DNA of 64,000 bases from Flavonifractor sp. An112 (GTDB taxonomy: Bacteria > Bacillota > Clostridia > Oscillospirales > Oscillospiraceae). This document shows, one piece after another, positions 1 through 64,000 of this stretch (positions are counted from its first letter, which is position 1; each line of letters starts with the position of its first letter). The position numbers and the translations under genes were made by a program. The notes below the pieces were generated by a model. That model was not told where the DNA came from. It searched no databases and saw only the letters and a program-made list of their open reading frames with translations. Where the stretch lies: positions 124,001-188,000 of the forward strand of contig NZ_NFLU01000004.1 in assembly GCF_002161085.1 (NCBI RefSeq), given 5' to 3'.

Positions 1-22
1 CCAGGTGGTGAAACATCGACCT

Positions 23-1441
23 ATGAAGAAAATCAAAGGCATCCGCGGCATTCGGAAGCGTTGGATGGTCAACTCCATCAGCGTGGTGCTCTTCATCGTG
101 CTACTGGCGGTGACTGCCTTTTCCGCAGCCATGGGCAGCTACTACTATTCGACTCTCAGCGAATCTCTGTCCCAAAAGGCGGAAAGCGCGGTGCGCAGCT
201 TCAACTACTACCGGGCCAGCGGCGACTCCTACTATGAGTATGCCCGGACGCTGGTAGGCAGCGACCAGTCCAGCGACCAGCTGGAGGTGGAGTTCCTGGA
301 CGCCAGCGGCCAGATCCGCTACTCCAGTTCGGACCTGACTGCCTTCCGTTCTCCGGGTACCCCTGATATCTCCAAGGCGCTGAGCCAGGGCAAGACCGAG
401 GTGTGGACCGGCTCCGACCCCAGTACTGGGGAGCATATTATGGCTGCCACCAGCCCCCTTATCATCGACGGGGAAGTGGTGGGTGCCATGCGCTATGTTA
501 CCTCTCTGCGGAACGTGGACTGGCAGATCGTTATTGTGGTAGCCATCTCCCTGGGCATCGGTATGGTGATCCTGGCTATTGTTTACTTTTCCAACCTGTA
601 CTTTGTCCGCTCCATTGTGGAGCCGGTGGCGGGAATCACGGAGACCGCCAAGCGCATCGCCGCCGGGTCCTACGGCGTGCAGATCGAAAAGCGCTTTGAC
701 GACGAGATCGGTGATTTGACCGACGCCATCAATGATATGTCTCTGAAGATCAACCAGAGCGAGAAGATGAAGAATGAATTTATCTCCTCAGTGTCCCACG
801 AGCTGCGTACCCCTCTGACGGCCATCAACGGCTGGGCGGAGACCATCATGAACGGCGAGGTGCGGGACGGTGCCGATGTGAAGAAGGGCATGGGCATCAT
901 CGTCTCTGAGGCCCGGCGGCTGACCAACATGGTGGAGGAGCTGCTGGAGTTCTCCCGCATCCAGGACGGTCGTTTCACCCTGTCGGTGGAGCCCATGGAC
1001 ATCAAGGCGGAGCTGGAGGACGCGGTATACACCTACCGGGAGTTCTTCCGCCGGGAGGGCATCGAGCTCAACCATTTCGACTGCGACGAGGAGTTTCCGC
1101 CCATTGAAGGCGATCCGGAGCGGCTGCGGCAGGTGTTCTGCAACCTGCTGGACAACGCCGCCAAGCACGGCGGCTCGGGTAAACGCATTGATACCGCTAT
1201 CCACCGGGAGGAGGATATGGTGGTTATCACCATCCGGGACTACGGTCCTGGCATTCCCGAGGAGGAGCTGCCCCACGTCAAGTACAAGTTCTACAAGGGT
1301 TCCTCCAAGGCCCGAGGCTCCGGCATCGGCCTGGCGGTGTGCGATGAGATTGTCAGCCGCCATGAGGGTGTGCTGGAGATTGGCAACGCCGAGGGGGGCG
1401 GCTGTATCGTCACCGTCCGTCTGCCCATCCAGCCCCAGTGA
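23..1441 (+). CDS. Two-component sensor histidine kinase (HAMP, HisKA, HATPase)
   Basis: Membrane sensor kinase that should autophosphorylate on histidine and pass phosphate to a response regulator. I see an N-terminal membrane segment (about residues 15-38), an extracytoplasmic loop, a second membrane segment near residue 170-195, a HAMP linker, the H-box SVSHELRTPL, the N-box NLLDNAAKHGG, and ATP-lid motifs DYGPGIPEEE and GSGIGLAV. The open frame reaches back to GTG codons at 5 and 8; the ATG at 23 is chosen because the protein then begins MKKIKGIRG just before the membrane helix. The window edge hides the upstream gene, which in this arrangement is usually the partner response regulator. 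The signal sensed cannot be read from the sequence. Confidence 0.88.
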   Translation: MKKIKGIRGIRKRWMVNSISVVLFIVLLAVTAFSAAMGSYYYSTLSESLSQKAESAVRSFNYYRASGDSYYEYARTLVGSDQSSDQLEVEFLDASGQIRYSSSDLTAFRSPGTPDISKALSQGKTEVWTGSDPSTGEHIMAATSPLIIDGEVVGAMRYVTSLRNVDWQIVIVVAISLGIGMVILAIVYFSNLYFVRSIVEPVAGITETAKRIAAGSYGVQIEKRFDDEIGDLTDAINDMSLKINQSEKMKNEFISSVSHELRTPLTAINGWAETIMNGEVRDGADVKKGMGIIVSEARRLTNMVEELLEFSRIQDGRFTLSVEPMDIKAELEDAVYTYREFFRREGIELNHFDCDEEFPPIEGDPERLRQVFCNLLDNAAKHGGSGKRIDTAIHREEDMVVITIRDYGPGIPEEELPHVKYKFYKGSSKARGSGIGLAVCDEIVSRHEGVLEIGNAEGGGCIVTVRLPIQPQ

Positions 1442-1479
1442 GGAAATGTCAGGTAAATCGAACATCTGTTTTAAAAAAG

Positions 1480-1513
1480 AGACCCGCACCCCTTGCAATC
1501 GGGGTGCGGGTCT
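1480..1513 (-). terminator. 13-bp hairpin with U-tract on the minus strand
   Basis: Arms AGACCCGCACCCC (1480-1492) and its exact complement (1501-1513) with an 8-nt loop. The T-run (complement of the A-tract 1473-1478) lies on the minus-strand 3' side, so as an intrinsic terminator it points away from both flanking plus-strand genes. On the plus strand it has no U-run. Confidence 0.5.
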
Positions 1514-1521
1514 GATACAAT
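1493..1521 (+). promoter_or_regulatory. Promoter of the DUF1385 gene
   Basis: TTGCAA (1493-1498), 17-bp spacer, TACAAT (1516-1521). The -35 box sits exactly in the loop of the 13-bp inverted repeat and the right arm fills the spacer, so a DNA-binding protein or cruciform there would affect this promoter. Confidence 0.5.
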
Positions 1522-1554
1522 ATGTTAGATATGAATCCAAATAGCAAGGAGAAC

Positions 1555-2544
1555 ATGGAACGAATGTCAAAACAGACGAAACGTGCCTGCGACACGCCGT
1601 ATAAGACCATGATCGGCGGTCAGGCCCTGATCGAAGGCATCATGATGCTGGGGCCGGAGAAAAAGGCCGTGGTGGTCCGCAAGCCGGACGGGGAACTGGC
1701 CGAGCAAGTAGAGGAGCGGGTGCTCATCAAGGACAAGCATCCGGTGCTGGGTGTGCCCTTCATCCGGGGCGTCTTTAACTTCTGTTCCTCCATGGCCAAC
1801 GGCGTCAAGGCGCTGATGTACTCCGCATCCTTCGTGCCTGAGGACGAGGAGGAGCCGGAGGAACCCTCTAAATTTGAGCAGTGGCTGGACAAGCACCTGG
1901 GCAGCGAAAAGGCGGCCTCCGCCCTGGTGACCCTGGCAGTGGTACTGGGTATCTGCTTCTCGGTGGGACTCTTCATTCTGCTGCCTACCGCCCTGGTGGG
2001 CCTATTGGGCCACTTTACCCCCCTGGCCATGTGGCTGCGCAACGTGCTGGAGGGTGTGGTTCGTATTGTAATCTTTGTGGGCTATCTGATCCTGTGCTCC
2101 CACATGAAGGATATCCATCGGGTATTCCAATATCACGGGGCGGAGCATAAGACCATCTTCTGCTATGAGCACGGTCTGCCCCTGACGGTGGAGAACGTCC
2201 GTAAGCAACCCCGGCACCATCCCCGCTGCGGTACCAGCTTCCTCTTTGTGGTGATCGTGGTGAGCATCCTGCTGTCCAGCGTGGTGTTCTCCTTTGTGGA
2301 GGTGACCAATACCTTCCTGCGGATGGGCCTGCATCTGCTGATGCTGCCGGTGATCGTCAGCCTGACCTATGAGTTCAACCGTCTGGTAGGCCGGCATGAC
2401 AACTGGTTTACCCGGATGATGTCTGCTCCCGGTATGTGGCTCCAGAACTGGACTACCTTTGAACCGGACGATTCCATGATCGAGGTGGGCATCCGGGCCT
2501 TTACCCTGGTGCTGCCTCAGGAGCAGGGCAAAGATCGGTGGTAA
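1555..2544 (+). CDS. DUF1385 (YqhQ-like) membrane protein
   Basis: A DUF1385 family membrane protein of unknown biochemical function. Diagnostic features are the N-terminal GGQALIEGIMMLGP stretch, the central FQYHGAEHKTIFCYE motif and RHHPRCGTSFLFVV, with hydrophobic segments at about residues 115-145, 160-185, 220-245 and 255-275. The frame is open from ATG 1522, but AAGGAG at 1546-1551 favours ATG 1555 or, with better spacing, ATG 1564. It sits 54 bp upstream of prmC, a gene order I know from many Clostridia, which hints at co-expression with translation genes. Family assignment is firm; function is unknown. Confidence 0.88.
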   Translation: MERMSKQTKRACDTPYKTMIGGQALIEGIMMLGPEKKAVVVRKPDGELAEQVEERVLIKDKHPVLGVPFIRGVFNFCSSMANGVKALMYSASFVPEDEEEPEEPSKFEQWLDKHLGSEKAASALVTLAVVLGICFSVGLFILLPTALVGLLGHFTPLAMWLRNVLEGVVRIVIFVGYLILCSHMKDIHRVFQYHGAEHKTIFCYEHGLPLTVENVRKQPRHHPRCGTSFLFVVIVVSILLSSVVFSFVEVTNTFLRMGLHLLMLPVIVSLTYEFNRLVGRHDNWFTRMMSAPGMWLQNWTTFEPDDSMIEVGIRAFTLVLPQEQGKDRW

Positions 2545-2598
2545 CACCCAATAAAGGTGTTTTGAGAGAGAACAAGAGAGACGAGGAGTGGTTACAGC

Positions 2599-3462
2599 AT
2601 GGCAACCACCTACAACAACCTCTATCTGGACGTACGCCGCCGCCTGCGGGAAGCAGGGGTGGAGGGTGCCCAGCTGGAGGCCCGGGAGTTGGTGTGCGCT
2701 GCCGCCGGAAAGAACCGGGAGCAGTATTACCGGGATATGGCCCTCTATGCTTCTGACGCGGTGGAGGAGAAGCTGAAGGAGCTGGTGGAGCGGCGGCTGT
2801 CCGGAGAACCGGTGGCCTACATCATTGGAGAGTGGGAATTTTACGGCCTGCCTCTCACCGTCAACCGGGATGTACTCATCCCCCGCATGGATACTGAACT
2901 GCTGGCTGAGCGGGCCATTCTGCTGGCCCGGGCGGCAGGGGAGGGGGCACGGGTGCTGGATCTGTGCGCTGGCAGCGGCTGCGTGGGTCTGGCGGTGGCC
3001 TCCAACGTGCCCGACTGCCGGGTGGTGCTGGCTGATCTCAGCGAGGCGGCCCTGAAAACCTGTAAGCAGAATATCCGACGGTGTGACCTGAATGCCCGGG
3101 TGACCTGCTTCCAGGCCGACGCCCTTCAGCCTCCGGACGGAGCGCTGTGGGATTTTGACGTCATTGCCTGCAACCCGCCATATATTCCCACCGGAGATAT
3201 TGCCGGACTGGACCGCTCTGTCCGGGATTTTGAGCCTCGTACCGCTCTGGACGGCGGCGCCGACGGCCTGGATTTCTACCGGGCGGTGACTGCCCAGTGG
3301 GGCCCCGCTTTGCGGCTGGGCGGCTCCCTCCTTTTTGAGGTGGGGATTGGACAGGCTCCGGATGTGGAGCAGCTGCTGATTGAGCAGGGCTTCTCTAACG
3401 TGCAGTCCAGTCAGGACACCCAGGGCATCTGGCGTGTGGTGGAAGGCGTTTTGAATCGGTAA
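2599..3462 (+). CDS. prmC: Peptide chain release factor N5-glutamine methyltransferase PrmC
   Basis: Methylates the glutamine of the GGQ motif in release factors RF1 and RF2, using S-adenosylmethionine. The protein has the family length (287 aa), an N-terminal helical domain that contacts the release factor, the SAM-binding motif DLCAGSGCVG (residues 121-130) and the substrate-glutamine motif NPPY (192-195). A GAGGAG-type ribosome binding site precedes ATG 2599. In many Firmicutes prmC follows prfA; here it follows the DUF1385 gene and precedes recA, so the release factor gene is elsewhere. Confidence 0.95.
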   Translation: MATTYNNLYLDVRRRLREAGVEGAQLEARELVCAAAGKNREQYYRDMALYASDAVEEKLKELVERRLSGEPVAYIIGEWEFYGLPLTVNRDVLIPRMDTELLAERAILLARAAGEGARVLDLCAGSGCVGLAVASNVPDCRVVLADLSEAALKTCKQNIRRCDLNARVTCFQADALQPPDGALWDFDVIACNPPYIPTGDIAGLDRSVRDFEPRTALDGGADGLDFYRAVTAQWGPALRLGGSLLFEVGIGQAPDVEQLLIEQGFSNVQSSQDTQGIWRVVEGVLNR

Positions 3463-3482
3463 GGGCGGGCTTCTGGCCCGCC
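3463..3482 (+). other. Short GC-rich hairpin between prmC and recA
   Basis: GGCGGGC-TTCT-GCCCGCC-type hairpin immediately after the prmC stop, with no U-run behind it. It may slow transcription or stabilise the upstream mRNA end; it is not a convincing terminator. I see no GAAC-N4-GTTC type LexA box before recA. Confidence 0.4.
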
Positions 3483-3503
3483 GTGAAAGGATGAAAAGGA
3501 TAC

Positions 3504-4616
3504 ATGGCAGACAAGAAGAAATCTGTGGTGGAGAGCGCCGCTCCCGCCTCTGACAAGAAAAAGGCGCTGGAGACCGCCATGGCCCAGATCGAGAAGGCCT
3601 ACGGCAAGGGCTCCATCATGCGCTTGGGCGACAACGCCGACATTGTGGTGGAGGCCATCCCTACCGGCTCTCTGTCCCTGGACCTGGCCCTGGGCATCGG
3701 CGGCGTCCCCAAGGGACGTATCATTGAGATCTATGGCCCCGAGTCCTCCGGTAAAACCACCCTGGCCCTCCACATTGTGGCCGAGGCCCAGAAGCGGGGT
3801 GGCGAGGTGGCCTTTATCGACGCCGAGCACGCCCTGGATCCCTACTATGCCCGGGCTCTGGGCGTGGACATCGACTCCATGCTTATCTCCCAGCCCGACA
3901 CCGGCGAGCAGGGCCTGGAAATCTGTGAAGCCTTGGTCCGCTCCGGCGCCATCGACGTGGTGGTGGTGGACTCGGTGGCCGCCCTGACCCCCCGTGCCGA
4001 GATCGAGGGCGACATGGGCGACTCCCATGTGGGCCTGCTGGCCCGCCTCATGAGCCAGGCTCTGCGGAAGCTGGCCGGCTCCATTGCCAAGACCAACTGC
4101 GTGGTCATCTTTATCAACCAGCTGCGCGAAAAGGTGGGCGTTATGTACGGCAACCCGGAGGTCACCACCGGCGGCCGGGCTCTGAAGTTCTATGCCTCCG
4201 TCCGTATGGATGTGCGCCGGGTGGAGTCTTTGAAGAATGGCTCTGAGATCATTGGTAACCGTACCCGGGTCAAGGTGGTCAAGAACAAGGTTTCTCCTCC
4301 CTTCAAGGAGGCGGAGTTTGACATCATGTACGGCGAGGGCATCTCCAAGGTGGGCGAGATCCTGGATCTGGCCACCAAGCTGGACCTGGTTCAGAAGTCG
4401 GGTTCCTGGTTTGCCATGGGTGAGACCCGTCTGGGTCAGGGCCGGGATGCTGCCAAGCAGTACCTGAAGGACAACCCGGAGGTATGCGATCGGCTGGAGG
4501 CCGACATTCGGAAGAACTCCTACAAGCTGATGAGCAGCCAGGCCCGGGCCGCTGCCCGTGCTGCTGGCCGGGCGGTGGATGTATCCGCCGAGGACTTCGA
4601 GGATGCGGATCAGTAA
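3504..4616 (+). CDS. recA: Recombinase RecA
   Basis: DNA strand-exchange ATPase for homologous repair and SOS co-protease activity. The 370-aa protein carries Walker [10 protein letters not shown] (residues 78-86), Walker [11 protein letters not shown], the MAW-like segment ([15 protein letters not shown]) and an acidic C-terminus ([10 protein letters not shown]) normal for the family. No intein is present. It is followed by recX, whose start codon lies inside the last codons of recA, so RecX is translationally coupled to the protein it regulates. No recognisable LexA operator is seen upstream, so SOS control is not supported by this sequence alone. Confidence 0.98.
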
Positions 4617-5253
4617 GCTGGCCCCCTCGGAGCGCATTCAAGGCCGCTGGCTGTGCCACCTGGAGGATGGGACCATCCTCCGCATCACAGAAAATGAGAT
4701 CGTCGCCTTTGGGCTGTGCTCAGGCCTGGAGCTGAGCCAGGAGCAGTTAGAGCAGGTGGAACGGGCTGCCAAAGCCGCCGCTGTGCGGGACAAGGCTCTG
4801 GACCTGCTGGCTGCCCGACCCCTGTCCCGGAAGGAACTGGTGGACAAGCTGACTGCCCGGCCCCGGAACCGTGAGAAGGAGCCGCTGGCTGACCGGGAGA
4901 CCGCTGAAGCGGCGGCCGACCGGCTGGAGGAGCTGGGCTACCTGAACGATGAGGCCTATGCCCGTACGGTGGCCGACCACTATGCTGCCAAGGGCTGGGG
5001 CCCGGCCCGCATCCGGGACGAACTCTATCGCCGAGGTGTGCCCCGGGACTATTGGGACGAAGCCCTGGAGGATCTGGAGGCTCCTGACGACGCTATTGAC
5101 GCTTTTTTGCAGAAAAAACTCCGTGGGGCGGATCTCGCCGACCCCAAAAGTTATCAACGGGCGGCCAACGCCCTGGCCCGCCGGGGGTTCCGGTGGGAGG
5201 ATATCAAAGAGGGCCTGCGCCGGTACGGCGGGGCACTGGAGGAGGAATTCTGA
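4603..5253 (+). CDS. recX: Regulatory protein RecX
   Basis: RecX binds along the RecA filament and modulates its activity. The 216-aa protein shows three helical RecX repeats, seen in [42 protein letters not shown] and the C-terminal [26 protein letters not shown] 4603 is chosen although the frame is open earlier: it overlaps the recA end by 14 bp and has a GAGG sequence a few bases upstream. The stop overlaps the start of the next gene (TGATG), so recA-recX-nitroreductase appear to be one transcription unit. Confidence 0.92.
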
Positions 5254-5828
5254 TGGATACCCGCGAAGCCCTGATGACCCGCCGCAGCATCCGCCGCTAT
5301 AAGGCCGACCCCATTCCGGAGGCCGATTTGAAGGACATCCTGGAGGCCGGTTTGGCTGCCCCGTCCGCTATCAACCTGCAGCACTGGTACTTTGTAGCCG
5401 TTCAGAGCCCCGAAGCTCTGGAGGAGGTCAAGACCATCATGGGCGGGGTAGTGGAGAAGTTCACCCCGGTGCTGGAGCAGCGCTTTGCCCGCAACCCGGA
5501 GCAGGTGGGTATCACCAACAAGTTCCTGTCCACTCTGGGAGGGGCGCCGGTATGTGTACTGGTGTTCTTCCTGAAACCTGACTATCCAGACCGGGACGGC
5601 GCCATGCAGAGCGTGTCCGCCGCCATTGAAAATGTACTGCTGGCTGCCTGGGACAAGGGGATCGGCTCCTGCTGGCTGTCCGCGCCCCAGCGGATGGGCT
5701 TCGGCCCCGCCTTTCAGGAGCGGTTCGCTCCTGACAAGGGAGAATTCGTGGCGGCCATTACCCTGGGCTATCCCGATCAGCAGCCCAAAATGCCTCCCCG
5801 CCGGGAGGGCAGATATACCATCGTATAA
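5253..5828 (+). CDS. Nitroreductase family protein
   Basis: FMN-dependent NAD(P)H oxidoreductase of the nitroreductase fold. Seen are the N-terminal MTRRSIRRYKADPI phosphate-binding arginines, the LAAPSAINLQHWYF segment and the C-terminal GSCWLSAPQRMGF cofactor region. ATG 5253 shares bases with the recX stop and has GGAGGAAT upstream. At 191 aa it is of normal length for the family. The substrate cannot be told from sequence. Its place after recA-recX is probably a shared transcript rather than shared biochemistry. Confidence 0.88.
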   Translation: MDTREALMTRRSIRRYKADPIPEADLKDILEAGLAAPSAINLQHWYFVAVQSPEALEEVKTIMGGVVEKFTPVLEQRFARNPEQVGITNKFLSTLGGAPVCVLVFFLKPDYPDRDGAMQSVSAAIENVLLAAWDKGIGSCWLSAPQRMGFGPAFQERFAPDKGEFVAAITLGYPDQQPKMPPRREGRYTIV

Positions 5829-5840
5829 GGAGGCAGTCTC

Positions 5841-7160
5841 TTGAAGATTGCATTTGTATCCCTTGGCTGTGCCAAGAATTTGGTGAATACCGAGCAGATG
5901 ATGGCCCTGGTGAAGGCTGCCGGCCATACCGTTACCGGCGACCCCGAGGGGGCCGATGTGGCGGTGCTCAATACCTGCGGCTTTATCGATTCCGCCAAGA
6001 GCGAGGCCATCCAGAATATTTTGGAGCTGGCTGCCCTGAAGGACCAGGGTAAGCTGGGCAAGCTGCTGGTGGCGGGCTGTCTGACCCAGCGCTACCGGGA
6101 TGAGATCCTGGAGGAACTGCCCGAGATCGACGGCATTCTGGGTACCGGCAGTTATACCGACATCGTGCCCGCTATCGAGTCTGTCATGGAAGGGGATACC
6201 CCCACCTACTTCGGGGATATCGACCATACCATCGAGGACGGTGCGCGCATCGTCTCCACGCCCCCCTATACCGCGTTCCTGAAGATTGCCGAGGGGTGCG
6301 ACAACCGGTGTGCCTACTGCGTGATTCCCTCCCTCCGGGGCCGGTACCGCAGCCGCACCATGGAGTCACTGCTGGCTGAGGCCAAGAAGCTGGCCGACGA
6401 CGGGGTGAAGGAGCTCATCGTCATCGCTCAGGACATCACCCGGTACGGCACCGATCTGTACCGTAAGCGGATGCTGCCGGAACTGCTGACCGAGCTGTGC
6501 AAGCTGCCCTTCCACTGGGTGCGGCTCCACTACCTGTACCCCGATGAGCTGGATGACGCCCTCATCGACGTCATTGCCCGGGAGCATAAGATCCTCAAGT
6601 ATATTGACATCCCCCTCCAGCATATCAATGACCGTATCCTCAAGGCCATGAACCGGCGCTCCACCAAGGCGGAGATCATCGCCCTGCTGAAGAAGCTGCG
6701 GGAGCGGCTGCCCGGTCTGGTGCTGCGTACCTCCCTCATCTGCGGCCTGCCCGGCGAGACGGAGGAGGAGTTTGAGGAGCTGTGTGACTTCCTGCGGGAG
6801 AGCGGTATTGAGCGGGCGGGTATCTTCCAGTTCTCTCCTGAGGAGGGGACCCCCGCCGCCGTCATGCCTGATCAGGTGGACCCGGATACCGCCAAGCGGC
6901 GTGTGGAGCTGCTGGTGGAGCTCCAGAGCCGGGTGATGGACGCCTGGAACGAGAGCCGCCTGGGAGAGACCCTGGAGGTGCTGTGCGAGGGCTTTGACCA
7001 GGAGATGGGCTGCTACGCTGGCCGCTCCTATGCCGATTCCCCCGACGTGGACGGCAAGGTGTTCTTTACCGCCGCCGGTCTGGTGCCTGCGGGGACCTTT
7101 GTCAACGTGCGTATTACCGGTACCAGCGATGGTGACCTGACCGGGGAAATAGAGGAGTGA
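5841..7160 (+). CDS. rimO: Ribosomal protein S12 methylthiotransferase RimO
   Basis: Radical-SAM enzyme that adds a methylthio group to an aspartate of ribosomal protein S12. The N-terminal UPF0004 domain supplies three cysteines for the second iron-sulfur cluster (C10, C46, C80) and the radical-SAM motif is GCDNRCAYC (C153, C157, C160); a TRAM-like domain closes the protein (EVLCEGFDQEMGCYAGRSY onward). MKIAFVSLGCAKNLVNTE is the RimO N-terminus rather than MiaB. Translation starts at TTG 5841, seven bases after AAGGAGG. It is followed by pgsA, a pairing common in Firmicutes. Confidence 0.95.
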   Translation: MKIAFVSLGCAKNLVNTEQMMALVKAAGHTVTGDPEGADVAVLNTCGFIDSAKSEAIQNILELAALKDQGKLGKLLVAGCLTQRYRDEILEELPEIDGILGTGSYTDIVPAIESVMEGDTPTYFGDIDHTIEDGARIVSTPPYTAFLKIAEGCDNRCAYCVIPSLRGRYRSRTMESLLAEAKKLADDGVKELIVIAQDITRYGTDLYRKRMLPELLTELCKLPFHWVRLHYLYPDELDDALIDVIAREHKILKYIDIPLQHINDRILKAMNRRSTKAEIIALLKKLRERLPGLVLRTSLICGLPGETEEEFEELCDFLRESGIERAGIFQFSPEEGTPAAVMPDQVDPDTAKRRVELLVELQSRVMDAWNESRLGETLEVLCEGFDQEMGCYAGRSYADSPDVDGKVFFTAAGLVPAGTFVNVRITGTSDGDLTGEIEE

Positions 7161-7166
7161 CGTGTT

Positions 7167-7694
7167 TTGAATACCGCCAATAAGCTGACTTTGCTTCGGG
7201 TACTGCTCATCCCCGTCTTTCTGGTGGTGCTCTACCTCCAGTTCCCCTTCCATATGTACTATGCCCTGGCTGTGTTCATCCTGGCCAGCGTCACTGATTT
7301 TGTGGACGGCTATATTGCCCGTCACTACAACATGATTACCGATTTCGGCAAGTTCATGGACCCTCTGGCGGACAAGATGCTGGTCATGGCCGCCCTGCTG
7401 TGGTTCGTGGAGATGAACCGTTTCCCCGCTTGGGCTCTTCTCATTGTGGTGGTGCGGGAGTTTGCCGTTACCGGCCTGCGGCTGATCGCCGTGGAGCGGG
7501 GAAGGGTCATTGCCGCCGCCTGGTCGGGCAAGATCAAGACCGCCTCCACCATGGTGTGCATCTGCATTATGCTGGTGTTCCACAACCTGACCCTGGATGT
7601 GGTATGCGTGGCCATTATTTTGGCTACCACCATCTATTCCGGTATCGAGTATTTTGTAAAAAATAAGGACGTTATCGACTGGAGTAAGGTATAA
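7167..7694 (+). CDS. pgsA: CDP-diacylglycerol--glycerol-3-phosphate 3-phosphatidyltransferase
   Basis: Makes phosphatidylglycerophosphate, the first committed step to phosphatidylglycerol. The CDP-alcohol phosphotransferase motif is present as [27 protein letters not shown] (shown here in two parts: DFVDGYIAR and [10 protein letters not shown]), flanked by hydrophobic segments. The TTG at 7167 is the start, nine bases after AGGAG. The last stop base is the first base of the next gene's ATG. A second, similar gene is at 38760; this copy, in the rimO context, is the more likely housekeeping enzyme. Confidence 0.93.
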
Positions 7695-8329
7695 TGCTGG
7701 ACTTTACCAGAACTTTGGAGGAGGACCGGCCCCTCATCCATCCCACCTGTGTGGTGAAAAACTGCACTTTTGGCCGCTATGTGGAGCTGGGGGACCACTG
7801 TATCGTGGAGGAGACCCATGTGGGGGACTATACCTACCTCTTCGGGTCCAACGATGTGATCTACTCCCACATCGGCAAGTTCAACTCCATCGCCACCGGC
7901 GTGCGCATCAACCCGGTGCAGCACCCGGCCAAGACCCGGGCGGCGGCCCACCACTTTACTTACCGCTGCGCCCACTACGGCTTCGGGCCGGACGACCAGG
8001 CGCTGCTCCAATGGCGGCGGGACAACCACCGTGTCACCACGGGCAACGACGTGTGGATCGGCCACAACGCCGTTATCATGGCGGGGGTCACTCTGGGCCA
8101 CGGCGCGGTGGTGGGGGCGGGTGCCGTGGTCACCCACGACGTGGCCCCCTATGAGATCGTGGGGGGCGTACCCGCCCGACACATCGGCTGGCGGTACGAC
8201 CAGGACACCATCGCCGCCCTCCTGCGCATCCAGTGGTGGGACTGGAGCCATGAGGAGCTGAAGGAGCGGCTGCGGGACTTTGATGACGTGGCCGCCTTCT
8301 GTGCCAAATATGACCCGGGTGTTCGTTGA
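7694..8329 (+). CDS. Left-handed beta-helix acetyltransferase, phosphonate-metabolism type
   Basis: Hexapeptide-repeat acyltransferase of the xenobiotic/chloramphenicol acetyltransferase fold. From memory of family sequences it most resembles the transferase class found beside C-P lyase genes ([73 protein letters not shown]). The catalytic histidine is likely in the [15 protein letters not shown] region. No phosphonate genes lie nearby, so the acceptor is unknown. It overlaps the pgsA stop by one base, implying coupled expression with rimO-pgsA, and the cysteine T-box promoter begins within its stop codon region. Confidence 0.8.
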
Positions 8330-8330
8330 C

Positions 8331-8359
8331 TTGACACCAAATGGAAAACGTGGTAGTAT
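8331..8359 (+). promoter_or_regulatory. Promoter of the cysE-cysS T-box transcript
   Basis: TTGACA (8331-8336), 17-bp spacer, TAGTAT (8354-8359). It overlaps the end of the upstream gene and drives the leader RNA that follows. Confidence 0.6.
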
Positions 8360-8365
8360 ACTATG

Positions 8366-8592
8366 GTAACCAAATAGCGCGAGGAACGGAAATAGTATCC
8401 AGCGAGTACCCGCCAGAGAGGGAACGTCACCGGCTGAGAGCGGTCCCAGGGAGTAACTGGAGAATGTGCGTCCGGGAGCGCGGGGGATGTGGATGCCCCC
8501 CGGCTGGCCCCGTCATCGGCCTTCGAGTGAGAAATGAGAGTGGAACCGCGATTTTATCGCCTCTTATGCGTATGCGTAAGAGGCGTTTTTCT
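8366..8592 (+). ncRNA. Cysteine-specific T-box leader
   Basis: A tRNA-sensing leader. The conserved T-box sequence AGTGGAACCGCG ends at 8550 and is followed by a terminator hairpin, CGCCTCTTA (8558-8566) with TAAGAGGCG (8577-8585), and a U-run. Stem I elements AGAGAGGGA and GGCTGAGAG are visible near 8415-8440. The likely specifier lies in GAATGTGCG (8462-8470); both possible registers, TGT and TGC, are cysteine codons. The T-box variable base is A (TGGA), which matches the U73 discriminator of tRNA-Cys. Uncharged tRNA-Cys should block the terminator and allow expression of cysE and cysS. Confidence 0.9.
8558..8590 (+). terminator. T-box regulated terminator
   Basis: 9-bp stem (8558-8566 with 8577-8585) followed by TTTTT. 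Its 5' arm region competes with the T-box/antiterminator pairing. Confidence 0.85.
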
Positions 8593-8607
8593 TTGGAGGT
8601 GTTTTCC

Positions 8608-9258
8608 CTGACCCGACTCGGCGAGACCCTGCGGGCCTATCAGGCCCGCGACCCGGCGGCACGGAGCCGTCTGGAGATCTTTTTGCTCTATCCCGGCGTA
8701 CACGCCATCATCTACCACCGGCTGGCCCATTTTCTCTACCGGCACCACCTGAAATTCCTGGCCCGGTTCGTCAGCCAGTGGAGCCGGTTCTGGACCGGCA
8801 TTGAGATCCACCCCGGGGCCAAAATCGGCCGCCGGTTCGTCATTGACCACGGCATGGGCATCGTCATCGGCGAGACCGCTGAGATCGGCGACGACTGCCT
8901 CATCTACCACGGCGTCACCCTGGGCGGTACCGGCAAGGACCAGGGCAAGCGCCACCCCACCCTGGGCAACAACGTGCTGGTGTCCACCGGCGCCAAAGTG
9001 CTGGGCCCTTTCAAGGTGGGGGACAACTCCCGCATCGCCGCCAACGCGGTGGTGCTTAGCGAGATTCCGCCAAACGCCACCGCTGTGGGCGTGCCCGCCC
9101 GGGTGGTGCGTATCGCCGGGGAGAAGGTGGACTACGCCTCCTCCGTGGACCAGATCCACGTCACCGACCCGGTGCAGAAAGAATTGCAGGCCATCAGCTC
9201 CCGGCTGGAGTGGCTGGAAAAGCTGATGGATGAACAGGCCAGAAGCCAAAATCAATAA
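8608..9258 (+). CDS. cysE: Serine O-acetyltransferase CysE
   Basis: Acetylates L-serine with acetyl-CoA, giving O-acetylserine for cysteine synthesis. The C-terminal left-handed beta-helix contains DHGMGIVIGETAEIGDD and YHGVTLGGTGKDQGKRHPTLG with the active-site histidines and the CoA loop. The frame is open through the T-box, so the start must lie after the terminator: GGAGG at 8595-8599 is followed eight bases later by CTG 8608, the best-spaced codon. TTG 8593 and GTG 8599 are in frame but overlap the ribosome binding site. The gene is placed with cysS under one cysteine T-box. Confidence 0.92.
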   Translation: MTRLGETLRAYQARDPAARSRLEIFLLYPGVHAIIYHRLAHFLYRHHLKFLARFVSQWSRFWTGIEIHPGAKIGRRFVIDHGMGIVIGETAEIGDDCLIYHGVTLGGTGKDQGKRHPTLGNNVLVSTGAKVLGPFKVGDNSRIAANAVVLSEIPPNATAVGVPARVVRIAGEKVDYASSVDQIHVTDPVQKELQAISSRLEWLEKLMDEQARSQNQ

Positions 9259-9271
9259 GGAGCGAATTGCT

Positions 9272-10684
9272 ATGAAACTGTATAACTCCGCAAGCCACAA
9301 AAAGGAAGAGTTTGTCCCCCACGAGCCGGGCAAGGTGACCATGTACACCTGCGGCCCCACGGTGTATCACTTCGCCCACATCGGCAACCTGCGCAGCTAC
9401 CTGATGGAGGACGTGCTGGAGAAGTTCCTCCGCTACGACGGCTACGACGTGAAGCGGATCATGAACATCACCGACGTGGGCCATCTGGCCTCCGACGCCG
9501 ACACCGGCGAGGACAAGATGGTGAAGGGCGCCAAGCGGGAGCGCAAGAGCGTCATGGAGATCGCCAAGTTCTACACCGACGCCTTCTTTGCCGACTGCAA
9601 GAAGCTGAACATCAAGTACCCCGACGTGGTGCAGCCCGCCACCGGCATGATCGACGACTATATCAAGGTCATTACCAAGCTGCTGGACACCGGCTATGCC
9701 TATGTGGCGGGGGGCAACGTGTATTTCGACACCTCCAAGCTGGAGAAATACTATGTGTTCAACGACCACGACGAGGAGGACCTGGCGGTGGGCGTCCGCG
9801 AGGGCGTGGAGGAGGACACCAACAAGCGCAACAAGAACGACTTTGTGCTGTGGTTCACCAAGTCCAAGTTTGAAGATCAGGCCCTGAAGTGGGACTCCCC
9901 CTGGGGCGTGGGCTATCCCGGCTGGCACATCGAGTGCTCCTGCATCTCCATGAAGTACGCCGGTGAGTACCTGGATCTCCACTGCGGCGGCATTGACAAC
10001 GCCTTCCCCCACCACACCAACGAGATCGCCCAGTCGGAGGCCTATCTGGGCCATCCCTGGTGCAAATACTGGATGCACGTCCATCACCTGAACACCAACG
10101 ACGGCAAGATGAGCAAGTCCAAAGGCGAGTTCCTCACCGTCTCCCTGCTGGAGGAGAAGGGGTACGATCCTCTGGTCTACCGCTTCTTCTGCCTCCAGTC
10201 CCACTACCGCAAGAGCCTGGTGTTCTCCTGGGAGAACCTGGACAACGCCAAGGTGGCCTACGATAAGCTGGTGGCCCGGGTGGCCGCCCTGTCCGATGAC
10301 CCCGCCCCGGTGGACCAGGAGGCCGCGGCCAAATATAAGGCCGCCTTTATCGAGGCGGTGGGCAACGACCTGAACACCTCCCTGGGGGTCACCGCCCTGT
10401 ACGATGTGCTCAAGGCCGATGTGAACGACGCCACCAAGCGCTCCCTCATCGGCAGCTTTGACCAGGTGCTGGGCCTGTCCCTGCTGGAGAAGGCCGCCGC
10501 CCAGCGGGAGAAGGCCGCCGCCCCGGTGGAGGGGGCCGAGGAGATCGAGGCCCTCATCGCCCAGCGGCTGGAGGCCAAGAAGGCCAAGGATTGGGCTACC
10601 GCCGACGCCATCCGGGATCAGCTCAAGGAGATGGGCGTGGAGATCAAGGACAGCAAGGAAGGGACCACCTGGACCCGGGTATAA
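9272..10684 (+). CDS. cysS: Cysteinyl-tRNA synthetase
   Basis: Charges tRNA-Cys with cysteine. Class I synthetase with HIGN (residues 36-39), zinc cysteine C27 in MYTCGPTVY, further zinc ligands in WHIECS and HHTNE segments, and the KMSKS loop near residue 280 (GKMSKSKGEF). A helical C-terminal tRNA-binding domain follows. AAGGAG at 9257-9262 sets ATG 9272; the open frame upstream is only overlap with cysE. Together with cysE it couples cysteine production to tRNA-Cys charging through the T-box. Confidence 0.97.
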   Translation: MKLYNSASHKKEEFVPHEPGKVTMYTCGPTVYHFAHIGNLRSYLMEDVLEKFLRYDGYDVKRIMNITDVGHLASDADTGEDKMVKGAKRERKSVMEIAKFYTDAFFADCKKLNIKYPDVVQPATGMIDDYIKVITKLLDTGYAYVAGGNVYFDTSKLEKYYVFNDHDEEDLAVGVREGVEEDTNKRNKNDFVLWFTKSKFEDQALKWDSPWGVGYPGWHIECSCISMKYAGEYLDLHCGGIDNAFPHHTNEIAQSEAYLGHPWCKYWMHVHHLNTNDGKMSKSKGEFLTVSLLEEKGYDPLVYRFFCLQSHYRKSLVFSWENLDNAKVAYDKLVARVAALSDDPAPVDQEAAAKYKAAFIEAVGNDLNTSLGVTALYDVLKADVNDATKRSLIGSFDQVLGLSLLEKAAAQREKAAAPVEGAEEIEALIAQRLEAKKAKDWATADAIRDQLKEMGVEIKDSKEGTTWTRV

Positions 10685-10696
10685 GTTATGGAATCA

Positions 10697-10732
10697 GCGC
10701 CCGCCGGCATTGCCGGCGGGCGCTTCTGTTTT
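10697..10732 (+). terminator. Terminator after cysS
   Basis: Very stable GC hairpin, arms GCGCCCGCCGGCA and complement (10697-10723), followed by TTCTGTTTTGT. Confidence 0.85.
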
Positions 10733-10735
10733 GTA

Positions 10736-10787
10736 AATCTGATCTTATAAAATAGAATAAAATTGATACTTTTAAAAAGATCAGATT
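10736..10787. promoter_or_regulatory. Perfect 11-bp inverted repeat, probable operator
   Basis: AATCTGATCTT (10736-10746) and its exact complement AAGATCAGATT (10777-10787) are 30 bp apart in an AT-rich stretch. The right arm lies between a weak -35 (TTTAAA 10771-10776) and TATACT (10793-10798) of the following ECF gene, so a repressor bound there would block the promoter. I do not recognise the regulator. Confidence 0.5.
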
Positions 10788-10836
10788 AGAACTATACTGG
10801 AGGCACAGAAGAAAAACAGAAGGAAGGCGTTCCGGT

Positions 10837-11409
10837 ATGGTAAATCAAAAAACCAGACGTATGGTCATGGCGGCGCTGCTTGCAGCACTGACCACCGCGG
10901 CTACCATGGTGATCCGGATCCCCACCCCGACCCTGGGGTACGTCCATCTGGGTGACAGCATGGTGCTGATCTGCGGTATTCTGTTGGGGCCGGGGCTGGG
11001 CGCGGCGGCGGCCGGAATCGGGTCAATGCTGGCCGACCTGTTCGGCGGCTTTACGGCATGGGCGCCGGGGACCTTTGCCATCAAGGCGCTGACGGCGCTG
11101 GTGGGCGGGAGCCTGTATCGCCTTTGCCTGAGCCGGGAACACATCGCCCCGCCGTTGCGTGTGATTTTGTGCGGCATTCCGGCAGAAGCGGTGATGGTCG
11201 CCGGTTATTTCCTCTATGAAGTGGGAATGATGGCCCTGGCAGGCAGCAGCCTGATTGCCGCTGCCGCCGCAGTACTGGCAGGCGTACCCTTCAATGTGGT
11301 GCAGGGATTGACGGGGATCGTGGTAGCGGTTGTGCTGCTGCCGGTACTCAGCCATGCAGGAGCTGGGGCAGAGATGCCGGCCCACAGAAGGAAGAGCCAC
11401 AATTTCTGA
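10837..11409 (+). CDS. ECF transporter S component
   Basis: Substrate-binding membrane subunit of an energy-coupling factor vitamin transporter. The 190-aa protein has about six hydrophobic segments, an N-terminal RRMVMAALLAALTTAATMVI with the Ala-rich helix that contacts EcfT, and the HLGDSMVLICGILLGPGLG and GSMLADLFGG motifs common to S components. The vitamin is not identifiable from sequence alone. It stands as a single gene with its own promoter and terminator; the shared energising module ecfA1-ecfA2-ecfT is 22 kb downstream. A GAAGGAAGG sequence precedes ATG 10837. Confidence 0.88.
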   Translation: MVNQKTRRMVMAALLAALTTAATMVIRIPTPTLGYVHLGDSMVLICGILLGPGLGAAAAGIGSMLADLFGGFTAWAPGTFAIKALTALVGGSLYRLCLSREHIAPPLRVILCGIPAEAVMVAGYFLYEVGMMALAGSSLIAAAAAVLAGVPFNVVQGLTGIVVAVVLLPVLSHAGAGAEMPAHRRKSHNF

Positions 11410-11412
11410 TAA

Positions 11413-11443
11413 AAAAGGTGCCCTCCTATGGAGGGCACCTTTT
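11413..11443. terminator. Bidirectional terminator
   Basis: 14-bp stem AAAAGGTGCCCTCC (11413-11426), 3-nt loop, and complement ending in TTTT (11430-11443), with A- and T-runs on both sides. It serves the ECF gene (+) and the long minus-strand operon ending in bcp. Confidence 0.9.
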
Positions 11444-11447
11444 TGGT

Positions 11448-11906
11448 TTATCCGCGCAGGTAGGCCAGAATATCGGCGGCGTTGGTGTCCGGCTTCACCT
11501 TGGGCATCACCTTTTCGATGACGCCGTCGGCGTTGATAACGAAGGTGGAGCGGACCACCCCCATGGACACCTTGCCGTAGTTCTTCTTTTCCTGCCATAC
11601 GCCGTAGGCCTGAATGGCGGTCAGCTCCGGATCGGACAGCAGGATGAAGGGCAGCTCGTGCTTCTGGGCGAACTTCTGGTGAGAGGCCACCGAGTCCTTG
11701 CTGATGCCGATGACCACCGTATCCAGAGCCTGGAATTCGTCGTAGGCGGCGGCGTAGCCGCAGGCCTGCCGGGTGCAGCCGGGGGTATTGTCCCGGGGAT
11801 AGAAATAGACCACCACCCGCTTGCCCCGGAACTGGGACAGGGTGACGGGGTTGCCCTCCTTGTCGGGGAGGGTGAAGTCGGGGGCGACGGTACCCACTTC
11901 CAGCAT
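11448..11906 (-). CDS. bcp: Thiol peroxidase, bacterioferritin comigratory protein (Bcp/PrxQ)
   Basis: Reduces hydrogen and organic peroxides with thiols from thioredoxin. The 152-aa peroxiredoxin contains the PXXXTXXC active site as PRDNTPGC with peroxidatic C44 and a nearby resolving C49, the arrangement of the PrxQ class. It is the last gene of the minus-strand unit, one base after yaaA, another peroxide-stress gene. The preceding genes encode an oxygen-sensitive oxidoreductase, so oxidative protection of that pathway is a plausible reason for linkage; that is inference. Confidence 0.94.
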   Translation of the reverse strand: MLEVGTVAPDFTLPDKEGNPVTLSQFRGKRVVVYFYPRDNTPGCTRQACGYAAAYDEFQALDTVVIGISKDSVASHQKFAQKHELPFILLSDPELTAIQAYGVWQEKKNYGKVSMGVVRSTFVINADGVIEKVMPKVKPDTNAADILAYLRG

Positions 11907-11907
11907 A

Positions 11908-12657
11908 TCAGGGTTCCTCCTTCAGGAAAACATAGTGTTGGGGATCGGAATGGGCGGGGGAGAAGGTGTAGCCCAGCCGGTCAAAATCTCGCAGCTCCTC
12001 CGCCTGTTGGACATGATGCTCCGCCATCCAGCGGACCATCTCACCCCGGGCCATCTTGCACATAGTGCCCTTCTCCACCACCTTGCCGTTCTTCTCCTCC
12101 CCGAAGGTGCAGGTAAGGAAGGCGACGGCGGGGGGCAGGTGGGGGGAGACCGCTTTGCTGTATTCCTTGGAGGCCAGATTGACCACCAGATCGGTCTGGG
12201 CGGCCAGGGCCTCTGCCAGCTTGTTGCCCCAGAAGGCGTACAGATCCTTGTGTCCATCCACCTTCAGGGGGGCGGCCATCTCCAGCCGGTAGGGGGTCAC
12301 CCCGTCGAAGGGGCGCAGCAGCCCGTAGAAGCCGGAGAGGATGCGCAGGTGTTCCTTTACATAGTCCAGCTGTGCCCGATCAAAGACGCCGGGGGCCATG
12401 TACTGGTACTGGATGCCCTCATAGGACAGCAGGGCGGGGGTGAGGCGGCCCTCCAGGTCCATATGGGCCAGCCGCTCCAAATTGAGGGCGGCGATGGAGT
12501 CATTGCACTTCCACAGCTTTTGCAGGGCGGGGCCGTCCATGGCCTTCAGCGCCGCCAACAGCCGCCCGGTCTCGGGCAGAAAGGCGGGCAGGCCCTCGGG
12601 GGCAAAGCTGTCGGTGTCCACCCGCATTTTCTTGGCGGGGGAGATGATGATGCGCAT
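11908..12657 (-). CDS. yaaA: Peroxide stress protein YaaA
   Basis: DUF328/UPF0246 family protein. In Escherichia coli YaaA limits free intracellular iron under hydrogen peroxide stress and has DNA-binding ability. The family signature MRIIISPAKKM at the start, ALKAMDGPALQKLWKCND, and the C-terminal KMARGEMVRWM are all seen; 249 aa is full length. It lies one base from bcp and 14 bp from the aminotransferase stop, so it is part of the same operon. Confidence 0.93.
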   Translation of the reverse strand: MRIIISPAKKMRVDTDSFAPEGLPAFLPETGRLLAALKAMDGPALQKLWKCNDSIAALNLERLAHMDLEGRLTPALLSYEGIQYQYMAPGVFDRAQLDYVKEHLRILSGFYGLLRPFDGVTPYRLEMAAPLKVDGHKDLYAFWGNKLAEALAAQTDLVVNLASKEYSKAVSPHLPPAVAFLTCTFGEEKNGKVVEKGTMCKMARGEMVRWMAEHHVQQAEELRDFDRLGYTFSPAHSDPQHYVFLKEEP

Positions 12658-12671
12658 GGATTCCTCCCGGC

Positions 12672-13838
12672 TCAGGCCATTTTCTCCTTGATGTGGGACA
12701 GACGGTCCAGGGCCTCCAGCAGGGTCTCATCCTTCTTGGCGAAGTGGAGGCGGACGATGTTGGGCACGTCCTCCATGAAGAAGGAGGTGCCGGGTACGGC
12801 GGCCACGCCCACCTTCTGAGTCAGCTCCTCGCAGAACTCCACATCGGTCTGGCCCTTTTTCAGGTAGGGACCGATGTCGGCCAGCACGAAGTAGGTGCCC
12901 TGGGGATCGGTGTAGGGGATGCCGATGTTGTCCAGCCCCTTGGTGAAGAGCTCCTTCATGTGGGCGTAGTGGGCCCCGAACTCCTCATAGTAGCTGTCGG
13001 GCATCTCCAGACCAGCGATGGCGGCCTCCATCAGGGGAGAGGGGGCGCCCACGGCGTTGAAGTCGTGGTACTGCTTGATCTTGTCCATCAGGTGCTTGGG
13101 GGCGATGGCGTAGCCCAGCCGCCAGCCGGTGATGGAGTAGGTCTTGGACAGGGAGGAGCAGGACACAGTGCGTTCCCACATACCGGGGATGGAGTTCATA
13201 TAGGTGTGCTTGTGGGGGGCGTAGACGATGTGCTCGTATACTTCATCCATAATGGCGTACACATCGTACTTGATGCACAGGTCCGCGATGAGCTTCAGCT
13301 CCTCCTCGGTAAACACCTTGCCGCTGGGGTTGGAGGGGTTGCAGATGAGGATGGCCTTGGGGTGCTGCTTGAAGGCGTCCTCCAGCACAGTGGCGTCGAA
13401 GCCGAAGGCGGGGGGCACCAGAGGCACATAGATAGGCTCACAGTCGGCAAAGAGGGCCTGGGCATGGTAGTTTTCAAAATAGGGGGAGAAGAGGATAATC
13501 TTATCCCCCGGGTTGGTGAGGGCAAAAATGGTATCCACCATGGCCTCGGTGGAGCCGATGGTCACCACCATCTCGGTCTCCGGGTCCAGGGTGCGGCCCA
13601 TGAAGCGGCCGCACTTTTTGGCCAGAGCCCGGCGGAAGTTGGGGGCGCCCATGGTGATGGGGTACTGGTGAGGGCCGGCATGGGCCACCTCAGCCAGCCG
13701 GTCCAGCAGTGCCTTGGGCGGGTCGAAATCAGGGAAGCCCTGGGCAAGATTGATGGCGTTGTTGGCAATGGCGATGCGGGTCATCCGGCGAATGACGGAG
13801 TCGGTGAAATACTGGGTTTTCTTGCTCAACGGCTGCAT
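12672..13838 (-). CDS. Pyridoxal-phosphate aminotransferase, class I/II
   Basis: Fold-type I aminotransferase with the PLP lysine K232 in SSLSKTYSITGWRLGY, the CNPSNPSGK phosphate loop and AIMDEVYEHIVY. It should turn an amino acid into its 2-oxo acid. Neighbouring iorA/iorB, CoA ligase and ACT genes suggest aromatic or branched amino acids as substrate, giving the arylpyruvate used by the oxidoreductase; this is inferred from context. Length (388 aa) is normal. Confidence 0.9.
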   Translation of the reverse strand: MQPLSKKTQYFTDSVIRRMTRIAIANNAINLAQGFPDFDPPKALLDRLAEVAHAGPHQYPITMGAPNFRRALAKKCGRFMGRTLDPETEMVVTIGSTEAMVDTIFALTNPGDKIILFSPYFENYHAQALFADCEPIYVPLVPPAFGFDATVLEDAFKQHPKAILICNPSNPSGKVFTEEELKLIADLCIKYDVYAIMDEVYEHIVYAPHKHTYMNSIPGMWERTVSCSSLSKTYSITGWRLGYAIAPKHLMDKIKQYHDFNAVGAPSPLMEAAIAGLEMPDSYYEEFGAHYAHMKELFTKGLDNIGIPYTDPQGTYFVLADIGPYLKKGQTDVEFCEELTQKVGVAAVPGTSFFMEDVPNIVRLHFAKKDETLLEALDRLSHIKEKMA

Positions 13839-13862
13839 AACAGTTCAACCTCGCTTTTCTCG

Positions 13863-14294
13863 TTAATGGACGCCCAGCGCCTCGCCCCGGGCGGGGGGCA
13901 TGGCGTTGGCCTGGAGCAGGCTGGCCAGCCCCACGGCGTCGGCCACACGGAAGATCATGCAGGCCTGGCCGTCCACCTGGCCAAAGACCGAGTAGACGTA
14001 CTCCACATCAATGGATTCCTTAGCCAGCAGGGACAGAATACGGCCCAGGCCGCCAGGCTCGTCGGGTACCAACACTGCTACAACCGGGGTCATGGAGACG
14101 ATGAAGCCGTGTTCCAGCAGCAGGGAGGCGGCCTGCTGGGGCTGATCCACGATCATGCGCAGCACGCCGTAATCGCTGGTTTCGGCGATGTGGAGGGCCC
14201 GCATATTGATCTGATGTTCGGACAGAATGGCGGTGATCTCCGCCAGCTGCCCCGCCCGGTTTTCCAGAAAGACAGAAATCTGTTGGATGGTCAT
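13863..14294 (-). CDS. Tandem ACT-domain protein
   Basis: Small amino-acid-binding regulator made of two ACT domains. The first starts MTIQQISVFLENRAGQLAEITAILSEHQINMRAL and the second VVAVLVPDEPGGLGRILSLLAKESIDVEYVYS. Both show the Gly-Arg/Gly-Leu ligand turn. Such proteins often accompany indolepyruvate oxidoreductase and phenylacetate-CoA ligase genes and probably sense an aromatic or branched amino acid, though the target is unknown. Gaps to its neighbours are 15 and 24 bp. Confidence 0.9.
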   Translation of the reverse strand: MTIQQISVFLENRAGQLAEITAILSEHQINMRALHIAETSDYGVLRMIVDQPQQAASLLLEHGFIVSMTPVVAVLVPDEPGGLGRILSLLAKESIDVEYVYSVFGQVDGQACMIFRVADAVGLASLLQANAMPPARGEALGVH

Positions 14295-14309
14295 AACCTT
14301 GCTCCTCTC

Positions 14310-15611
14310 TTAGATCTTCCGCTTGTCGATGACGCGGACCGCCTTGCCCTCGGAGCGCTGGATGGACTTGGGGGCCACCAGACGGACCTTGGCGTAGATG
14401 CCCAGCATGGCCTTGAGGGCGGCCACAACCTGCTTCTCCTTTTCAGCCACCTGGCTCAGCTGGTCGGAGAACATCTCCGGGGTCATCTCCACCAGCACCT
14501 CCATGGTGTCGGTGTTGTTCACCCGGTCCACGATGATCTGATAGTTGGGGGCGAAGCTCTGGCCCATGAGTACCGTCTCGATCTGGGACGGGAACACGTT
14601 GACGCCCTTGATGATGAGCATATCGTCGCTGCGGCCCATGGGCTTGCTCATCTTGATGTGGGTGCGGCCGCAGGGGCAGTCCTCATGGTGAAGCACACAG
14701 ATGTCCCGGGTGCGGTAGCGCAGCAGGGGGAAGGCCTCCTTGGTAATGGAGGTGAACACCAGCTCGCCCTTGGACCCCTCGGGGAGGACCTCCCCGGTCT
14801 CGGGATCGATGATCTCGGCGATGAAGTGGTCCTCGTTGATGTGCATTCCGCTCTGGGCGGAGCACTCAAAGGCCACGCCGGGGCCGGACAGCTCGGTGAG
14901 GCCGTAGATGTCATAGGCCTTGATGCCCAGGGTTTCCTCGATGTTCTGCCGCATCTCCTGGCTCCAGGCCTCGGCGCCGAAGATACCCGCCTTCAGGGGA
15001 ATCTGGTCGGGGGTGAGGCCCATCTCCTTCATGCTCTCAGCCAGATAGGCGGCATAGGAGGGGGTGCAGCACAGAATGGTGGCGTTCAGGTCCCGGATGA
15101 ACATGATCTGCCGCTCGGTGTTGCCCGAGGAGGTGGGGATGGTAAGACAGCCCACCTTGTGGGAGCCGCCGTTGAGGCCGGGGCCACCGGTGAACAGGCC
15201 ATATCCGTAGCTCACCTGACACACGTCCTCGTTGGTGCCGCCGGCGGCCGTAATGGCGCGGGCGCAGCAGTCCTCCCACAGGTCGATGTCGTGCTGGGTG
15301 TAGAAGGCCACCACCCGCTTGCCGGTGGTGCCGGAAGTGGACTGGATGCGGACGCAGTCCTTCAAAGGCCGGGCCACCAGGCCGTAGGGATAGGCCTCCC
15401 GCAGGTCGGCCTTGGTGACGAAGGGCAGCTTGTGCAGATCGTCCACACCCTTGATGTCCTCGGGGGTCAGGCCCTTCTCCTCCATCTTCTTGCGGTAGTA
15501 GGGGACGTTGTCCCATACATTGTGGACTTGCTTGACCAGACGCTCATCCTGCCAGGCGCGGATCTGCTCCCGGCTGGCGCACTCAATGTCTTTCTGATAG
15601 TAACGCTCCAT
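14310..15611 (-). CDS. paaK: Phenylacetate-CoA ligase family protein
   Basis: AMP-forming CoA ligase of the PaaK type. ATP-binding motif SGTTGKRV (in QSTSGTTGKRVVAFY), YDIYGLTELSGPG, the YRTRDICVLHHEDCPCGRTH segment with zinc-like cysteines, and the C-terminal lysine region GKAVRVIDKRK are visible in a full-length 433 aa protein. It links aryl acids with CoA; in fermenting anaerobes near iorAB the enzyme may handle phenylacetate, indoleacetate or hydroxyphenylacetate. Direction and substrate are inferred. Confidence 0.92.
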   Translation of the reverse strand: MERYYQKDIECASREQIRAWQDERLVKQVHNVWDNVPYYRKKMEEKGLTPEDIKGVDDLHKLPFVTKADLREAYPYGLVARPLKDCVRIQSTSGTTGKRVVAFYTQHDIDLWEDCCARAITAAGGTNEDVCQVSYGYGLFTGGPGLNGGSHKVGCLTIPTSSGNTERQIMFIRDLNATILCCTPSYAAYLAESMKEMGLTPDQIPLKAGIFGAEAWSQEMRQNIEETLGIKAYDIYGLTELSGPGVAFECSAQSGMHINEDHFIAEIIDPETGEVLPEGSKGELVFTSITKEAFPLLRYRTRDICVLHHEDCPCGRTHIKMSKPMGRSDDMLIIKGVNVFPSQIETVLMGQSFAPNYQIIVDRVNNTDTMEVLVEMTPEMFSDQLSQVAEKEKQVVAALKAMLGIYAKVRLVAPKSIQRSEGKAVRVIDKRKI

Positions 15612-15630
15612 GCTTCTCTCTCCTCGCGGC

Positions 15631-16209
15631 TCAGGAATTTCTGCCCAGGTGGAAGGCTTTGCGGTTGAGTTCCAGGAATTTTTCCGGTACGCTGCGGGTC
15701 AGAGCCTGCTGCCAGGCCTCCTCCGGCAGGTCAAAGTACCGGGACAGACGGCCCATGAGCACCAGGTTCACCGCCTTGGGAGAACCGGCCTCCTCGGCCA
15801 GAGCCAGGGCGTCCATGGCGTCCACCAGCACCCCGGCCTCCTTCATCTGGCCCACCAGGTCCTGGGGATAGGCGGCGGCGCCGGTGATAACAGGCATGGG
15901 GTTGATCTGCTGGGTGTTGGTGATGATGCGCCCGCCGCTCTTGAGAAAGGCGGTGTAGCGGGCGGCCTCCAGAAGCTCAAAGGAGACGATGAAATCGGCC
16001 TCCCCCTGGTCGATGATGGGGGAGTATACCTTGTCGCCGAAGCGGACGTAGGTGACCACGCTACCGCCACGTTGGCTCATGCCGTGGACCTCGGATACCT
16101 TCACGTCATAGCCCTGGTCCAGAAGCAGACGGCCCAGCAGCTTGCTGGCCAGCAGGGAACCCTGGCCGCCTACGCCTACGATCATAATGTTTTTCGTATC
16201 CATGTTCAC
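15631..16209 (-). CDS. iorB: Indolepyruvate:ferredoxin oxidoreductase, beta subunit
   Basis: Gamma-type subunit of the 2-oxoacid:ferredoxin oxidoreductase family. MIVGVGGQGSLLASKLLGRLL is the signature N-terminal glycine-rich motif, followed by EVHGMSQRGGSVVTYVR. With IorA it converts arylpyruvates to arylacetyl-CoA while reducing ferredoxin. The ATG overlaps the end of iorA by four bases, the coupling expected for subunits made in equal amounts. Length 192 aa matches the family. Confidence 0.95.
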   Translation of the reverse strand: MNMDTKNIMIVGVGGQGSLLASKLLGRLLLDQGYDVKVSEVHGMSQRGGSVVTYVRFGDKVYSPIIDQGEADFIVSFELLEAARYTAFLKSGGRIITNTQQINPMPVITGAAAYPQDLVGQMKEAGVLVDAMDALALAEEAGSPKAVNLVLMGRLSRYFDLPEEAWQQALTRSVPEKFLELNRKAFHLGRNS

Positions 16210-17948
16210 ACCTCCTCACCCGTCTGGAGGGCGTCAAACTTACACAGCTGCTGGCACACGCCGCAGCCCACGCACAGGGTGGCATCCACCCCGGCCTTGC
16301 CGTCCGTCACCGAAATGGCGGGGCAGCCGATCTTCATGCAGGCCTTGCAGCCCACGCACTTGCCGGTGTCCACCGTCAGGGGCGCCTTGTGCTTGACGTA
16401 TTTCAGCAGGGCGCAGGGACGGCGGGAGATAACCACCGACGCCTCGGGGGCGGCCAGCTCCTCCTTGATAACGGCCTCGCACTGGCTCAGGTCGTAGGGG
16501 TCCACCACCCGCACCCGGCGGATACCCACGGCCTTGCACAGGGACTCCAGGTCGATCTTGGTGCAGGGGTCTCCCTTCAGGTTGAAGCCGGTGGTGGGGT
16601 TTTGCTGATGGCCGGTCATGCCGGTGATGGAGTTGTCCAGAATGATAACGGTGGCGTTGGACTCGTTGTAGGCGATGTTGACCAGGCCGGTGATGCCCGA
16701 GTGCATGAAGGTGGAGTCGCCGATGACCGCCACCGTCTTGCCGTCCATCTGGCCGCCGGAGGCCTTCAGGAAGCCGTGGATGCCGGACACCGAGGCCCCC
16801 ATGCAGATGGTGGAGTCAATGGCGGACAGGGGAGCCACCGCGCCCAGAGTATAGCAGCCGATGTCGCCCAGCACGGTGAGCTTCATCTTGTTAAGGGTGT
16901 AAAACAGACCACGGTGGGGGCAGCCGGCGCACATGACAGGGGGGCGGTTGGGGATGGCGGCGTCCAGAGTCTTGCCCGCCTCAGGGGCGGTACCCAGCTT
17001 GGCGGCCACCTTATTTTGGCTGAGCTCGTCGATGAGGGAGAAGAAGGCCTTGCCCTCTACCTCCAGGCCCAGCTCCCGGCACCAGGTCTCCAGGAAGCCG
17101 TCCAGCTCCTCCACCACCACCAGCTTGTCCACGCCGGCGGCGAAGTCCCGGATCAGCTTGGAGGGCAGGGGCCACACCATGCCCAGCTTGAGGACGGGGT
17201 ACTTGTCTCCCACCACTTCCTTTACATACTGGTAGCTGGTAGAGGAGGTGAGGATACCCATGCTGTGGTCGGTGCCTGCCTCGACCCGGTTGAAGGGGCA
17301 GCTCTCCGCCCAGTCAGCCAGGGCCTGGGTGCGCTGCTCCACCACTGGGTGGCGCAGCTTGGCGTAGCCGGGCATCATGATGTACTTGGCGGGGTTCTTC
17401 TCGTAGGGACGGGCGGGAGGCTCTACCCGCTCTCCGGTCTCCACCACGCTCTGGGAGTGGGACACACGGGTGCACATCTTGAGGAGCACCGGGGTGTCGA
17501 ACTGCTCGGACAGCTCATAGGCCGCCTTGGTGAAGGCAAGAGCCTCGGCAGAGTCGGCGGGCTCCAGCATGGGCAGCTTGGCCGAGCGGGCGTAGTGGCG
17601 GGAGTCCTGCTCATTCTGGGAGGAGTGCATCCCAGCATCGTCGGCCACGGCGATGACCATGCCGGCGTTAACGCCGGTATAGGCGATGGTGAACAGAGGA
17701 TCGGCGGCCACGTTGAGGCCAACGTGCTTCATGCCGCAGAAGGACCGCTTGCCCGCCAGACAGGCGCCGAAGGCGGTTTCCATGGCCACCTTCTCGTTGG
17801 GGGCCCATTCGGCGTACACCTCGGGGAACTTGGCTACTGCCTCGGTGATTTCGGTGCTGGGGGTGCCTGGGTAGCTGGAGACAACGGCGCAGCCTGCCTC
17901 ATAGAGGCCCCGGGCCACGGCTTCGTTGCCGAGCATCAGGGTTTTCAT
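16206..17948 (-). CDS. iorA: Indolepyruvate:ferredoxin oxidoreductase, alpha subunit
   Basis: Thiamine-diphosphate subunit that decarboxylates indolepyruvate, phenylpyruvate or similar oxo acids. The N-terminal pyrimidine-binding domain begins MKTLMLGNEAVARGLYEAGC; the TPP domain carries GDIGCYTLG and GDSTFMHSGI with NNSITGMTGHQ-like NSITGMTGHQ; the C-terminus holds two ferredoxin motifs, CVGCKACMKIGCP and CVGCGVCQQLC, for two [4Fe-4S] clusters. Length 580 aa is normal. It heads the iorA-iorB-paaK-ACT-aminotransferase-yaaA-bcp operon and is preceded by a structured leader described separately. Confidence 0.96.
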   Translation of the reverse strand: MKTLMLGNEAVARGLYEAGCAVVSSYPGTPSTEITEAVAKFPEVYAEWAPNEKVAMETAFGACLAGKRSFCGMKHVGLNVAADPLFTIAYTGVNAGMVIAVADDAGMHSSQNEQDSRHYARSAKLPMLEPADSAEALAFTKAAYELSEQFDTPVLLKMCTRVSHSQSVVETGERVEPPARPYEKNPAKYIMMPGYAKLRHPVVEQRTQALADWAESCPFNRVEAGTDHSMGILTSSTSYQYVKEVVGDKYPVLKLGMVWPLPSKLIRDFAAGVDKLVVVEELDGFLETWCRELGLEVEGKAFFSLIDELSQNKVAAKLGTAPEAGKTLDAAIPNRPPVMCAGCPHRGLFYTLNKMKLTVLGDIGCYTLGAVAPLSAIDSTICMGASVSGIHGFLKASGGQMDGKTVAVIGDSTFMHSGITGLVNIAYNESNATVIILDNSITGMTGHQQNPTTGFNLKGDPCTKIDLESLCKAVGIRRVRVVDPYDLSQCEAVIKEELAAPEASVVISRRPCALLKYVKHKAPLTVDTGKCVGCKACMKIGCPAISVTDGKAGVDATLCVGCGVCQQLCKFDALQTGEEV

Positions 17949-17967
17949 GGTGCATTTCTCCTTTTCC

Positions 17968-18042
17968 AGAGGCTATCGGAAAATAAAAAACGTCCTCTGC
18001 ATCGGATGCAGAGGACGACGATTTTCCGGCGAAACGGCCTCT
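17968..18042 (-). promoter_or_regulatory. Structured leader with attenuator-like hairpin before iorA
   Basis: On the minus strand, a 12-bp terminator hairpin (18017-18006 with 18002-17991) followed by TTTTTT lies 43 bases before the iorA ATG. It is enclosed by long-range pairings: 18021-18028 with 17977-17984 (8 bp) and 18037-18042 with 17968-17973 (6 bp). GTAGAGG (from 18044 downward) could instead pair with CCTCTGC in the terminator's first arm, an antiterminator-like alternative. Confidence 0.5.
17985..18017 (-). terminator. Terminator after the symporter gene, upstream of iorA
   Basis: Perfect 12-bp stem CGTCCTCTGCAT/ATGCAGAGGACG with a 3-nt loop and a six-T run on the minus strand. It ends the symporter transcript and must be passed by any iorA transcript starting upstream. 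Confidence 0.85.
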
Positions 18043-18076
18043 ACCTGGTTCCGTTCTCGCAAATTTGAACGGTATT

Positions 18077-18105
18077 ACTTTATCACTTTTTGTTGGTAAA
18101 GTCAA
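18077..18105 (-). promoter_or_regulatory. Candidate iorA operon promoter
   Basis: On the minus strand TTGACT (18105-18100), 17-bp spacer, TAAAGT (18082-18077). The -35 overlaps the symporter stop codon. The predicted transcript would contain the leader hairpin. Confidence 0.4.
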
Positions 18106-19688
18106 ATCTTTTTTACAGGACCTTCCTCTGCCAGATCGTCCCTGGGACCAATGGAGTCGGTGACTGCCACGGTGACGGTGCGCTCATAGCAGGAAAAGAT
18201 CTCCTTCACCCGGCTGGGGCCGGGGGCGGGGGTAAACAGGCTGACCACCGGCATGATGATCAGGCCTGCCAGCATACAGAAGGCGCCGCAGTTGATGGGG
18301 GACTGGAGTACCGGAGGGAACCAGGCCCCGGCGAAGATATTGGCCAGCATGACCACGGTGGAGAAGAGGAAGCATACGGCGCAGGCGGCCTTGGTGGTGC
18401 GCTTCCAGTACAGCCCGTAGAGGAAGGGAGCCAGGAAGGCCCCGGCCAGTGCGCCCCAGGACACCCCCATAAGCTGGGCAATGAAGGTCAGGTTGGACCG
18501 GTACTGTACAATGGCCAGTACCACGGAAATGGCGATGAACACCACCACCAGGGCCCGCATCCAGCGGACCTGCCGCTTCTCATCCATGTCCTTGATGAGG
18601 TTGTCCTTGATGAAGTCCAGGGTGAGGGTGGAGCTGGAGGCCAGCACCAGAGAGGACAGGGTGGACATGGAGGCCGAGAGCACCAGAATGACCACCACCG
18701 CAATGAGGATGGAGGGCAGACCGGAGAGCATGGCGGGGATGATGGAGTCGTAGCCTTCGGCAGCCACCGTCTCCGGGGTGGAGAAGAGCCGCCCGAAGCC
18801 ACCCAGGAAGTAGCAGCCTCCCGCCACCACCAGGGCAAAGGCCGTGGAGATCACAGTGCCCTTGGTGATGGCCGACTCGCTTTTAATGGCGTAGAACTTC
18901 TGCACCATCTGGGGCAGGCCCCAGGTGCCCAGGCTGGTGAGCACCACCACGCCCATGAGGCTGGGCAGGTCGGGGCCGAAGAAGGAGGCGAACACGCCGG
19001 GGGTATCGGACACGGCAGGGTCGCTGACCCGGGCCAGGGCGTCCAGGGCTCCGGTCAGACCGCCCTGGGTGTTGAGCACCGCGGCAATGACGGCGATAAT
19101 GCCGAAGATCATGATGATACCCTGGATGAAGTCGTTGATGGCGGTGGCCATATAGCCTCCGGCGATGACATATACCCCGGTGAGCACCGCCATTACTACC
19201 ACGCACACGGCGTAGTCGATGTCGAAGGCCATGGCGAAGAGCCGGGACAGGCCGTTGTACAGGCTGGCGGTGTAGGGGATGAGGAAGATGAAGATAATGA
19301 CGGAGGCAGTGATCTTCAGCCTGCTGCTGTCAAAGCGGCGGCCGAAGAACTCGGGCATGGTGGCGCTGTCCAGGTGCTGGGTCATGATGCGGGTGCGGCG
19401 GCCCAGCACCACCCAGGCCAGCAGGGAGCCCAGAAAGGCGTTGCCCAGGCCTGCCCAGGTGGCGGCGATGCCGAAACGCCAGCCGAACTGACCGGCGTAG
19501 CCCACAAAGACCACAGCGGAGAAGTAGCTGGTGCCGTAGGCAAAGGCGGTGAGCCAGGGGCCCACCGACCGGCCCCCCAGCACGAAGCCGTTGACGTTGG
19601 TGGTGTGGCGGCGGCAGTACAGCCCGATGCCCACCATGACGGCGAAAAACAGGACAAGTAGAGATACTTTGATGAGCATATCGGTCAC
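18102..19688 (-). CDS. Sodium:solute symporter family transporter
   Basis: Secondary transporter of the SSS family, importing a solute with Na+. The 528-aa protein has about 13 hydrophobic segments; GFVLGGRSVGPWLTAFAYGTSYFSAVVFVGYAG is the conserved first-helix region and ARVSDP..LTSLGTWGLPQMVQKFYA the downstream signature. It resembles pantothenate/monocarboxylate-type members. It lies 33 bp after the acyl-CoA synthetase gene, so the pair probably imports a carboxylic acid and activates it to its CoA ester. Substrate is inferred only. Confidence 0.88.
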   Translation of the reverse strand: MTDMLIKVSLLVLFFAVMVGIGLYCRRHTTNVNGFVLGGRSVGPWLTAFAYGTSYFSAVVFVGYAGQFGWRFGIAATWAGLGNAFLGSLLAWVVLGRRTRIMTQHLDSATMPEFFGRRFDSSRLKITASVIIFIFLIPYTASLYNGLSRLFAMAFDIDYAVCVVVMAVLTGVYVIAGGYMATAINDFIQGIIMIFGIIAVIAAVLNTQGGLTGALDALARVSDPAVSDTPGVFASFFGPDLPSLMGVVVLTSLGTWGLPQMVQKFYAIKSESAITKGTVISTAFALVVAGGCYFLGGFGRLFSTPETVAAEGYDSIIPAMLSGLPSILIAVVVILVLSASMSTLSSLVLASSSTLTLDFIKDNLIKDMDEKRQVRWMRALVVVFIAISVVLAIVQYRSNLTFIAQLMGVSWGALAGAFLAPFLYGLYWKRTTKAACAVCFLFSTVVMLANIFAGAWFPPVLQSPINCGAFCMLAGLIIMPVVSLFTPAPGPSRVKEIFSCYERTVTVAVTDSIGPRDDLAEEGPVKKI

Positions 19689-19721
19689 AGGGGAACACTC
19701 CTTGCTGCCCGGCTGACTGGA

Positions 19722-21359
19722 TCAGTTGGAGATTTGGGCCTCCACCAGACGGCCGTGGCAGTATTTCTCCCGCAGCACCGGCTTTTCGATCTTGCCGGTG
19801 GGGTTGCGGGGCACATGGTCGAAGATGATCTTCCGGGGCCGCTTGTACCGGGGCAGCTCCTGACAGAAAGCGTTGATCTCCTCTTCGGTGCAGGAGACAC
19901 CCTCCTTCACCTCCACAATGGCGGCGGCGATCTCGCCCAGCCGGGGATCGGGCAGGCCGATGACCGCCACGTCCTTCAGCTTGTCGAACTTCCGCAGGAA
20001 GTCCTCGATCTGCACCGGGTACAGGTTCTCGCCGCCGGAGATGACCACGTCTTTCTTCCGGTCCACCAGATAGATAAAGCCGTCCTCATCCACCTCGGCC
20101 ATGTCGCCGGTGTACAGCCAGTCCCCCTTGAGGACCTCAGCGGTAGCCTCCGGGTTCTTGTAGTAGCACTGCATCACGCCGGGGCCGCAGACGATGAGTT
20201 CGCCCACCTGGCCCTGGGGCACCTCCACACCGTGCTCGTCCACCACCTTGGCGGCCCACAGATAGCCCGGCTTGCCGATGGCGCCCACCTTGTCGATGTT
20301 CTCCACCCCCAGATGGACGCAGCCGGGACCGATGGACTCGGACAGACCGTAGTTGGTGTCGTACTGGTGGTGGGGGAAGAACTTCTTCCACCGGTGGATC
20401 AGGCTGGGCGGTACCGGCTGAGCGCCGATGTGCATGAGCCGCCACTGGTCCAGCAGGTAGTCGTCCAGATTGACCCGGCCGCTGTCGATGGCATCCAGGA
20501 TGTCCTGGGCCCAGGGTACCAGCAGCCACACGATGGTACACTTTTCCTCGGTGACCGTTCGGAGGATCCACTCCGGGGACACCCCTCGCAGCAATACCGC
20601 CTTGCCGCCGCTGGCCAGGGAGCCGAACCAGTGCATCTTGGCGCCGGTGTGGTACAGGGGCGGAATGCAGAGGAATACGTCCTCATGGGTCTGGCCGTGG
20701 TGGTGCTGCTCGGTGAGGCAGGAGGAGAGCAGGGCCTTGTGATTATGTAGAATGGCCTTGGGGAAGCCGGTGGTACCCGAGGAAAAGTAGATGGCCGCCA
20801 GATCGCTCAGCTCCAGATGGACCGGAGGGGGCTCAATGGTGCAGTACATGACAAGCTCCCGATAACTCTCAGCAAAGGCGGGGGTGTGGTTGCCCACATA
20901 GAACCACTGGCGCACCCGGCCCAGATCGGGAAGGATGGGCTCCAGCCGGTCGATGAACTCAGGGCCGAACACCAGGGCCTCCACATCGGCCAGATCCAGA
21001 CAGTAGCGAATCTCGTCGGAGGAATAGCGGAAGTTCATGGGGACGGCCAGACAGCCCGCCTTCAGGATGCCGAAATACACCGGCAGCCACTCCAGGCAGT
21101 TCATCAGCAGGATGCCCACCTTGGTGCCCCGCTTCAGTCCCCGGCTGAGCAGCAGGTTGGCAAAGCGGTTGGCCTTCTTGTCAAACTGGCCCCAGGTGAT
21201 CTCCCGGCGGTAGGGCTCGTCAGGACGGTTGCGCTCGATGAGGCTGAACTCCCGCCAGGTGGTGGCCTTGTCCCGCTCCTCCGAGGGGTTGATCTCCACC
21301 AGGGCAGGCTCGTCCCGGTACAGCCGGGCATTGCGCTCCAGAAAGTCTGTGATAACCAT
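19722..21359 (-). CDS. AMP-dependent acyl-CoA synthetase
   Basis: Class I adenylate-forming ligase. The P-loop is YFSSGTTGFPKAILH, with YGLSES, the YTGDMAEVDEDGFIYLVDRKKDVVISGGENLYP hinge and C-terminal GKIEKPVLREKY lysine. The open frame extends upstream, but AAGGAG nine bases before ATG 21359 marks the start (545 aa). It may activate medium-chain or aromatic acids. It heads a two-gene unit with the Na+ symporter, next to the ior cluster, which suggests a role in aryl or branched-chain acid use or salvage. Confidence 0.9.
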   Translation of the reverse strand: MVITDFLERNARLYRDEPALVEINPSEERDKATTWREFSLIERNRPDEPYRREITWGQFDKKANRFANLLLSRGLKRGTKVGILLMNCLEWLPVYFGILKAGCLAVPMNFRYSSDEIRYCLDLADVEALVFGPEFIDRLEPILPDLGRVRQWFYVGNHTPAFAESYRELVMYCTIEPPPVHLELSDLAAIYFSSGTTGFPKAILHNHKALLSSCLTEQHHHGQTHEDVFLCIPPLYHTGAKMHWFGSLASGGKAVLLRGVSPEWILRTVTEEKCTIVWLLVPWAQDILDAIDSGRVNLDDYLLDQWRLMHIGAQPVPPSLIHRWKKFFPHHQYDTNYGLSESIGPGCVHLGVENIDKVGAIGKPGYLWAAKVVDEHGVEVPQGQVGELIVCGPGVMQCYYKNPEATAEVLKGDWLYTGDMAEVDEDGFIYLVDRKKDVVISGGENLYPVQIEDFLRKFDKLKDVAVIGLPDPRLGEIAAAIVEVKEGVSCTEEEINAFCQELPRYKRPRKIIFDHVPRNPTGKIEKPVLREKYCHGRLVEAQISN

Positions 21360-21446
21360 GACAGCTGACTCCTTTGCGCCTCCCGGTTCCGTACAGCGGG
21401 GTAGGGGAGGCGGATGTTTTTCCAACTGGAAATTGTATCGTTGTGT

Positions 21447-21475
21447 ATTTTACTGCTTTAAAGCGAAAAAGTCAA
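21447..21475 (-). promoter_or_regulatory. Promoter of the acyl-CoA synthetase-symporter unit
   Basis: Minus-strand TTGACT (21475-21470), 17-bp spacer, TAAAAT (21452-21447). Confidence 0.6.
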
Positions 21476-21500
21476 GAGGGAACCGGACAGTTTGATCCGG

Positions 21501-21529
21501 TTGAAAAAGAGGGGCGGCTATGTTATATT
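21501..21529 (+). promoter_or_regulatory. Promoter of the zinc-ribbon gene
   Basis: TTGAAA (21501-21506), 17-bp spacer, TATATT (21524-21529). A short palindrome CCCCACCT-GG-AGGTGGGG (21551-21568) lies in the early leader before the ribosome binding site. Confidence 0.6.
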
Positions 21530-21584
21530 GTGAGGGAAATCAAATCCAGGCCCCACCTGGAGGTGGGGAGAAAGGAGCATGAGT

Positions 21585-22037
21585 ATGTCTCAGTTTTTGG
21601 ATGGGATCGGCAAGCGGCTGTCCGACGCAGGGCAGGGCGTGGCCAGGCACACCAAGAACTTTACGGAGGTGACCCGGCTCAACGGAGCCATTGCCGAGCA
21701 GGAGCGGCAGGCAGCTGCCCTGCTGCGGGAGCTGGGGCAGGCCTGCTATGACCGACACCAGAACGACCCGGACTATGAATATGCCGCTCAAATTGAAGGG
21801 ATCCGGGCCGCCTATGCCCAGATTGCCCAGTATCAGGCCCAGATCCGCCAGATCAAGGGCATCCGCATCTGCCCGGAGTGCGGGGCAGAGGTGGGACCGG
21901 ATTCCGCCTTCTGCGGCGGCTGCGGCGCCAAGATGGAGCCGCTTGCCGCCGAAAGCGGACGGGTATGTCCCAAGTGCGGCAGCCCGGTAGATGGGGACAG
22001 CCTGTTCTGCGCCACCTGTGGGACACGGCTGGAGTAA
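21585..22037 (+). CDS. Double zinc-ribbon protein with N-terminal coiled coil
   Basis: 150-aa soluble protein: an N-terminal helical part (MSQFLDGIGKRLSDAG to about residue 90, rich in Glu/Gln/Ala and probably coiled coil) and two C-terminal zinc ribbons, CPEC..CGGC and CPKC..CATC. Such ribbons usually mediate protein contacts; no enzymatic domain is present. ATG 21585 is preferred over ATG 21579 because AAGGAG ends only two bases before 21579. It is followed by a TetR regulator 36 bp downstream, probably on the same transcript. Function unknown. Confidence 0.8.
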   Translation: MSQFLDGIGKRLSDAGQGVARHTKNFTEVTRLNGAIAEQERQAAALLRELGQACYDRHQNDPDYEYAAQIEGIRAAYAQIAQYQAQIRQIKGIRICPECGAEVGPDSAFCGGCGAKMEPLAAESGRVCPKCGSPVDGDSLFCATCGTRLE

Positions 22038-22073
22038 TGCCGCCGGACCGGTGATCAAAGAGAGGTGAGTCTG

Positions 22074-22634
22074 ATGCGGAATGCGGTGATTTCCCGGGAC
22101 GAGATCCTGGAGGCCAGCCGCCTGATGCTTCAGGAGAAGGGGTGGTCCGCCATCCATATGCGCTCGGTAGCGGTACGCTGTGGTGTGTCCGTGGGATCGC
22201 TGTACAACTATTTTCCCTCCAAGACAGAGCTGGTGGCGGCCACGGTGGAGAGCGTATGGCAGGAACTTTTCCATGTACCGGAGGATCTGACGGGGGAGGA
22301 GCGTTTTTGCAAGGTAATCCAGTGGCTGCATGACAGCATACAGGAGGGGAACCGCCGTTATCAGGGATTTCTGACCCTCCATGCCATGGGCTTTACTACT
22401 GGGGAAGGCAAGGTGGAGGGCCGCCGGATGATGGAACGGGTTCAGGGCCAGCTGCGGGAGTCCCTGTGCCGGCTGCTCCGGGAGGATGAACAGGTCAACC
22501 AGTCGGTATTTGACAGCCGCCTGACCCCGGAGGGATTTGTGGAACTGGTATTTTCCATGCTGATTACCGCCCTGCTGCGGGGGGAGGAGGATTGCGAACC
22601 CCTGCTGGCGGTGGTCCGCCGGGTACTCTATTAA
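22074..22634 (+). CDS. TetR/AcrR family transcriptional regulator
   Basis: 186-aa one-component repressor. The N-terminal helix-turn-helix is clear: ISRDEILEASRLMLQEKGWSA followed by MRSVAVRCGVSVGSLYNYFPSKTELVAATV. The C-terminal ligand domain is not assignable. ATG 22074 follows AGAGGTG; the GTG at 22065 lies inside that ribosome binding site. Neighbours are a zinc-ribbon protein and, across a terminator, an unrelated minus-strand gene, so the regulated target may be its own operon or a distant gene. Confidence 0.9.
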   Translation: MRNAVISRDEILEASRLMLQEKGWSAIHMRSVAVRCGVSVGSLYNYFPSKTELVAATVESVWQELFHVPEDLTGEERFCKVIQWLHDSIQEGNRRYQGFLTLHAMGFTTGEGKVEGRRMMERVQGQLRESLCRLLREDEQVNQSVFDSRLTPEGFVELVFSMLITALLRGEEDCEPLLAVVRRVLY

Positions 22635-22636
22635 AG

Positions 22637-22672
22637 AAAAAAGCCGGATGGCCATGCCATCCGGCTTTTTTG
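22637..22672. terminator. Bidirectional terminator after the TetR gene
   Basis: GCCGGATGGC (22643-22652), 3-nt loop, GCCATCCGGC (22656-22665), flanked by A6 and T6. Confidence 0.88.
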
Positions 22673-22679
22673 GTACAAA

Positions 22680-23381
22680 TCAGTTGACAAACAGGGAAGC
22701 GCGCTTTTTGAAGTAGACGTTGTTAAGTGCAATCATCAATACGGAAAGTACAAGTCCCAATACATACGAACCTGCAAGCGAAGAGGAAAAGAAGATGTCG
22801 CCAGCCAACGCGGCTGTCAAAATCAGACGGGCAGCTGAATGTGCGGTGCTAATACTTAAAAATATAAGCAAGTAGGAAGGGGCATCTTTCCGAAACTGAA
22901 CCAATTTTTGTCGGACAAAAATGGCCATTACACCCAGCGCGATCATAACAATTCCGCTAAGCAAATCAACGATCCGCAATTCACCGAAGAAGAGATAAAT
23001 TAACTCCGACTCTTCTCCATAAGCTTTTCCGGCTATTAAAAGGATACCGGAAATCACACCACCCACACAAGATGCAAACAGCGAAAAATAAATTAAAAAT
23101 TTATACCATTTCATGGGATAACCGTTGAAAGCGGAGACGCTGCTGGGGCTCTGGTAGCCGCCGTTGGGACGGTAGCCGCCGACAGGCGGGGGCGTAGTGG
23201 GAGTGTAGTTGGGATAACTGCCGGGCTGGCTGGGGGGTGTTTGCTGGGTAGGGGGAGTCTGCTGGTAGGAGGAAGCCCCAGCCTGGGGCGGTGTTTCCTG
23301 CGCGGAATTCAACTGGTTTCCACAGCCAGGGCAAAACAGACTGCCGTCTGCGATCTGACGACCGCAATACTTACAGAACAT
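22680..23381 (-). CDS. Zinc-ribbon membrane protein with proline/threonine-rich linker
   Basis: 233-aa protein starting MFCKYCGRQIADGSLFCPGCG, a zinc ribbon with CxxC pairs, then a Pro/Gln/Thr/Ser-rich linker (about residues 25-75), then four hydrophobic segments from WYKFLIYFSLFASCVGGVISG to the C-terminus. AGGAGGTC before ATG 23381 sets the start. The membrane half (22680-23110) is visibly more AT-rich than the linker and the surrounding genome. Likely a surface or envelope protein of unknown role. Confidence 0.78.
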   Translation of the reverse strand: MFCKYCGRQIADGSLFCPGCGNQLNSAQETPPQAGASSYQQTPPTQQTPPSQPGSYPNYTPTTPPPVGGYRPNGGYQSPSSVSAFNGYPMKWYKFLIYFSLFASCVGGVISGILLIAGKAYGEESELIYLFFGELRIVDLLSGIVMIALGVMAIFVRQKLVQFRKDAPSYLLIFLSISTAHSAARLILTAALAGDIFFSSSLAGSYVLGLVLSVLMIALNNVYFKKRASLFVN

Positions 23382-23430
23382 GATATGACCTCCTGTTCTC
23401 TCTCTTAGTCCTCCCAATGGGAGTATCCTT

Positions 23431-23459
23431 ATTTTAAACACTTTGACGAATTTTGTAAA
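23431..23459 (-). promoter_or_regulatory. Promoter of the zinc-ribbon membrane protein
   Basis: Minus-strand TTTACA (23459-23454), 17-bp spacer, TAAAAT (23436-23431). Confidence 0.5.
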
Positions 23460-23505
23460 TAGCCAGGAGAAAATTTACAGAAAGCCAACGCCGGAAGAAT
23501 GTGCG

Positions 23506-23534
23506 TTGCCACAGGCGAGCGGGTGCGGTATAAT
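23506..23534 (+). promoter_or_regulatory. Promoter of the TrmH-type methyltransferase
   Basis: TTGCCA (23506-23511), 17-bp spacer, TATAAT (23529-23534). Confidence 0.6.
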
Positions 23535-23607
23535 AAAAAATAACTCTGTACCAAGAGAGAACAACCTTCTGAATGAAGGGTGAAGAGAAGGCAGGAGAAG
23601 AGACACC

Positions 23608-24435
23608 ATGGCCAACATCATTGAGATCACCGACTATTCCGATCCTCAGCTGGACTGCTACGCCCGGCTCACCGAGGCCCAGCTGCGCAACCGGCTGGAG
23701 CCGGAGAAGGGCATCTTCATCGCCGAGAGCCCCAAGGTGATCCTGCGGGCCCTGGACGCCGGGTATGAGCCCCTCTCCCTGCTGATGGAGCGCAAGAAGA
23801 TCGACGGGCCCGCCAAAGAGGTGGTGGCCCGGTGCGGTGACCTGCCCCTCTACACCGCCGACCGGGAAGTGTTGGAGGGTCTCACCGGCTATGAGGTGAC
23901 CCGGGGTGTGCTGTGCGCCATGCGGCGGCCGGTGCTGCCCACAGTGGAGGAGCTGTGCGCAGGTGCCCGGCGGGTGGCGGTGCTGGAGGGTATTGTGGAT
24001 TCCACCAACGTGGGGGCCATCTTCCGTTCCGCTGCCGCCCTCCACATGGACGCGGTGCTGGTTACCCCTACCTGCTGCGACCCCCTGTACCGCCGGGCGG
24101 CCCGTGTGAGTATGGGCACCGTATTCCAGATCCCCTGGACCCGTATCGGGGACGACCCCTCCCAGTGGCCCCAGCCGGGGCTGAGCCGCCTGAATGCTCT
24201 GGGCTTTAAGACAGTGGCCATGGCCCTCAGCGATACTGCCATCAGCATTGAGGACCCACGCCTGCGGCAGGAGGACAAGCTGGCCATCGTGCTGGGTACC
24301 GAGGGGGACGGCCTGTCGGATCACACAATCGCCGCCTGCGACTACACCGTGTGTATCCCCATGTCCCACGGGGTGGACTCCCTCAACGTGGCGGCGGCCA
24401 GTGCCGTAGCTTTCTGGGAGCTGCGAGCCAGGTAA
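23608..24435 (+). CDS. SPOUT (TrmH/SpoU) RNA 2'-O-methyltransferase
   Basis: Trefoil-knot methyltransferase that likely modifies ribose in tRNA or rRNA. The N-terminal substrate-binding region contains AESPKVILRALDAGYEP; the catalytic part has the three SPOUT motifs: DSTNVGAIFRSAAALHMDAVL, LAIVLGTEGDGLSDHT and IPMSHGVDSLNVAAASAVA. The asparagine of motif 1 and glycine-rich knot are intact. 275 aa is typical. Position in the RNA cannot be predicted. It is a single gene with its own promoter and terminator. Confidence 0.9.
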   Translation: MANIIEITDYSDPQLDCYARLTEAQLRNRLEPEKGIFIAESPKVILRALDAGYEPLSLLMERKKIDGPAKEVVARCGDLPLYTADREVLEGLTGYEVTRGVLCAMRRPVLPTVEELCAGARRVAVLEGIVDSTNVGAIFRSAAALHMDAVLVTPTCCDPLYRRAARVSMGTVFQIPWTRIGDDPSQWPQPGLSRLNALGFKTVAMALSDTAISIEDPRLRQEDKLAIVLGTEGDGLSDHTIAACDYTVCIPMSHGVDSLNVAAASAVAFWELRAR

Positions 24436-24440
24436 GGATC

Positions 24441-24474
24441 AAAAACGCCTGTGACGAAAGTCGCAGGCGTTTTT
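24441..24474. terminator. Bidirectional terminator
   Basis: AAAAACGCCTGTGAC (24441-24455), GAAA loop, GTCGCAGGCGTTTTT (24460-24474). Shared by the methyltransferase (+) and the MATE exporter (-). Confidence 0.88.
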
Positions 24475-24481
24475 CGCTTTT

Positions 24482-25879
24482 TCAGGTCTTGAGGGCCCGG
24501 TAGGTGGACCGGATGAGTACGACTGCAATGAGAAAAGTCAGCAGGTCAGATACCGGCATGGAGTAGAGCACGCCGTCCAGGCCGAAAAAGCGGGGAAGCA
24601 GCAGGGCGAAGCCCACGCCGAATACCACCTCACGGATCATGGAGAGGGCAGTGGAGGCCAGGGCCTTGCCCAGGGACTGGAGGTAGATGAAGGTGCCCTT
24701 GTTGACGCAGGCCAGGATCATCATGCACAGGTAGATGCGGAAGGACTTAACGGCAAATTCGGTGTAATAGCTGCTCTCATTGGCGGCACCGAAGATGGCG
24801 ATGAGCTGGGTGGGGAGGAGCTCCACAATGAGCAGGGCTACCGCGCCTACTGCCGCCTCGGCCAGCAGCAGGTGGGTAAAGAGGTTCCTGGCCCGGTCCT
24901 TCCGCCCGGCGCCGATGTTGTAGCCCACAATGGGGATGCACCCGGCGGCAAGCCCCACGGCGATGGAGATGACGATCTGGAAGAACTTCATGACGATACC
25001 AACCACTGCCATGGGGATCTGGGCGTACTGGGTCTGGCCGAAGATGGGGTCCAGGGCACCGTATTGCCGGATCATGTTGTTAATAGCAGCCATGGCTGCC
25101 ACCAGAGAGATCTGGGACAGCAGGCTGCATACCCCCAGGGAGAGAAACTTTGCGATGACGTTCCACTGGAGGGCGAAGCAGCTTCGGTTCAGGGATACCG
25201 CCTTCATATGGCACAGGTACCACACAGCCAGGGCGGCAGTGAGGATCTGGCCCAGTACGGTAGCCACGGCGGCTCCCATCATGCCCCACTGAAAGCCGAA
25301 GATGAACACCGGGTCCAGGATCAGGTTGACCACCGCTCCCGCCAGGGTGGAGGCCATGGCAAACCGGGGGCTTCCGTCGGAGCGGATGATGGGGTTCATG
25401 GCCTGACCGAACAGATAGAAGGGTACGCCCAGGGTGATGTAGAAGAAATACTCCTTGGAGTGGAGGAAGGTCTCCTCGTTGACCCGTCCGCCGAACATGG
25501 TGAGGATAGGGTCCTGGAAGAGGAGGTAGAGGGCGGTGAGGATTAGACCGGCGGCGAGGCTGAGCACCACGGCGTTGCCAACGCTGCTGCCCGCCCGCTT
25601 GTGCTCGCCGGCCCCCAGGCAGATGCTAACCAGAGCACAGCAGCCGTCGCCGATGAGCACGGCAATGGCCAGAGCTACCACGGTCAGGGGAAACACCACC
25701 GTGTTGGCGGCGTTACCGTAGGAGCCCAGATAGGACGCGTTGGCGATGAAGATCTGGTCCACGATGTTGTACAGGGCCGCCACCAGCAGGGATATGACGC
25801 AGGGCACGGCGTACCGGGCCATCAAAGACCCGATGGAGTCGGTGACCAGGAAGGAATTGGAGCGCTGTTCCTGTTCCAT
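24482..25879 (-). CDS. MATE family efflux transporter
   Basis: 465-aa multidrug and toxin extrusion protein, an Na+- or H+-driven exporter with about 12 membrane segments. The MATE pattern is seen at the N-terminus (LMARYAVPCVISLLVAALYNIVDQIFIA, shown as VPCVISLLVAALYNIVDQIF) and in GQAMNPIIRSDGSPRFAMAS and GCIPIVGYNIGAGR. GGGAGG nine bases before ATG 25879 sets the start. It follows a 79-aa gene and is preceded by a hairpin-plus-U-tract that repeats the leader motif of that gene, so its expression is probably controlled by RNA structure. Confidence 0.93.
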   Translation of the reverse strand: MEQEQRSNSFLVTDSIGSLMARYAVPCVISLLVAALYNIVDQIFIANASYLGSYGNAANTVVFPLTVVALAIAVLIGDGCCALVSICLGAGEHKRAGSSVGNAVVLSLAAGLILTALYLLFQDPILTMFGGRVNEETFLHSKEYFFYITLGVPFYLFGQAMNPIIRSDGSPRFAMASTLAGAVVNLILDPVFIFGFQWGMMGAAVATVLGQILTAALAVWYLCHMKAVSLNRSCFALQWNVIAKFLSLGVCSLLSQISLVAAMAAINNMIRQYGALDPIFGQTQYAQIPMAVVGIVMKFFQIVISIAVGLAAGCIPIVGYNIGAGRKDRARNLFTHLLLAEAAVGAVALLIVELLPTQLIAIFGAANESSYYTEFAVKSFRIYLCMMILACVNKGTFIYLQSLGKALASTALSMIREVVFGVGFALLLPRFFGLDGVLYSMPVSDLLTFLIAVVLIRSTYRALKT

Positions 25880-25897
25880 TTCAAATGACCTCCCAAC

Positions 25898-25943
25898 AAA
25901 AGAAAGTGTGTGGCCAGTGCTGGATTTACGCCGTTGGCCACAC
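25898..25943 (-). ncRNA. Leader hairpin 1, upstream of MATE exporter
   Basis: Minus-strand hairpin with a perfect 9-bp stem GTGTGGCCA (25943-25935)/TGGCCACAC (25916-25908) and a loop containing CGGCGTAAATCC (25933-25922). The stem is followed almost at once by TTTCTTTT (25905-25898) and then GGGAGG and the MATE ATG. The same loop and tail occur in the hairpin at 26215-26271. No known riboswitch class fits. Confidence 0.55.
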
Positions 25944-25950
25944 GCTTTTC

Positions 25951-26190
25951 TTAATTCAGATAATCGCCCACCGGGCTTTGATTGTACTGCTTTATAATCT
26001 TCAGCAGGATGGAGCCGTCGGGCAGCGTATTCTCCTCCAAAATCTTATATTGGGTGCCGTTCCGCTCCAACTGCCTTTTGTAGTAGGCTACTTCCTGACG
26101 GACCGACTCTACCGCAAAGTTGTGTTCTACGCCTTCTTTCAGCTGAAAGTGCAGGGTCTGGCAAACACACGCCGCTTTGATCCGTTTCAT
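25951..26190 (-). CDS. Conserved-looking 79-aa protein of unknown function
   Basis: Small soluble protein starting MKRIKAACVCQTLHF; alternating charged residues and a KYKRQ-like helix (VRQEVAYYKRQLERN) followed by a strand-rich end (YKILEENTLPDGSILLKIIKQYN). It has no signal peptide or membrane segment. GGAGG seven bases before ATG 26190 sets the start; the ATG at 26205 is inside the ribosome binding site. I do not recognise the family. It is first in a two-gene unit with the MATE exporter, and both genes carry the same type of leader hairpin, so it may be a regulator or accessory of the exporter. Confidence 0.72.
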   Translation of the reverse strand: MKRIKAACVCQTLHFQLKEGVEHNFAVESVRQEVAYYKRQLERNGTQYKILEENTLPDGSILLKIIKQYNQSPVGDYLN

Positions 26191-26214
26191 ATAAGTTCCT
26201 CCCATTCAGTGTAT

Positions 26215-26271
26215 AAAAGAAACAACGTGCAGATATCAACCGGATTTACGCCGATGATAGCTACACGTTGT
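26215..26271 (-). ncRNA. Leader hairpin 2, upstream of the 79-aa gene
   Basis: Minus-strand hairpin at the very 5' end of the predicted transcript: outer stem ACAACGTG/CACGTTGT (26271-26264 with 26229-26222), inner stem TATCA/TGATA (26259-26255 with 26238-26234), and loop CGGCGTAAATCC (26253-26242), identical to hairpin 1. TTTCTTTT (26222-26215) and GGGAGG follow. It looks like an attenuator or protein/ligand-binding leader. Confidence 0.55.
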
Positions 26272-26277
26272 ATTTTT

Positions 26278-26306
26278 ATTATAACTTATGGGATGGGGAC
26301 ATTCAA
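26278..26306 (-). promoter_or_regulatory. Promoter of the small-protein/MATE unit
   Basis: Minus-strand TTGAAT (26306-26301), 17-bp spacer, consensus TATAAT (26283-26278). The transcription start would fall at the first base of leader hairpin 2. Confidence 0.7.
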
Positions 26307-26347
26307 AGGTGGTTTTCCACAAAAATAGCGCCCTGAATTTTGGACGG

Positions 26348-28489
26348 TCAATCATCAATCTGACCATAGTCTCCCGACGGCAGCCGGTGGCCCTCCAGGG
26401 TGAACTGGCCCATGCCCAGGGCGGTTGGGAGAGAGAAGGGCTTTACCGTGCCGTCGTCAAAGCGGACGGTGATCCGGTCCCCGTCCCGGGTGGTGAGCAG
26501 GCCGGGACCGTAGCGGGCGTGGCGTACCCGGGTGCCGGGGATATAGTCCTTAGCGGCGGCGGCAAGCTGGGCGGACAGGATCGCCGGATCGGGACTTTTA
26601 CGGACAGGAGCCTTTCTTTTTGGGGGTTCTTCCTGCGGAAAGAGAAAGGAAGAAAAAGTGGAGGCCAGCTCGGGACGGCGGAAGGTCATGACCCACAGCT
26701 CCTGCCGGGCCCGGGTCATGCCGACGTAAAAGAGCCGCCGCTCCTCCTCCCGCTGGTTGATCTTCTCCTCGGTTTCGTCCTCCTTGGGGGTGGGAGGCAG
26801 CTTGGGCAGTAGTCCATCGGCCACGTCCATTAAAATCACCCGGTCGTACTCCAGGCCTTTGCTGGAGTGGATGGTGGACAGAATGAAGGGACAGTCCGGG
26901 TGGGCTGAGCCCCGGCGTACCACCTCCTCCAATTCATCCAGCCGCTGAAGCAGTCCGGCGGGGGTGGGCTCGTTGGCCCCCAGAGCTTCCAGAATGGGCA
27001 GCTTGCTGTTGTCTGCCCCCCGGTCTTCCAGGTAGGCCCCGTAACCCATGAAGTGGACGATGCGGTATACCGCCTTGTCTGCCCGCTCCTCCAGCAGGTT
27101 ATTCATGTGAGTCTGAAGAGCTTTACACTGCTTGCGGCTCCAGGGAGAGAGGGTGGAGCAGCCCGCCAGATATTCCAGCAGGGTCTCCCCGGTGGGAGAA
27201 CACTGGCTGACTGCCTCCTGGGCGGCGGCACGGCTGATGCCCGCCCCCAGCTTGTAGTATAGGTCCAGGAACAGCTCTCCGTTCCAGGGGTCCTGGGCCA
27301 GTCGGATGATGTTGGTCACATCCCGCACCACCCGGTGGGTGAAAAAGCCGCTGTCCACCTGGCGGCAGCGATAGGGGGTACCGGAGCGCTCCAGCAGGTC
27401 CATGAGGGGGAGGGCGCTGTCGTTGTCCCGGTAGAGCACCGCCGTCTCCTGATCGCAGTTCTCCGCCACCTTGGCCAGATACTGATACTGCCGCTGCCGG
27501 TCGTACACCTCTACCTGCCGGATGGCCGGGCCGTCGCCTCCGGCGGCGTGCATGGTCTTGGGGCGGCGCTGGGTGTTGAGCCGGATGAATTTGTCCGCCG
27601 CCGCCACGATCTGGCGGGTGGAGCGGTAATTCTGCTCCAGCAGCAGCACCTGAGCACCTGGATAGGTGTTCTCAAAGGAGTGGAGAGCCTGGGGACAGGC
27701 GGCCCGAAAGCCGTAGATGCTCTGGTCCTCGTCTCCCACCATGAAGAGCTGGACCTGATTCCCCGCCAGCAGGCGGATGATGGCGTGCTGGATTTGGGAG
27801 GTGTCCTGGGCCTCATCCACACACAGGTAGGGGTAGCGGCGCTGCCACTCCTGGAGAATGGTGGGATAGCGCCGCAGGATCTGGTAGGCGTAGCCCAGCT
27901 GATCGTCGTAGTCCATGAGCCGCCGTTGCCGCAGAGCTTGGTTGTAGGCCTTATAGACAGCGGGAAATTCCACCCCCTCCACCTCAACGTCGTTCAGATC
28001 GATCTGGCCGGGAAGATGGTTTTTTACATAGGTGATGGCAGTTTGAATGGCCTTGATGGTGGCCTCCGGGGCGTATTCCTGGGTGAGATTACGGCAGATC
28101 TCCCCGATGAGGGCGGCCTGCCGCCCGGTGTCCTCCAGCAGATCGAAGGCCTTCTGGTCCACCAGCTGTTCGCACCGGCGGATGATGGAGGAACATACCC
28201 CGTTGATGGTGCGGAAGGACAGCCGTTCCGCCAGCTCGGGGCCAAAGAAGGAGGCAAAGCGCTGGCGCATATCCCGGGCGGCGGAGACAGTATAGGTCAT
28301 GGTGAGGATGGACCGAGGGTCCACACCCAAGCCTAGCACCAGATAGCCGATGCGGCTCACCAGTACGGTGGTTTTTCCGCTGCCGGGCACTGCCAGCAGC
28401 AGCACCGGGCCGTCCACAGCCTGAACGGCGGCCTCCTGCTGCTTATCCAGGCACAGGCCGTAGGTTTTTTTGAATTGGGCGAAGGTCAT
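26348..28489 (-). CDS. UvrD/PcrA-like superfamily 1 DNA helicase
   Basis: ATP-dependent 3'-5' helicase of the UvrD/Rep class, 713 aa. Motifs in order: Q-motif LDKQQEAAVQA, Walker A AVPGSGKTTVLVSR, motif Ia ILTMTYTVSAARDM, Walker B YLCVDEAQDTSQIQH, motif III FMVGDEDQSIYGFRAA, motif IV EQNYRST, motif V ILSTIHSSKGLEYD and motif VI FYVGMTRARQEL. It is longer than a minimal helicase only by the C-terminal basic tail and a Tudor-like end (VRHARYGPGLLTTRDGDRITVRF) as in PcrA. AGGAG eight bases before ATG 28489 sets the start. It is probably a repair or replication-restart helicase; a full-length chromosomal PcrA may exist elsewhere. Confidence 0.92.
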   Translation of the reverse strand: MTFAQFKKTYGLCLDKQQEAAVQAVDGPVLLLAVPGSGKTTVLVSRIGYLVLGLGVDPRSILTMTYTVSAARDMRQRFASFFGPELAERLSFRTINGVCSSIIRRCEQLVDQKAFDLLEDTGRQAALIGEICRNLTQEYAPEATIKAIQTAITYVKNHLPGQIDLNDVEVEGVEFPAVYKAYNQALRQRRLMDYDDQLGYAYQILRRYPTILQEWQRRYPYLCVDEAQDTSQIQHAIIRLLAGNQVQLFMVGDEDQSIYGFRAACPQALHSFENTYPGAQVLLLEQNYRSTRQIVAAADKFIRLNTQRRPKTMHAAGGDGPAIRQVEVYDRQRQYQYLAKVAENCDQETAVLYRDNDSALPLMDLLERSGTPYRCRQVDSGFFTHRVVRDVTNIIRLAQDPWNGELFLDLYYKLGAGISRAAAQEAVSQCSPTGETLLEYLAGCSTLSPWSRKQCKALQTHMNNLLEERADKAVYRIVHFMGYGAYLEDRGADNSKLPILEALGANEPTPAGLLQRLDELEEVVRRGSAHPDCPFILSTIHSSKGLEYDRVILMDVADGLLPKLPPTPKEDETEEKINQREEERRLFYVGMTRARQELWVMTFRRPELASTFSSFLFPQEEPPKRKAPVRKSPDPAILSAQLAAAAKDYIPGTRVRHARYGPGLLTTRDGDRITVRFDDGTVKPFSLPTALGMGQFTLEGHRLPSGDYGQIDD

Positions 28490-28525
28490 ACTTGTTTCTC
28501 CTGTGGCAGATGAAGGATTCCTACG

Positions 28526-28554
28526 AAAAATGGCCGCCATTGGCGGCCATTTTT
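28526..28554. terminator. Bidirectional-type hairpin between the DtxR gene and the helicase
   Basis: AAAAATGGCCGCC (28526-28538) with GGCGGCCATTTTT (28542-28554). Ends the minus-strand DtxR-family transcript ahead of the helicase gene. Confidence 0.8.
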
Positions 28555-28580
28555 TCAGAATGACAGGGTATAGGTGGCAC

Positions 28581-28964
28581 TTAGGGCTGGGAGAGCCCGC
28601 CGTTGCCCAGAGCGTGCTCCTTGATCTTCTGGAAGGTCTCGTCGCTGAGATCGTGCTCCACCTTGCAGGCGTCGGCGGCGGCTACCTCAGGGCTGACACC
28701 CAGGAAGGTAAAAAACTGGGTAAGCAGCTGGTGCCGCTCGTAGATGCGCTTGGCGATCTCCTCTCCGGCGGGGAGGAGGGAGATGAGTCCGTCCTTGTCC
28801 ATCTCGATATAGCCGCTCTCCCGCAGCTTCTTCATAGCCACGCTGACGCTGGGCTTGGAGAAGTGAAGTTCATTGGCGATGTCGATGGAGCGAACCGTAC
28901 CGTGCCGCTGGCGGAGACTGAGGATGGCTTCCAGGTAGTTTTCGGAGGATTCGTAGATATTCAT
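28581..28964 (-). CDS. DtxR/MntR family metal-dependent transcriptional regulator
   Basis: 127-aa metal-responsive repressor. The winged helix reads ESSENYLEAILSLRQRHGTVRSIDIANELHFSKPSVSVAMKKLRESGYIEMD; the dimerisation/metal domain follows with ERHQLLTQFFTFLGVSPEVAAADACKVEHDLSDET, which contains the E/C/H metal ligands of this family. No SH3-like third domain is present, as in MntR or short IdeR types. ATG 28964 has AAGGAA upstream. The palindromes at 44151-44202 are of the form bound by DtxR-type proteins, so this gene is a candidate for their regulator. Metal (Fe or Mn) is unresolved. Confidence 0.9.
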   Translation of the reverse strand: MNIYESSENYLEAILSLRQRHGTVRSIDIANELHFSKPSVSVAMKKLRESGYIEMDKDGLISLLPAGEEIAKRIYERHQLLTQFFTFLGVSPEVAAADACKVEHDLSDETFQKIKEHALGNGGLSQP

Positions 28965-29032
28965 GACAGATTCCTTCCCATCCATACTATTTCTATAAGA
29001 TTAGCACAGAACGGGCCCTTTGGCAAGGTGGA

Positions 29033-31465
29033 TCAGATCCCTGCGCCGCCGTTCCATCTCCAGTCCCGAATCTCGGGCATATCCTGGCCGTGGGCGGTGA
29101 TGTACTGCCGGTGTTCCACCAGCTTGTCCTTCATCAGCTGGATGAGGAAGGCACCACGGTTACCCAGCTGGGGCAGCCGCTTGACGGTGTCGATAACCAG
29201 GTCGAAGCGGTCGATGTTGTTCTGCACCCGCATATCAAAGGGGGTGGTGAGGCCGCCCTCTTCCTTATAGCCCCGGACGTGAAGGTTCTTGTTGTGCCGC
29301 CGGTAGGTCAGCTCATGGACCAGGGAAGCATAGCCATGGAAGGCAAAGATAATGGGCTTATCGGTGGTGAAGAGCACATCGTAGTCCTCATCGGTGAGAC
29401 CGTGGGGGTGCTCGGTGTGGGGCTGCAGCTTCATCAGATCCACCACGTTGACCACCCGCACCTTCAGCTCGGGCAGATAGCGCCGCAGGATGGTGACGGC
29501 AGCCAGGGTCTCCAGTGTGGGCGTCTCACCGCAGCAGGCCAGCACCGCGTCAGGCTCGGCCCCCTGGTCGTTGGAGGCCCACTGCCAGATGCCAATGCCG
29601 TGGGTGCAGTGCTTGATGGCCTCATCCATGGTGAGCCACTGGGGCCGGGGGTGCTTGGAGGTCACCAGCACATTGATATAGTTGCGGCTCTTGATACAGT
29701 GGTCGAAGCAGGACAGCAGGCAGTTGGCATCGGGGGGCAGGTAGAGCCGCACCACGTCCGCCTTCTTGTTGGCCACATGATCCAGGAAACCGGGGTCCTG
29801 GTGGGTGAAGCCGTTCTGATCCTGCTGCCACACGTTGGAGGACAGCACATAGTTGAGGGAGGCGATGTCCTGCCGCCAGGGCAGGGGACCGGCCACCTTG
29901 AGCCACTTGGCATACTGGCTCACCATGGAGTCCACGATGCGGATAAAGGCCTCATAGCTGTTGAGGAAACCGTGACGGCCGGTGAGCAGATAGCCCTCCA
30001 GCCAGCCCTGGCACATATGCTCGGACAGCATCCCGTCCAGAATGCGCCCGCTGGGGGACAGTCCCTCATCGGAGGGCAGCCGGTCGGCATTCCACCGGCG
30101 GTCACTGGCCTCCAGGGCAGCCCACAGCTTGTTGCTCATGGTTTCGTCCGGGGAGAAGATACGGAAGTTTTTGGCCTTCTGGTTCAGCTTGAGCACGTCC
30201 TTGACGTACTTGCCCAGCTCGGCCATGTCCTCCGCCTCCGCCTCGCCGGGGGCGGGGACCTCCACCGCGTATTTGGAGAAATCGGGGGTGCGCAGGTCAC
30301 GCAGCAGCAGACCGCCGTTAGCGTGGGGGTTGGAGCCCATTCGCCGTTCTCCCTGGGGAGCCATAGCCCGCAGAGCAGGGATGGGTGCCCCCGCTTCGTC
30401 AAAGAGTTCCTCCGGATGATAGGAGCGCAGCCACTCCTCCAGAATCGGCAAGCGCTCCGGGTGGGCATCGTCCACCGCCAGAGGCAGCTGGTGGACCCGG
30501 CTGGTGCCCTCCAGGGCTACCCCATCCGCCTCTTTGGGACAGGTCCAGCCCTTGGGAGAACGAAACACCACCATGGGCCAACGGGGACGCTCGGTCTCCC
30601 CGAAGGAACGGGCGCTCTCCTGGATGCGCTGGATCTCACGCACCGCCCAGTCCAGGGCAGCCGCCATCTTCTGGTGCATTTGGGCCGGGTCATCTCCCTC
30701 CACGAAACGGGGGGTCCAGCCGCAGCCCTTGAAGAAGTCCTCCACTTCCTCGGCGGAGATACGGGCGAAGAGGGAGGGGGTGGCGTTCTTGTAGCCGTTG
30801 AGGTGCAGAATGGGGAGCACCGCCCCGTCTCCCACCGGGTCTAGGAACTTGTTGCCGTGCCAGGCGGCAGCCAGAGGGGCGGTCTCGGCCTCGCCGTCGC
30901 CCACCACGCAGGCGGCGATCAGGTCCGGGTTGTCCATGACGGCGCCAAAGGCGTGGGCCAGAGAGTAACCCAGCTCGCCGCCCTCGTTGATGGAGCCGGG
31001 GGTGTCTGGGGCACAGTGGCTGCCCACGCCGCCAGGGAAGGAGAACTGCTGGAAGAGCTTGCGCATTCCCTCCTCATCCTGGCTTACGTTGGGGTAGACT
31101 TCGCTGTAGGTCCCCTCCAGATAGGTCTGGGCCAGCACGGCGGAACCACCGTGGCCGGGGCCGCAGACGTAGATCATGTTCAGATCGTACTTGGTGATGA
31201 CCCGGTTGAGGTGAGTATAGATAAAGTTCTGGCCTGGTACTGTGCCCCAGTGTCCCACTGGGGTGTGCTTCAGGTGCTCCGGCTTCAGAGGAGTACGGAG
31301 CAGGGGGTTGTCCCGCAGATAGAGCTGGCCGGCGGCCAGGTAATTGGAAGCCCGCCACCAGGCGTCCAGTTTCCGCAGAGCCTCAGGGCTGAGCGGACCT
31401 TTTTTGGACATACGGGCCGATGTTTTGACTGTAACTTTGGTGCGGGGTCCGGAGGATTTTGCCAA
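29033..31465 (-). CDS. xfp: Phosphoketolase (xylulose-5-phosphate/fructose-6-phosphate)
   Basis: Thiamine-diphosphate enzyme cleaving xylulose-5-P or fructose-6-P with phosphate to acetyl-P plus glyceraldehyde-3-P or erythrose-4-P. Motifs include [15 protein letters not shown]-like [75 protein letters not shown] ([20 protein letters not shown]) and the TPP diphosphate motif [23 protein letters not shown] nine bases before TTG 31465 marks the start (810 aa); ATG 31411 has no ribosome binding site. It adds an acetyl-phosphate-yielding route to sugar fermentation. Confidence 0.95.
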
Positions 31466-31516
31466 AGGGATGCACTCCTTCCACAAAAAACAGACTGACG
31501 CCGCCGGACAACAGAA

Positions 31517-31546
31517 GGGGCTGTTGCAGCAGACTGCAACAGCCCC
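31517..31546 (-). terminator. Terminator after the DivIVA-like gene
   Basis: 13-bp stem GGGGCTGTTGCAG/CTGCAACAGCCCC on the minus strand, followed by TTCTGTTG. It separates the DivIVA-like gene from the phosphoketolase gene. Confidence 0.8.
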
Positions 31547-31567
31547 CATGCCCGCGCGGCGGGGTTT

Positions 31568-32263
31568 TTATTTCTCGTCCAGGGGCAGGGGCGCGGGGGG
31601 CGCAAATTGATCCGCGCAGTCCTGAGCCAGCTTGCGCAGGTGCTCGTCCTGACTGCTGAAGTTGGAGGACAGCTGCTCCAGCATCTGGTGCAGCTTGTCC
31701 AGCTCCTGACCGGTGCGGGAGATGGCCCCGTCCATATCCGAGCGCAGCAGGTCATAGCCTGCCTGCACCTTATGGAGCCACTGAGTGACCTCGGTGTGGG
31801 CCCGACGGACCTTTTCCTCCGCCTCCTGTTGTACCTCCTGAGCCCGGCAGTGGGCCTCGAGTTCGATGCCGGCGGTGCGGTCCTTTACCTGCTGGTAGGC
31901 GGCGGCGTCGCGCTCGGCCTGAGCCAGGCGGGCATTGGCGTCGGTCAGCTGAGCGGCGGTCTGCTCGGCCTCTCCACGGACCTGAGCCAGCTGGGCCCGC
32001 AGCGCGTCCGCTTCTTTGCGTGCCTCATCCAGCTGGGCAGTCAGGGCCTCCTTTTCTTTGGCCAGCGTCTCAGCCTGCTCTTTGGCCTGTCCGGCCTGCG
32101 CCGCCAGCTCCTCCTTTTCGGCCGCCAGCTCATCCCGCTCCCGCTGAAGCTGGGCCAGCTTTTCCAAGTGGGTCTGGTTGGAGGATTCAATATAACTCAG
32201 CACATCCTGCTTCTGGAAACCGCCGAAGGTGGCGGTACGAAACTGAAGCTCTGTGGCGCTCAT
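31568..32263 (-). CDS. DivIVA-like coiled-coil protein
   Basis: 231-aa protein with an N-terminal DivIVA-type region (LQFRTATFGGFQKQDVLSYIESSNQTHLEKL) and a long heptad-repeat coiled coil (about residues 25-170, rich in Ala, Glu, Gln), then a second helical region near the C-terminus. DivIVA relatives bind membranes at poles or septa and act in division, cell-wall growth or sporulation. GAGGTG upstream selects ATG 32263; the earlier GTG at 32272 is inside the ribosome binding site. The exact partner is unknown. Confidence 0.82.
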   Translation of the reverse strand: MSATELQFRTATFGGFQKQDVLSYIESSNQTHLEKLAQLQRERDELAAEKEELAAQAGQAKEQAETLAKEKEALTAQLDEARKEADALRAQLAQVRGEAEQTAAQLTDANARLAQAERDAAAYQQVKDRTAGIELEAHCRAQEVQQEAEEKVRRAHTEVTQWLHKVQAGYDLLRSDMDGAISRTGQELDKLHQMLEQLSSNFSSQDEHLRKLAQDCADQFAPPAPLPLDEK

Positions 32264-32337
32264 AGGGGACACCTCATTTCCACAAATTCATGCCTATTTT
32301 AACACAGTTTTCTCCATAACACAATCCGCTCTTTTCG

Positions 32338-32366
32338 TTGACTCGACAGGGGTAGAATGATATAAT
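32338..32366 (+). promoter_or_regulatory. Strong consensus promoter
   Basis: TTGACT (32338-32343), 17-bp spacer, TATAAT (32361-32366); drives the methyltransferase-ecf gene run. Confidence 0.75.
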
Positions 32367-32402
32367 AGGATGATTATGACAACAATGACCGGGAGGATGA
32401 CT

Positions 32403-33266
32403 ATGTGGGTCTCTGACGGATGGAAAGATTATGAACTGCTGGACTGCGGCGGGGGGGAGCGTCTGGAGCGCTGGGGCAAGTTTACTCTGGTGCGCCCGGA
32501 TCCCCAGGCTATTTGGCGCCCCGAAGGGCGGCATCCCGGCTGGAACCGGTACGACGCCCGGTACCAGCGGTCCTCCACCGGCGGCGGGCGCTGGGTGAAA
32601 AAGGCCCTGCCCGAGCGGTGGACGCTGGGCTATAAGGAGCTTACCTTTAATATTAAGCCCATGAACTTCAAGCACACCGGCCTGTTCCCCGAGCAGGCGG
32701 CCAACTGGGACTTTGCCATGGAGCGCATCCGCTCCGCTGGCCGGCCGGTGAATGTGCTCAACCTGTTTGCCTACACCGGCGGGGCCACCGTGGCCTGCGC
32801 CGCGGCGGGCGCCAGTGTGTGCCATGTGGACGCTGCCAAGGGTATGGTGAGCTGGGCCCGGGAGAACGCCGCCTCCTCCGGCCTCACCGACGCCCCCATC
32901 CGCTGGATCGTGGATGACTGCGGCAAGTTCGTGGAGCGGGAGATCCGCCGGGGACGGAAGTACGATGCCGTCATTATGGACCCGCCCTCCTATGGACGGG
33001 GTCCCTCTGGCGAGATCTGGAAGCTGGAGGAGAACCTGTTCCCCTTTGTGGAGCTGGTGACCGGGGTGCTGTCGGACAACACCCTGTTCTTCCTCATCAA
33101 CTCCTATACCACCGGCCTTGCCCCCTCGGTACTCACCTACCTGCTGGAGACACTGGTGGCCCGGAAATACGGCGGCCATACTGAGAGCCAGGAGCTGGGT
33201 CTGCCGGTAACCGCTACCGGCCTGGCGCTGCCCTGCGGTGCTACCGGACGATGGATCTGCGACTAA
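32403..33266 (+). CDS. Class I SAM-dependent methyltransferase (RlmI/RlmK-like)
   Basis: 287-aa Rossmann methyltransferase. It has the RlmI-type catalytic stretch NVLNLFAYTGGATVACAAAGASVCHVDAAKGMVSWARENA, DDCGKFVEREIRRGRKYDAVIMDPPSYGRGP with the DPPSY motif, and FFLINSYTTGL. The PUA domain of full-length RlmI is missing; instead there is a short N-terminal WKDYELLDCGGGERLERWG segment. Likely an rRNA or tRNA methyltransferase. GGGAGG six bases before ATG 32403 sets the start. It lies 12 bp before ecfA1. Confidence 0.85.
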   Translation: MWVSDGWKDYELLDCGGGERLERWGKFTLVRPDPQAIWRPEGRHPGWNRYDARYQRSSTGGGRWVKKALPERWTLGYKELTFNIKPMNFKHTGLFPEQAANWDFAMERIRSAGRPVNVLNLFAYTGGATVACAAAGASVCHVDAAKGMVSWARENAASSGLTDAPIRWIVDDCGKFVEREIRRGRKYDAVIMDPPSYGRGPSGEIWKLEENLFPFVELVTGVLSDNTLFFLINSYTTGLAPSVLTYLLETLVARKYGGHTESQELGLPVTATGLALPCGATGRWICD

Positions 33267-33278
33267 GAAGGAGACGCT

Positions 33279-34139
33279 ATGGGACAAGCCATTCTTGAAA
33301 CAAAGGACCTGCACTTCCGCTATGACGAGGAGGAGGGCCCTTCCCCGGTGGTGCTGGACGGGGTGGACCTCCAGATCCAGGAGGGCACCTTCGTGGCGGT
33401 ACTGGGCCACAACGGTTCGGGGAAATCCACCCTGGCCAAGCATATGAATGCCATTTTGCTGCCCACCGGCGGCAAGGTTTATGTGGACGGTATGGATACC
33501 GCCGACGAGGAAAAACTGATGGATATCCGGCGTACCGTGGGCATGGTGTTCCAGAACCCGGACAACCAGATCGTTGCCAACGTGGTGGAGGAGGACGTGG
33601 CCTTCGCTCCGGAGAATCTTGGAGTACCCCCGGAGGAGATCCGCCGCCGGGTGGACGACGCCCTGAAGGCGGTGGGGATGTATGAGTACCGGGAGCACGC
33701 CCCCCATCTGCTCTCCGGCGGTCAGAAGCAGCGGGTAGCCATCGCCGGCGTCATCGCCATGCAGCCCCGATGCATCGTGCTGGACGAGCCCACCGCCATG
33801 CTGGACCCCATCGGCCGCTCCGAGGTGCTGAAAACCATCAAGGAGCTCAACCGTACCTCCGGGGTGACGGTGGTACTCATCACCCACCACATGGACGAGG
33901 CCGCCCAGGCCGACCGTCTGGTGGTTATGTCCAAGGGCAAGGTTATTGCCGACGGCGCCCCCCGTGAGGTATTCAAGCAGGTGGAGGCACTGAAGGAAGT
34001 GGGTCTCACTGTCCCCGAGACCACCGAGCTTCTGTGGGAGCTGCGAAAGGCAGGGGTGGACGTCTCCCTGGACGCCCTCAGCGACGAGGAGTGCGCCCAG
34101 GAGTTGTATCAGCTGCTGAACCAGGGCGTTACCCCGTAA
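33279..34139 (+). CDS. ecfA1: ECF transporter ATPase EcfA1
   Basis: First ATP-binding subunit of the shared energising module for ECF vitamin transporters. Walker [11 protein letters not shown]-loop FQNPDNQ, signature LSGGQKQR, Walker [14 protein letters not shown] and H-loop THHMDE are present. The C-terminal ecf-specific helix follows. AAGGAG precedes ATG 33279. The module serves several S components; one is encoded at 10837. Confidence 0.94.
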
Positions 34140-34175
34140 GGGGAATGCACCATTGTGATAAAGGACTGAAGCAAA

Positions 34176-35156
34176 TTGGAACCGATTATTCAGACGGAGC
34201 GCCTGAGTCATATCTATTCCGCCGGCACCCCCTTTGAGCACGGGGCCCTGGTGGACGTGGACTTTACCGCCTACCGCGGGGAGTACCTGGGCATCATTGG
34301 CCACACCGGCTCGGGCAAATCTACCCTGATCCAGCACCTCAACGGCCTGTTGAAGCCCACCTCGGGCAGAGTGCTCTTTGAGGGCAAGGACATCTGGGAG
34401 AGCAAGGAGCGTACCCGCCAGACCCGCTTCCAGGTGGGACTGGTGTTCCAGTACCCCGAGTATCAGCTCTTTGAGGAGACCGTTTATAAGGATATTGCCT
34501 TCGGCCCCGGCAACATGGGGCTGGAGCCCGACGAGATCGACCGCCGGGTGCGGCAGGCCGCCCAGTTCGTGGGCCTGAAGGAGGAGACTCTGGAGAAGTC
34601 CCCCTTTGAGCTCTCCGGCGGTCAGAAGCGCCGGGTTGCCATTGCCGGCGTCATTGCCATGGAGCCCTCGGTGCTCATTCTGGACGAGCCCACCGCCGGC
34701 CTGGACCCGGTGGGCGTGGAGTCCATTCTGGGCAACATCCACGACTACCATGTGGCCAAGAATGCCACCATCATCATCGTCTCCCACTCTATGGAGGAGA
34801 TGGCCCGGACGGTGGACCGCATCGTGGTGGTCAACGACGGCAAGATTCCCTTCTCCGGCGCTCCCCGGGAGGTATTCGCCCACGGGGACGAGCTGGAGCG
34901 TATGGGACTGGGTGTGCCCGCCATGACCCGGGTGTTCCACCGGCTGCGTGCCATGGGGGTGGACATCGACCCCTCGGTGTACACCATCCAGCAGGCCAGG
35001 GACGCGATTCTGGCCAAACTCAATGGGGCCCCCCGCAAAGCCGGGCAGCGGCTTTGCGGGGAGAGGAAGAAGGAGCCTGTGGATATGGAATTTTCAGCCG
35101 GTCTGGCTGGAAATGGAATGGAGCAGGCTGCTTCTGACGAGAAGGGGGTGGTGTAA
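34176..35156 (+). CDS. ecfA2: ECF transporter ATPase EcfA2 with C-terminal extension
   Basis: Second ATPase of the ECF module: Walker A GHTGSGKST, FQYPEYQ, LSGGQKRR, Walker B VLILDEPTAGLDPVG, SHSMEE. Translation begins at TTG 34176 eight bases after AAGGA. The 326-aa protein is about 40 residues longer than usual: after ILAKLNG it continues with a Gly/Ala/Glu-rich tail. This tail is encoded over a 12-bp perfect inverted repeat (35031-35042 with 35050-35061). The stop is one base from ecfT. Confidence 0.92.
   Translation: MEPIIQTERLSHIYSAGTPFEHGALVDVDFTAYRGEYLGIIGHTGSGKSTLIQHLNGLLKPTSGRVLFEGKDIWESKERTRQTRFQVGLVFQYPEYQLFEETVYKDIAFGPGNMGLEPDEIDRRVRQAAQFVGLKEETLEKSPFELSGGQKRRVAIAGVIAMEPSVLILDEPTAGLDPVGVESILGNIHDYHVAKNATIIIVSHSMEEMARTVDRIVVVNDGKIPFSGAPREVFAHGDELERMGLGVPAMTRVFHRLRAMGVDIDPSVYTIQQARDAILAKLNGAPRKAGQRLCGERKKEPVDMEFSAGLAGNGMEQAASDEKGVV
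35031..35061 (+). repeat. 12-bp inverted repeat inside the ecfA2 3' end
   Basis: CCCCGCAAAGCC (35031-35042), 7-nt loop, GGCTTTGCGGGG (35050-35061). Strong mRNA hairpin without U-tract in the non-conserved tail of EcfA2, about 95 bp before ecfT. Confidence 0.7.
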
Positions 35157-35969
35157 ATGGCGCTGAAAGACATTACCCTGGGCCAGTACTTCCCGGGCAA
35201 GACCATCATTCACCGGCTGGACCCCCGCACCAAGCTGATCGGTACCATCGCCTATATCGTAGCCCTGTTTCTGGCTGCCAATGTGGTGACCTACGCCATT
35301 TTGCTGGTGCTGCTGGCTGCCTTGATCGCCATTTCCAAGGTGGGGCTCAAGAGCATCCTGCGGGGCATGAAGCCCATCTTCATCATTATCCTCATCACCG
35401 CCATTCTAAACCTGTTCTTTACCCCCGGTGAGGGGGAACCGCTGGTGTCCTGGTGGGTGTTTACCATCTACGCGGAGGGCATCCGGGCGGCTGTGTTCAT
35501 GATCCTGCGGATTATGATGCTCATCACCTGCACCTTCCTGCTGACCTACACCACCTCACCCATCATGCTCACCGACGGCCTGGAGAAACTGCTCAGCCCC
35601 CTGAAGGTGATCCGGATACCCATTCACGAGCTGGCCATGATGATGTCCATTGCCCTGCGGTTCATCCCCACCCTCATTGAGGAGACCGACAAGATCATGT
35701 CCGCTCAGAAGGCCAGAGGCGCCGATTTCGACAGCGGCAACCTGATCCGCAAGGCCCGCGCCCTGGTGCCCCTGCTGGTGCCCCTGTTTATTTCCGCCTT
35801 CCGTCGGGCCGACGAGCTGGCGGTAGCCATGGAGTGCCGGTGCTACCACGGCGGCAGCGGACGCACCCGCCTGCGCCAGCTGAAGATGAAGGGTGTGGAC
35901 ATTCTCTCCCTGCTGCTGTCGGTGGCTCTGTGCGTGGGTATCGGCGTGCTGGCTCACTACGGTTGGTAA
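35157..35969 (+). CDS. ecfT: ECF transporter transmembrane subunit EcfT
   Basis: Transmembrane scaffold that links EcfA1/EcfA2 to S components. 270 aa with five to six membrane helices; the start LGQYFPGKTIIHRLDPRTKLIG and the coupling-helix motifs ARGADFDSGNLIRKA (Ala-Arg-Gly) and RCYHGGSGRT are the two conserved Arg-containing motifs that contact the ATPases. Directly follows ecfA2. truA comes next, the standard Firmicute order. Confidence 0.94.
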   Translation: MALKDITLGQYFPGKTIIHRLDPRTKLIGTIAYIVALFLAANVVTYAILLVLLAALIAISKVGLKSILRGMKPIFIIILITAILNLFFTPGEGEPLVSWWVFTIYAEGIRAAVFMILRIMMLITCTFLLTYTTSPIMLTDGLEKLLSPLKVIRIPIHELAMMMSIALRFIPTLIEETDKIMSAQKARGADFDSGNLIRKARALVPLLVPLFISAFRRADELAVAMECRCYHGGSGRTRLRQLKMKGVDILSLLLSVALCVGIGVLAHYGW

Positions 35970-36013
35970 GGGACCACAATTTTTACCAAAATTTAAGGTT
36001 TACTGAAGGACTT

Positions 36014-36763
36014 ATGAGAAATATTGCGTTAAGATTGATGTATGTGGGCACGGCCTACCACGGCTGGCAGGTCCAGAAGAACGCCGTTACCGTGGCTGAA
36101 ACTCTGGAAAAGGCCCTGGCCACGGTGGTAGGCCATCCGGTGAAGTGTACCGGCGCAGGCCGTACCGACGCCGGGGTCCACGCCGAGACCTATGTGGCCA
36201 ACTTCCGCACCACCTCCCGCATCCCCTGCGACCGGCTGCCCCTGGCGGTGAATACCCGGCTGCCCGATGACATCGTAGTGGTGAAGGCCACCGAGGTGCC
36301 GGACGAGTTCAACGCCATCGGCTCCTGCCTGAAGAAGGAGTATACCTACCGGATCTACAACTCCCACATCCGCAACGCCTTCTATGTAGACCGGGCCTGG
36401 TTTTATCCCAAGCACCTGGACGAGGGGATTATGCAGCGGGCGGCCTCCCACTTTGTGGGTACCCATGACTTCGCCGCTGTCCGCAGCGTAGGTACCGAGA
36501 CCCGCACCACCGTGCGGACGGTCCACTACTTCAATATCACCCGCAGCGGTCTGATGATCGAATGCAAGGTGTGTGCCGACGGTTTCCTGTACAACATGGT
36601 GCGGGCCATGGTGGGCACCTGCGTTTATGCCGCCGAGGGTAAGTTTTCTCCCGACGACGTACCCGCCATCCTGGAGGGCAGGAACCGCACCGCCGCAGGT
36701 CCTACGGTGCCCGCCGGCGGCCTGTACATGACAAAGCTATGGTACCATGAGGATGTGTTGTAA
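36014..36763 (+). CDS. truA: tRNA pseudouridine(38-40) synthase TruA
   Basis: Converts uridines 38-40 of the tRNA anticodon arm to pseudouridine. The catalytic aspartate is D52 in GAGRTDAGVHA; MYVGTAYHGWQVQKN is the conserved N-terminus and RMVRAMVGT-like NMVRAMVGTCVYAAEGKF the C-terminal motif. ATG 36014 follows AAGGA; the earlier open frame overlaps ecfT. The last base of its stop is shared with the next gene's ATG. Confidence 0.95.
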   Translation: MRNIALRLMYVGTAYHGWQVQKNAVTVAETLEKALATVVGHPVKCTGAGRTDAGVHAETYVANFRTTSRIPCDRLPLAVNTRLPDDIVVVKATEVPDEFNAIGSCLKKEYTYRIYNSHIRNAFYVDRAWFYPKHLDEGIMQRAASHFVGTHDFAAVRSVGTETRTTVRTVHYFNITRSGLMIECKVCADGFLYNMVRAMVGTCVYAAEGKFSPDDVPAILEGRNRTAAGPTVPAGGLYMTKLWYHEDVL

Positions 36764-37992
36764 TGCCTCGCCACATAATTTCCAAGAAGGCGCATAGACT
36801 GAACGAGGACAAGGACGCCAATCCCTCCCGCAAGAAGGAGAAGCGGCCCAATCCAGTGCTGCGGCTGCTGGCCTTTCTGCTGACCGTGGTCATGGTACTG
36901 GGCGCCATCTTCCTCATCGTCAACTATGATAAATTGAATTTTGACTCCATCAAGCGGTGGTTTGCCTACCGGGATCTGGAGCGAGGAGACAGCGGACAGG
37001 CTGAATCTTTCCCATTTGACGGGGACAGCAGCAGCACCTTTGCCAGCCTGGACGGCGATCTGCTGGTGTGTTCCACCACCGGTGTGCGGCTCTATTCAGC
37101 CAGCGGTCAGGTGTATGTGGACCGCACAGTCACCATGGAAAACCCGGTTGCGGTAGCCGCCGGGTCCACCGCTCTGGCCTACGATGCCGGCGGCCAGACT
37201 CTGTTGGCCTGCCGGAACCGGGAGGAGGCCTTTACCCTGGAGCTGGCGGAGGACGAAGAGGTGCTCTCCGCCGATGTAAACGGGAAGGGCTGGATGGTGA
37301 CGGTGACCCAGGAGAGCGGTTATAAGGGCGTGGTTACGGTGTACGACAGTCAGTTCCAGCCCCAGATGCAGGTGAGCCTGTCCAGCCGCTTTATCATGGA
37401 TGCAGCCCTGTCGCCGGACAACAGTACGGTGGCGGTGCTCACCATGGGCCTCACCGACGGCACCTTCACCAGTCAGGTGGAGCTCTATCCCACCGCCGGC
37501 GCCGCTTCCGATGCCTCTCCCCAGACCACCTGCACGGTGGGCGGCCAGGTGATCCTGGACATGACCTGGGGCGACAGCGGGATCTGGGCCCTGGGTGAGG
37601 ATGAGATCTATCATCTGGATGATTCCGCCGCCCTGACGGGCAGTTATTCCTATTCCGATCGCTATCTGAAGGGCTTTTCCCTGGCAGGAGACGGCACCGC
37701 CGTTCTGCTGCTGGGCAAGTACCGGGCAGGCAGCACCGCTGAGCTGGTGGTGGTGGACACCCAGGGCGAGGCCCGGGCCACCATGGCTCTGGACGAGCAG
37801 GTGCTGTCCATCTCGGCGGCCGGGCGGTATATCAGTCTGCTGACCGCCGATCAGCTGAACATCTATGACCAGGATCTGTCGGTCTATCATTCCCTGGAAG
37901 AGACCCAGAGCGCCCGCAAGGTGCTCCAGCGCTCCGACGGCAGTGTGCTGCTCATCGGCAACGACACCGCACGGGTCTATTTGCCCCAGTAA
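36763..37992 (+). CDS. DUF5711 membrane-anchored beta-propeller-like protein
   Basis: 409-aa protein: a basic cytoplasmic N-terminus (about 30 residues, KKEKRPNP), one membrane segment (LLAFLLTVVMVLGAIFLIVNY, written in part as LAFLLTVVMVLGAIFLIV), and a long extracytoplasmic region with repeated short strands such as GDLLVCSTTGVRLYSASGQVYVD that look like a PQQ/WD-type propeller. This is the pattern of the DUF5711 family. It starts on the truA stop (TAATG) and precedes cvpA. Role unknown; presumably an extracellular sensor or scaffold. Confidence 0.78.
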   Translation: MPRHIISKKAHRLNEDKDANPSRKKEKRPNPVLRLLAFLLTVVMVLGAIFLIVNYDKLNFDSIKRWFAYRDLERGDSGQAESFPFDGDSSSTFASLDGDLLVCSTTGVRLYSASGQVYVDRTVTMENPVAVAAGSTALAYDAGGQTLLACRNREEAFTLELAEDEEVLSADVNGKGWMVTVTQESGYKGVVTVYDSQFQPQMQVSLSSRFIMDAALSPDNSTVAVLTMGLTDGTFTSQVELYPTAGAASDASPQTTCTVGGQVILDMTWGDSGIWALGEDEIYHLDDSAALTGSYSYSDRYLKGFSLAGDGTAVLLLGKYRAGSTAELVVVDTQGEARATMALDEQVLSISAAGRYISLLTADQLNIYDQDLSVYHSLEETQSARKVLQRSDGSVLLIGNDTARVYLPQ

Positions 37993-38007
37993 TCACGGAG
38001 GAACCCT

Positions 38008-38715
38008 ATGGCAATCGTATTTGAACTGATCGTTGTGGCCATCCTGGCGGCCTTTGTGCTGCTGGGTATCAAGCGGGGACTGGTTTTGTCCCTGTGCGGC
38101 CTGGTGGGCGTGCTCATCGCCTTTGGCGGCGCCGGCGTGCTGGCCCGTACCCTGTCTCCCATGGTGGCAGACGCCCTGGAGCCCAAGTTTGCTGCCGCCA
38201 TTGAGGAGCAGCTGGACCAGCAGATCCAGGCCAGCCTGGAGGAGAACGGCCAGACAGGGGAGGAGGCCCCCACACCGGATACCCTGCCTCTTCAGGACGT
38301 GCTCAACGCCCTGCGGGACATGGGTTTCTATGAGCCTCTGATCAACAGCGTCAACCAGGCGGTAGAGAACGGTATGACCGAGGTGGCCGCCAGTGCCGCA
38401 GCTAAGGTGGCGGCGGCCATCGCCCAGTCAGCGGCCTATCTCATCCTGTTCCTGGTAGGTTTTGTGGTTATTCTCATTCTGTGGAAGCTTGTAAGCCGGG
38501 CTTTGGATTTGGTGGCCCGCCTGCCGGTGCTCCACTTCCTCAATAAGACTCTGGGCGGCGTGTTTGGCCTGCTTCAGGGCTGCCTGATCCTGTTTATCGC
38601 CGCCTGGGCCATCCAGTTCATGGGTAATCTGATCCCGGCGGAGACGGTGGAGCACACGGTACTGCTGAAATTCTTCATGACCACCAATCCTATGAGCCTG
38701 CTTTCCGGCGTGTAA
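38008..38715 (+). CDS. CvpA family membrane protein
   Basis: 235-aa protein with N-terminal IVFELIVVAILAAFVLLGIKRGLVLSLCGLVGVLIAFGGA, a soluble loop (about residues 60-135, acidic) and two further hydrophobic segments. CvpA was first described for colicin V production in E. coli; in Firmicutes it is a general membrane protein, sometimes linked to envelope stress. 15 bp separate it from the preceding DUF5711 gene, and the next gene encodes a phospholipid enzyme. Confidence 0.82.
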   Translation: MAIVFELIVVAILAAFVLLGIKRGLVLSLCGLVGVLIAFGGAGVLARTLSPMVADALEPKFAAAIEEQLDQQIQASLEENGQTGEEAPTPDTLPLQDVLNALRDMGFYEPLINSVNQAVENGMTEVAASAAAKVAAAIAQSAAYLILFLVGFVVILILWKLVSRALDLVARLPVLHFLNKTLGGVFGLLQGCLILFIAAWAIQFMGNLIPAETVEHTVLLKFFMTTNPMSLLSGV

Positions 38716-38759
38716 CCGGCAGCGATCTGAGAAAAAGAGAGAAATTCAGGTGAATCGAC

Positions 38760-39299
38760 ATGACAGTCCCCAATATTCTGTCCCTGTTCCGGCTGTTTCT
38801 GGTGCCGGTGTTTGCGGTGGCGTTTTTCCAGCCCATGCCGGACGCCCATACCTGGGCGGCCCTCATCTATCTGGTGGCCTTCCTCACCGATATTGCCGAT
38901 GGCTGGATCGCACGCCACTTCAATCAGGTCAGCAAGCTGGGCCGCATTCTGGATCCTGCGGCTGACAAGTGGATGACCTTTACGGTTATTATTTGTATTA
39001 CAGTGGATGGCATTATCCCCCTGTGGGCAGTGATCGTGTTCTTCTGCAAGGAGCTGTGCATGGCCATCGGCGGTTATCTCATGTATCGCCGTCTGGGGGA
39101 TGTGATCCCCTCCAACTGGCTGGGTAAGCTGTCTACCGGCGTGTTCTTTGTGGTGTGTGTGGCCCTGATGCTGTTCCCCGCCATCCCCAGAGCGGGGCGC
39201 ACCGCCATGATCGGCGGGGCTCTGGCACTGACGCTGCTGGCGCTGGCAGGGTATATTTATCAATATTGCCGCATGATGCGGGAAAGAAAGCCGGCATGA
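38760..39299 (+). CDS. CDP-alcohol phosphatidyltransferase family protein (second copy)
   Basis: 179-aa membrane enzyme of the PgsA type: MTVPNILSLFRLFLVPVFA, DIADGWIARHFNQVSKLGRILDPAADKW (motif D-G-x2-A-R-x8-G-x3-D-x3-D) and five to six membrane segments. It probably transfers a phosphatidyl group to glycerol-3-phosphate or another alcohol. It differs clearly from the copy at 7167, so the two may have different acceptors or conditions. ATG 38760 follows a weak GGTGAATC-like site. Confidence 0.85.
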   Translation: MTVPNILSLFRLFLVPVFAVAFFQPMPDAHTWAALIYLVAFLTDIADGWIARHFNQVSKLGRILDPAADKWMTFTVIICITVDGIIPLWAVIVFFCKELCMAIGGYLMYRRLGDVIPSNWLGKLSTGVFFVVCVALMLFPAIPRAGRTAMIGGALALTLLALAGYIYQYCRMMRERKPA

Positions 39300-39334
39300 T
39301 TCATACCCAGTTCATAATTTCGGATTAGAATCAT

Positions 39335-39378
39335 CTCTCCGGGGAGAGGGCCCGTACGGGGCCGTCCCCGTCAAAGGA
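39335..39378 (+). other. Cluster of GC hairpins before the Clp ATPase gene
   Basis: CTCTCC-GG-GGAGAG (39335-39348) is followed by GGCCC-GTAC-GGGGCC and GGGGCCGTCCCC-type repeats, then AAAGGAG and the ATG. I see no clear CtsR or CIRCE operator, but the region is a plausible regulatory leader. Confidence 0.3.
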
Positions 39379-39389
39379 GCTGAACATAT

Positions 39390-41936
39390 ATGCAACCCAC
39401 ACTTTGTTCCAGATGTCATAAGAATGTAGCCGTCATCTTCATTCAGAAGATGGAGGGCGGCACCACCAAGAGTGAGGGGCTGTGCCTCAAGTGCGCCAAG
39501 GAAATGGGCATCAAGCCCGTGGAAGATATGATGCAGAAGATGGGCATCACCGACGAGGACCTGGAGGGACTGACCAACGAGATGATGTCCGCCTTCGGAG
39601 GAGCCGAGGGCATGGAAGGCCTGGTGCCCAGCGACGACGGCGACCAGGACGAGGAGGACGAGGGCAAGACCGCCACATTCCCCTTCCTGAATAAGCTGTT
39701 CGGCGGCGGGGCCCAGAATCCCCAGAACCAACCCCCTGAGCGGGACAACAGCCGGGACCAGCGCACCGACAAGGATAAGAAGGGCGATAAGCCCCCCAAG
39801 CGGAAGTTTTTGGAGAACTACTGTATCTCTCTGACCCAGAAGGCCGCTGAGGGCAAGCTGGACAAGATCATCGGCCGGGACGAGGAGATCCAGCGCACCA
39901 TTCAGATCCTCAACCGCCGGCAGAAGAACAATCCCTGCCTCATCGGTGAGCCCGGCGTGGGCAAGACTGCCATTGCCGAGGGCCTGGCCCAGAAAATCTG
40001 GGCGAGGGACGTACCCTATAAGCTGCTGGACAAGGAGGTCTACCTGCTGGACCTGACCGCCTTGGTGGCAGGTACCCAGTTCCGGGGCCAGTTTGAGAGC
40101 CGCATGAAGGGCCTCATTGAGGAGATCAAGAAGCTGGGCAACATCATTCTGGTGATTGACGAGGTCCACAACATTGTGGGCGCCGGCGACGCCGAGGGGT
40201 CTATGAACGCCGCCAATATCCTCAAGCCCGCCCTCAGCCGGGGGGAGATCCAGGTCATCGGCGCCACCACCCTCACCGAGTACCGCAAGTACATCGAGAA
40301 GGATTCCGCTCTGGAGCGGCGGTTCCAGCCGGTGATGGTGGAGGAGCCCTCCATTGAGGACAGCATTAAGATCATCAAGGGCATCGCCCCCTACTATGAA
40401 AAGTACCACTTCGTCTCCATCTCTCCTGAGATGTGCCGCCTGGCGGTGACCATGAGCGAGCGGTATATCACCGACCGGTTCCTGCCTGACAAGGCCATCG
40501 ACCTCATCGACGAGGCCTGCTCCGACGTGAACCTCCACAACAAGGCCCTGGCCCGTGAGGTGGAGGTGAAGAAGGAACTGGAGCAGCTGGGTCAGGAGCG
40601 GGAGAACCTGATGGTGGAGGCCAACGACCGGGATTACAAGCGCCAGACCGCCCTCAAGAACAACGAGAGCCGCCAGGGCGAGATCCGCCGGGAGCTGAAC
40701 AAGCTCACCGCCGAGCACGATGCCCTTATGGGCAACCCCGCCACCACCGAGGCCCTGGGGGCCAATGAACGCCGTCAGGCCAATTTCCGCAAGGAACTGG
40801 ACAACCTGGCTGCCGAACGGGAGAAGCTGATGGCCGACCAGGGCAGCAGCAAGGACTACGAACGGCTGGCCTCTATCAAGAGCCGGGAGATCCAGCTCCA
40901 GGACGAGCTGAGCAAGCTGGATGCCCAGAGCGCCCCGCCCCTGACGGTGGAGCACCTGGCCCGGGTCATTGAGCTGTGGACCAAGATCCCTGCCAGCCAG
41001 ATCCAGGAGGCCGAGTATGAGCGCCTGGCCAAGCTGGAAGACCGGCTGAAAGAGCACCTCATCGGCCAAGACGAGGCGGTCCACGCCGTGGCCGCCGCCG
41101 TCCGCAGGGGCCGGGTGGGCATCGCCTCCAAGCGCAAGCCCGTGTCCTTCATCTTTGTGGGCTCCACCGGCGTGGGCAAGACCGAGCTGGTCAAGCGGCT
41201 GGCCATGGATATGTTCCACTCTCCCGAGTCCCTCATCCGGCTGGATATGAGCGAGTTCATGGAGAAGTTTGCCGTCAGCCGCATCATCGGCTCCCCCCCG
41301 GGCTATGTGGGCTATGACGAGGCGGGCCAGCTCACCGAGAAGGTGCGCCGCAAGCCCTACTGCGTCATCCTCTTCGACGAGATTGAGAAGGCCCACCCCG
41401 ATGTGCTCAACATTCTGCTCCAGATCCTGGACGACGGACACATCACCGACGCTCAGGGCCGCAACGTGAACTTTGAGAACACCGTTATCGTCATGACCTC
41501 CAACGCGGGCAGCGACGCCCGCACCTCCGCCGGCAGCGTGGGCTTTGGTCGCACCGCAGACCAGCAGGGGAGGGAGCGGGCCATGAAGGCGCTGGAGTCC
41601 TTCCTGCGGCCTGAGTTCATCAACCGGGTGGACGAGATCGTCTACTTCAATAAGCTCACTGAGGACAACTTCAAGGCCATCGCCGCCATCATGCTGGGCG
41701 AACTGCGGGATACCCTCAAGGAGAAGGGCATCACCTTCACCTGGGACGACGCTCTGCTGGACCACCTGGTCCGCAAGTCCTACTCCCAGACCTACGGCGC
41801 CCGCAACCTGCGCCGCCAGATCCAGAAGGACCTGGAGGACGACATCGCTACCAAGCTCATCGACAGCTATCTCCATCCCATCTCCGCCATCCACGCCACG
41901 TCGGACGGGGAGAAGGCCGTTATCACAGCGGAATAA
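39390..41936 (+). CDS. Clp ATPase (ClpC-like) with N-terminal McsA-type zinc finger
   Basis: 848-aa AAA+ unfoldase. It opens with a four-cysteine zinc finger ([23 protein letters not shown], residues 6-41), the kind found in McsA, instead of the usual double Clp_N repeat. An acidic linker (to about residue 145) precedes AAA-1 with Walker [10 protein letters not shown] and Walker [11 protein letters not shown], then a long coiled-coil middle domain (residues 395-510), then AAA-2 with GSTGVGKTE near residue 590 and [14 protein letters not shown]. The C-terminal D2-small domain is complete. This is probably the partner of ClpP in protein quality control, with the zinc finger acting as substrate or adaptor contact. 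Confidence 0.9.
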
Positions 41937-41942
41937 GCGTAA

Positions 41943-41978
41943 AAAACCAGGGTGTGCCCTACGGCACACCCTGGTTTT
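41943..41978. terminator. Bidirectional terminator
   Basis: AAAACCAGGGTGTGCC (41943-41958), CTAC loop, GGCACACCCTGGTTTT (41963-41978). Serves the Clp gene (+) and the proC fusion gene (-). Confidence 0.9.
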
Positions 41979-41993
41979 CTGTTTGTGGGGTTA

Positions 41994-43067
41994 TTACACT
42001 TTTCCCAGATCCACCGTCTTATGGTAGGCAGCCTCCACCGCCTCAATGGCGGCAGAGCGGAAGGCCCGGGCCTCCAGGGCGGCCACACCGGCGATGGTAG
42101 AGCCGCCGGGGGAGCACACCTCATCCTTCAGCTGGCCGGGGTGCTTGCCGCTCTCCAGCACCATAGCGGCGGAGCCCAGCACCATCTGGGCGGCGTATAC
42201 CATGGCCTGCTGCCGGGGCAGACCAACCTTCACCGCGCCGTCGGCCAGAGCCTCAATGAAGGGATAGACGAAGGCGGGACCGCAGCCCGCCACGGCGGAG
42301 AAGGCGTCGATCTGACCCTCCGCCAGCCGTTCCACCCGGCCCGCCTTGGCCAGAATGGCCTCCACGGCCTGATAGTGTTCCTCCTTGGCATTCGGCTCGC
42401 CAGTGAGGGCCAGCATCCCCATGCCAATGGAGGCGGGGGTGTTGGGCATGATCCGCAGGATGGCGGGGGAGCAGTCTTCCAGCCAGCCCCGCAGGGTGGC
42501 GATCTGAATACCGGCGGCAATGGTCACCAGTACGGTGTCCGGCTTCTCCCGCAGGGCAGGGACCAGGGCCTTCACCACCCCCTCCATCACCTGGGGCTTG
42601 ACGCACAGAAAGACGTACTCGGCCTGCCGAAGGGCGTCCCCGTTGTCCTGAACCGCGGTGCAGCCCAGCTTTCCGGCCAGTTCCTCTGCCTTGGCGTAGG
42701 CGTGGTCGGTAATGACCACCTGGTCCGGGCCAATGGCCTGGCAGGCCGCCTGAATGAGGGCGCCGCCCATGTTGCCTGCGCCGATAAATGCCGCTTTTTT
42801 CATAAAAGATCCCAGCTTTCTTTGATAATCTGCGATGAGCGCCAGCTTGTCCTGCCGGCGCAGCTGCTTGATGGCGTATTCCCGCCGGAGAGCCGCCCCC
42901 TTGTCAGGACAGGCCTCCCGGTAGACCACCTCCACCGGCAGGCGGGAGCGGGTGTATTTGGCCCCTCTGCCGGAGTTGTGGACCGCCACCCGCTTGTCTA
43001 CGTCGGCGGCGGTGCCGGTGTACAGGCTGCTGTCGGCACACCGGAGGATGTAGACCCAGTATTCCAT
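41994..43067 (-). CDS. proC: GIY-YIG domain fused in frame to pyrroline-5-carboxylate reductase
   Basis: One uninterrupted 357-aa frame. Residues 1-80 are a UPF0213-type GIY-YIG endonuclease domain (YWVYILRCADSSLYTG, NSGRGAKYTRSRLPVEVVY, REYAIKQL), residues from 89 on are ProC, which reduces pyrroline-5-carboxylate to proline with NAD(P)H: MKKAAFIGAGNMGGALIQAA nucleotide motif, VFLCVKPQVM, and the C-terminal VCSPGGSTIAGVAALEA signature. The join is LALIADYQRKLGSF then MKKAAF. An ATG at 42803 could start ProC alone, but its upstream sequence (AAGCTGGGATCTTTT) is a weak ribosome binding site. Whether one fused or two proteins are made is unclear. The start ATG 43067 overlaps the end of the dihydrouridine synthase gene by nine bases' distance. 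Confidence 0.85.
   Translation of the reverse strand: MEYWVYILRCADSSLYTGTAADVDKRVAVHNSGRGAKYTRSRLPVEVVYREACPDKGAALRREYAIKQLRRQDKLALIADYQRKLGSFMKKAAFIGAGNMGGALIQAACQAIGPDQVVITDHAYAKAEELAGKLGCTAVQDNGDALRQAEYVFLCVKPQVMEGVVKALVPALREKPDTVLVTIAAGIQIATLRGWLEDCSPAILRIMPNTPASIGMGMLALTGEPNAKEEHYQAVEAILAKAGRVERLAEGQIDAFSAVAGCGPAFVYPFIEALADGAVKVGLPRQQAMVYAAQMVLGSAAMVLESGKHPGQLKDEVCSPGGSTIAGVAALEARAFRSAAIEAVEAAYHKTVDLGKV
42801..42803 (-). other. Possible internal start codon for stand-alone ProC
   Basis: ATG at 42803 gives MKKAAFIGAGNMGG, the canonical ProC N-terminus, yielding a 269-aa enzyme of normal length. The preceding bases hold only a GGGA-like Shine-Dalgarno, 7 bases away. Confidence 0.5.
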
Positions 43068-43072
43068 GGCCC

Positions 43073-44026
43073 TCACCAGTCGGGCCGGAGCACGGGGGAG
43101 AGTTCCAGGTCGGAAAAGACAGAGCGTACCGCAGACTCGTAGTCCAGCGGGTCCCGGGCCTTCTTGATGGCCTTGGACAGCTTGTCCCCCTCCAGAAACA
43201 GGCGGATCAGGTAGAACCAGACCTCCTTCATACGCAGCATGGCGTTGCGGCGGCTGCCAAAGGCTTCCGCATAGCTCTCATACACCTGGTCCACAAACCC
43301 GGCCAGTTCCATCTTGCTGGCGGCGGAACCGCCCTTGAGGCGGCGGGCCAGGGCAGGGTCTCCGGCTAGCCCCCGGCCCAGCATGAGCCGTTCTGCCGCC
43401 GGGAAGGCGGCCTGGAGCCTGGCGGCGTCATCAGGGGTGTAGATGTCTCCATTGTAGCAAACCGGGAAGGGGGAGTTCTCCAGCGCTGCCCCGAAGCAAT
43501 CCCATCTAGGGGTATTTTTATACATATCCGTCCGTACCCGAGGGTGGACGATCAGCTCCGCCAAGGGATATTTTCGGTAGATAGCCAGCAGGGCGGGGAA
43601 TTCCTCCGGGTCCTTCAGGCCAATCCGGGTCTTGATGGAGAGGGCGCAGGGGGCCTTTGAAAAAATCTCCTCCAGAAAGGCATCCAGTTCCGCCGGATGG
43701 CCCAGAAAGCCGGAGCCCTTGCCCTTGGCCACCACCGTGCCTGAGGGACAGCCCAAGTTCAGGTTGACCTCCTGGTAGCCCATGGCGGCCAGTTCTCCCG
43801 CCGCCCAAAGAAAGTCCTCTGCGTTTCGGGTGAGCAGCTGAGGCACCGTGGGAAGGCCGCCGTTGTGCTCCTGCAGGATCTCCCGTAATTCCCGTTTGGT
43901 AAAGCGGTGGTCCTGAGTGGGAGTCAGAAAGGGAGTGAAGTACCGGTCCACCCCGCCGAACCAGCGGGCCAGGGCCTGCCGGTAGTAAACTGTGGTCAGC
44001 CCCTCCATGGGGGCGAGGGATACCAT
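43073..44026 (-). CDS. tRNA-dihydrouridine synthase family protein
   Basis: Flavin enzyme that reduces uridine to dihydrouridine in tRNA. MVSLAPMEGLTTVYYRQ is the Dus N-terminus; NLNLGCPSGTVVAKGKGSGFLG contains the catalytic cysteine, followed by SIKTRIGLKDPEEF, IVHPRVRTDMY and YNGDIYTPDDA with the FMN-contacting residues. About 317 aa, close to other Dus. ATG 44026 is chosen; a TTG one codon earlier is eight bases after AGGAG and may be the true start. It is a compact version resembling DusC-like proteins in Firmicutes. Confidence 0.9.
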   Translation of the reverse strand: MVSLAPMEGLTTVYYRQALARWFGGVDRYFTPFLTPTQDHRFTKRELREILQEHNGGLPTVPQLLTRNAEDFLWAAGELAAMGYQEVNLNLGCPSGTVVAKGKGSGFLGHPAELDAFLEEIFSKAPCALSIKTRIGLKDPEEFPALLAIYRKYPLAELIVHPRVRTDMYKNTPRWDCFGAALENSPFPVCYNGDIYTPDDAARLQAAFPAAERLMLGRGLAGDPALARRLKGGSAASKMELAGFVDQVYESYAEAFGSRRNAMLRMKEVWFYLIRLFLEGDKLSKAIKKARDPLDYESAVRSVFSDLELSPVLRPDW

Positions 44027-44113
44027 CAAACAACTCGCTCCTTTTGTCATGCTAAAGAAAATTGTAGCAGGACAGGCTGCTGTCGTCAAGCGGAGGGAAA
44101 CGCAAAAAAGGGG

Positions 44114-44142
44114 TTGACAGGGGAGGGGAAGTATGGTATTTT
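44114..44142 (+). promoter_or_regulatory. Promoter of the DUF3793-flavodoxin unit
   Basis: TTGACA (44114-44119), 17-bp spacer, TATTTT (44137-44142). Confidence 0.55.
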
Positions 44143-44150
44143 TATGACGC

Positions 44151-44202
44151 GGTTAGTGATAGCTAACCAAAAATAAAACGATTTGGTTAGCGTATACTAA
44201 CC
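44151..44202. promoter_or_regulatory. Two 18-bp DtxR-type palindromes
   Basis: GGTTAGTGATAGCTAACC (44151-44168) and GGTTAGCGTATACTAACC (44185-44202) share identical GGTTAG/CTAACC arms and are 34 bp centre to centre, just downstream of the -10. The arms match the TTAG..CTAA pattern of DtxR/IdeR-class iron repressor sites. This is the expected architecture for iron-controlled expression. Confidence 0.7.
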
Positions 44203-44220
44203 TCGAAAGGAGCACAAAAG

Positions 44221-44784
44221 ATGTCCCTGCAAGCCGCCCTTGTTGAACATGGCTCTCCCACCCTGGCGGGGCTGAAGCCCGCCAGCCTGTTTCGGTACCA
44301 GCCGGAGGAGGGGGGAGACTTTGCCGGGGAATTTCTTGCCTGCCGCCGGGAGCTGGAGGAGCGGGGACTGGTGCTCACCCTGCTGAAGGGCTGCCGGAGG
44401 ACAGGGGCCTATCTGGTCTATCTCTACCGGAAGGAGGCCCTGGCGGGGCTGCTGGATCAACCGGATCACCGGGACTTTCTCCGGGAGATGGGGTATGAAC
44501 CCTGGACGGAGAGCCGGGGCTGCCTGCGTCAGCTGGCCGCCCGTTTGTGCCTGGAGGGGGAGTTCCCCCATGAAATCGGGGTGTTCCTGGGCTATCCGCT
44601 CTCCGACGTGAAGGGCTTCATCCGCCACAAGGGGAAGAACTTTACCCTCTGCGGCTGTTGGAAGTGCTACGGCGATCCCAGAGAGGCCCAGCGGCAGTTC
44701 CGCCGGTTCAAGGAGTGTACCAATGTTTACCGCCGCCGGTTTGCGGCAGGGGCTACCCTGAGACAGCTGACCGTGGCGGCATAA
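44221..44784 (+). CDS. DUF3793 family protein
   Basis: 187-aa protein of the DUF3793 family, no membrane segment. Recognisable parts: ALVEHGSPTLAGLKPASLF at the N-terminus, LLKGCRRTGAYLVYLYR, FPHEIGVFLGYPLSDVKGFI and KNFTLCGCWKCYGD with a CxCWKCY cysteine patch. In Clostridia such genes are commonly found with ferrous iron uptake and flavodoxin genes. AAGGAG before ATG 44221 is good. Located behind two iron-repressor-type operators and 28 bp upstream of flavodoxin, so it likely belongs to the iron-limitation response. Confidence 0.88.
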   Translation: MSLQAALVEHGSPTLAGLKPASLFRYQPEEGGDFAGEFLACRRELEERGLVLTLLKGCRRTGAYLVYLYRKEALAGLLDQPDHRDFLREMGYEPWTESRGCLRQLAARLCLEGEFPHEIGVFLGYPLSDVKGFIRHKGKNFTLCGCWKCYGDPREAQRQFRRFKECTNVYRRRFAAGATLRQLTVAA

Positions 44785-44812
44785 GTAAGATGATTCAGAA
44801 AGGAAGATTCAG

Positions 44813-45238
44813 ATGAGCAAGATCGCAGTGGTTTATTGGAGCGGCACCGGCAACACCGAGGCCATGGCCAAGCTGGTGGAGGAGGGCATCGTGGCTGCCG
44901 GCGGTCGGGCCGACCTGCTGCCGCCCACCCTCTTTACTCCTGATCTGGTGAGCGGCTACGATGCCATCGCCTTCGGCTGTCCCTCTATGGGGGCCGAGCA
45001 GCTGGAGGAAGGGGAGTTCCAGCCCATGTTTGACGCCGTTAAGGGCAGCCTGGGGGGCAAGACCATCGGCCTCTTTGGCTCCTACGGCTGGGGAGACGGC
45101 GAATGGATGCGTACCTGGGCGGAGGAGTGCGAGGACCTGGGGTGCAAGCTGGCCGACGAGCCGGTGATTGCCCACGAGGCCCCCAATGCCGACGCCGCCG
45201 ACGCCTGCCGGGATCTGGGCAAGGCTCTGGTTAGTTAA
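44813..45238 (+). CDS. Flavodoxin
   Basis: 141-aa FMN electron carrier replacing ferredoxin under low iron. The phosphate loop is YWSGTGNTEAMA (S/T-G-T-G-N-T), followed by AFGCPSMGAEQLEEGEF and GLFGSYGWGDGEWM, the conserved flavin loops. It is the second gene of the palindrome-controlled unit, which fits an iron-sparing role next to ferredoxin-dependent enzymes such as IorAB. Starts at ATG 44813 after GAAAGGAAG. Confidence 0.94.
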   Translation: MSKIAVVYWSGTGNTEAMAKLVEEGIVAAGGRADLLPPTLFTPDLVSGYDAIAFGCPSMGAEQLEEGEFQPMFDAVKGSLGGKTIGLFGSYGWGDGEWMRTWAEECEDLGCKLADEPVIAHEAPNADAADACRDLGKALVS

Positions 45239-45245
45239 GAAAAAA

Positions 45246-45277
45246 CGGGCGTGCCGCCTTGTGCGGTACGCCCGTTT
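45246..45277. terminator. Bidirectional terminator
   Basis: CGGGCGTGCCGC (45246-45257) with GCGGTACGCCCG (45263-45274), flanked by A5 and T3. Shared by flavodoxin (+) and asparaginase (-). Confidence 0.85.
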
Positions 45278-45283
45278 GCTGTG

Positions 45284-46279
45284 TTATGCCATTTCTCCCG
45301 CCAGGGAGCGCTCCATGTAGTCCCGGATGATCTCCGGGTCGTCAGTCTGGCCCAATACCCACATGAGCTTGGTGACCGCCGCCTCGGTGGTCATGTCCCG
45401 GCCCTGGATGACCCCCTGGGCCAGCACCTTCTGGCCCACCTCGTACACCGAGAAGTCGCTGGGCTCGTACAGGCACTGGCTGCATACCACCACCGTCATG
45501 CCCGCCTGGGCGGCAGTCTGGAGCTTGGAAATCAGGTCCCGGCGGACGAAGTGGAGCCCGCCCGCACCGAAGGCCTCAATAACGATGCCCCGGTAGTGCA
45601 TCTGGAGGAGCATATCAAAGATCTCCGGGTCCAGGCCGGGGGTGAGCTTGATGAGAAATACCTTGTCGCACAGCCTGTCCCGCAGGGTACAGGCCCCGGC
45701 GGTGGTGGGGATGGCCTCCCGGTGGATCTGAAGGCCTTTGCCGTCCACCGAGGCGGCCAGGGGCCAGTTGACGCTCTCGAAGGCATCAAAGTCGGTGGTA
45801 CGGGTCTTGACCGCCCGGCAGCCCAAAATCACCTTCCGGTCGAAGGCCAGGAATACACCAGCCACACCGGAGGCTGCCATAGCCAGAGCGGTGCGCAGGT
45901 TCTCCATGCCGTCGCTGAGAGGGTGGGTCATGGGCAGCTGAGCCCCGGTGAGTACCACCGGGATGGAGATGCCCCGGAGCATGAAGGACAGGATGGAGGC
46001 GGTGTAGGCCATAGTGTCGGTGCCGTGGGTGATGACGATACCGTCATAGGCGCCCCGCTGCTCAAAGACGTGGCGGGCGATGGTCTGCCACTCCTCGGGC
46101 TGGATGTTGGAGGAGTCCAGATGGAGGATGTCCCGGATGGTGATGTCGTAGGAGTCGGTAACGCCCCGGGGGAGCAGCTCGGCCAGCTCCTCTCCATCCA
46201 GGCCGGGGGCCAGGCCGTCGTCGGTGGGCAGGGAGGCGATGGTGCCGCCGGTGGTAAGCAGGAGAATGCGGCTCTTCAC
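45284..46279 (-). CDS. L-asparaginase
   Basis: Hydrolyses asparagine to aspartate and ammonia. Signature 1 LLTTGGTIAS holds the nucleophilic threonine and signature 2 VITHGTDTMAYTA the second catalytic Thr/Asp. 331 aa without a signal peptide suggests a cytoplasmic type I enzyme. Start ATG 46279 is one base from the stop of the flavodoxin-fold oxidoreductase, so the two are cotranscribed. Confidence 0.93.
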   Translation of the reverse strand: MKSRILLLTTGGTIASLPTDDGLAPGLDGEELAELLPRGVTDSYDITIRDILHLDSSNIQPEEWQTIARHVFEQRGAYDGIVITHGTDTMAYTASILSFMLRGISIPVVLTGAQLPMTHPLSDGMENLRTALAMAASGVAGVFLAFDRKVILGCRAVKTRTTDFDAFESVNWPLAASVDGKGLQIHREAIPTTAGACTLRDRLCDKVFLIKLTPGLDPEIFDMLLQMHYRGIVIEAFGAGGLHFVRRDLISKLQTAAQAGMTVVVCSQCLYEPSDFSVYEVGQKVLAQGVIQGRDMTTEAAVTKLMWVLGQTDDPEIIRDYMERSLAGEMA

Positions 46280-46885
46280 TTAAAACACCTCCGCCATGGC
46301 GTCCGCCCGACCCATGGCCTCGGCCAGAATGGCCTCTTTGTCGTTGCGGATGTCATCCAGTCCCTCGGCGGCCAGACACTGGAAGGAGGGGATGCCGTAC
46401 ATGGCGCACAGAGCCTCCAGCTGCCGGGCGCCCATCTCCATCCATGCCGTTTCAGGCAGAGAGAAGTTGCCGCCCCGGGTGGTAATGAGCAGCAGCTTAC
46501 CCGCCTTGCACAGGCCCACGTTGTTGCCCTGCTCGTCGTAGCCGAAGGTGATGTTCGTCACCGAGATCCGCTCCAGATAGATCTTCAGGATGGCGGGGAA
46601 GGACAGGTCCCAGAAGGGGGCTGCGACTACAATGCGGTCGGCGGCGGCAAACTGGTGGGCCAGGTCGAACATGGGATCGTCCAGCTTGCCTGCGTTCCAA
46701 AGTTCATCCCGCTCCGCCAGCACTTCGGGATACTGAGGTACCGGACGGTCCTTGCACAGGTCCACCTCGGTGACGGCTCCATCGGGGTGGGCCTTCTGCC
46801 AGCTTTCCAGGAACCGGCGGGCCAGCTTCAGGGTGCGGGACCGCTCACCCCGCACACAGGCGTTGATAAAAAGAAGTTGTTCCAT
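46280..46885 (-). CDS. Flavodoxin-fold NAD(P)H-dependent oxidoreductase
   Basis: 201-aa FMN protein of the azoreductase/quinone reductase fold: MEQLLFINACVRGERSRTLKLARRFLE has the phosphate-binding SRT; RIVVAAPFWDLSFPAILKIYLERISV and LLITTRGGNFSL are the flavin loops. AGGAG ten bases before ATG 46885 favours this start over GTG 46894. Substrate unknown; such enzymes reduce quinones or azo/nitro compounds. Confidence 0.88.
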   Translation of the reverse strand: MEQLLFINACVRGERSRTLKLARRFLESWQKAHPDGAVTEVDLCKDRPVPQYPEVLAERDELWNAGKLDDPMFDLAHQFAAADRIVVAAPFWDLSFPAILKIYLERISVTNITFGYDEQGNNVGLCKAGKLLLITTRGGNFSLPETAWMEMGARQLEALCAMYGIPSFQCLAAEGLDDIRNDKEAILAEAMGRADAMAEVF

Positions 46886-46916
46886 GGTGTTCACGCTCCT
46901 GCGTCTGTTTTCCTGT

Positions 46917-48047
46917 CTATGCTATCACAGATTCCAGAAGGGCGCAAGCGGACCGGTCCAATTCCCCCAGCAAGGAGGATACTGTATTGTTATCCGTAAG
47001 GTTCAGTTTTTCCGCCTCGATGTGGACCACCCGGTCCCCCTGCCGGAAGATCAGGCCGTTGCCTTCGTCCCAGTGGTAGGTCCAGGCCTGGTCGTAGCCC
47101 AGTTCCGCCTGGGTCAGCGCTGCAGGGTCGTGCAGGTGGAAATAGCGGTCCAGGCGGCCCTGGTCGCCCTCGATGGCCCGCAGATCGTCACAGATGATAC
47201 CGGCCAACCAGCTTGTGCGGCAGTCATAGGATTCCACCCACAGATCCCCATCTTTCTCTGAGAACCGGCGATACTCTGCTGTCTGTCCGAACACGGAGTC
47301 TCCAGTGGTCAGGGTGCTGCCTCCTTCAAAGGTTGTATGGCTGTCGGAGATACTTATGAAAAGGCTGATCCCGATGCCCAAGGCTATGAGCGCATAGCAC
47401 AGGGGTGCAGCGCCCCGGAATCGGGCAGTGCTCCGGCTGGGAATCGGTATGGGAGCGTTATGTTCCACTGCCCGGCGGCATTTCCTCCGGTAGCGGACCA
47501 CACGCAGCCCCAGATACAGTACCAGGGCGGCCCATGCCAACAGAAGCAGCTGAGCTAACATAGCCCCGTTGGAGAAAAACATCTCCCACACCCGGGGCTG
47601 ATCCCGGAACAGGTTGATTGCCCCATAGACCGACCAATAGATCACCAAGTAAAAAAAGGTATTGGCCTGATTCCGAAGGCTCTTTTTTAAAACCTCTTCC
47701 CATTCCATGCTGCCGTCGGTCTGAATGGGGGCGGGATGGGTACCGGGTTTGGCCTGGAAATAGAACAGACCGCCTGCCTCATCCAACAGATCCCAGCCTG
47801 CCTCATTACACAGGGCCAGATAATCCGCCCGGGACTGTTCGTCCTTCCGGCTGCTGCTCTTCCACCGAGCGGGCTCCACCCAGCAGCGGCGGGGCTGCTC
47901 TGAGCGGTGGAAGGCGGCGGTGAAAATGCCCAGCTCCGCCAGCTCCCAGCCGTTGTCTGCCAGCTGGTCCAGCTCCGCCTGAGCGGCTTTGGCGTCCTCG
48001 ACAGTGTAGCGGAACCAGCGGATACAAGTTTGTTTCTCCTGTTTCAT
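46917..48047 (-). CDS. DUF2812 domain membrane protein
   Basis: 376-aa protein with an N-terminal DUF2812 domain (CIRWFRYTVEDAKAAQAELDQLADNGWELAELG, followed by a Tyr/Trp-rich strand), three membrane segments (about residues 120-145, 165-190, 215-235) and an extracytoplasmic C-terminal domain. It overlaps the upstream gene by four bases (ATGA). DUF2812 proteins usually lie next to PadR regulators, as here, and may act as membrane partners in stress response; their function is not established. Confidence 0.85.
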   Translation of the reverse strand: MKQEKQTCIRWFRYTVEDAKAAQAELDQLADNGWELAELGIFTAAFHRSEQPRRCWVEPARWKSSSRKDEQSRADYLALCNEAGWDLLDEAGGLFYFQAKPGTHPAPIQTDGSMEWEEVLKKSLRNQANTFFYLVIYWSVYGAINLFRDQPRVWEMFFSNGAMLAQLLLLAWAALVLYLGLRVVRYRRKCRRAVEHNAPIPIPSRSTARFRGAAPLCYALIALGIGISLFISISDSHTTFEGGSTLTTGDSVFGQTAEYRRFSEKDGDLWVESYDCRTSWLAGIICDDLRAIEGDQGRLDRYFHLHDPAALTQAELGYDQAWTYHWDEGNGLIFRQGDRVVHIEAEKLNLTDNNTVSSLLGELDRSACALLESVIA

Positions 48048-48940
48048 GCCGTGGAAGCCTCCAAATGAATGAGTACCTGATCCAGCCACTGGCTGGCGGG
48101 TGGTCCGCTCTCCACCCACAGGATCGTATTACCCCGGCGGAGCACGTAGCTGTCCCCGTCAGTCCATACGCCGTCATAGCCGGGGAGGGGGGACATATTC
48201 TGTTTTGTCAATGCGTTCTGCACATCGTTGGCCAGCCAGTTCCAGGGCAGCACCCAGCCCTGGCCCTCCAGCGCAAGCGTGTAATCTGTCCCATCCGGCG
48301 ACCACCACTCGGTCCATTCCGTGTGGGCGGCCAGGAAAGTGGCGCTGTCCTCCCGGAAGGTGGCCTCCGCTGTTGGCAGGAGCCGCTGTTCTGCCAGGGG
48401 AGGAGCCACCTGGAGCCGGGCGGTCAGGGGAGACAGGGGCAGCAGACTGACTGCCAGCAGAACCGCCGCACCCCCGGCCATGATCCAGTTTCCCCGCCGG
48501 GCCCGCCGGTACTCCGGACCCTGTTTGAGCAGGCCGTAGAGGAGAGCGCCGATGACACTGCCAACCATCCATGCACGGGAGTATACTCCGGCATTCACAT
48601 CCAGCAGCAGAGCCAGGAGGAAAAGGGGGATCAGCAGGCAGCCCAGCACCACCAGCAGGCGGGCCGCCATGGCGCTTTTAGGTCCTGGCGTGGGGAAGGG
48701 GAGGCCTGCACTTGCCGCCTGCCGCCACTGGATCAGCCGCAGCAGCAGCCGTCCGGACCACAGCAGTCCTCCGGCCAACAGGAGGGGCAGACACAGAAAG
48801 ACCAGCGCCGCAGTGTTGTACCTGGTAAGAATCCATACCCAGAAGAGCAGGGCCGTCCCTGTACCTGTCCAGTTGGTGGCCACGCCCAACAGGGGCAGCA
48901 GCAGAAAACAGATCAGGCAGACCGCCCAGCCGAACATCAT
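48044..48940 (-). pseudogene. DUF2812 protein, C-terminal part cut off by an in-frame TGA
   Basis: 298-codon frame starting MMFGWAVCLICFLLLP, which contains the membrane segments and soluble C-terminus but lacks the DUF2812 domain. It is in the same reading frame as the fragment at 49031-49285; only the TGA at 49031-49033 separates them. The codons between translate to NIYEAPAGTPPIQTDGELEYRR, matching the paralogue's YFQAKPGTHPAPIQTDGSMEW. There is no ribosome binding site directly before the ATG, so this piece is probably not made on its own unless the TGA is read through. Confidence 0.75.
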
Positions 48941-49030
48941 ACGGTGAAGGGATTTTTTCCGGAACCGCCGGTACTCCAGTTCACCGTCTGTCTGGATGGG
49001 AGGTGTGCCCGCCGGGGCCTCATAGATGTT

Positions 49031-49285
49031 TCAGTAGCCGGTCTGGGCCGCCTGATACCACCCGGCGTCGGCCAGCAGACGGAGGTAGTCCGGCCCATCC
49101 TCCCGAGCGGGGTCGTACCAGTCCAGACTGTAGGTCACCGGCTTCTCCGCCGGAACAAAGCGGGCCAGCAAGTTGAGCCACAGCTTTTCCAGCCGCCAGC
49201 CTTCTTCAGCCCGGCGGTTGAGCATAGCCTCCGCCGCCTTGATGTCCATGACAGGATAGGCAAAGAGCGTCCATTTCCGCTTCAT
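49031..49285 (-). pseudogene. DUF2812 protein, N-terminal fragment
   Basis: 84-aa frame beginning MKRKWTLFAYPVMDIKAAEAMLNRRAEEGWRLEKLW, the DUF2812 domain start, and ending QAAQTGY before TGA. Compared with the intact paralogue downstream the TGA falls where a bulky residue (Leu/Phe/Trp) is expected, so a single TGG-to-TGA change is a likely cause. ATG 49285 overlaps the PadR gene stop. A short stand-alone DUF2812 protein is possible. Confidence 0.75.
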
Positions 49286-49605
49286 GTCGTTTCCTCCTCA
49301 CGCAATACCTGTTCCATATCCGCCGCCTGCTGGCGGATGCGCTGGTACTCGTCCTGAAGCACCTTGTCTCCCTGGGGGGTAAGCTGATAGTATTTCCGGT
49401 TGAGTTCCGTCCGGGTGAGCAGGATCAAACCATCCTTTTCAAATCGCTCCAGCAGGGCGTACAGGGTACCGGCTCCCACGTTCACCCGGCCATTGGTGAG
49501 GGCGGTGATGGACTGCATGATACCGTAGCCGTGGCGCTCCTGCCGCAGGACCAGCAATACATAGAACATCTGCTCCGTCAGCGTCTCCAGCTTCTTGCGT
49601 GCCAA
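49282..49605 (-). CDS. PadR family transcriptional regulator
   Basis: 107-aa winged-helix regulator: LETLTEQMFYVLLVLRQERHGYGIMQSITALTNGRVNVGAGTLYALLERFEKDGLILL is the PadR domain, and RKYYQLTPQGDKVLQDEYQRI the wing and C-terminal helix. The start is TTG 49605, behind a GGGGGG-type ribosome binding site. It heads the operon with two DUF2812 genes. The promoter overlaps a 9-15-9 inverted repeat (49642-49674), which points to autoregulation. Confidence 0.9.
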   Translation of the reverse strand: MARKKLETLTEQMFYVLLVLRQERHGYGIMQSITALTNGRVNVGAGTLYALLERFEKDGLILLTRTELNRKYYQLTPQGDKVLQDEYQRIRQQAADMEQVLREEETT

Positions 49606-49632
49606 TGGTAACCACCCCCCTTTGTCAGCTTC

Positions 49633-49674
49633 ATTATATAGCGATATTCGATACAAAGTCAATAGCGAATATCG
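49633..49674 (-). promoter_or_regulatory. Autoregulated PadR promoter with inverted repeat
   Basis: Minus-strand TTGACT (49662-49657), 18-bp spacer, TATAAT (49638-49633). CGATATTCG (49642-49650) and CGAATATCG (49666-49674) form an inverted repeat that flanks the -35 box. Confidence 0.7.
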
Positions 49675-49710
49675 ATATAAAAAGAAATTTAAAAAAAGTG
49701 AAAAAGAGTG

Positions 49711-49739
49711 TTGACAACCTGGATTCGACGTGGTAATAT
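49711..49739 (+). promoter_or_regulatory. tRNA-Leu promoter
   Basis: TTGACA (49711-49716), 17-bp spacer, TAATAT (49734-49739). Confidence 0.75.
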
Positions 49740-49773
49740 ATATCTCGCGCTGAACGACAGCGCAACGCCAAAT

Positions 49774-49861
49774 GCGCGAGTGGTGGAATTGGCAGACTCG
49801 CTAGATTCAGGTTCTAGTGTGCATTACGCACGTGCGGGTTCAAGTCCCGCCTCGCGCACCA
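49774..49861 (+). tRNA. tRNA-Leu (anticodon CAG)
   Basis: Acceptor stem GCGCGAG/CTCGCGC, D-arm with TGGTGGAATTGGCAGA, anticodon stem CTAGA/TCTAG with loop TTCAGGT (anticodon CAG, reading CTG), a long variable arm typical of leucine tRNA, and GGGTTCAAGTCCC T-arm. CCA is encoded (49859-49861). CTG is the dominant leucine codon in this window. Confidence 0.97.
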
Positions 49862-49865
49862 GATG

Positions 49866-49897
49866 AAAGGACATCCGAAAGGATGTCCTTTTGTTTT
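49866..49897 (+). terminator. tRNA terminator
   Basis: AAAGGACATCC (49866-49876), GAAA loop, GGATGTCCTTT (49881-49891) and TTGTTTTT. Confidence 0.88.
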
Positions 49898-49932
49898 TAC
49901 TCTGATGATGTCGCAGGAAAGGAGATTGATCT

Positions 49933-50361
49933 ATGCCTGAGCTGAATGAGATCCGGAGCCGCTTTGCAGGGGACCGTTTTGCCACCGAGGCCGCCGGCGC
50001 TGCCATCCGGGAGGCCGGGCCCGGACGGGCGGTGTGCGTGATGCCCATCCGGCCGGTTCACCTGAACGCCAACTCCGCCCCTATGGGAGGCGCGGTGTTC
50101 ACCTTGGCCGACTTTGCCTTTGCGGTGGCTGCCAACGGATTCAGTGACCGTATCACCGTTACCCAGCAGGTGTCGGTCAGCTTTCTCTCCGCCGCCCGGG
50201 GGAGCACCCTGATCGCTGAAGCCAGATGCCTGAAGGCCGGCCGTACCACTTGCCTCTATGCCGTGGAGGTGACTGACGATCTGGGGGCCAAGGTGGCCTA
50301 CCTCACCGTCAACGGCTATACCGTGGGGGCCGCCCCCGGGGCCGGGAAAAATCCTGTCTGA
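49933..50361 (+). CDS. Hotdog-fold thioesterase (PaaI-like)
   Basis: 142-aa acyl-CoA thioesterase of the PaaI/4HBT class: VHLNANSAPMGGAVFTLADFAFAVAANG is the central helix with the H-N-x-GG catalytic pattern and VSVSFLSAARGSTLIAEARCLKAGRTTCLYAVEVTD the beta-sheet. It may clear aryl- or acyl-CoA; the arylacetyl-CoA cluster of the window is far away, so any connection is speculative. AAGGAG before ATG 49933. Confidence 0.88.
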   Translation: MPELNEIRSRFAGDRFATEAAGAAIREAGPGRAVCVMPIRPVHLNANSAPMGGAVFTLADFAFAVAANGFSDRITVTQQVSVSFLSAARGSTLIAEARCLKAGRTTCLYAVEVTDDLGAKVAYLTVNGYTVGAAPGAGKNPV

Positions 50362-50366
50362 GCGCA

Positions 50367-50397
50367 AAAAAATGGCTGCCGCCGGCAGCCATTTTTT
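50367..50397. terminator. Bidirectional terminator
   Basis: AAAAAATGGCTGCC (50367-50380), GCC loop, GGCAGCCATTTTTT (50384-50397). Serves the thioesterase (+) and the lipoprotein gene (-). Confidence 0.9.
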
Positions 50398-50402
50398 GCG
50401 TT

Positions 50403-51563
50403 TCAGCGTCTCCGGGTGAGGTGCCGCCAGGTCCAGTAAGTACCCTCCGCCTCCTGGACGGCGTCGTAGTCCCACTGGTGGTCGGTCTGCCGGAGAAAAT
50501 CGCTGGTCACATTAAAGTAAGTGTGGTGCCCCAACTCATTGGCGGCGGGTACATCCACAAAGCCGCCCAGAGGATCGTCCCAGGTGGTGTCCACTGCATA
50601 CCAGTCCCCATCCAGCTGTACCAGGTTCCAGGCGTGGTCCTGCCGGGAGTCGCTGGAGGCCCCGATCACCGTGACGCAGGGGATATCCAGCAGGTCCATA
50701 AACAGCTGGAACGTGTTGGCGTACCCCATGCAGATGGCCTGCCCCTCCACCAGAAGGCCGTAGGGATGGCTGCGGTTGGGGGAGGAATGGGTCTCGTCAT
50801 AGGCGGCGTGGTCAATGATCCAGTCGTGGACCGCCAGTTCCTGCTCCGCCGGGGACATATCGTTGTCAATCTCCGCCTCCAGCACCTGCCGGCATATCTC
50901 CAGAATGGCGGCGTCCTCTTCGGACAGGGCGGAGGTATCCCCAGTGCGGTAGGCCTCCACCACAGGGGCGGTGTCGTAGAGGGGCATCTCCTCCTCATTG
51001 GGAGGATCAAAGACCACATAGCCCCGGCTGTCCCGCTCCACCGTATAGGGGCGGGCCGCTGTCTGGGTGGTATCGCCGTCAAAGCGGGTCAGGAAGGCAT
51101 CCTTGGCGGCCTCGGGATCGGGGCAGATGGCCAGCAGAAGCCAGCTGCCCTGCCGGAGCAGCAGAGCGTCCTCCACCAGGGCAGCCTGGTCGGGGGCGTA
51201 GCCTGTAAAGTCGGCCTGGCGGCCTTCCAGATAGGCCAGCAGCAGCTCCTCCGCCGACCCGGCATCCACGCCGTCAGCCAGCTGGATCACCGCCAGCTCA
51301 TAGGCCTGGAGCCCTTCAGAGTAGGCTGCTACGGCGTCCACCCAGTCCTCCCGGTCCAGGCCGTAGGCCGCCGTCAGATAGGCCTCCAGCCCCTCTGGGT
51401 CAAGTTCGCTGGAGAGGGGCGTCAGGCCATTGGAGAATTCCTCCGGCTGGGACTCTGCCACCACGCCTCCCAGATCGATGGCGGAGGCGCCTGTGGTGGG
51501 TTCCTTGGGGGCGCAGCCCGCCAGCAGCAGAAGGGACAGCAGAAGCAAAGTCACTCGTTTCAT
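50403..51563 (-). CDS. Lipoprotein with transglutaminase-like domain
   Basis: 386-aa exported lipoprotein: signal MKRVTLLLLSLLLLAGC with lipobox LLAGC, then a mature domain whose C-terminal half is a transglutaminase-like protease fold. The Cys-His-Asp triad lies in EGQAICMGYANTFQLFMDLL (Cys), RQDHAWNLVQLDG (His) and WYAVDTTWDDP (Asp). It likely cleaves or crosslinks peptides at the cell surface. Four-base overlap with the kinase gene shows coupling to a two-component system that may sense the wall or an antimicrobial. Confidence 0.88.
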   Translation of the reverse strand: MKRVTLLLLSLLLLAGCAPKEPTTGASAIDLGGVVAESQPEEFSNGLTPLSSELDPEGLEAYLTAAYGLDREDWVDAVAAYSEGLQAYELAVIQLADGVDAGSAEELLLAYLEGRQADFTGYAPDQAALVEDALLLRQGSWLLLAICPDPEAAKDAFLTRFDGDTTQTAARPYTVERDSRGYVVFDPPNEEEMPLYDTAPVVEAYRTGDTSALSEEDAAILEICRQVLEAEIDNDMSPAEQELAVHDWIIDHAAYDETHSSPNRSHPYGLLVEGQAICMGYANTFQLFMDLLDIPCVTVIGASSDSRQDHAWNLVQLDGDWYAVDTTWDDPLGGFVDVPAANELGHHTYFNVTSDFLRQTDHQWDYDAVQEAEGTYWTWRHLTRRR

Positions 51564-53605
51564 GGTGACACCTCCGGTTGGGGTCTGGTCTGGGTCAGGG
51601 GGAAGGTTACTGACGCGGTGAACAGATCGGCCTGAGTGCGGATGGAGAAGGAACCGCCGCAGGCCTCGGTAAAGGTACGGGCAATGGACAAGCCCAGGCC
51701 GCTGCCCCCATCGGTGCGGCTCTGGTCCCCCCGGACAAAGCGCTCGGTGAAGTCCACGCCGTAGGGAAGCTCCTCCCGGGAGGTGTTCTGAATGACAGCG
51801 GCGGCCCTGTCCCCCTCCACGGAGAGGGTGAGGTAGATCCGGGAGCCGTCCAGAGCATATTTCAGGGCATTGCCAATAAGGTTCTGGAACACCCGGTACA
51901 GCCGGTCCCCGTCAGCCATAATCCACACCGGCCCGTCGGGCAGGGTGGAGCGGAGAACAAGGCCGGAGGCCTGGATGTCCTCGTCCAGGTCGGCCAGAGT
52001 TTGGCGGAGCAGCTTGGCGAAGTCCAGGGGCCGTATGGTGACCGGCAGATTGCCGGTGGCCGCCTTGCTTACGTCAAACACGTCCTGCACCATGGCCTGG
52101 AGCCGCAGAGTCTTTTGATAGAGCACCAGAATATAGTCCCGGACATGGTCGGGCAGGTCCTCCTCCTGGCGCAGCAGCTCGGTGTAGCTCACCATGGAGG
52201 TGAGGGGGGTCTTGAGGTCGTGGGACACGTTGGTGATGAGCTCCAGCTTCAGCTTTTCACTCTTCATCTGCTCAGACAGGGCGTCTTTCAACCGTACCTC
52301 CATCTGGTCCAGCCCCTCCACCGCAGCCCGCAGGTCAGAGTCTTGGGGCAGAGGTGCGGCTGAGGCTTGACCAGTCCCAGCAGCCTGGATGCGGGAGAGC
52401 AGGGTATCCACGTCGGCGGCGGTGCGGCGGTTCTGGCTCATAAGCCACAACTGGGCGGCGATGAGGAAGAGCCCTGCCAGGGCCAGCAGCAACAGGAGAA
52501 AGAAAATAGGGAGGCGGGACATGGTGGGGCCGAACAGAAGAAAAAAGACCACGATACAGCCCAGAATAAAGGGCACAGCCGCCAGGAACTGTAGGGCAGA
52601 GCGGCGCATCATCCGCTGTCCAGCGGGCCAGGACAGCTCCCCGCCCCGGTACAGCCGGGCCAGAAGGGCGCACAGGCTGTTGGCGGTGATGTGGCCGAAG
52701 TTGTATCGCAGGTCGTTGAGATAGAGGTAGGCCCACCATAGGGCCACCGGTACCGACAGATAGAACCAGATGGTGTAGTACCGGGCGGTATACAGGCTCA
52801 CCAGACAGAAAAAGGCGGCGATGCAGGCCAGAAAGAAGGGAATGAGCAGCACCAGCTTGACCTCTAGCCAGATCTTCCCGGTGAACCATGCAATGGCCTG
52901 GTCTGCCCGCACCTTGTGTTTGTGCCACAGGATGGACCAGAGCAGCAGCACAGCTCCCACCGCCAGCGGGACCACCACGAACAGGATCAGGGGAAACTGC
53001 AGGCGGGCGGCATAATCCATTGTGGAGTAGAGGCCGCTGTCGGTTATGACATCACCGGTCAGAGCAGCGGTGTCCGCAATATAGGCCACCGGTTCTTTGG
53101 CCACAGCCATAGTGATGGTGAGCCCGGCGTAGGACTGGGGGACCGGTATATTGTGGTAGCCGGGCAGGTTCCACTGATCTTCCCCCCGATAGTAGCCGTC
53201 GCCGTAAATGTCTATTTCCTGGCCGTCCTTTTGAATGGTGACGGTCTCCCCGTCGAAATAGAGCAGGAAGTTGTATCCCTCCGGCAAAGCGTCGGGGGAG
53301 AGGCCGTCGGCGTTGGTGGTCACCGTCTGACCGTCTTTGGTTACCTTGTAGAGCAGATTTTGATCGCTCAGCTGGTAATGTTCCTGCCAGTCCGGGTCGG
53401 CAAAGCTGTAAAACCACTGTGAGATGGTGCGCCGAAAGTCGGCGGTATTCTGATAATCGGACTGGAAAGCGTCGCTGATGCCGTGCCAGCCCAGGGTGTG
53501 GACTGCTGAATAGCCGGCGGCCAGGGCCAGTATGAGCAGATTGACGCCGAAAAACAGGGCCCAAAAGGCCAGGGCGGGCTTAATGCTTCTCGATTTTGTA
53601 TCCAA
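51560..53605 (-). CDS. Sensor histidine kinase
   Basis: 681-aa membrane kinase. A first membrane helix at residues 11-31, a 200-residue extracytoplasmic sensor domain, several further hydrophobic segments between about 205 and 400, then HisKA (LELITNVSHDLKTPLTSMVSYTELL) and HATPase (NLIGNALKYALDG, GSGLGLSIARTFTEACGG). The kinase overlaps the response regulator gene by 26 bases and the lipoprotein by four. Its extended multi-span sensor part is unusual and resembles kinases of cell-envelope type. Confidence 0.9.
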   Translation of the reverse strand: MDTKSRSIKPALAFWALFFGVNLLILALAAGYSAVHTLGWHGISDAFQSDYQNTADFRRTISQWFYSFADPDWQEHYQLSDQNLLYKVTKDGQTVTTNADGLSPDALPEGYNFLLYFDGETVTIQKDGQEIDIYGDGYYRGEDQWNLPGYHNIPVPQSYAGLTITMAVAKEPVAYIADTAALTGDVITDSGLYSTMDYAARLQFPLILFVVVPLAVGAVLLLWSILWHKHKVRADQAIAWFTGKIWLEVKLVLLIPFFLACIAAFFCLVSLYTARYYTIWFYLSVPVALWWAYLYLNDLRYNFGHITANSLCALLARLYRGGELSWPAGQRMMRRSALQFLAAVPFILGCIVVFFLLFGPTMSRLPIFFLLLLLALAGLFLIAAQLWLMSQNRRTAADVDTLLSRIQAAGTGQASAAPLPQDSDLRAAVEGLDQMEVRLKDALSEQMKSEKLKLELITNVSHDLKTPLTSMVSYTELLRQEEDLPDHVRDYILVLYQKTLRLQAMVQDVFDVSKAATGNLPVTIRPLDFAKLLRQTLADLDEDIQASGLVLRSTLPDGPVWIMADGDRLYRVFQNLIGNALKYALDGSRIYLTLSVEGDRAAAVIQNTSREELPYGVDFTERFVRGDQSRTDGGSGLGLSIARTFTEACGGSFSIRTQADLFTASVTFPLTQTRPQPEVSP

Positions 53606-54278
53606 TGCCCCACACCACCTTTAAATATTCCGGCTCTTTGGGATTGAGCTCGATTTTTTCCCGAATGCGGCGAATATGTACCATCACCGTGTTTTCTGCG
53701 GAATAGGGCTCCTCGTTCCACACCCGGCGGTAGATCTCCTCGGCGGGGAACACCCGGCCCAGGTTGCGCATCAGCAGGTCCACGATCTTCAGCTCGGTGG
53801 CGGTGAGCCGCACCGGCACGCCGTCAGCCAGCAGCGTCTTTTGGTCGGGCAGATAGCATAGCCGCCCGGTGACCAGTTCCGCCTTCTGGCTGGGAGCGTT
53901 CACGTCTCCCAGTTGGGTGTACCGCCGCAGGTGGCTGCGTACCCGGGCCACCAGCTCCTGGGGGTGGAAGGGCTTGGCGATATAGTCGTCTGCCCCCATG
54001 GACAGGCCCAGGATCTTGTCGGTATCCTCCCCCTTGGCGCTGAGGATGAGAATGGGCAGGTTGCGCTGCTCCCGGATCTTGAGCACGGCAGACAGCCCGT
54101 CCAGCTTGGGCATCATCACATCCATCAGGATGAGCCGCAGAGACGGGTCCATAGCCAGATCCAGGGCCTGGAGGCCGTTGTAGGCCTTCAGCACCCGGTA
54201 GCCCTCTTTTTCCAGCAAAATCGCGATGGCGCGGACGATTTCAGCGTCGTCGTCCACCACAAGAATGGCTTCATTCAT
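53580..54278 (-). CDS. OmpR-family response regulator
   Basis: 232-aa regulator: receiver domain with acidic pocket DDD (9-11), phospho-acceptor D53 in LMDVMMPKLDG and K in ILSAKG; C-terminal winged helix (LTATELKIVDLLMRNLGRVFPAEEIYRRVWNEEPYSAENTVMVHIRRIREKI). VanR-like. First gene of the three-gene unit, so it probably regulates the transglutaminase lipoprotein operon itself. Confidence 0.94.
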   Translation of the reverse strand: MNEAILVVDDDAEIVRAIAILLEKEGYRVLKAYNGLQALDLAMDPSLRLILMDVMMPKLDGLSAVLKIREQRNLPILILSAKGEDTDKILGLSMGADDYIAKPFHPQELVARVRSHLRRYTQLGDVNAPSQKAELVTGRLCYLPDQKTLLADGVPVRLTATELKIVDLLMRNLGRVFPAEEIYRRVWNEEPYSAENTVMVHIRRIREKIELNPKEPEYLKVVWGIGYKIEKH

Positions 54279-54393
54279 ATTGATCCCTCCATGGGTACAG
54301 CATAGCAGAGGTTTCTTTCAAAGTCGGGGAGGAAACCTTTCGTATTTCTTACGATTTTATCATACCCAAGGAGGGATGGGCAATAACAGAAGC

Positions 54394-54419
54394 CCCCGGA
54401 CAGCAAAAGCTGTCCGGGG
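54394..54419 (-). terminator. Hairpin after the S1-domain gene is upstream; terminates toward the response regulator
   Basis: CCCCGGACAGC (54394-54404), AAAA loop, GCTGTCCGGGG (54409-54419). On the minus strand it follows the S1-domain gene stop at 54426 and is trailed by CTTCTGTTA, a weak U-run. Confidence 0.55.
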
Positions 54420-54425
54420 ACTTGC

Positions 54426-55361
54426 TCAGTCGGCAAAGATGGTCTCTGCGCCCACCTTCACGCAGCCGGGGGGTGCGTATTTCCAGTGGTCCAGCCGCCC
54501 CTCCCGGATGAAGTAGTGGAGGGGCTGGGGGTCTCCCAATGGAGGCAGGGGCTCAATGGCCAGCAGCTTGATCTTCATCCGCTCGGGCAGGATGGCCTTG
54601 ATGTACACCGACACCCGAGCGCCCTCGGTGAGGCGGCAGTCCTGCTCCGCCAGTCCGGACAGGTTGGGGGTCAGTTCCACGAACACGCCATAGTCCTTGA
54701 CCCCACGCACCACCCCAGGCACCGTCATGCCCGGCTGGAAGGGGGCCACGTTCTCTGCCCAGGTGCCCAGCAGCTCCTTGTGGGTCAGGTAGATCCGGCC
54801 CAGGGCCGGGTCCAGGTCCAGCACCGCCGCCAGAATGTCCTGCCCCACCCGGAACCGGACGGCGGGGTGGGGGATGCGGGACACCGAAATATTTTCCACC
54901 CCAATGAGTGAGGGTACCCCGCAGCCTATGTCCACAAAGGCGCCAAAGGGCTCCAGATGGGTGACCCGGGCGGAAATGACCTGACCGGACTTCCAGTGCT
55001 CCAGCAGGTAGGACAGCGCCTTCTGCTGGGCCCGCCGCCGGGAGAGCAGGGGGCGGGGCTCCCCGTCGGATTCCTCCATAGAAGTGACTGTAAAGCAAAC
55101 TGGCTTGCCAACTCTGGAGAGGATGGCAATGTCCCGGGTGACCCCCTCGGCAATGCCCAGGGCGGCCTCCGTCCGGGGAATGAGCCCCCGATAGGGGCCT
55201 ACGGCCACGACGAGATCGTGCTCCGGCGTACACAGCAGGGCGGTCCCCTCCAGCACCGCCTCCGACTCCATAGCCTGCCTGAGCCCTTGGGCGTCGGCGC
55301 AGGCAGCCTGATTTTCCGGGGTGTGGAGCAGCCGCCCCTCGGGTGGAAAACGGTTCGTCAA
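54426..55361 (-). CDS. S1 RNA-binding domain protein
   Basis: 312-aa cytoplasmic protein with an N-terminal unassigned region (about 120 residues) and two S1/OB-fold domains: GQVISARVTHLEPFGAFVDIGCGVPSLIGVENIS and GMTVPGVVRGVKDYGVFVELTPNLSGLAEQ. It resembles ribosomal-S1-like proteins of Firmicutes (YpfD type) and should bind single-stranded RNA. The start is taken as TTG 55361, ten bases after AAAGGA; the open frame further upstream runs into the divergent promoter region. Confidence 0.85.
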   Translation of the reverse strand: MTNRFPPEGRLLHTPENQAACADAQGLRQAMESEAVLEGTALLCTPEHDLVVAVGPYRGLIPRTEAALGIAEGVTRDIAILSRVGKPVCFTVTSMEESDGEPRPLLSRRRAQQKALSYLLEHWKSGQVISARVTHLEPFGAFVDIGCGVPSLIGVENISVSRIPHPAVRFRVGQDILAAVLDLDPALGRIYLTHKELLGTWAENVAPFQPGMTVPGVVRGVKDYGVFVELTPNLSGLAEQDCRLTEGARVSVYIKAILPERMKIKLLAIEPLPPLGDPQPLHYFIREGRLDHWKYAPPGCVKVGAETIFAD

Positions 55362-55434
55362 TCTGACCAAATCCTTTCTGCGTTGGGGTGATTTTTTTCT
55401 TACCAGACAATGATATGCAATGGGGAACCTTGAA

Positions 55435-55463
55435 TTGACAGAGGAGGACCGGGAATTTATAAT
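55435..55463 (+). promoter_or_regulatory. Promoter of the DUF951-hisC-DsrE unit
   Basis: TTGACA (55435-55440), 17-bp spacer, TATAAT (55458-55463): consensus. Confidence 0.8.
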
Positions 55464-55504
55464 ATTCTTTACACGGATAAAGTGAAGCAAAAGGGGGAGA
55501 ACCC

Positions 55505-55699
55505 ATGGACATCCATGTAGGCGACGTGCTGGAGCTGAAGAAAGAGCACCCCTGCGGCAGCCGGCGGTGGCAGGTGCTGCGGGTAGGGATGGATTTCCGT
55601 CTGCGATGCGCGGGATGCGGCCATGAGCTGATGATCCCCCGGAGCAAAGCGGAAAAAAGCATTAAGAAGATCATTCGGCCGGGGGAGGACGAGACATGA
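55505..55699 (+). CDS. DUF951 family protein
   Basis: 64-aa protein of the DUF951 family: MDIHVGDVLELKKEHPCGSRRWQVLRVGMDFRLRCAGCGHELMIPRSKAEKSIKKI. The CxxC pair and glycine-rich loop are visible. The fold suggests an RNA- or protein-binding beta-barrel, but no function is established. It overlaps hisC by four bases (ATGA). Confidence 0.88.
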   Translation: MDIHVGDVLELKKEHPCGSRRWQVLRVGMDFRLRCAGCGHELMIPRSKAEKSIKKIIRPGEDET

Positions 55700-56760
55700 A
55701 CCAGTATTGGAGCGCGCGGGCCAGAGCACTGACCCCCTATGTGCCGGGGGAGCAGCCCCGGGACCGGAAATTCATTAAGCTGAACACCAATGAGAACCCC
55801 TATCCGCCCTCTCCCATGGCCCTGGCCGCCATCCGGGAAGCGGCCTGCGACACCCTGCGGCTCTATCCCGACCCGGATTGCACCACCCTGCGGGAGCTGC
55901 TGGGGGCCACCTACGGCCTGAAACCCTCCCAGATCTTTGTGGGCAACGGTTCCGACGAGGTGCTGGCTATGTGTTTTCAGGCCTTCTTTGACCCGGACCG
56001 GCCCATCCTCTTTGCGGACATTACATACAGCTTTTATCCCGTCTATGCCGACCTGTACGGCCTGACCTACCGGGAGGTGCCGCTGGACGAGAATTTTGCT
56101 CTGCCTCTGGAGTCTTTCCTGGAGCCCAACGGCGGCGTAGTGATTGCCAATCCCAACGCCCCCACCGGACGGGAGCTGTCCCTGTGCGGCATCCGGGCGG
56201 TGCTGGAGGCCAACCCCGATGCTGTGGTGGTGGTGGACGAGGCCTATGTGGACTTCGGCGCCCACTCCGCCGTGGAGCTCATTGACCGATACCCCAACCT
56301 GGTGGTGGTGCAGACCATGTCCAAATCCCGGTCCCTGGCCGGACTGCGGGTGGGCTTTGCCATGGGCAACGAGGAGCTGATCGCCGCCCTCAACTGCGTG
56401 AAGAACTCCTTTAACTCCTATACCCTGGATCGCCTGGCCCTGGCGGGAGCCGAGGGGGCCCTGCGGGACCGGGATTATCTGCGGGCCACCTCTATGAAGA
56501 TCCAGAACACCCGGGAGTGTACTGCCGCCCACCTGAAGAAGCTGGGCTTTATTGTTACCGACTCCGCCGCCAATTTCCTCTTTGTCTCCCATCCCGATGT
56601 GCCCGCCAAGACCCTGCTGGACGGCCTGCGGGAGCGGGGTATTCTGGTGCGCTGGTGGAACAAGCCCCGCATCAGCAACTACCTGCGGATCACCATCGGC
56701 ACCGACGAGGAGATGAAAGCCCTGCGCGCCGCTATGGCGGAACTGGTGGGGGGAAACTGA
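55696..56760 (+). CDS. hisC: Histidinol-phosphate aminotransferase
   Basis: PLP enzyme converting imidazole-acetol phosphate and glutamate to histidinol phosphate. KLNTNENPYPPSPMALAAI is the N-terminal phosphate-contact region, VGNGSDEVLAMCFQAF the loop, NPNAPTGR and DEAYVDFG the PLP loops, and K210 in TMSKSRSLAGLRVGF the catalytic lysine. 354 aa. No other histidine biosynthesis gene is in the window, so its exact substrate (histidinol-P or an aromatic oxo acid) is based on family features. Confidence 0.92.
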   Translation: MNQYWSARARALTPYVPGEQPRDRKFIKLNTNENPYPPSPMALAAIREAACDTLRLYPDPDCTTLRELLGATYGLKPSQIFVGNGSDEVLAMCFQAFFDPDRPILFADITYSFYPVYADLYGLTYREVPLDENFALPLESFLEPNGGVVIANPNAPTGRELSLCGIRAVLEANPDAVVVVDEAYVDFGAHSAVELIDRYPNLVVVQTMSKSRSLAGLRVGFAMGNEELIAALNCVKNSFNSYTLDRLALAGAEGALRDRDYLRATSMKIQNTRECTAAHLKKLGFIVTDSAANFLFVSHPDVPAKTLLDGLRERGILVRWWNKPRISNYLRITIGTDEEMKALRAAMAELVGGN

Positions 56761-56762
56761 CC

Positions 56763-57104
56763 ATGGATGAGAATCACCTGCATATTTTGTGGACCAACGC
56801 CGACCCTACTGTCTTTGACAAGATGGTGCTGATGTACGCTGTCAACAGCCTGGTCCGGGGCTGGTGGGAGAAGGTGACCGTCATTATCTGGGGAGACACG
56901 GCGGCCCTGGCCGCCCATGACCCGGCGGTGCGGGAGCGCATCACCCTGGCCATGGAGCAGGGGGTGGCCTTCTCGGCCTGCGTCACCTGCGCCCGGGAGC
57001 TGGGAGTGGAGCAGGAGCTGCGGGATATGGGCCTGGAGGTGATCCCCTGGGGTCCGCCCCTCACCGAGCTTATCAAGAGCCGGGCGCCCCTGCTCACCAT
57101 CTGA
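56763..57104 (+). CDS. DsrE-family protein
   Basis: 113-aa small protein of the DsrE/DsrF-like fold: HILWTNADPTVFDKMVLMYAVNSLVRGWWEKVTVIIWGDTAALAA, with a conserved Cys region FSACVTCARELG near residue 78. Related proteins move sulfur persulfides or bind small ligands. ATG 56763 directly follows hisC; open frame further upstream overlaps hisC and is not used. Confidence 0.8.
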   Translation: MDENHLHILWTNADPTVFDKMVLMYAVNSLVRGWWEKVTVIIWGDTAALAAHDPAVRERITLAMEQGVAFSACVTCARELGVEQELRDMGLEVIPWGPPLTELIKSRAPLLTI

Positions 57105-57123
57105 TTCCATCAAATCCTGTCAT

Positions 57124-57166
57124 AAAATGGCCCGCCGCGGAGTGTAAATCCGCGGCGGGCCATTTT
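57124..57166 (+). terminator. Strong terminator after the DsrE gene
   Basis: 17-bp stem AAAATGGCCCGCCGCGG (57124-57140), 9-nt loop, complement (57150-57166) and T5. Confidence 0.92.
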
Positions 57167-57183
57167 TGCGCCCTGTCCCCAAT

Positions 57184-57216
57184 CTGACCTTTTTTATGGA
57201 GACAGGCAGGTATAAT
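57184..57216 (+). promoter_or_regulatory. Candidate spoIIGA promoter with long spacer
   Basis: CTGACC (57184-57189) and TATAAT (57211-57216) with a 21-bp spacer. In Bacillus subtilis spoIIG the same kind of long spacer needs Spo0A for activity. I see no unambiguous TGTCGAA-type Spo0A box. Confidence 0.45.
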
Positions 57217-57246
57217 AATGCCTGCACGCTGGAAGGGGGGAGGGGC

Positions 57247-58095
57247 ATGAGGGTGGTCTATCTGGACCAGGTGTTTCTGCTGAACTTTGTGGTGGACTAT
57301 CTGCTGCTGCTGGCCGCCGGCCGGCTGGCGGGGGAGGTGCTTCGCCGGGGCCGTCTGGCCCTGGGGGCCGCCCTGGGAGCCATCTACGCCGGGGCGGTGT
57401 TTCTGCCGGGGCTGGGCTTTCTGGTCCACCCCCTGTGCAAGGTGGGGGCGGGGGTAGCCACGGTGCTGGTGGGCTACGGCGGCAGCCGACGGCTGCTGCG
57501 GGCATGCCTGGTGTTCTTTGTGGTGTCCGCTGCCTTTGGCGGAGGTATCTTTGCCCTTCAGATGCTGGGCAGCCGCAGCCTTACTATGGCCAATGGGGTG
57601 TTGGCATCTCCCCTTGACCTGAAGCTGGTACTGCTGTCGGCGGCGGGGTGCTATGGGCTTGTTACCCTGCTCTTTCAGCGTGCCGCCCGCCACAGCTCCC
57701 GGCGGGAGCTGGCCCCGGCAGTCGTGGAACTGGGGGGACGACGGGCGGTCCTCACCGCATTGGTGGATACGGGCAACACGCTTACCGACCCGGCCACCGG
57801 CAGGCCGGTATTGGTGGCAGAGGGGGAGAAGGTAAAGGCCCTGTTTCCGCCGGGGACCGCCCCCTGTCAGGCGGAGCTCCGCGACCCTTCCGCTGCTCTG
57901 GAGCGGCTGAGCAACGCAGGCCTGCGGTGCCGGCTGTTATCCTATCAGGCCGTGGGGGTAGAGTGTGGGCTGCTGCTGGCCCTGCGAAGTGACAAGGTAA
58001 AGGTGGGCGGGGAGGACTACGGTCCTCTGTTGGTGGCGCTGTCGCCCACCGGGCTCACCGACGGGGGCGGCTACTGCGCCCTCATCGGAGCATAA
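57247..58095 (+). CDS. spoIIGA: Sigma-E processing peptidase SpoIIGA
   Basis: Membrane aspartic protease that activates pro-sigma-E at the sporulation septum. The 282-aa protein has five hydrophobic segments in the first half (YLDQVFLLNFVVDYLLLLAAGRLAG onward) and a C-terminal protease domain with LVDTGNTLTDPATGRPVLV, where D174 is the catalytic aspartate. ATG 57247 follows GGAAGGGGGG-type ribosome binding sites. It is directly upstream of sigE, the B. subtilis spoIIGA-sigE order. Confidence 0.94.
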   Translation: MRVVYLDQVFLLNFVVDYLLLLAAGRLAGEVLRRGRLALGAALGAIYAGAVFLPGLGFLVHPLCKVGAGVATVLVGYGGSRRLLRACLVFFVVSAAFGGGIFALQMLGSRSLTMANGVLASPLDLKLVLLSAAGCYGLVTLLFQRAARHSSRRELAPAVVELGGRRAVLTALVDTGNTLTDPATGRPVLVAEGEKVKALFPPGTAPCQAELRDPSAALERLSNAGLRCRLLSYQAVGVECGLLLALRSDKVKVGGEDYGPLLVALSPTGLTDGGGYCALIGA

Positions 58096-58107
58096 AGGAG
58101 GATGGCT

Positions 58108-58830
58108 ATGAAGAGCTGGAAGACGCGCTGGTATGGGCGCATACAAAAGCTGCTGGCGCGGCTGGGGCTGAGGCTGCCGGGCAAAATCATGTACATCGGG
58201 GGGAGCGACACCCTGCCGCCCCCACTGTCCCGGGATGAGGAGGCGGAACTCATCCGCCGCCTGGATGAGGGGGACGAGGGGGTGAAATCCCAGCTTATCG
58301 AGCGCAACCTGCGGCTGGTGGTGTATATCGCCCGCCGGTTTGAAAATACGGGGGTAGGTATTGAGGACCTCATCTCCATCGGCACCATCGGGCTCATCAA
58401 GGCCATCAACACCTACCAGCCTGCCAAAAACATCAAATTGGCTACTTATGCCTCCCGATGTATCGAAAATGAGATTTTGATGCATCTGCGCAAGACCACC
58501 AATCTGAAAAGCGAGGTATCCTTTGACGAGCCGCTAAATACCGACTGGGACGGCAACGAACTGCTGCTCTCCGACATTCTGGGCACTGACAGCGATCTGG
58601 TGATGAAACCCATCGAGGAGGATGTGGACCGCAAGCTGCTCTCCGACGCTCTGGAGCGGCTGGAGGAGCGGGAGCGGCATATCATCACGCTTCGCTTCGG
58701 CCTGGACGGCAAGCCGGAGCGCACCCAGAAGGAGGTAGCCGACAGCCTGGGCATCTCACAGTCCTACATCTCCCGGCTGGAAAAGCGGATCATCGCCCGG
58801 CTCAAGCGGGAGATTTTACGGCTGATGTGA
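58108..58830 (+). CDS. sigE: Sporulation sigma factor SigE
   Basis: Mother-cell sigma factor. 240 aa with an N-terminal hydrophobic pro-sequence ([25 protein letters not shown]), a sigma-70 region 2 ([34 protein letters not shown]), region 3 and region 4 ([23 protein letters not shown]). AAAGGAGG at 58094-58101 is six bases from ATG 58108. sigG, which follows sigE in Bacillus, is not present here. Confidence 0.95.
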
Positions 58831-58839
58831 CCAGCCGCC

Positions 58840-58868
58840 TTGACAAACCGCAGGAAAGGGTATAATAT
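58840..58868 (+). promoter_or_regulatory. Promoter of the MarR gene
   Basis: TTGACA (58840-58845) with TATAAT at 58861-58866 (15-bp spacer) or TAATAT at 58863-58868 (17-bp spacer). The operator follows directly. Confidence 0.6.
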
Positions 58869-58880
58869 GTAACTAGTTAC
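58869..58880. promoter_or_regulatory. MarR operator 1
   Basis: Perfect 12-bp palindrome GTAACTAGTTAC at the expected transcription start. Repeated exactly at 59429-59440. Confidence 0.8.
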
Positions 58881-58901
58881 TTATTTGGATGAGGTGGAAG
58901 C

Positions 58902-59342
58902 ATGACGGGAAGGATGCCCTTTGGCCTGAAGATCGCAGTCATCAGCCGGGAATTCCGCAGGCGGATGGATGAGAAGGCAGCTGACATGGGTCTGACCTGG
59001 GCCCAGCTGCGGGTACTGGGATCGGTGAGCCGTCTGGAGGCGGCCGGGAAAGAGGAGATCCACCAAAACGACCTGGAGCACATTGAGCACGTGACCCATC
59101 CAGCCATGACCAAGATGCTCCAGCGGCTGGAGAGCAAGGGCCTGGTTCGGTGCGTGCCCAGTGAGAAGGACCGGCGATATAAGAAAATTACCTGTACCGA
59201 GCGCTCTGCGGGAATCCATGAGACCATTCTGGAGCAGGACAGGGAGGTATTGGAGGAGCTGTGCCGGGATTTTACGCCCCAGCAAAAGGAAATGCTGGGG
59301 GAGGCCATTGATCTGATCTTGAGCAACATCGATCTGGAGTGA
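58902..59342 (+). CDS. MarR family transcriptional regulator
   Basis: 146-aa winged-helix repressor: FRRRMDEKAADMGLTWAQLRVLGSVSRLEAAGKEEIHQNDLEHIEHVTHPAMTKMLQRLESKGLVRCVPSEKDRRYKKITCTE gives the recognition helix, the wing (DRRYK) and the linker helices. Identical palindromes lie before this gene and before the MATE gene, so it probably represses both and responds to a drug or phenolic ligand. GAGGTGG precedes ATG 58902. Confidence 0.93.
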   Translation: MTGRMPFGLKIAVISREFRRRMDEKAADMGLTWAQLRVLGSVSRLEAAGKEEIHQNDLEHIEHVTHPAMTKMLQRLESKGLVRCVPSEKDRRYKKITCTERSAGIHETILEQDREVLEELCRDFTPQQKEMLGEAIDLILSNIDLE

Positions 59343-59369
59343 CCCTTTCCGTCAGAAAAAGTGAATTCC

Positions 59370-59416
59370 CAGGCAGTGTGCTGAGGAGATAACTCAAGCG
59401 CGCTGCCTGCTTTTTT
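59370..59416 (+). terminator. Terminator between MarR and MATE genes
   Basis: CAGGCAGTGTGCT (59370-59382) with AGCGCGCTGCCTG (59397-59409), two G-U pairs, followed by C and T6. Confidence 0.8.
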
Positions 59417-59428
59417 ATCGCTAAATAA

Positions 59429-59440
59429 GTAACTAGTTAC
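59429..59440. promoter_or_regulatory. MarR operator 2
   Basis: GTAACTAGTTAC, identical to operator 1, 22 bp upstream of the MATE ATG and just before its AAGGAG. A promoter between the terminator and this site is not clear. Confidence 0.8.
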
Positions 59441-59461
59441 CTAAAAGGAGTGCAAGTCAAG

Positions 59462-60865
59462 ATGGAAAAAGAAGTACCAGAGCGCGAGAGTCCCTTTGCC
59501 ACGGAGCCCATTGGCCGGTTGATCCTGAAATTTGCCGTTCCCAGCGTCATTGCCCTGCTGGTCAATTCCCTGTACAACATCGTGGACCAGATCTTCATCG
59601 GCTGGGGCGTGGGCTACCTGGGCAACGGCGCCACCAATGTGGTGTTTCCCATCACCATCATTGCCCTGGCACTGGCTATGATGATCGGCAACGGCGGCGC
59701 AGCCTTTCTGAGCCTGAAGCTGGGTGAGGGCAAGGTGGACGTGGCCAAGAAGGGCGTGGGCAACGCGGTTGCCCTGGTGACCGTGGTCAGCATCGTCCTG
59801 GCTGTGGTGTTCCTGCTGTTCATCGACCCGATCCTGACCCTCTTCGGCGCAACCGACCTGCTGCGGTCTCTGGCCTTGGAGTATGGCTTCATCATTGGCC
59901 TCGGTCTGCCTTTTATGATGATATCAGCCGCCATCAATTCCATGATCCGTGCGGATGGCAGCCCCAAATACGCCATGTTTTCCATGATCATCGGTGCGGT
60001 CCTCAACGTGATTCTGGACCCGGTCTTTATCTTTGTTTTTCATATGGGGGTACAGGGTGCTGCCATCGCTACGGTGATCGGGCAGGTGGCCTCCTTTGTG
60101 GTGTCGGCGGTCTATCTGCCCCGGTTCAAGACCGTCCATCCTGATGCCGCCTCCTTCCGCCTGAACGGCCGGACCTGCGGCAATATCCTTACCTTCGGCC
60201 TGAGCAGCTTTATCACCCAGTTTGCCATCACCATTGTTATGGCGCTGACCAATAACCTGCTGGCGGTTTATGGTGCTACCTCTGTTTATGGTGCAGAGAT
60301 CCCTCTGACCGCCACCGGTATTGTGATGAAGGTCAACCAGATCATGATTGCTATTCTGCTGGGCATCGCCACCGGTACCCAGCCAATCATCGGTTTCAAC
60401 TACGGTGCCAAAAACTTCAAGCGGGTGAAAAAAGCCCTGGAAATTTCCCTCATCGCCTCTGAGGTGGTGTCCATCGTAGCCTTTTTGATTTTCCAGTTCG
60501 CGCCCATGAGCGTAGTCATGCTGTTTGGCTCCGAGGAGGGGCTTTATAACGAGTTTGCTGTAAAGGCCTTCCGCATTTTCCTGATGCTCTGCCCCCTTAC
60601 CGGGTTCCAGACGGTGGCGGCAGTCTATCTCCAGGCGGTAGGCAAGCCTGTTAAATCCTCCATTCTCTCCCTGGCCCGTCAGATCATTTTCTTTGTGCCC
60701 GCGGCTTTGATCCTGCCCCTGTTCCTGGGGGTGGAAGGGGTGCTGTGGACCGGCCCTGTAGCCGACGGCCTGGCCTTCCTGCTCTCTCTGGGCCTGCTGA
60801 TCCATGAGCACAGCCACCTGAAGCGGGAGCACCGGCTGCAATCCGAAGCGCCTGAGATCGCATAA
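59462..60865 (+). CDS. MATE family efflux transporter
   Basis: 467-aa exporter with about 12 membrane segments. IGRLILKFAVPSVIALLVNSLYNIVDQIFIGWGVG and NSMIRADGSPKYAMFSM and GTQPIIGFNYGAKNF are MATE motifs. AAGGAG eleven bases upstream sets ATG 59462; GTG 59450 is inside the ribosome binding site. It is paired with the upstream MarR regulator through a shared operator, so it probably removes a toxic compound sensed by it. The second MATE in the window (24482) is controlled differently. Confidence 0.94.
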   Translation: MEKEVPERESPFATEPIGRLILKFAVPSVIALLVNSLYNIVDQIFIGWGVGYLGNGATNVVFPITIIALALAMMIGNGGAAFLSLKLGEGKVDVAKKGVGNAVALVTVVSIVLAVVFLLFIDPILTLFGATDLLRSLALEYGFIIGLGLPFMMISAAINSMIRADGSPKYAMFSMIIGAVLNVILDPVFIFVFHMGVQGAAIATVIGQVASFVVSAVYLPRFKTVHPDAASFRLNGRTCGNILTFGLSSFITQFAITIVMALTNNLLAVYGATSVYGAEIPLTATGIVMKVNQIMIAILLGIATGTQPIIGFNYGAKNFKRVKKALEISLIASEVVSIVAFLIFQFAPMSVVMLFGSEEGLYNEFAVKAFRIFLMLCPLTGFQTVAAVYLQAVGKPVKSSILSLARQIIFFVPAALILPLFLGVEGVLWTGPVADGLAFLLSLGLLIHEHSHLKREHRLQSEAPEIA

Positions 60866-60882
60866 AAAGGAGTGGATCAATC

Positions 60883-61461
60883 ATGAAAAAACGGATCATC
60901 ACCATCAGCCGTGAATTTGGCAGCGGCGGCCGTACCATTGGCAAAAAGGTGGCCGAGGCTCTGGGCATTGCCTGCTATGACAGTGAGCTGATTGAGAAGA
61001 TTGCGGCGGAGAGTGGTTTTCACAAAAATTATATCAAGGAGGCGGGGGAGTATGCCCCCGGCGGGATACTGGCCTCCGCCTTTGCCCACGGTACCGCGGG
61101 CCCCACCAACGAGGACTATATCTGGAAGATCCAGTGCAGGATCATCATCGAACTGGCGGAGAAGGAATCCTGCATCATTGTGGGCCGGTGTGCCGACTAT
61201 ATCCTTCGGGACAAGGCCGACTGCCTGCGGGTATTTATCCACGCGGATATGGCCTTCCAGGCCAAACGGATCGTGGAGGTGTACGGTGAGCGGGAGGCCT
61301 CTCCGGAGCAGCGGCTGAAAGAGAAGGATAAGCGCCGGGCGGCCTACCACCGGTTCTATACCGATATGAAGTGGGGCCACGCCCAGAACTATGACCTTAC
61401 CCTCAACAGCGGAACCCTGGGCATCGACCGCTGTGCGGAGCTGATCCGGCAGCTCTACTGA
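60883..61461 (+). CDS. Cytidylate kinase-like family protein
   Basis: 192-aa P-loop kinase of the cytidylate-kinase-like family: ITISREFGSGGRTIGKKVAEALGIACYDSELIEKIAAESG is the P-loop and LID start, IIVGRCADYILRDK and ADMAFQAKRIVEVYGE the substrate site. Unlike true Cmk it is found widely beside transporters in Firmicutes, and its substrate is unproven. 17 bp separate it from the MATE gene, so it may be part of the same unit. Confidence 0.88.
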   Translation: MKKRIITISREFGSGGRTIGKKVAEALGIACYDSELIEKIAAESGFHKNYIKEAGEYAPGGILASAFAHGTAGPTNEDYIWKIQCRIIIELAEKESCIIVGRCADYILRDKADCLRVFIHADMAFQAKRIVEVYGEREASPEQRLKEKDKRRAAYHRFYTDMKWGHAQNYDLTLNSGTLGIDRCAELIRQLY

Positions 61462-61472
61462 GTAATTGCAGC

Positions 61473-61501
61473 AAAAAAGACCGCCAACGGCGGTCTTTTT
61501 T
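61473..61501. terminator. Terminator after the kinase-like gene
   Basis: AAAAAAGACCGCC (61473-61485), AAC loop, GGCGGTCTTTTTT (61489-61501). Works in both directions; the minus-strand 58-aa gene ends 13 bp away. Confidence 0.88.
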
Positions 61502-61513
61502 GCTGTTTTTGGC

Positions 61514-61690
61514 TTAAAAGCCCATGGTGTCGGCCAGATCATCCTTCATCTGGTCCATCTTCCGGGTGGCCTTTTTGGCCATGCGGCGCATTTTGGGATT
61601 CTGCATCCCCTTGGCGGCTACCGCCATGCCCATAGCGGCCCCGGCCAGAATGCCAAGGCCCATGCCGCCTAAAAAGGTGTGATTAGTCAT
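61514..61690 (-). CDS. 58-aa Gly/Met-rich small membrane protein
   Basis: Small frame below usual ORF cutoffs: MTNHTFLGGMGLGILAGAAMG then MAVAAKGMQNPKMRRMAKKATRKMDQMKDDLADTMGF. A glycine/alanine-rich hydrophobic helix (about residues 7-26) is followed by a basic amphipathic, coiled-coil-like tail (residues 30-52), as in YtxH-type proteins. GGGAG eight bases before ATG 61690 supports translation. The stop is placed at a TAA just before the bidirectional terminator. Probably a membrane-bound small protein; function unknown. Confidence 0.75.
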   Translation of the reverse strand: MTNHTFLGGMGLGILAGAAMGMAVAAKGMQNPKMRRMAKKATRKMDQMKDDLADTMGF

Positions 61691-61751
61691 TTGCTCAGCT
61701 CCCTTCCTTGGATGTCCGTATTTATTATTGCCCGGAATGCTGAAAAATCCA

Positions 61752-61780
61752 TTGCTAAAATATGCGATTCAAGTTATAAT
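61752..61780 (+). promoter_or_regulatory. Promoter of pyrC-pyrF
   Basis: TTGCTA (61752-61757), 17-bp spacer, TATAAT (61775-61780), overlapping the 5' side of the divergent 58-aa gene region. Confidence 0.7.
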
Positions 61781-61901
61781 GAAGGGCGAAGAACAGAGTG
61801 GCTTGCAGGAGGGGACGGGGGAAGGACCTGTACCCTTTTTTGCTGTGCAAATGTGGGTTTCGGCCACAGAGCCGGCCCGCGGAACGGAAAGGAGTGATCC
61901 A

Positions 61902-63185
61902 GTGAAACTGTTGATTCGTCAGGGACGCCTGGTGGACCCTGTGGGGGGCATCGGCGGTGTCATGGATATCCTGATGGAAGACGGAAAGGTGACTGTCATC
62001 GGCAGCAACATCAATGAGCCGGGCGCTCAGATCATCGATGCGGCAGGACTGACCGTGTGCGCCGGACTGGTGGATATGCACGTCCACCTGCGGGAGCCCG
62101 GATTTGAGTACAAGGAGACCATCGAGACCGGCGCGGCAGCCGCCGCCCGGGGCGGCTTTACCTCCATCGCCTGTATGCCCAACACCAGGCCCACGGTGGA
62201 CTGCCCCGAGCAGGTGGACTTTGTCCGCAGAAAGGCGGCGGAGGCCTGCGGGGTCCATGTCTGGCCCATCGGCTCGGTGTCCAAGGGACAGCGAGGCCAG
62301 GAACTCACCGATTTTGAGGCTCTGAAAGGTGCGGGAGTAGTGGCCCTGTCCGACGACGGTGTGCCCATCCAGAACGCCAACCTGATGCGGGACGGCCTCA
62401 TTATGGCCCACCGGCAGGATCTCACCATCCTGTCCCACTGTGAGGACGCGGATATGGTGAAAAACTACGCCGTCAACGAGGGACGGGTATCCCGCCAGCT
62501 GCGGCTGAACGGACGGCCCGCCATCGCCGAGGAGTTGATGGTAGCCCGGGATGCCATGCTGGCCGAGGAGACCGGCGCGGCGGTCCACATCTGCCACATC
62601 TCCACCGCAAAATCGGTGGCCATTGTCCGGCGGTACAAGCGCAAGGGCGTACAGATCACCTGTGAGACCTGCCCCCAGTATTTCTCCCTCACCGAGGATG
62701 AGATTTTGGCCCAGGGCACCATGGCCCGTGTCAACCCGCCTCTGCGGACCTGGTCCGATGTGGAGGCAATCATCGAGGGCCTGAAGGACGGCACCATCGA
62801 CGCCATCGCTACCGATCACGCCCCCCACTCCGCCGAGGAGAAGGCCCGGCCCCTCACCGAGGCCCCTAGCGGCATGGTGGGCCTGGAGACTGCCCTGGGC
62901 GTTACCCTGACCTATCTGTACCACACTGGGGAGCTGCCCCTGTCCGATATTCTGCGGAAAATGACCATCAATCCTGCCTGCATCCTCCGTCTGCCCACCA
63001 AGGGCCGGCTGGCCATCGGCGCTGATGCCGACGTGGTTATCTTCGACCCGGATGAGGTGTGGACGGTGGACCCGGAGCAGTTTGCCTCCAAGGGCCGCAA
63101 CACCCCCTTCGCCGGCAAGGAGCTGAAGGGAAAGATCAAGTACACCATCGTGGGCGGAAAGATCATTTATCAGGATGAGAAATAA
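61902..63185 (+). CDS. pyrC: Dihydroorotase
   Basis: Third enzyme of pyrimidine synthesis; closes carbamoyl-aspartate to dihydroorotate. Zinc ligands are in DMHVHLREPGFEYKE (HxH), SHCEDAD and ICHISTAKS, and the catalytic region in ATDHAPHSAEEK. Class I type, 427 aa, close to other Firmicute PyrC. GTG 61902 is set by AAAGGAG seven bases upstream; the open frame before it lies in the leader. It precedes pyrF by 30 bp. Confidence 0.95.
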   Translation: MKLLIRQGRLVDPVGGIGGVMDILMEDGKVTVIGSNINEPGAQIIDAAGLTVCAGLVDMHVHLREPGFEYKETIETGAAAAARGGFTSIACMPNTRPTVDCPEQVDFVRRKAAEACGVHVWPIGSVSKGQRGQELTDFEALKGAGVVALSDDGVPIQNANLMRDGLIMAHRQDLTILSHCEDADMVKNYAVNEGRVSRQLRLNGRPAIAEELMVARDAMLAEETGAAVHICHISTAKSVAIVRRYKRKGVQITCETCPQYFSLTEDEILAQGTMARVNPPLRTWSDVEAIIEGLKDGTIDAIATDHAPHSAEEKARPLTEAPSGMVGLETALGVTLTYLYHTGELPLSDILRKMTINPACILRLPTKGRLAIGADADVVIFDPDEVWTVDPEQFASKGRNTPFAGKELKGKIKYTIVGGKIIYQDEK

Positions 63186-63215
63186 GAGATTTTAAGAGAT
63201 AAAGGAGAATGAACT

Positions 63216-64000
63216 ATGTCCTTCGATCGTCTGCAGGAAGCCATCATTGCCAAGAAAAACCCCACTGTGGCGGGTCTGGACCCCAAGCCGGAGTATGTGC
63301 CCGCCCACATCCGCAAGGAGTGCTATGACAAGTACGGCGAGACCCTGGAGGGTGCCGCCGAGGCCATTTACCGCTTCAACTGCGGTCTGATGGACGCACT
63401 GAAGGACATCGTGCCCGCCGTCAAGCCCCAGTCCGCCTATTATGAGCGCCTGGGCTGGCGGGGTATGGAGGTGCTGGAGCGCACCATCCGCTATGCCAAG
63501 GAGCAGGGCCTGTATGTCATCGCCGACATCAAGCGCGGCGACATCGGCTCTACCGCCGAGGCCTATTCCGACGGCTGGCTGGGCAAGACCAAGGTAGGGG
63601 AGCAGATGCTCAGCGTCTTTGATGCCGACTGCGTCACCCTCAACGGCTACATGGGCGCCGACAGCGTCAATCCCTTCCTCAAGACCTGCAAGGAGATGGA
63701 CAAGTGCGCCTTCATCCTGGCCAAGACCTCCAACCCCGGCTCCGGCGAGCTGCAGAACGTGTCCGCCGGTGAGGGCGACACCGTGTACGGCCTGATGGCC
63801 GACCTCATTGAGAAGTGGGGCGCGGGCACCGAGGGCAAGTATGGCTATACCATGGCCGGTGCGGTGGCAGGCGCCACCTATCCGGAAGAGCTGCAGAAGC
63901 TGCGCGCCCGGATGCCCCACACCTTCCTGCTGGTGCCCGGCTATGGCGCCCAGGGCGGCACTGCCGAGGATGTGCAGTATGCCTTCCAGAAGGACGGCCA
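63216..64000 (+). CDS. pyrF: Orotidine-5'-phosphate decarboxylase (3' end cut by window)
   Basis: Last step of UMP synthesis. AAAGGAG is followed by ATG 63216; the protein begins MSFDRLQEAIIAKKNPTVAGLDPKPEYVP and contains the long-type OMP decarboxylase motif YVIADIKRGDIGSTAEAY with the catalytic Asp/Lys, NGYMGADSVNPFLKTC and LVPGYGAQGGTAEDV. The frame is still open at the last base, so the C-terminus is outside. Together with pyrC it forms the pyrimidine operon. Confidence 0.95.
   Translation, partial: MSFDRLQEAIIAKKNPTVAGLDPKPEYVPAHIRKECYDKYGETLEGAAEAIYRFNCGLMDALKDIVPAVKPQSAYYERLGWRGMEVLERTIRYAKEQGLYVIADIKRGDIGSTAEAYSDGWLGKTKVGEQMLSVFDADCVTLNGYMGADSVNPFLKTCKEMDKCAFILAKTSNPGSGELQNVSAGEGDTVYGLMADLIEKWGAGTEGKYGYTMAGAVAGATYPEELQKLRARMPHTFLLVPGYGAQGGTAEDVQYAFQKDG

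Follow-up and report, generated by a model that had tools for sequence, protein, structure and literature searches.

The DNA analyzed here, referred to below as the window, is a 64,000-nt stretch of Flavonifractor sp. An112 (GCF_002161085.1, NZ_NFLU01000004.1 positions 124,001-188,000), and coordinates given without a locus name are those of the window. Its minus strand carries, in this order, a promoter, a hairpin (hairpin 1), a gene encoding a 79-aa protein, a second hairpin (hairpin 2), and a gene encoding a MATE family exporter. A preliminary description of this DNA had named these parts, and every one of them was present in its place. The promoter is of the sigma-A type (26278..26306) and consists of TTGAAT (26306-26301), a 17-nt spacer, and TATAAT (26283-26278), with 10 of 12 matches to the consensus. 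Hairpin 1 (26214..26271) is a full copy of the RNA element described below and lies at the predicted transcript start. It contains the 5' strand of a pseudoknot, CAAC (26267..26270, model columns 2-5), identified by covariation, of which the two inner bases double as the foot of the terminator stem; a loop core, GCGTAAATCC (26242..26251), that is nearly invariant over 228 copies; the 3' pseudoknot strand GTTG (26237..26240), which lies in the loop, is the complement of CAAC, and was identified by pair counts; and the 3' arm of a terminator-like stem (26222..26230), followed by TTCTTTTA at 26221-26214. The 79-aa gene (25951..26190) follows, and hairpin 2 (25895..25948), a second copy of the element with a sequence match to the same loop core, GCGTAAATCC, at 25922..25931, separates it from the MATE gene (24482..25879; PF01554, E 3.1e-31). 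The motif GGGAGG, found after both hairpins, is the Shine-Dalgarno sequence of each downstream gene (25889..25894 for the MATE gene).

The two hairpins share CGGCGTAAATCC with 0 mismatches, confirming the identical loop that had been reported for them. In the 2.96-Mb source genome, the exact 11-mer GGCGTAAATCC occurs at two sites, namely the two hairpins, 320 bp apart, and the reversed control pattern has 0 occurrences. The stems had been described as different; the common loop and tail hold, but a shared lower stem was missed. Aligned in register, the sequences are ACAACGTGTAGC (hairpin 1) and AAAGCGTGTGGC (hairpin 2), with the lower stem CGTGTRGC, which is well conserved across the family, common to both. 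Because these lower stems have the same sequence in register, we regard the two hairpins as copies of one element. The predicted folds of hairpin 1 (-24.3 kcal/mol, z -6.3) and hairpin 2 (-21.1 kcal/mol, z -4.2) were each equaled by 0 of 200 dinucleotide shuffles. With RNA model R1, built from 53 hairpins, the two scored 61.6 bits (E 5.7e-13, whole genome) and 57.7 bits (E 7.1e-12), respectively, and they were the only strong matches to the family models in the source genome, the same two being found with model R2, built from 96 copies. The next R1 matches in this genome (E > 0.001) were, among those inspected, plain terminators that lack the loop. Compared with most relatives, the window copies have weaker U-rich tails (UUCUUUUA and CUUUUGUU), and a simple terminator scan covering loops of 3-8 only listed neither hairpin.

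The 79-aa protein belongs to a strongly conserved family (60 sequences), in which M1, R3, A7, C8, Q11, F15, D58, N70, and Y77 are invariant, and has no match in Pfam, NCBIfam, or PHROGs. Its AlphaFold2 model has a beta-alpha-beta-beta arrangement with a mean pLDDT of 96.8; the PDB gave no match by sequence and nothing significant by fold (best E 0.049). The distribution of the family is patchy, with homologues in 35 of 250 genomes of the bacterial family; within that sample, the other four genomes that share the window's genus have no homologue. A wider genome collection yielded 114 confirmed loci, of which 80 were kept, from Oscillospiraceae, Lachnospiraceae, and other Clostridia. At several 79-aa loci without a hairpin (within the range L003-L112), the next open reading frame (ORF), judged by eye, starts like a CarD-type protein.

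The RNA element is about 55 nt long, and 228 distinct copies were collected from Clostridia and from further classes within the phylum. This number was obtained from the 239 rows of alignments A2, A4, and A6 by removing exact duplicates and dropping five rows that lacked the loop core or lay on the reverse strand (L011:1463-1499, L084:1917-1974 minus, both of L196, and L213:1486-1537); three of the copies come from viral contigs, and the copies are related by descent, their counts not being independent events. A stricter loop pattern, which dropped nine rows (four of them otherwise good), followed by de-duplication gave a set of 178 copies. At E <= 1e-6, R1 had matches in 45 of the 250 family genomes, in 31 of 345 sampled from the order, in 22 of 391 from the class, and in 4 of 299 from the phylum; these samples overlap and include the window's own genome. 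For two more families of the class, R2 matched 12 of 146 and 27 of 150 genomes. We restricted the counts to this threshold because the weak tail of R1 matches mixes in plain terminators; at the looser E <= 0.01, 97 of the 250 family genomes matched, chance terminators included. The loop also recurs upstream of many homologues of the 79-aa gene and, in many of those cases, again 3' of the gene. The recurrence of the loop 5' of homologous genes, on which the preliminary description had made its reading depend, was thus found across family, order, class, and phylum.

A scan of viral contigs matched five, three of which had identical hairpins and one of which had both 79-aa and MATE genes. For these reasons, the contigs classed as viral may be bacterial DNA. 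The identical hairpin is that of the IMG/VR contigs L232, L233, and L234, and the copy in L232 precedes ORFs of 64 and 98 aa, neither of which had a match in Pfam.

Across the 228 copies, the loop core GCRUAANUCC (extended, GCRUAANUCCR) is nearly invariant: U29, A30, C34, and C35 are conserved in 100% (rounded), A31 and C27 in 99%, U33 in 96%, G28 in 91%, and G26 in 88%. In addition, the loop contains GUUG (columns 54-57 in A2), the complement of the element's 5' end, CAAC (columns 2-5). The inner pairs of this pseudoknot are formed in nearly all copies, pair 4-55 in 227 of 228 (AU 121, GC 69, GU 36, UA 1) and pair 5-54 in 226 of 228 (CG 195, UG 20, UA 11), the exceptions being L206 (A4-C55) and L227 and L243 (both C5-A54). 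The outer pairs are looser, 3-56 being possible in 198 of 226 copies and 2-57 in 158 of 215, with failure in the other 57. In A2 (136 distinct rows), both inner pairs are formed in 134 of 134 rows, as A-U, G-C, G-U, or U-A at 4-55 and as C-G, U-G, or U-A at 5-54. Each inner pair is formed in 47 of 48 rows in A4 (50 distinct rows), in which 33 of the 51 rows belong to loci retrieved once the pairing had been noted. The loci of A6 (47 distinct rows) were all retrieved after the pairing had been proposed; here the inner pairs are formed in 47 of 47 and 46 of 47 rows, pair 3-38 in 44 of 46, and pair 2-39 in 33 of 43.

Five measures of the pairing were compared with 500 shuffles and with slid registers. 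Three of them, namely the percentage paired, the cells changed on both sides, and the covariation score, were equaled by 0 of 500 shuffles and in no slid register in any of the three alignments. The other two were not exceptional: 181, 44, and 57 of 500 shuffles (A2, A4, and A6, respectively) had at least as many pairs with a double change, and 41, 37, and 100 of 500 had at least as many further pair types. Compensatory variants of the two strands include UGAU/AUCG, CAAU/AUUG, UAAC/GUUA, AAAC/GUUU, AAUC/GAUU, and AAGU/GCUU. As a control against the inheritance of two types, the loop strand was permuted within the promoter-bearing or the promoter-less copies of A2 and A4 after thinning by identity. 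At 85% thinning (49 copies), the inner pairs were equaled in 0 of 1000 permutations and the outer pairs in 18-32 of 1000; at 75% thinning (15 copies), all four pairs together were equaled in 2-5 of 1000 and the inner two alone in 52 of 1000. A second hairpin variant, TCGTGYAGCAGARATGCGTAAGTCCGGATTT, was seen close 3' of the standard hairpin in L138, L144, L149, and L204, and L007 carries this variant as two copies of its own (2420-2476 and 2518-2574), in which the pseudoknot strands, AATC against GATT, are an independent compensatory form.

The pseudoknot is short. Among 180 copies, four contiguous pairs are possible in 113, three in 39, two in 26, and fewer in 2; the copies with two pairs include hairpin 2 of the window, where pairing is limited to the inner G4-C55 and C5-G54. 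At this length, tertiary contacts or a ligand would be required to keep the pseudoknot together. The initial RNAalifold structure contained a 2-bp inner hairpin (26-55 and 27-54, paired in 225 and 215 of 228 copies, respectively), which may belong to the terminator state. In the 13 copies with A at column 54, the pair 27-54 is broken in all 13, and 5-54 is kept as U-A in 11. The pairing of the 5' end with the loop as a pseudoknot was missed in the preliminary description.

The terminator-like stem covaries as well, and pairs at its foot are formed in 219 (4-80) and 211 (5-79) of 228 copies. Conservation of the stems by covariation, a further point on which the earlier reading hinged, was found in A2, A4, and A6. 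Together with the nearly invariant loop, the covarying stems support its claim of selection on RNA structure plus sequence-specific nucleotides. Columns 4 and 5 are able to pair either with 55 and 54 or with 80 and 79, each with covariation. Because the same 5' bases serve both, the pseudoknot and the terminator are mutually exclusive.

In 156 of 178 copies, the final 11 nt of the match include 7 or more U, compared with 3 of 178 windows placed 30 nt further on. At the other end, 115 of the 178 copies have promoter-like sequence at the hairpin foot, compared with 7 of 700 controls offset by 150 or 250 nt, which agrees with the earlier proposal that transcription starts there. The commonest gap from the -10 motif to column 1 is 6 nt (68 of 115), and for this reason we predict the start at column 1, the A of ACAAC. 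The element is thus predicted to begin at the transcription start and to end in a U-rich tail. At the thresholds used, 8 locus strands carried two copies less than 150 nt apart, 30 carried two further apart, and 102 carried one, with tandem pairs undercounted and some loci cut short; second copies below the threshold are visible by eye in L132, L138, L144, L149, and L166. The arrangement of the window, two copies with a gene between them, belongs to the wider-spaced class (at least 150 nt).

The genomic context of each copy was taken as the first recognized gene within 1,100 nt downstream, using tblastn with seed proteins. The 125 copies found with the RNA model, including eight loci that repeat 79-aa loci, preceded genes for MATE (77), the 79-aa protein (11), CarD (9), MFS (6), DUF2798-like proteins (4), small Cys-rich proteins (4), rubrerythrin (3), ABC (2), cytidylate-kinase-like proteins (2), UvrA (1), and another protein (1), and five had none. 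The distance from the hairpin to the start of the gene match had a median of 24 nt (172 assigned of 178 copies). Since the seed proteins come from the same loci, these assignments are contexts and not proofs of regulation. Pfam confirmed representatives of MATE, MFS, CarD, UvrA, rubrerythrin, the cytidylate-kinase-like proteins, and the ABC exporter of L135; the other ABC match, in L197, was below the Pfam cut-off. Among three DUF2798-like proteins scanned, Pfam matched that of L188 only, and those of L140 and L180 were grouped by likeness, which is weak for L140.

A later set of 47 copies gave MATE (27), MFS (5), CarD (4), 79-aa (4), DUF2798-like (1), and none (6). For cases without an assignment, Pfam identified a CarD-like protein in L270, a GHMP kinase in L242, and a HisKA protein in L262, and the ORF of L243 looks like the GHMP-kinase ORF of L242. 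The copies in L161 (1245-967 minus), L174, and L201 lie before small Cys-rich proteins (42-93 aa) without a Pfam match; in L161 and L174, a CarD-like ORF, recognized by eye, follows the Cys-rich gene, which makes a second recurring arrangement of a small gene with CarD. In L182 (1576-1893), a copy precedes a 106-aa protein without a Pfam match; inspection by eye suggests a likeness to the C-terminus of the UvrD-like helicase adjoining the window operon (26348-28540).

Judged from its sequence, this is a real, widespread, structured RNA element, in which a covarying pseudoknot competes with the element's own predicted terminator. General features of riboswitches are present, including a conserved structured RNA directly 5' of genes, conserved unpaired bases, and a putative expression platform that excludes the aptamer fold through columns 4 and 5. 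We consider it probable that the element is an orphan, terminator-embedded riboswitch candidate, acting as an ON switch for export and stress genes. Sequence analysis provided the family, both alternative pairings, the promoter-like and U-rich positions, and the gene contexts; termination, the direction of the switch, small-molecule binding, and the ligand are what we infer.

In the OFF state, the RNA would form a single long hairpin, whose lower stem CGUGURGC/GCYGCACG runs into the U-rich tail and would act as an intrinsic terminator. In the ON state, CAAC at the predicted transcript start would pair with GUUG in the loop as an H-type pseudoknot, removing the bottom two pairs of the terminator beside the U-run, and the polymerase would read into the gene. 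The ON direction is proposed because the pseudoknot would pull these bottom pairs out of the terminator. The nearly invariant loop bases GCRUAANUCC may form a pocket for a ligand that stabilizes the second state; the unpaired, nearly invariant bases of the core sit just 5' of the pseudoknot strand, where such a pocket would be expected. Since most of the downstream genes encode exporters, a toxic small molecule, or a signal that one is present, is probably the ligand. In the window, one switch would stand at the start of the operon and a second would guard the MATE gene. The suggestion in the preliminary description of an undescribed riboswitch or regulated terminator controlling drug export finds support in these results.

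The main rival is a regulated terminator in which an RNA-binding antiterminator protein encoded elsewhere recognizes the loop and holds the pseudoknot form, a possibility to which we give limited credence. A short single hairpin with a conserved loop before many unrelated genes would suit such a protein, and LoaP (PMC12691694) and ANTAR proteins (PMC8934654) are precedents, likewise acting on small leader hairpins that control a terminator. In the passages of those papers that concern the sites, LoaP/dfn recognizes a UNCG tetraloop hairpin (PMC12691694) and ANTAR proteins recognize dual hexaloops with A at position 1 and G at position 4 (PMC8934654); neither fits GCRUAANUCCR in the 228 copies, and both types of site were rejected as identities of the element. 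An unsystematic look noticed no regulator gene traveling with the element. A conserved pseudoknot, moreover, is more typical of small-molecule aptamers, and its presence here counts toward a small molecule.

The switch might instead be free of any ligand, with a slowed or drug-stressed polymerase allowing the 5' end to invade the loop, or with the 5' hairpin acting on the polymerase as a cis antiterminator. The position of the whole switch in the first ~55 nt of the predicted transcript is in line with this idea, as are targets that include proteins linked to polymerase or damage (CarD and UvrA-like). A purely kinetic switch, however, needs no nearly invariant unpaired loop bases, and second copies lie inside operons behind the first gene, as in the window and at the 30 loci with copies at least 150 nt apart. 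We therefore consider this explanation unlikely.

It is very unlikely that the RNA is a diverged guanidine-IV (mepA/GGAM-1/Gd4v) riboswitch. For the mepA/GGAM-1 class, association with MATE genes and control of terminators have been described (PMC7736828, PMC9788692, PMC11611296, PMC12186494), and the likeness, which takes in Gd4v, extends to a terminator hairpin with a conserved loop and a pseudoknot that blocks termination as an antiterminator (PMC7736828, PMC12186494). In the architecture outlined for guanidine-IV, a loop-loop pseudoknot connects two hairpins (PMC9788692), whereas the present RNA has one hairpin, with the unpaired 5' end as partner of its loop, and 26 copies stand as a single hairpin between the promoter-like foot and a MATE match within 60 nt. 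Regions 5' of SMR genes in L280, L285, L288, and L301 have two hairpins with a terminator before the gene, and we took them as putative guanidine-IV examples because the spacing in L301 agrees with that of the mutated bases described in PMC7736828. Their loops are roughly GCYGCCGRG and UAGGCC, and the latter, the terminator loop, is faintly like UAANUCC. The two loops in this order, a pattern that recovers three of the four putative examples, were found in 0 of the 275 study loci, and R2 gave no match up to E 10 at the four putative sites. Guanidine-IV membership was thus rejected on both the two-hairpin loop-loop architecture and the loop sequences.

Still less credence can be given to the proposal, raised in the preliminary description, that the hairpins are binding sites through which the 79-aa protein autoregulates its operon. 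The protein is small and very conserved, and a hairpin lies upstream (E <= 1e-4) at 45 of 110 79-aa loci, a set with a few duplicates between collections and a few loci cut short upstream. The other 65 loci have no such hairpin, 114 of the 125 hairpins found with the RNA model are not directly before a 79-aa gene, and the predicted fold of the protein, as described above, has no significant PDB match. Because hairpin and gene often occur apart, the 79-aa protein is more likely a target than a sensor. Finally, the idea of ordinary terminators or a mobile hairpin repeat with chance similarity of the loops, suggested by the plain terminators among the weak matches in the same genome, can practically be dismissed, being contradicted by the covariation of the pseudoknot and facing an invariant loop, a fixed place after promoter-like sequence, and the same gene classes across families.

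Among known RNAs, the proposed riboswitch resembles the HMP-PP riboswitch (thiS motif), described as an ON switch with its aptamer inside an intrinsic terminator stem, an unusually conserved loop, and a possible alternative pseudoknot that breaks the stem beside the U-run (PMC6478431). The two are set apart by gene context, since thiS motifs associate with thiamin-precursor genes and the present RNAs with exporters, CarD, rubrerythrin, and others; no thiamin-precursor gene was found among the downstream contexts assigned, a few copies being unassigned. The element also shares its very small size, with one hairpin and a single strand pairing with the loop, with preQ1-I and other small H-type pseudoknot riboswitches. 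In those, the invading strand is the 3' tail, whereas here it is the 5' end.

Rfam 15 gave no match at gathering score for the window hairpins or 15 further loci, and permissive scans of three stretches returned weak matches far below gathering scores, mostly to microRNA models. The putative guanidine-IV sites likewise had no Rfam 15 match (three at gathering level, L301 permissively), and for this reason the silence of Rfam is weak evidence of novelty. From these putative sites, the guanidine-IV class may be missing from Rfam 15. In the open-access literature, searched by title and start of abstract and partly among the 20 best-ranked of several hundred papers, no description of the element was found, and an unpublished, subscription-only, or supplementary account is possible; the loop letters as text were not found in that literature either. 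A survey of new noncoding RNAs in 50 genomes (PMC11109978) contains no MATE, multidrug, or efflux in the portions of its main text that were covered.

Taken together, we lean slightly toward a new class of very small, terminator-embedded riboswitches widespread in gut Clostridia, which would form a pseudoknot from the first nucleotides of the transcript, be repeated before successive genes of an operon, sense a toxic compound or drug-like molecule of host, diet, or microbial origin, and switch on CarD-type genes and genes related to repair or redox along with MATE, MFS, and ABC exporters. If this is true, the element would be an orphan riboswitch class with more than 200 copies and clear covariation, tied to the multidrug exporters of gut bacteria. 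A switch lying within about 55 nt of the predicted start and reused before successive genes would also offer an unusually compact model for the competition of a pseudoknot with a terminator, and the set of controlled genes would tie exporters to CarD-type transcription factors. To our knowledge, the natural substrates of the multidrug exporters of gut bacteria are mostly unknown, and the identity of the ligand would show what these exporters expel.
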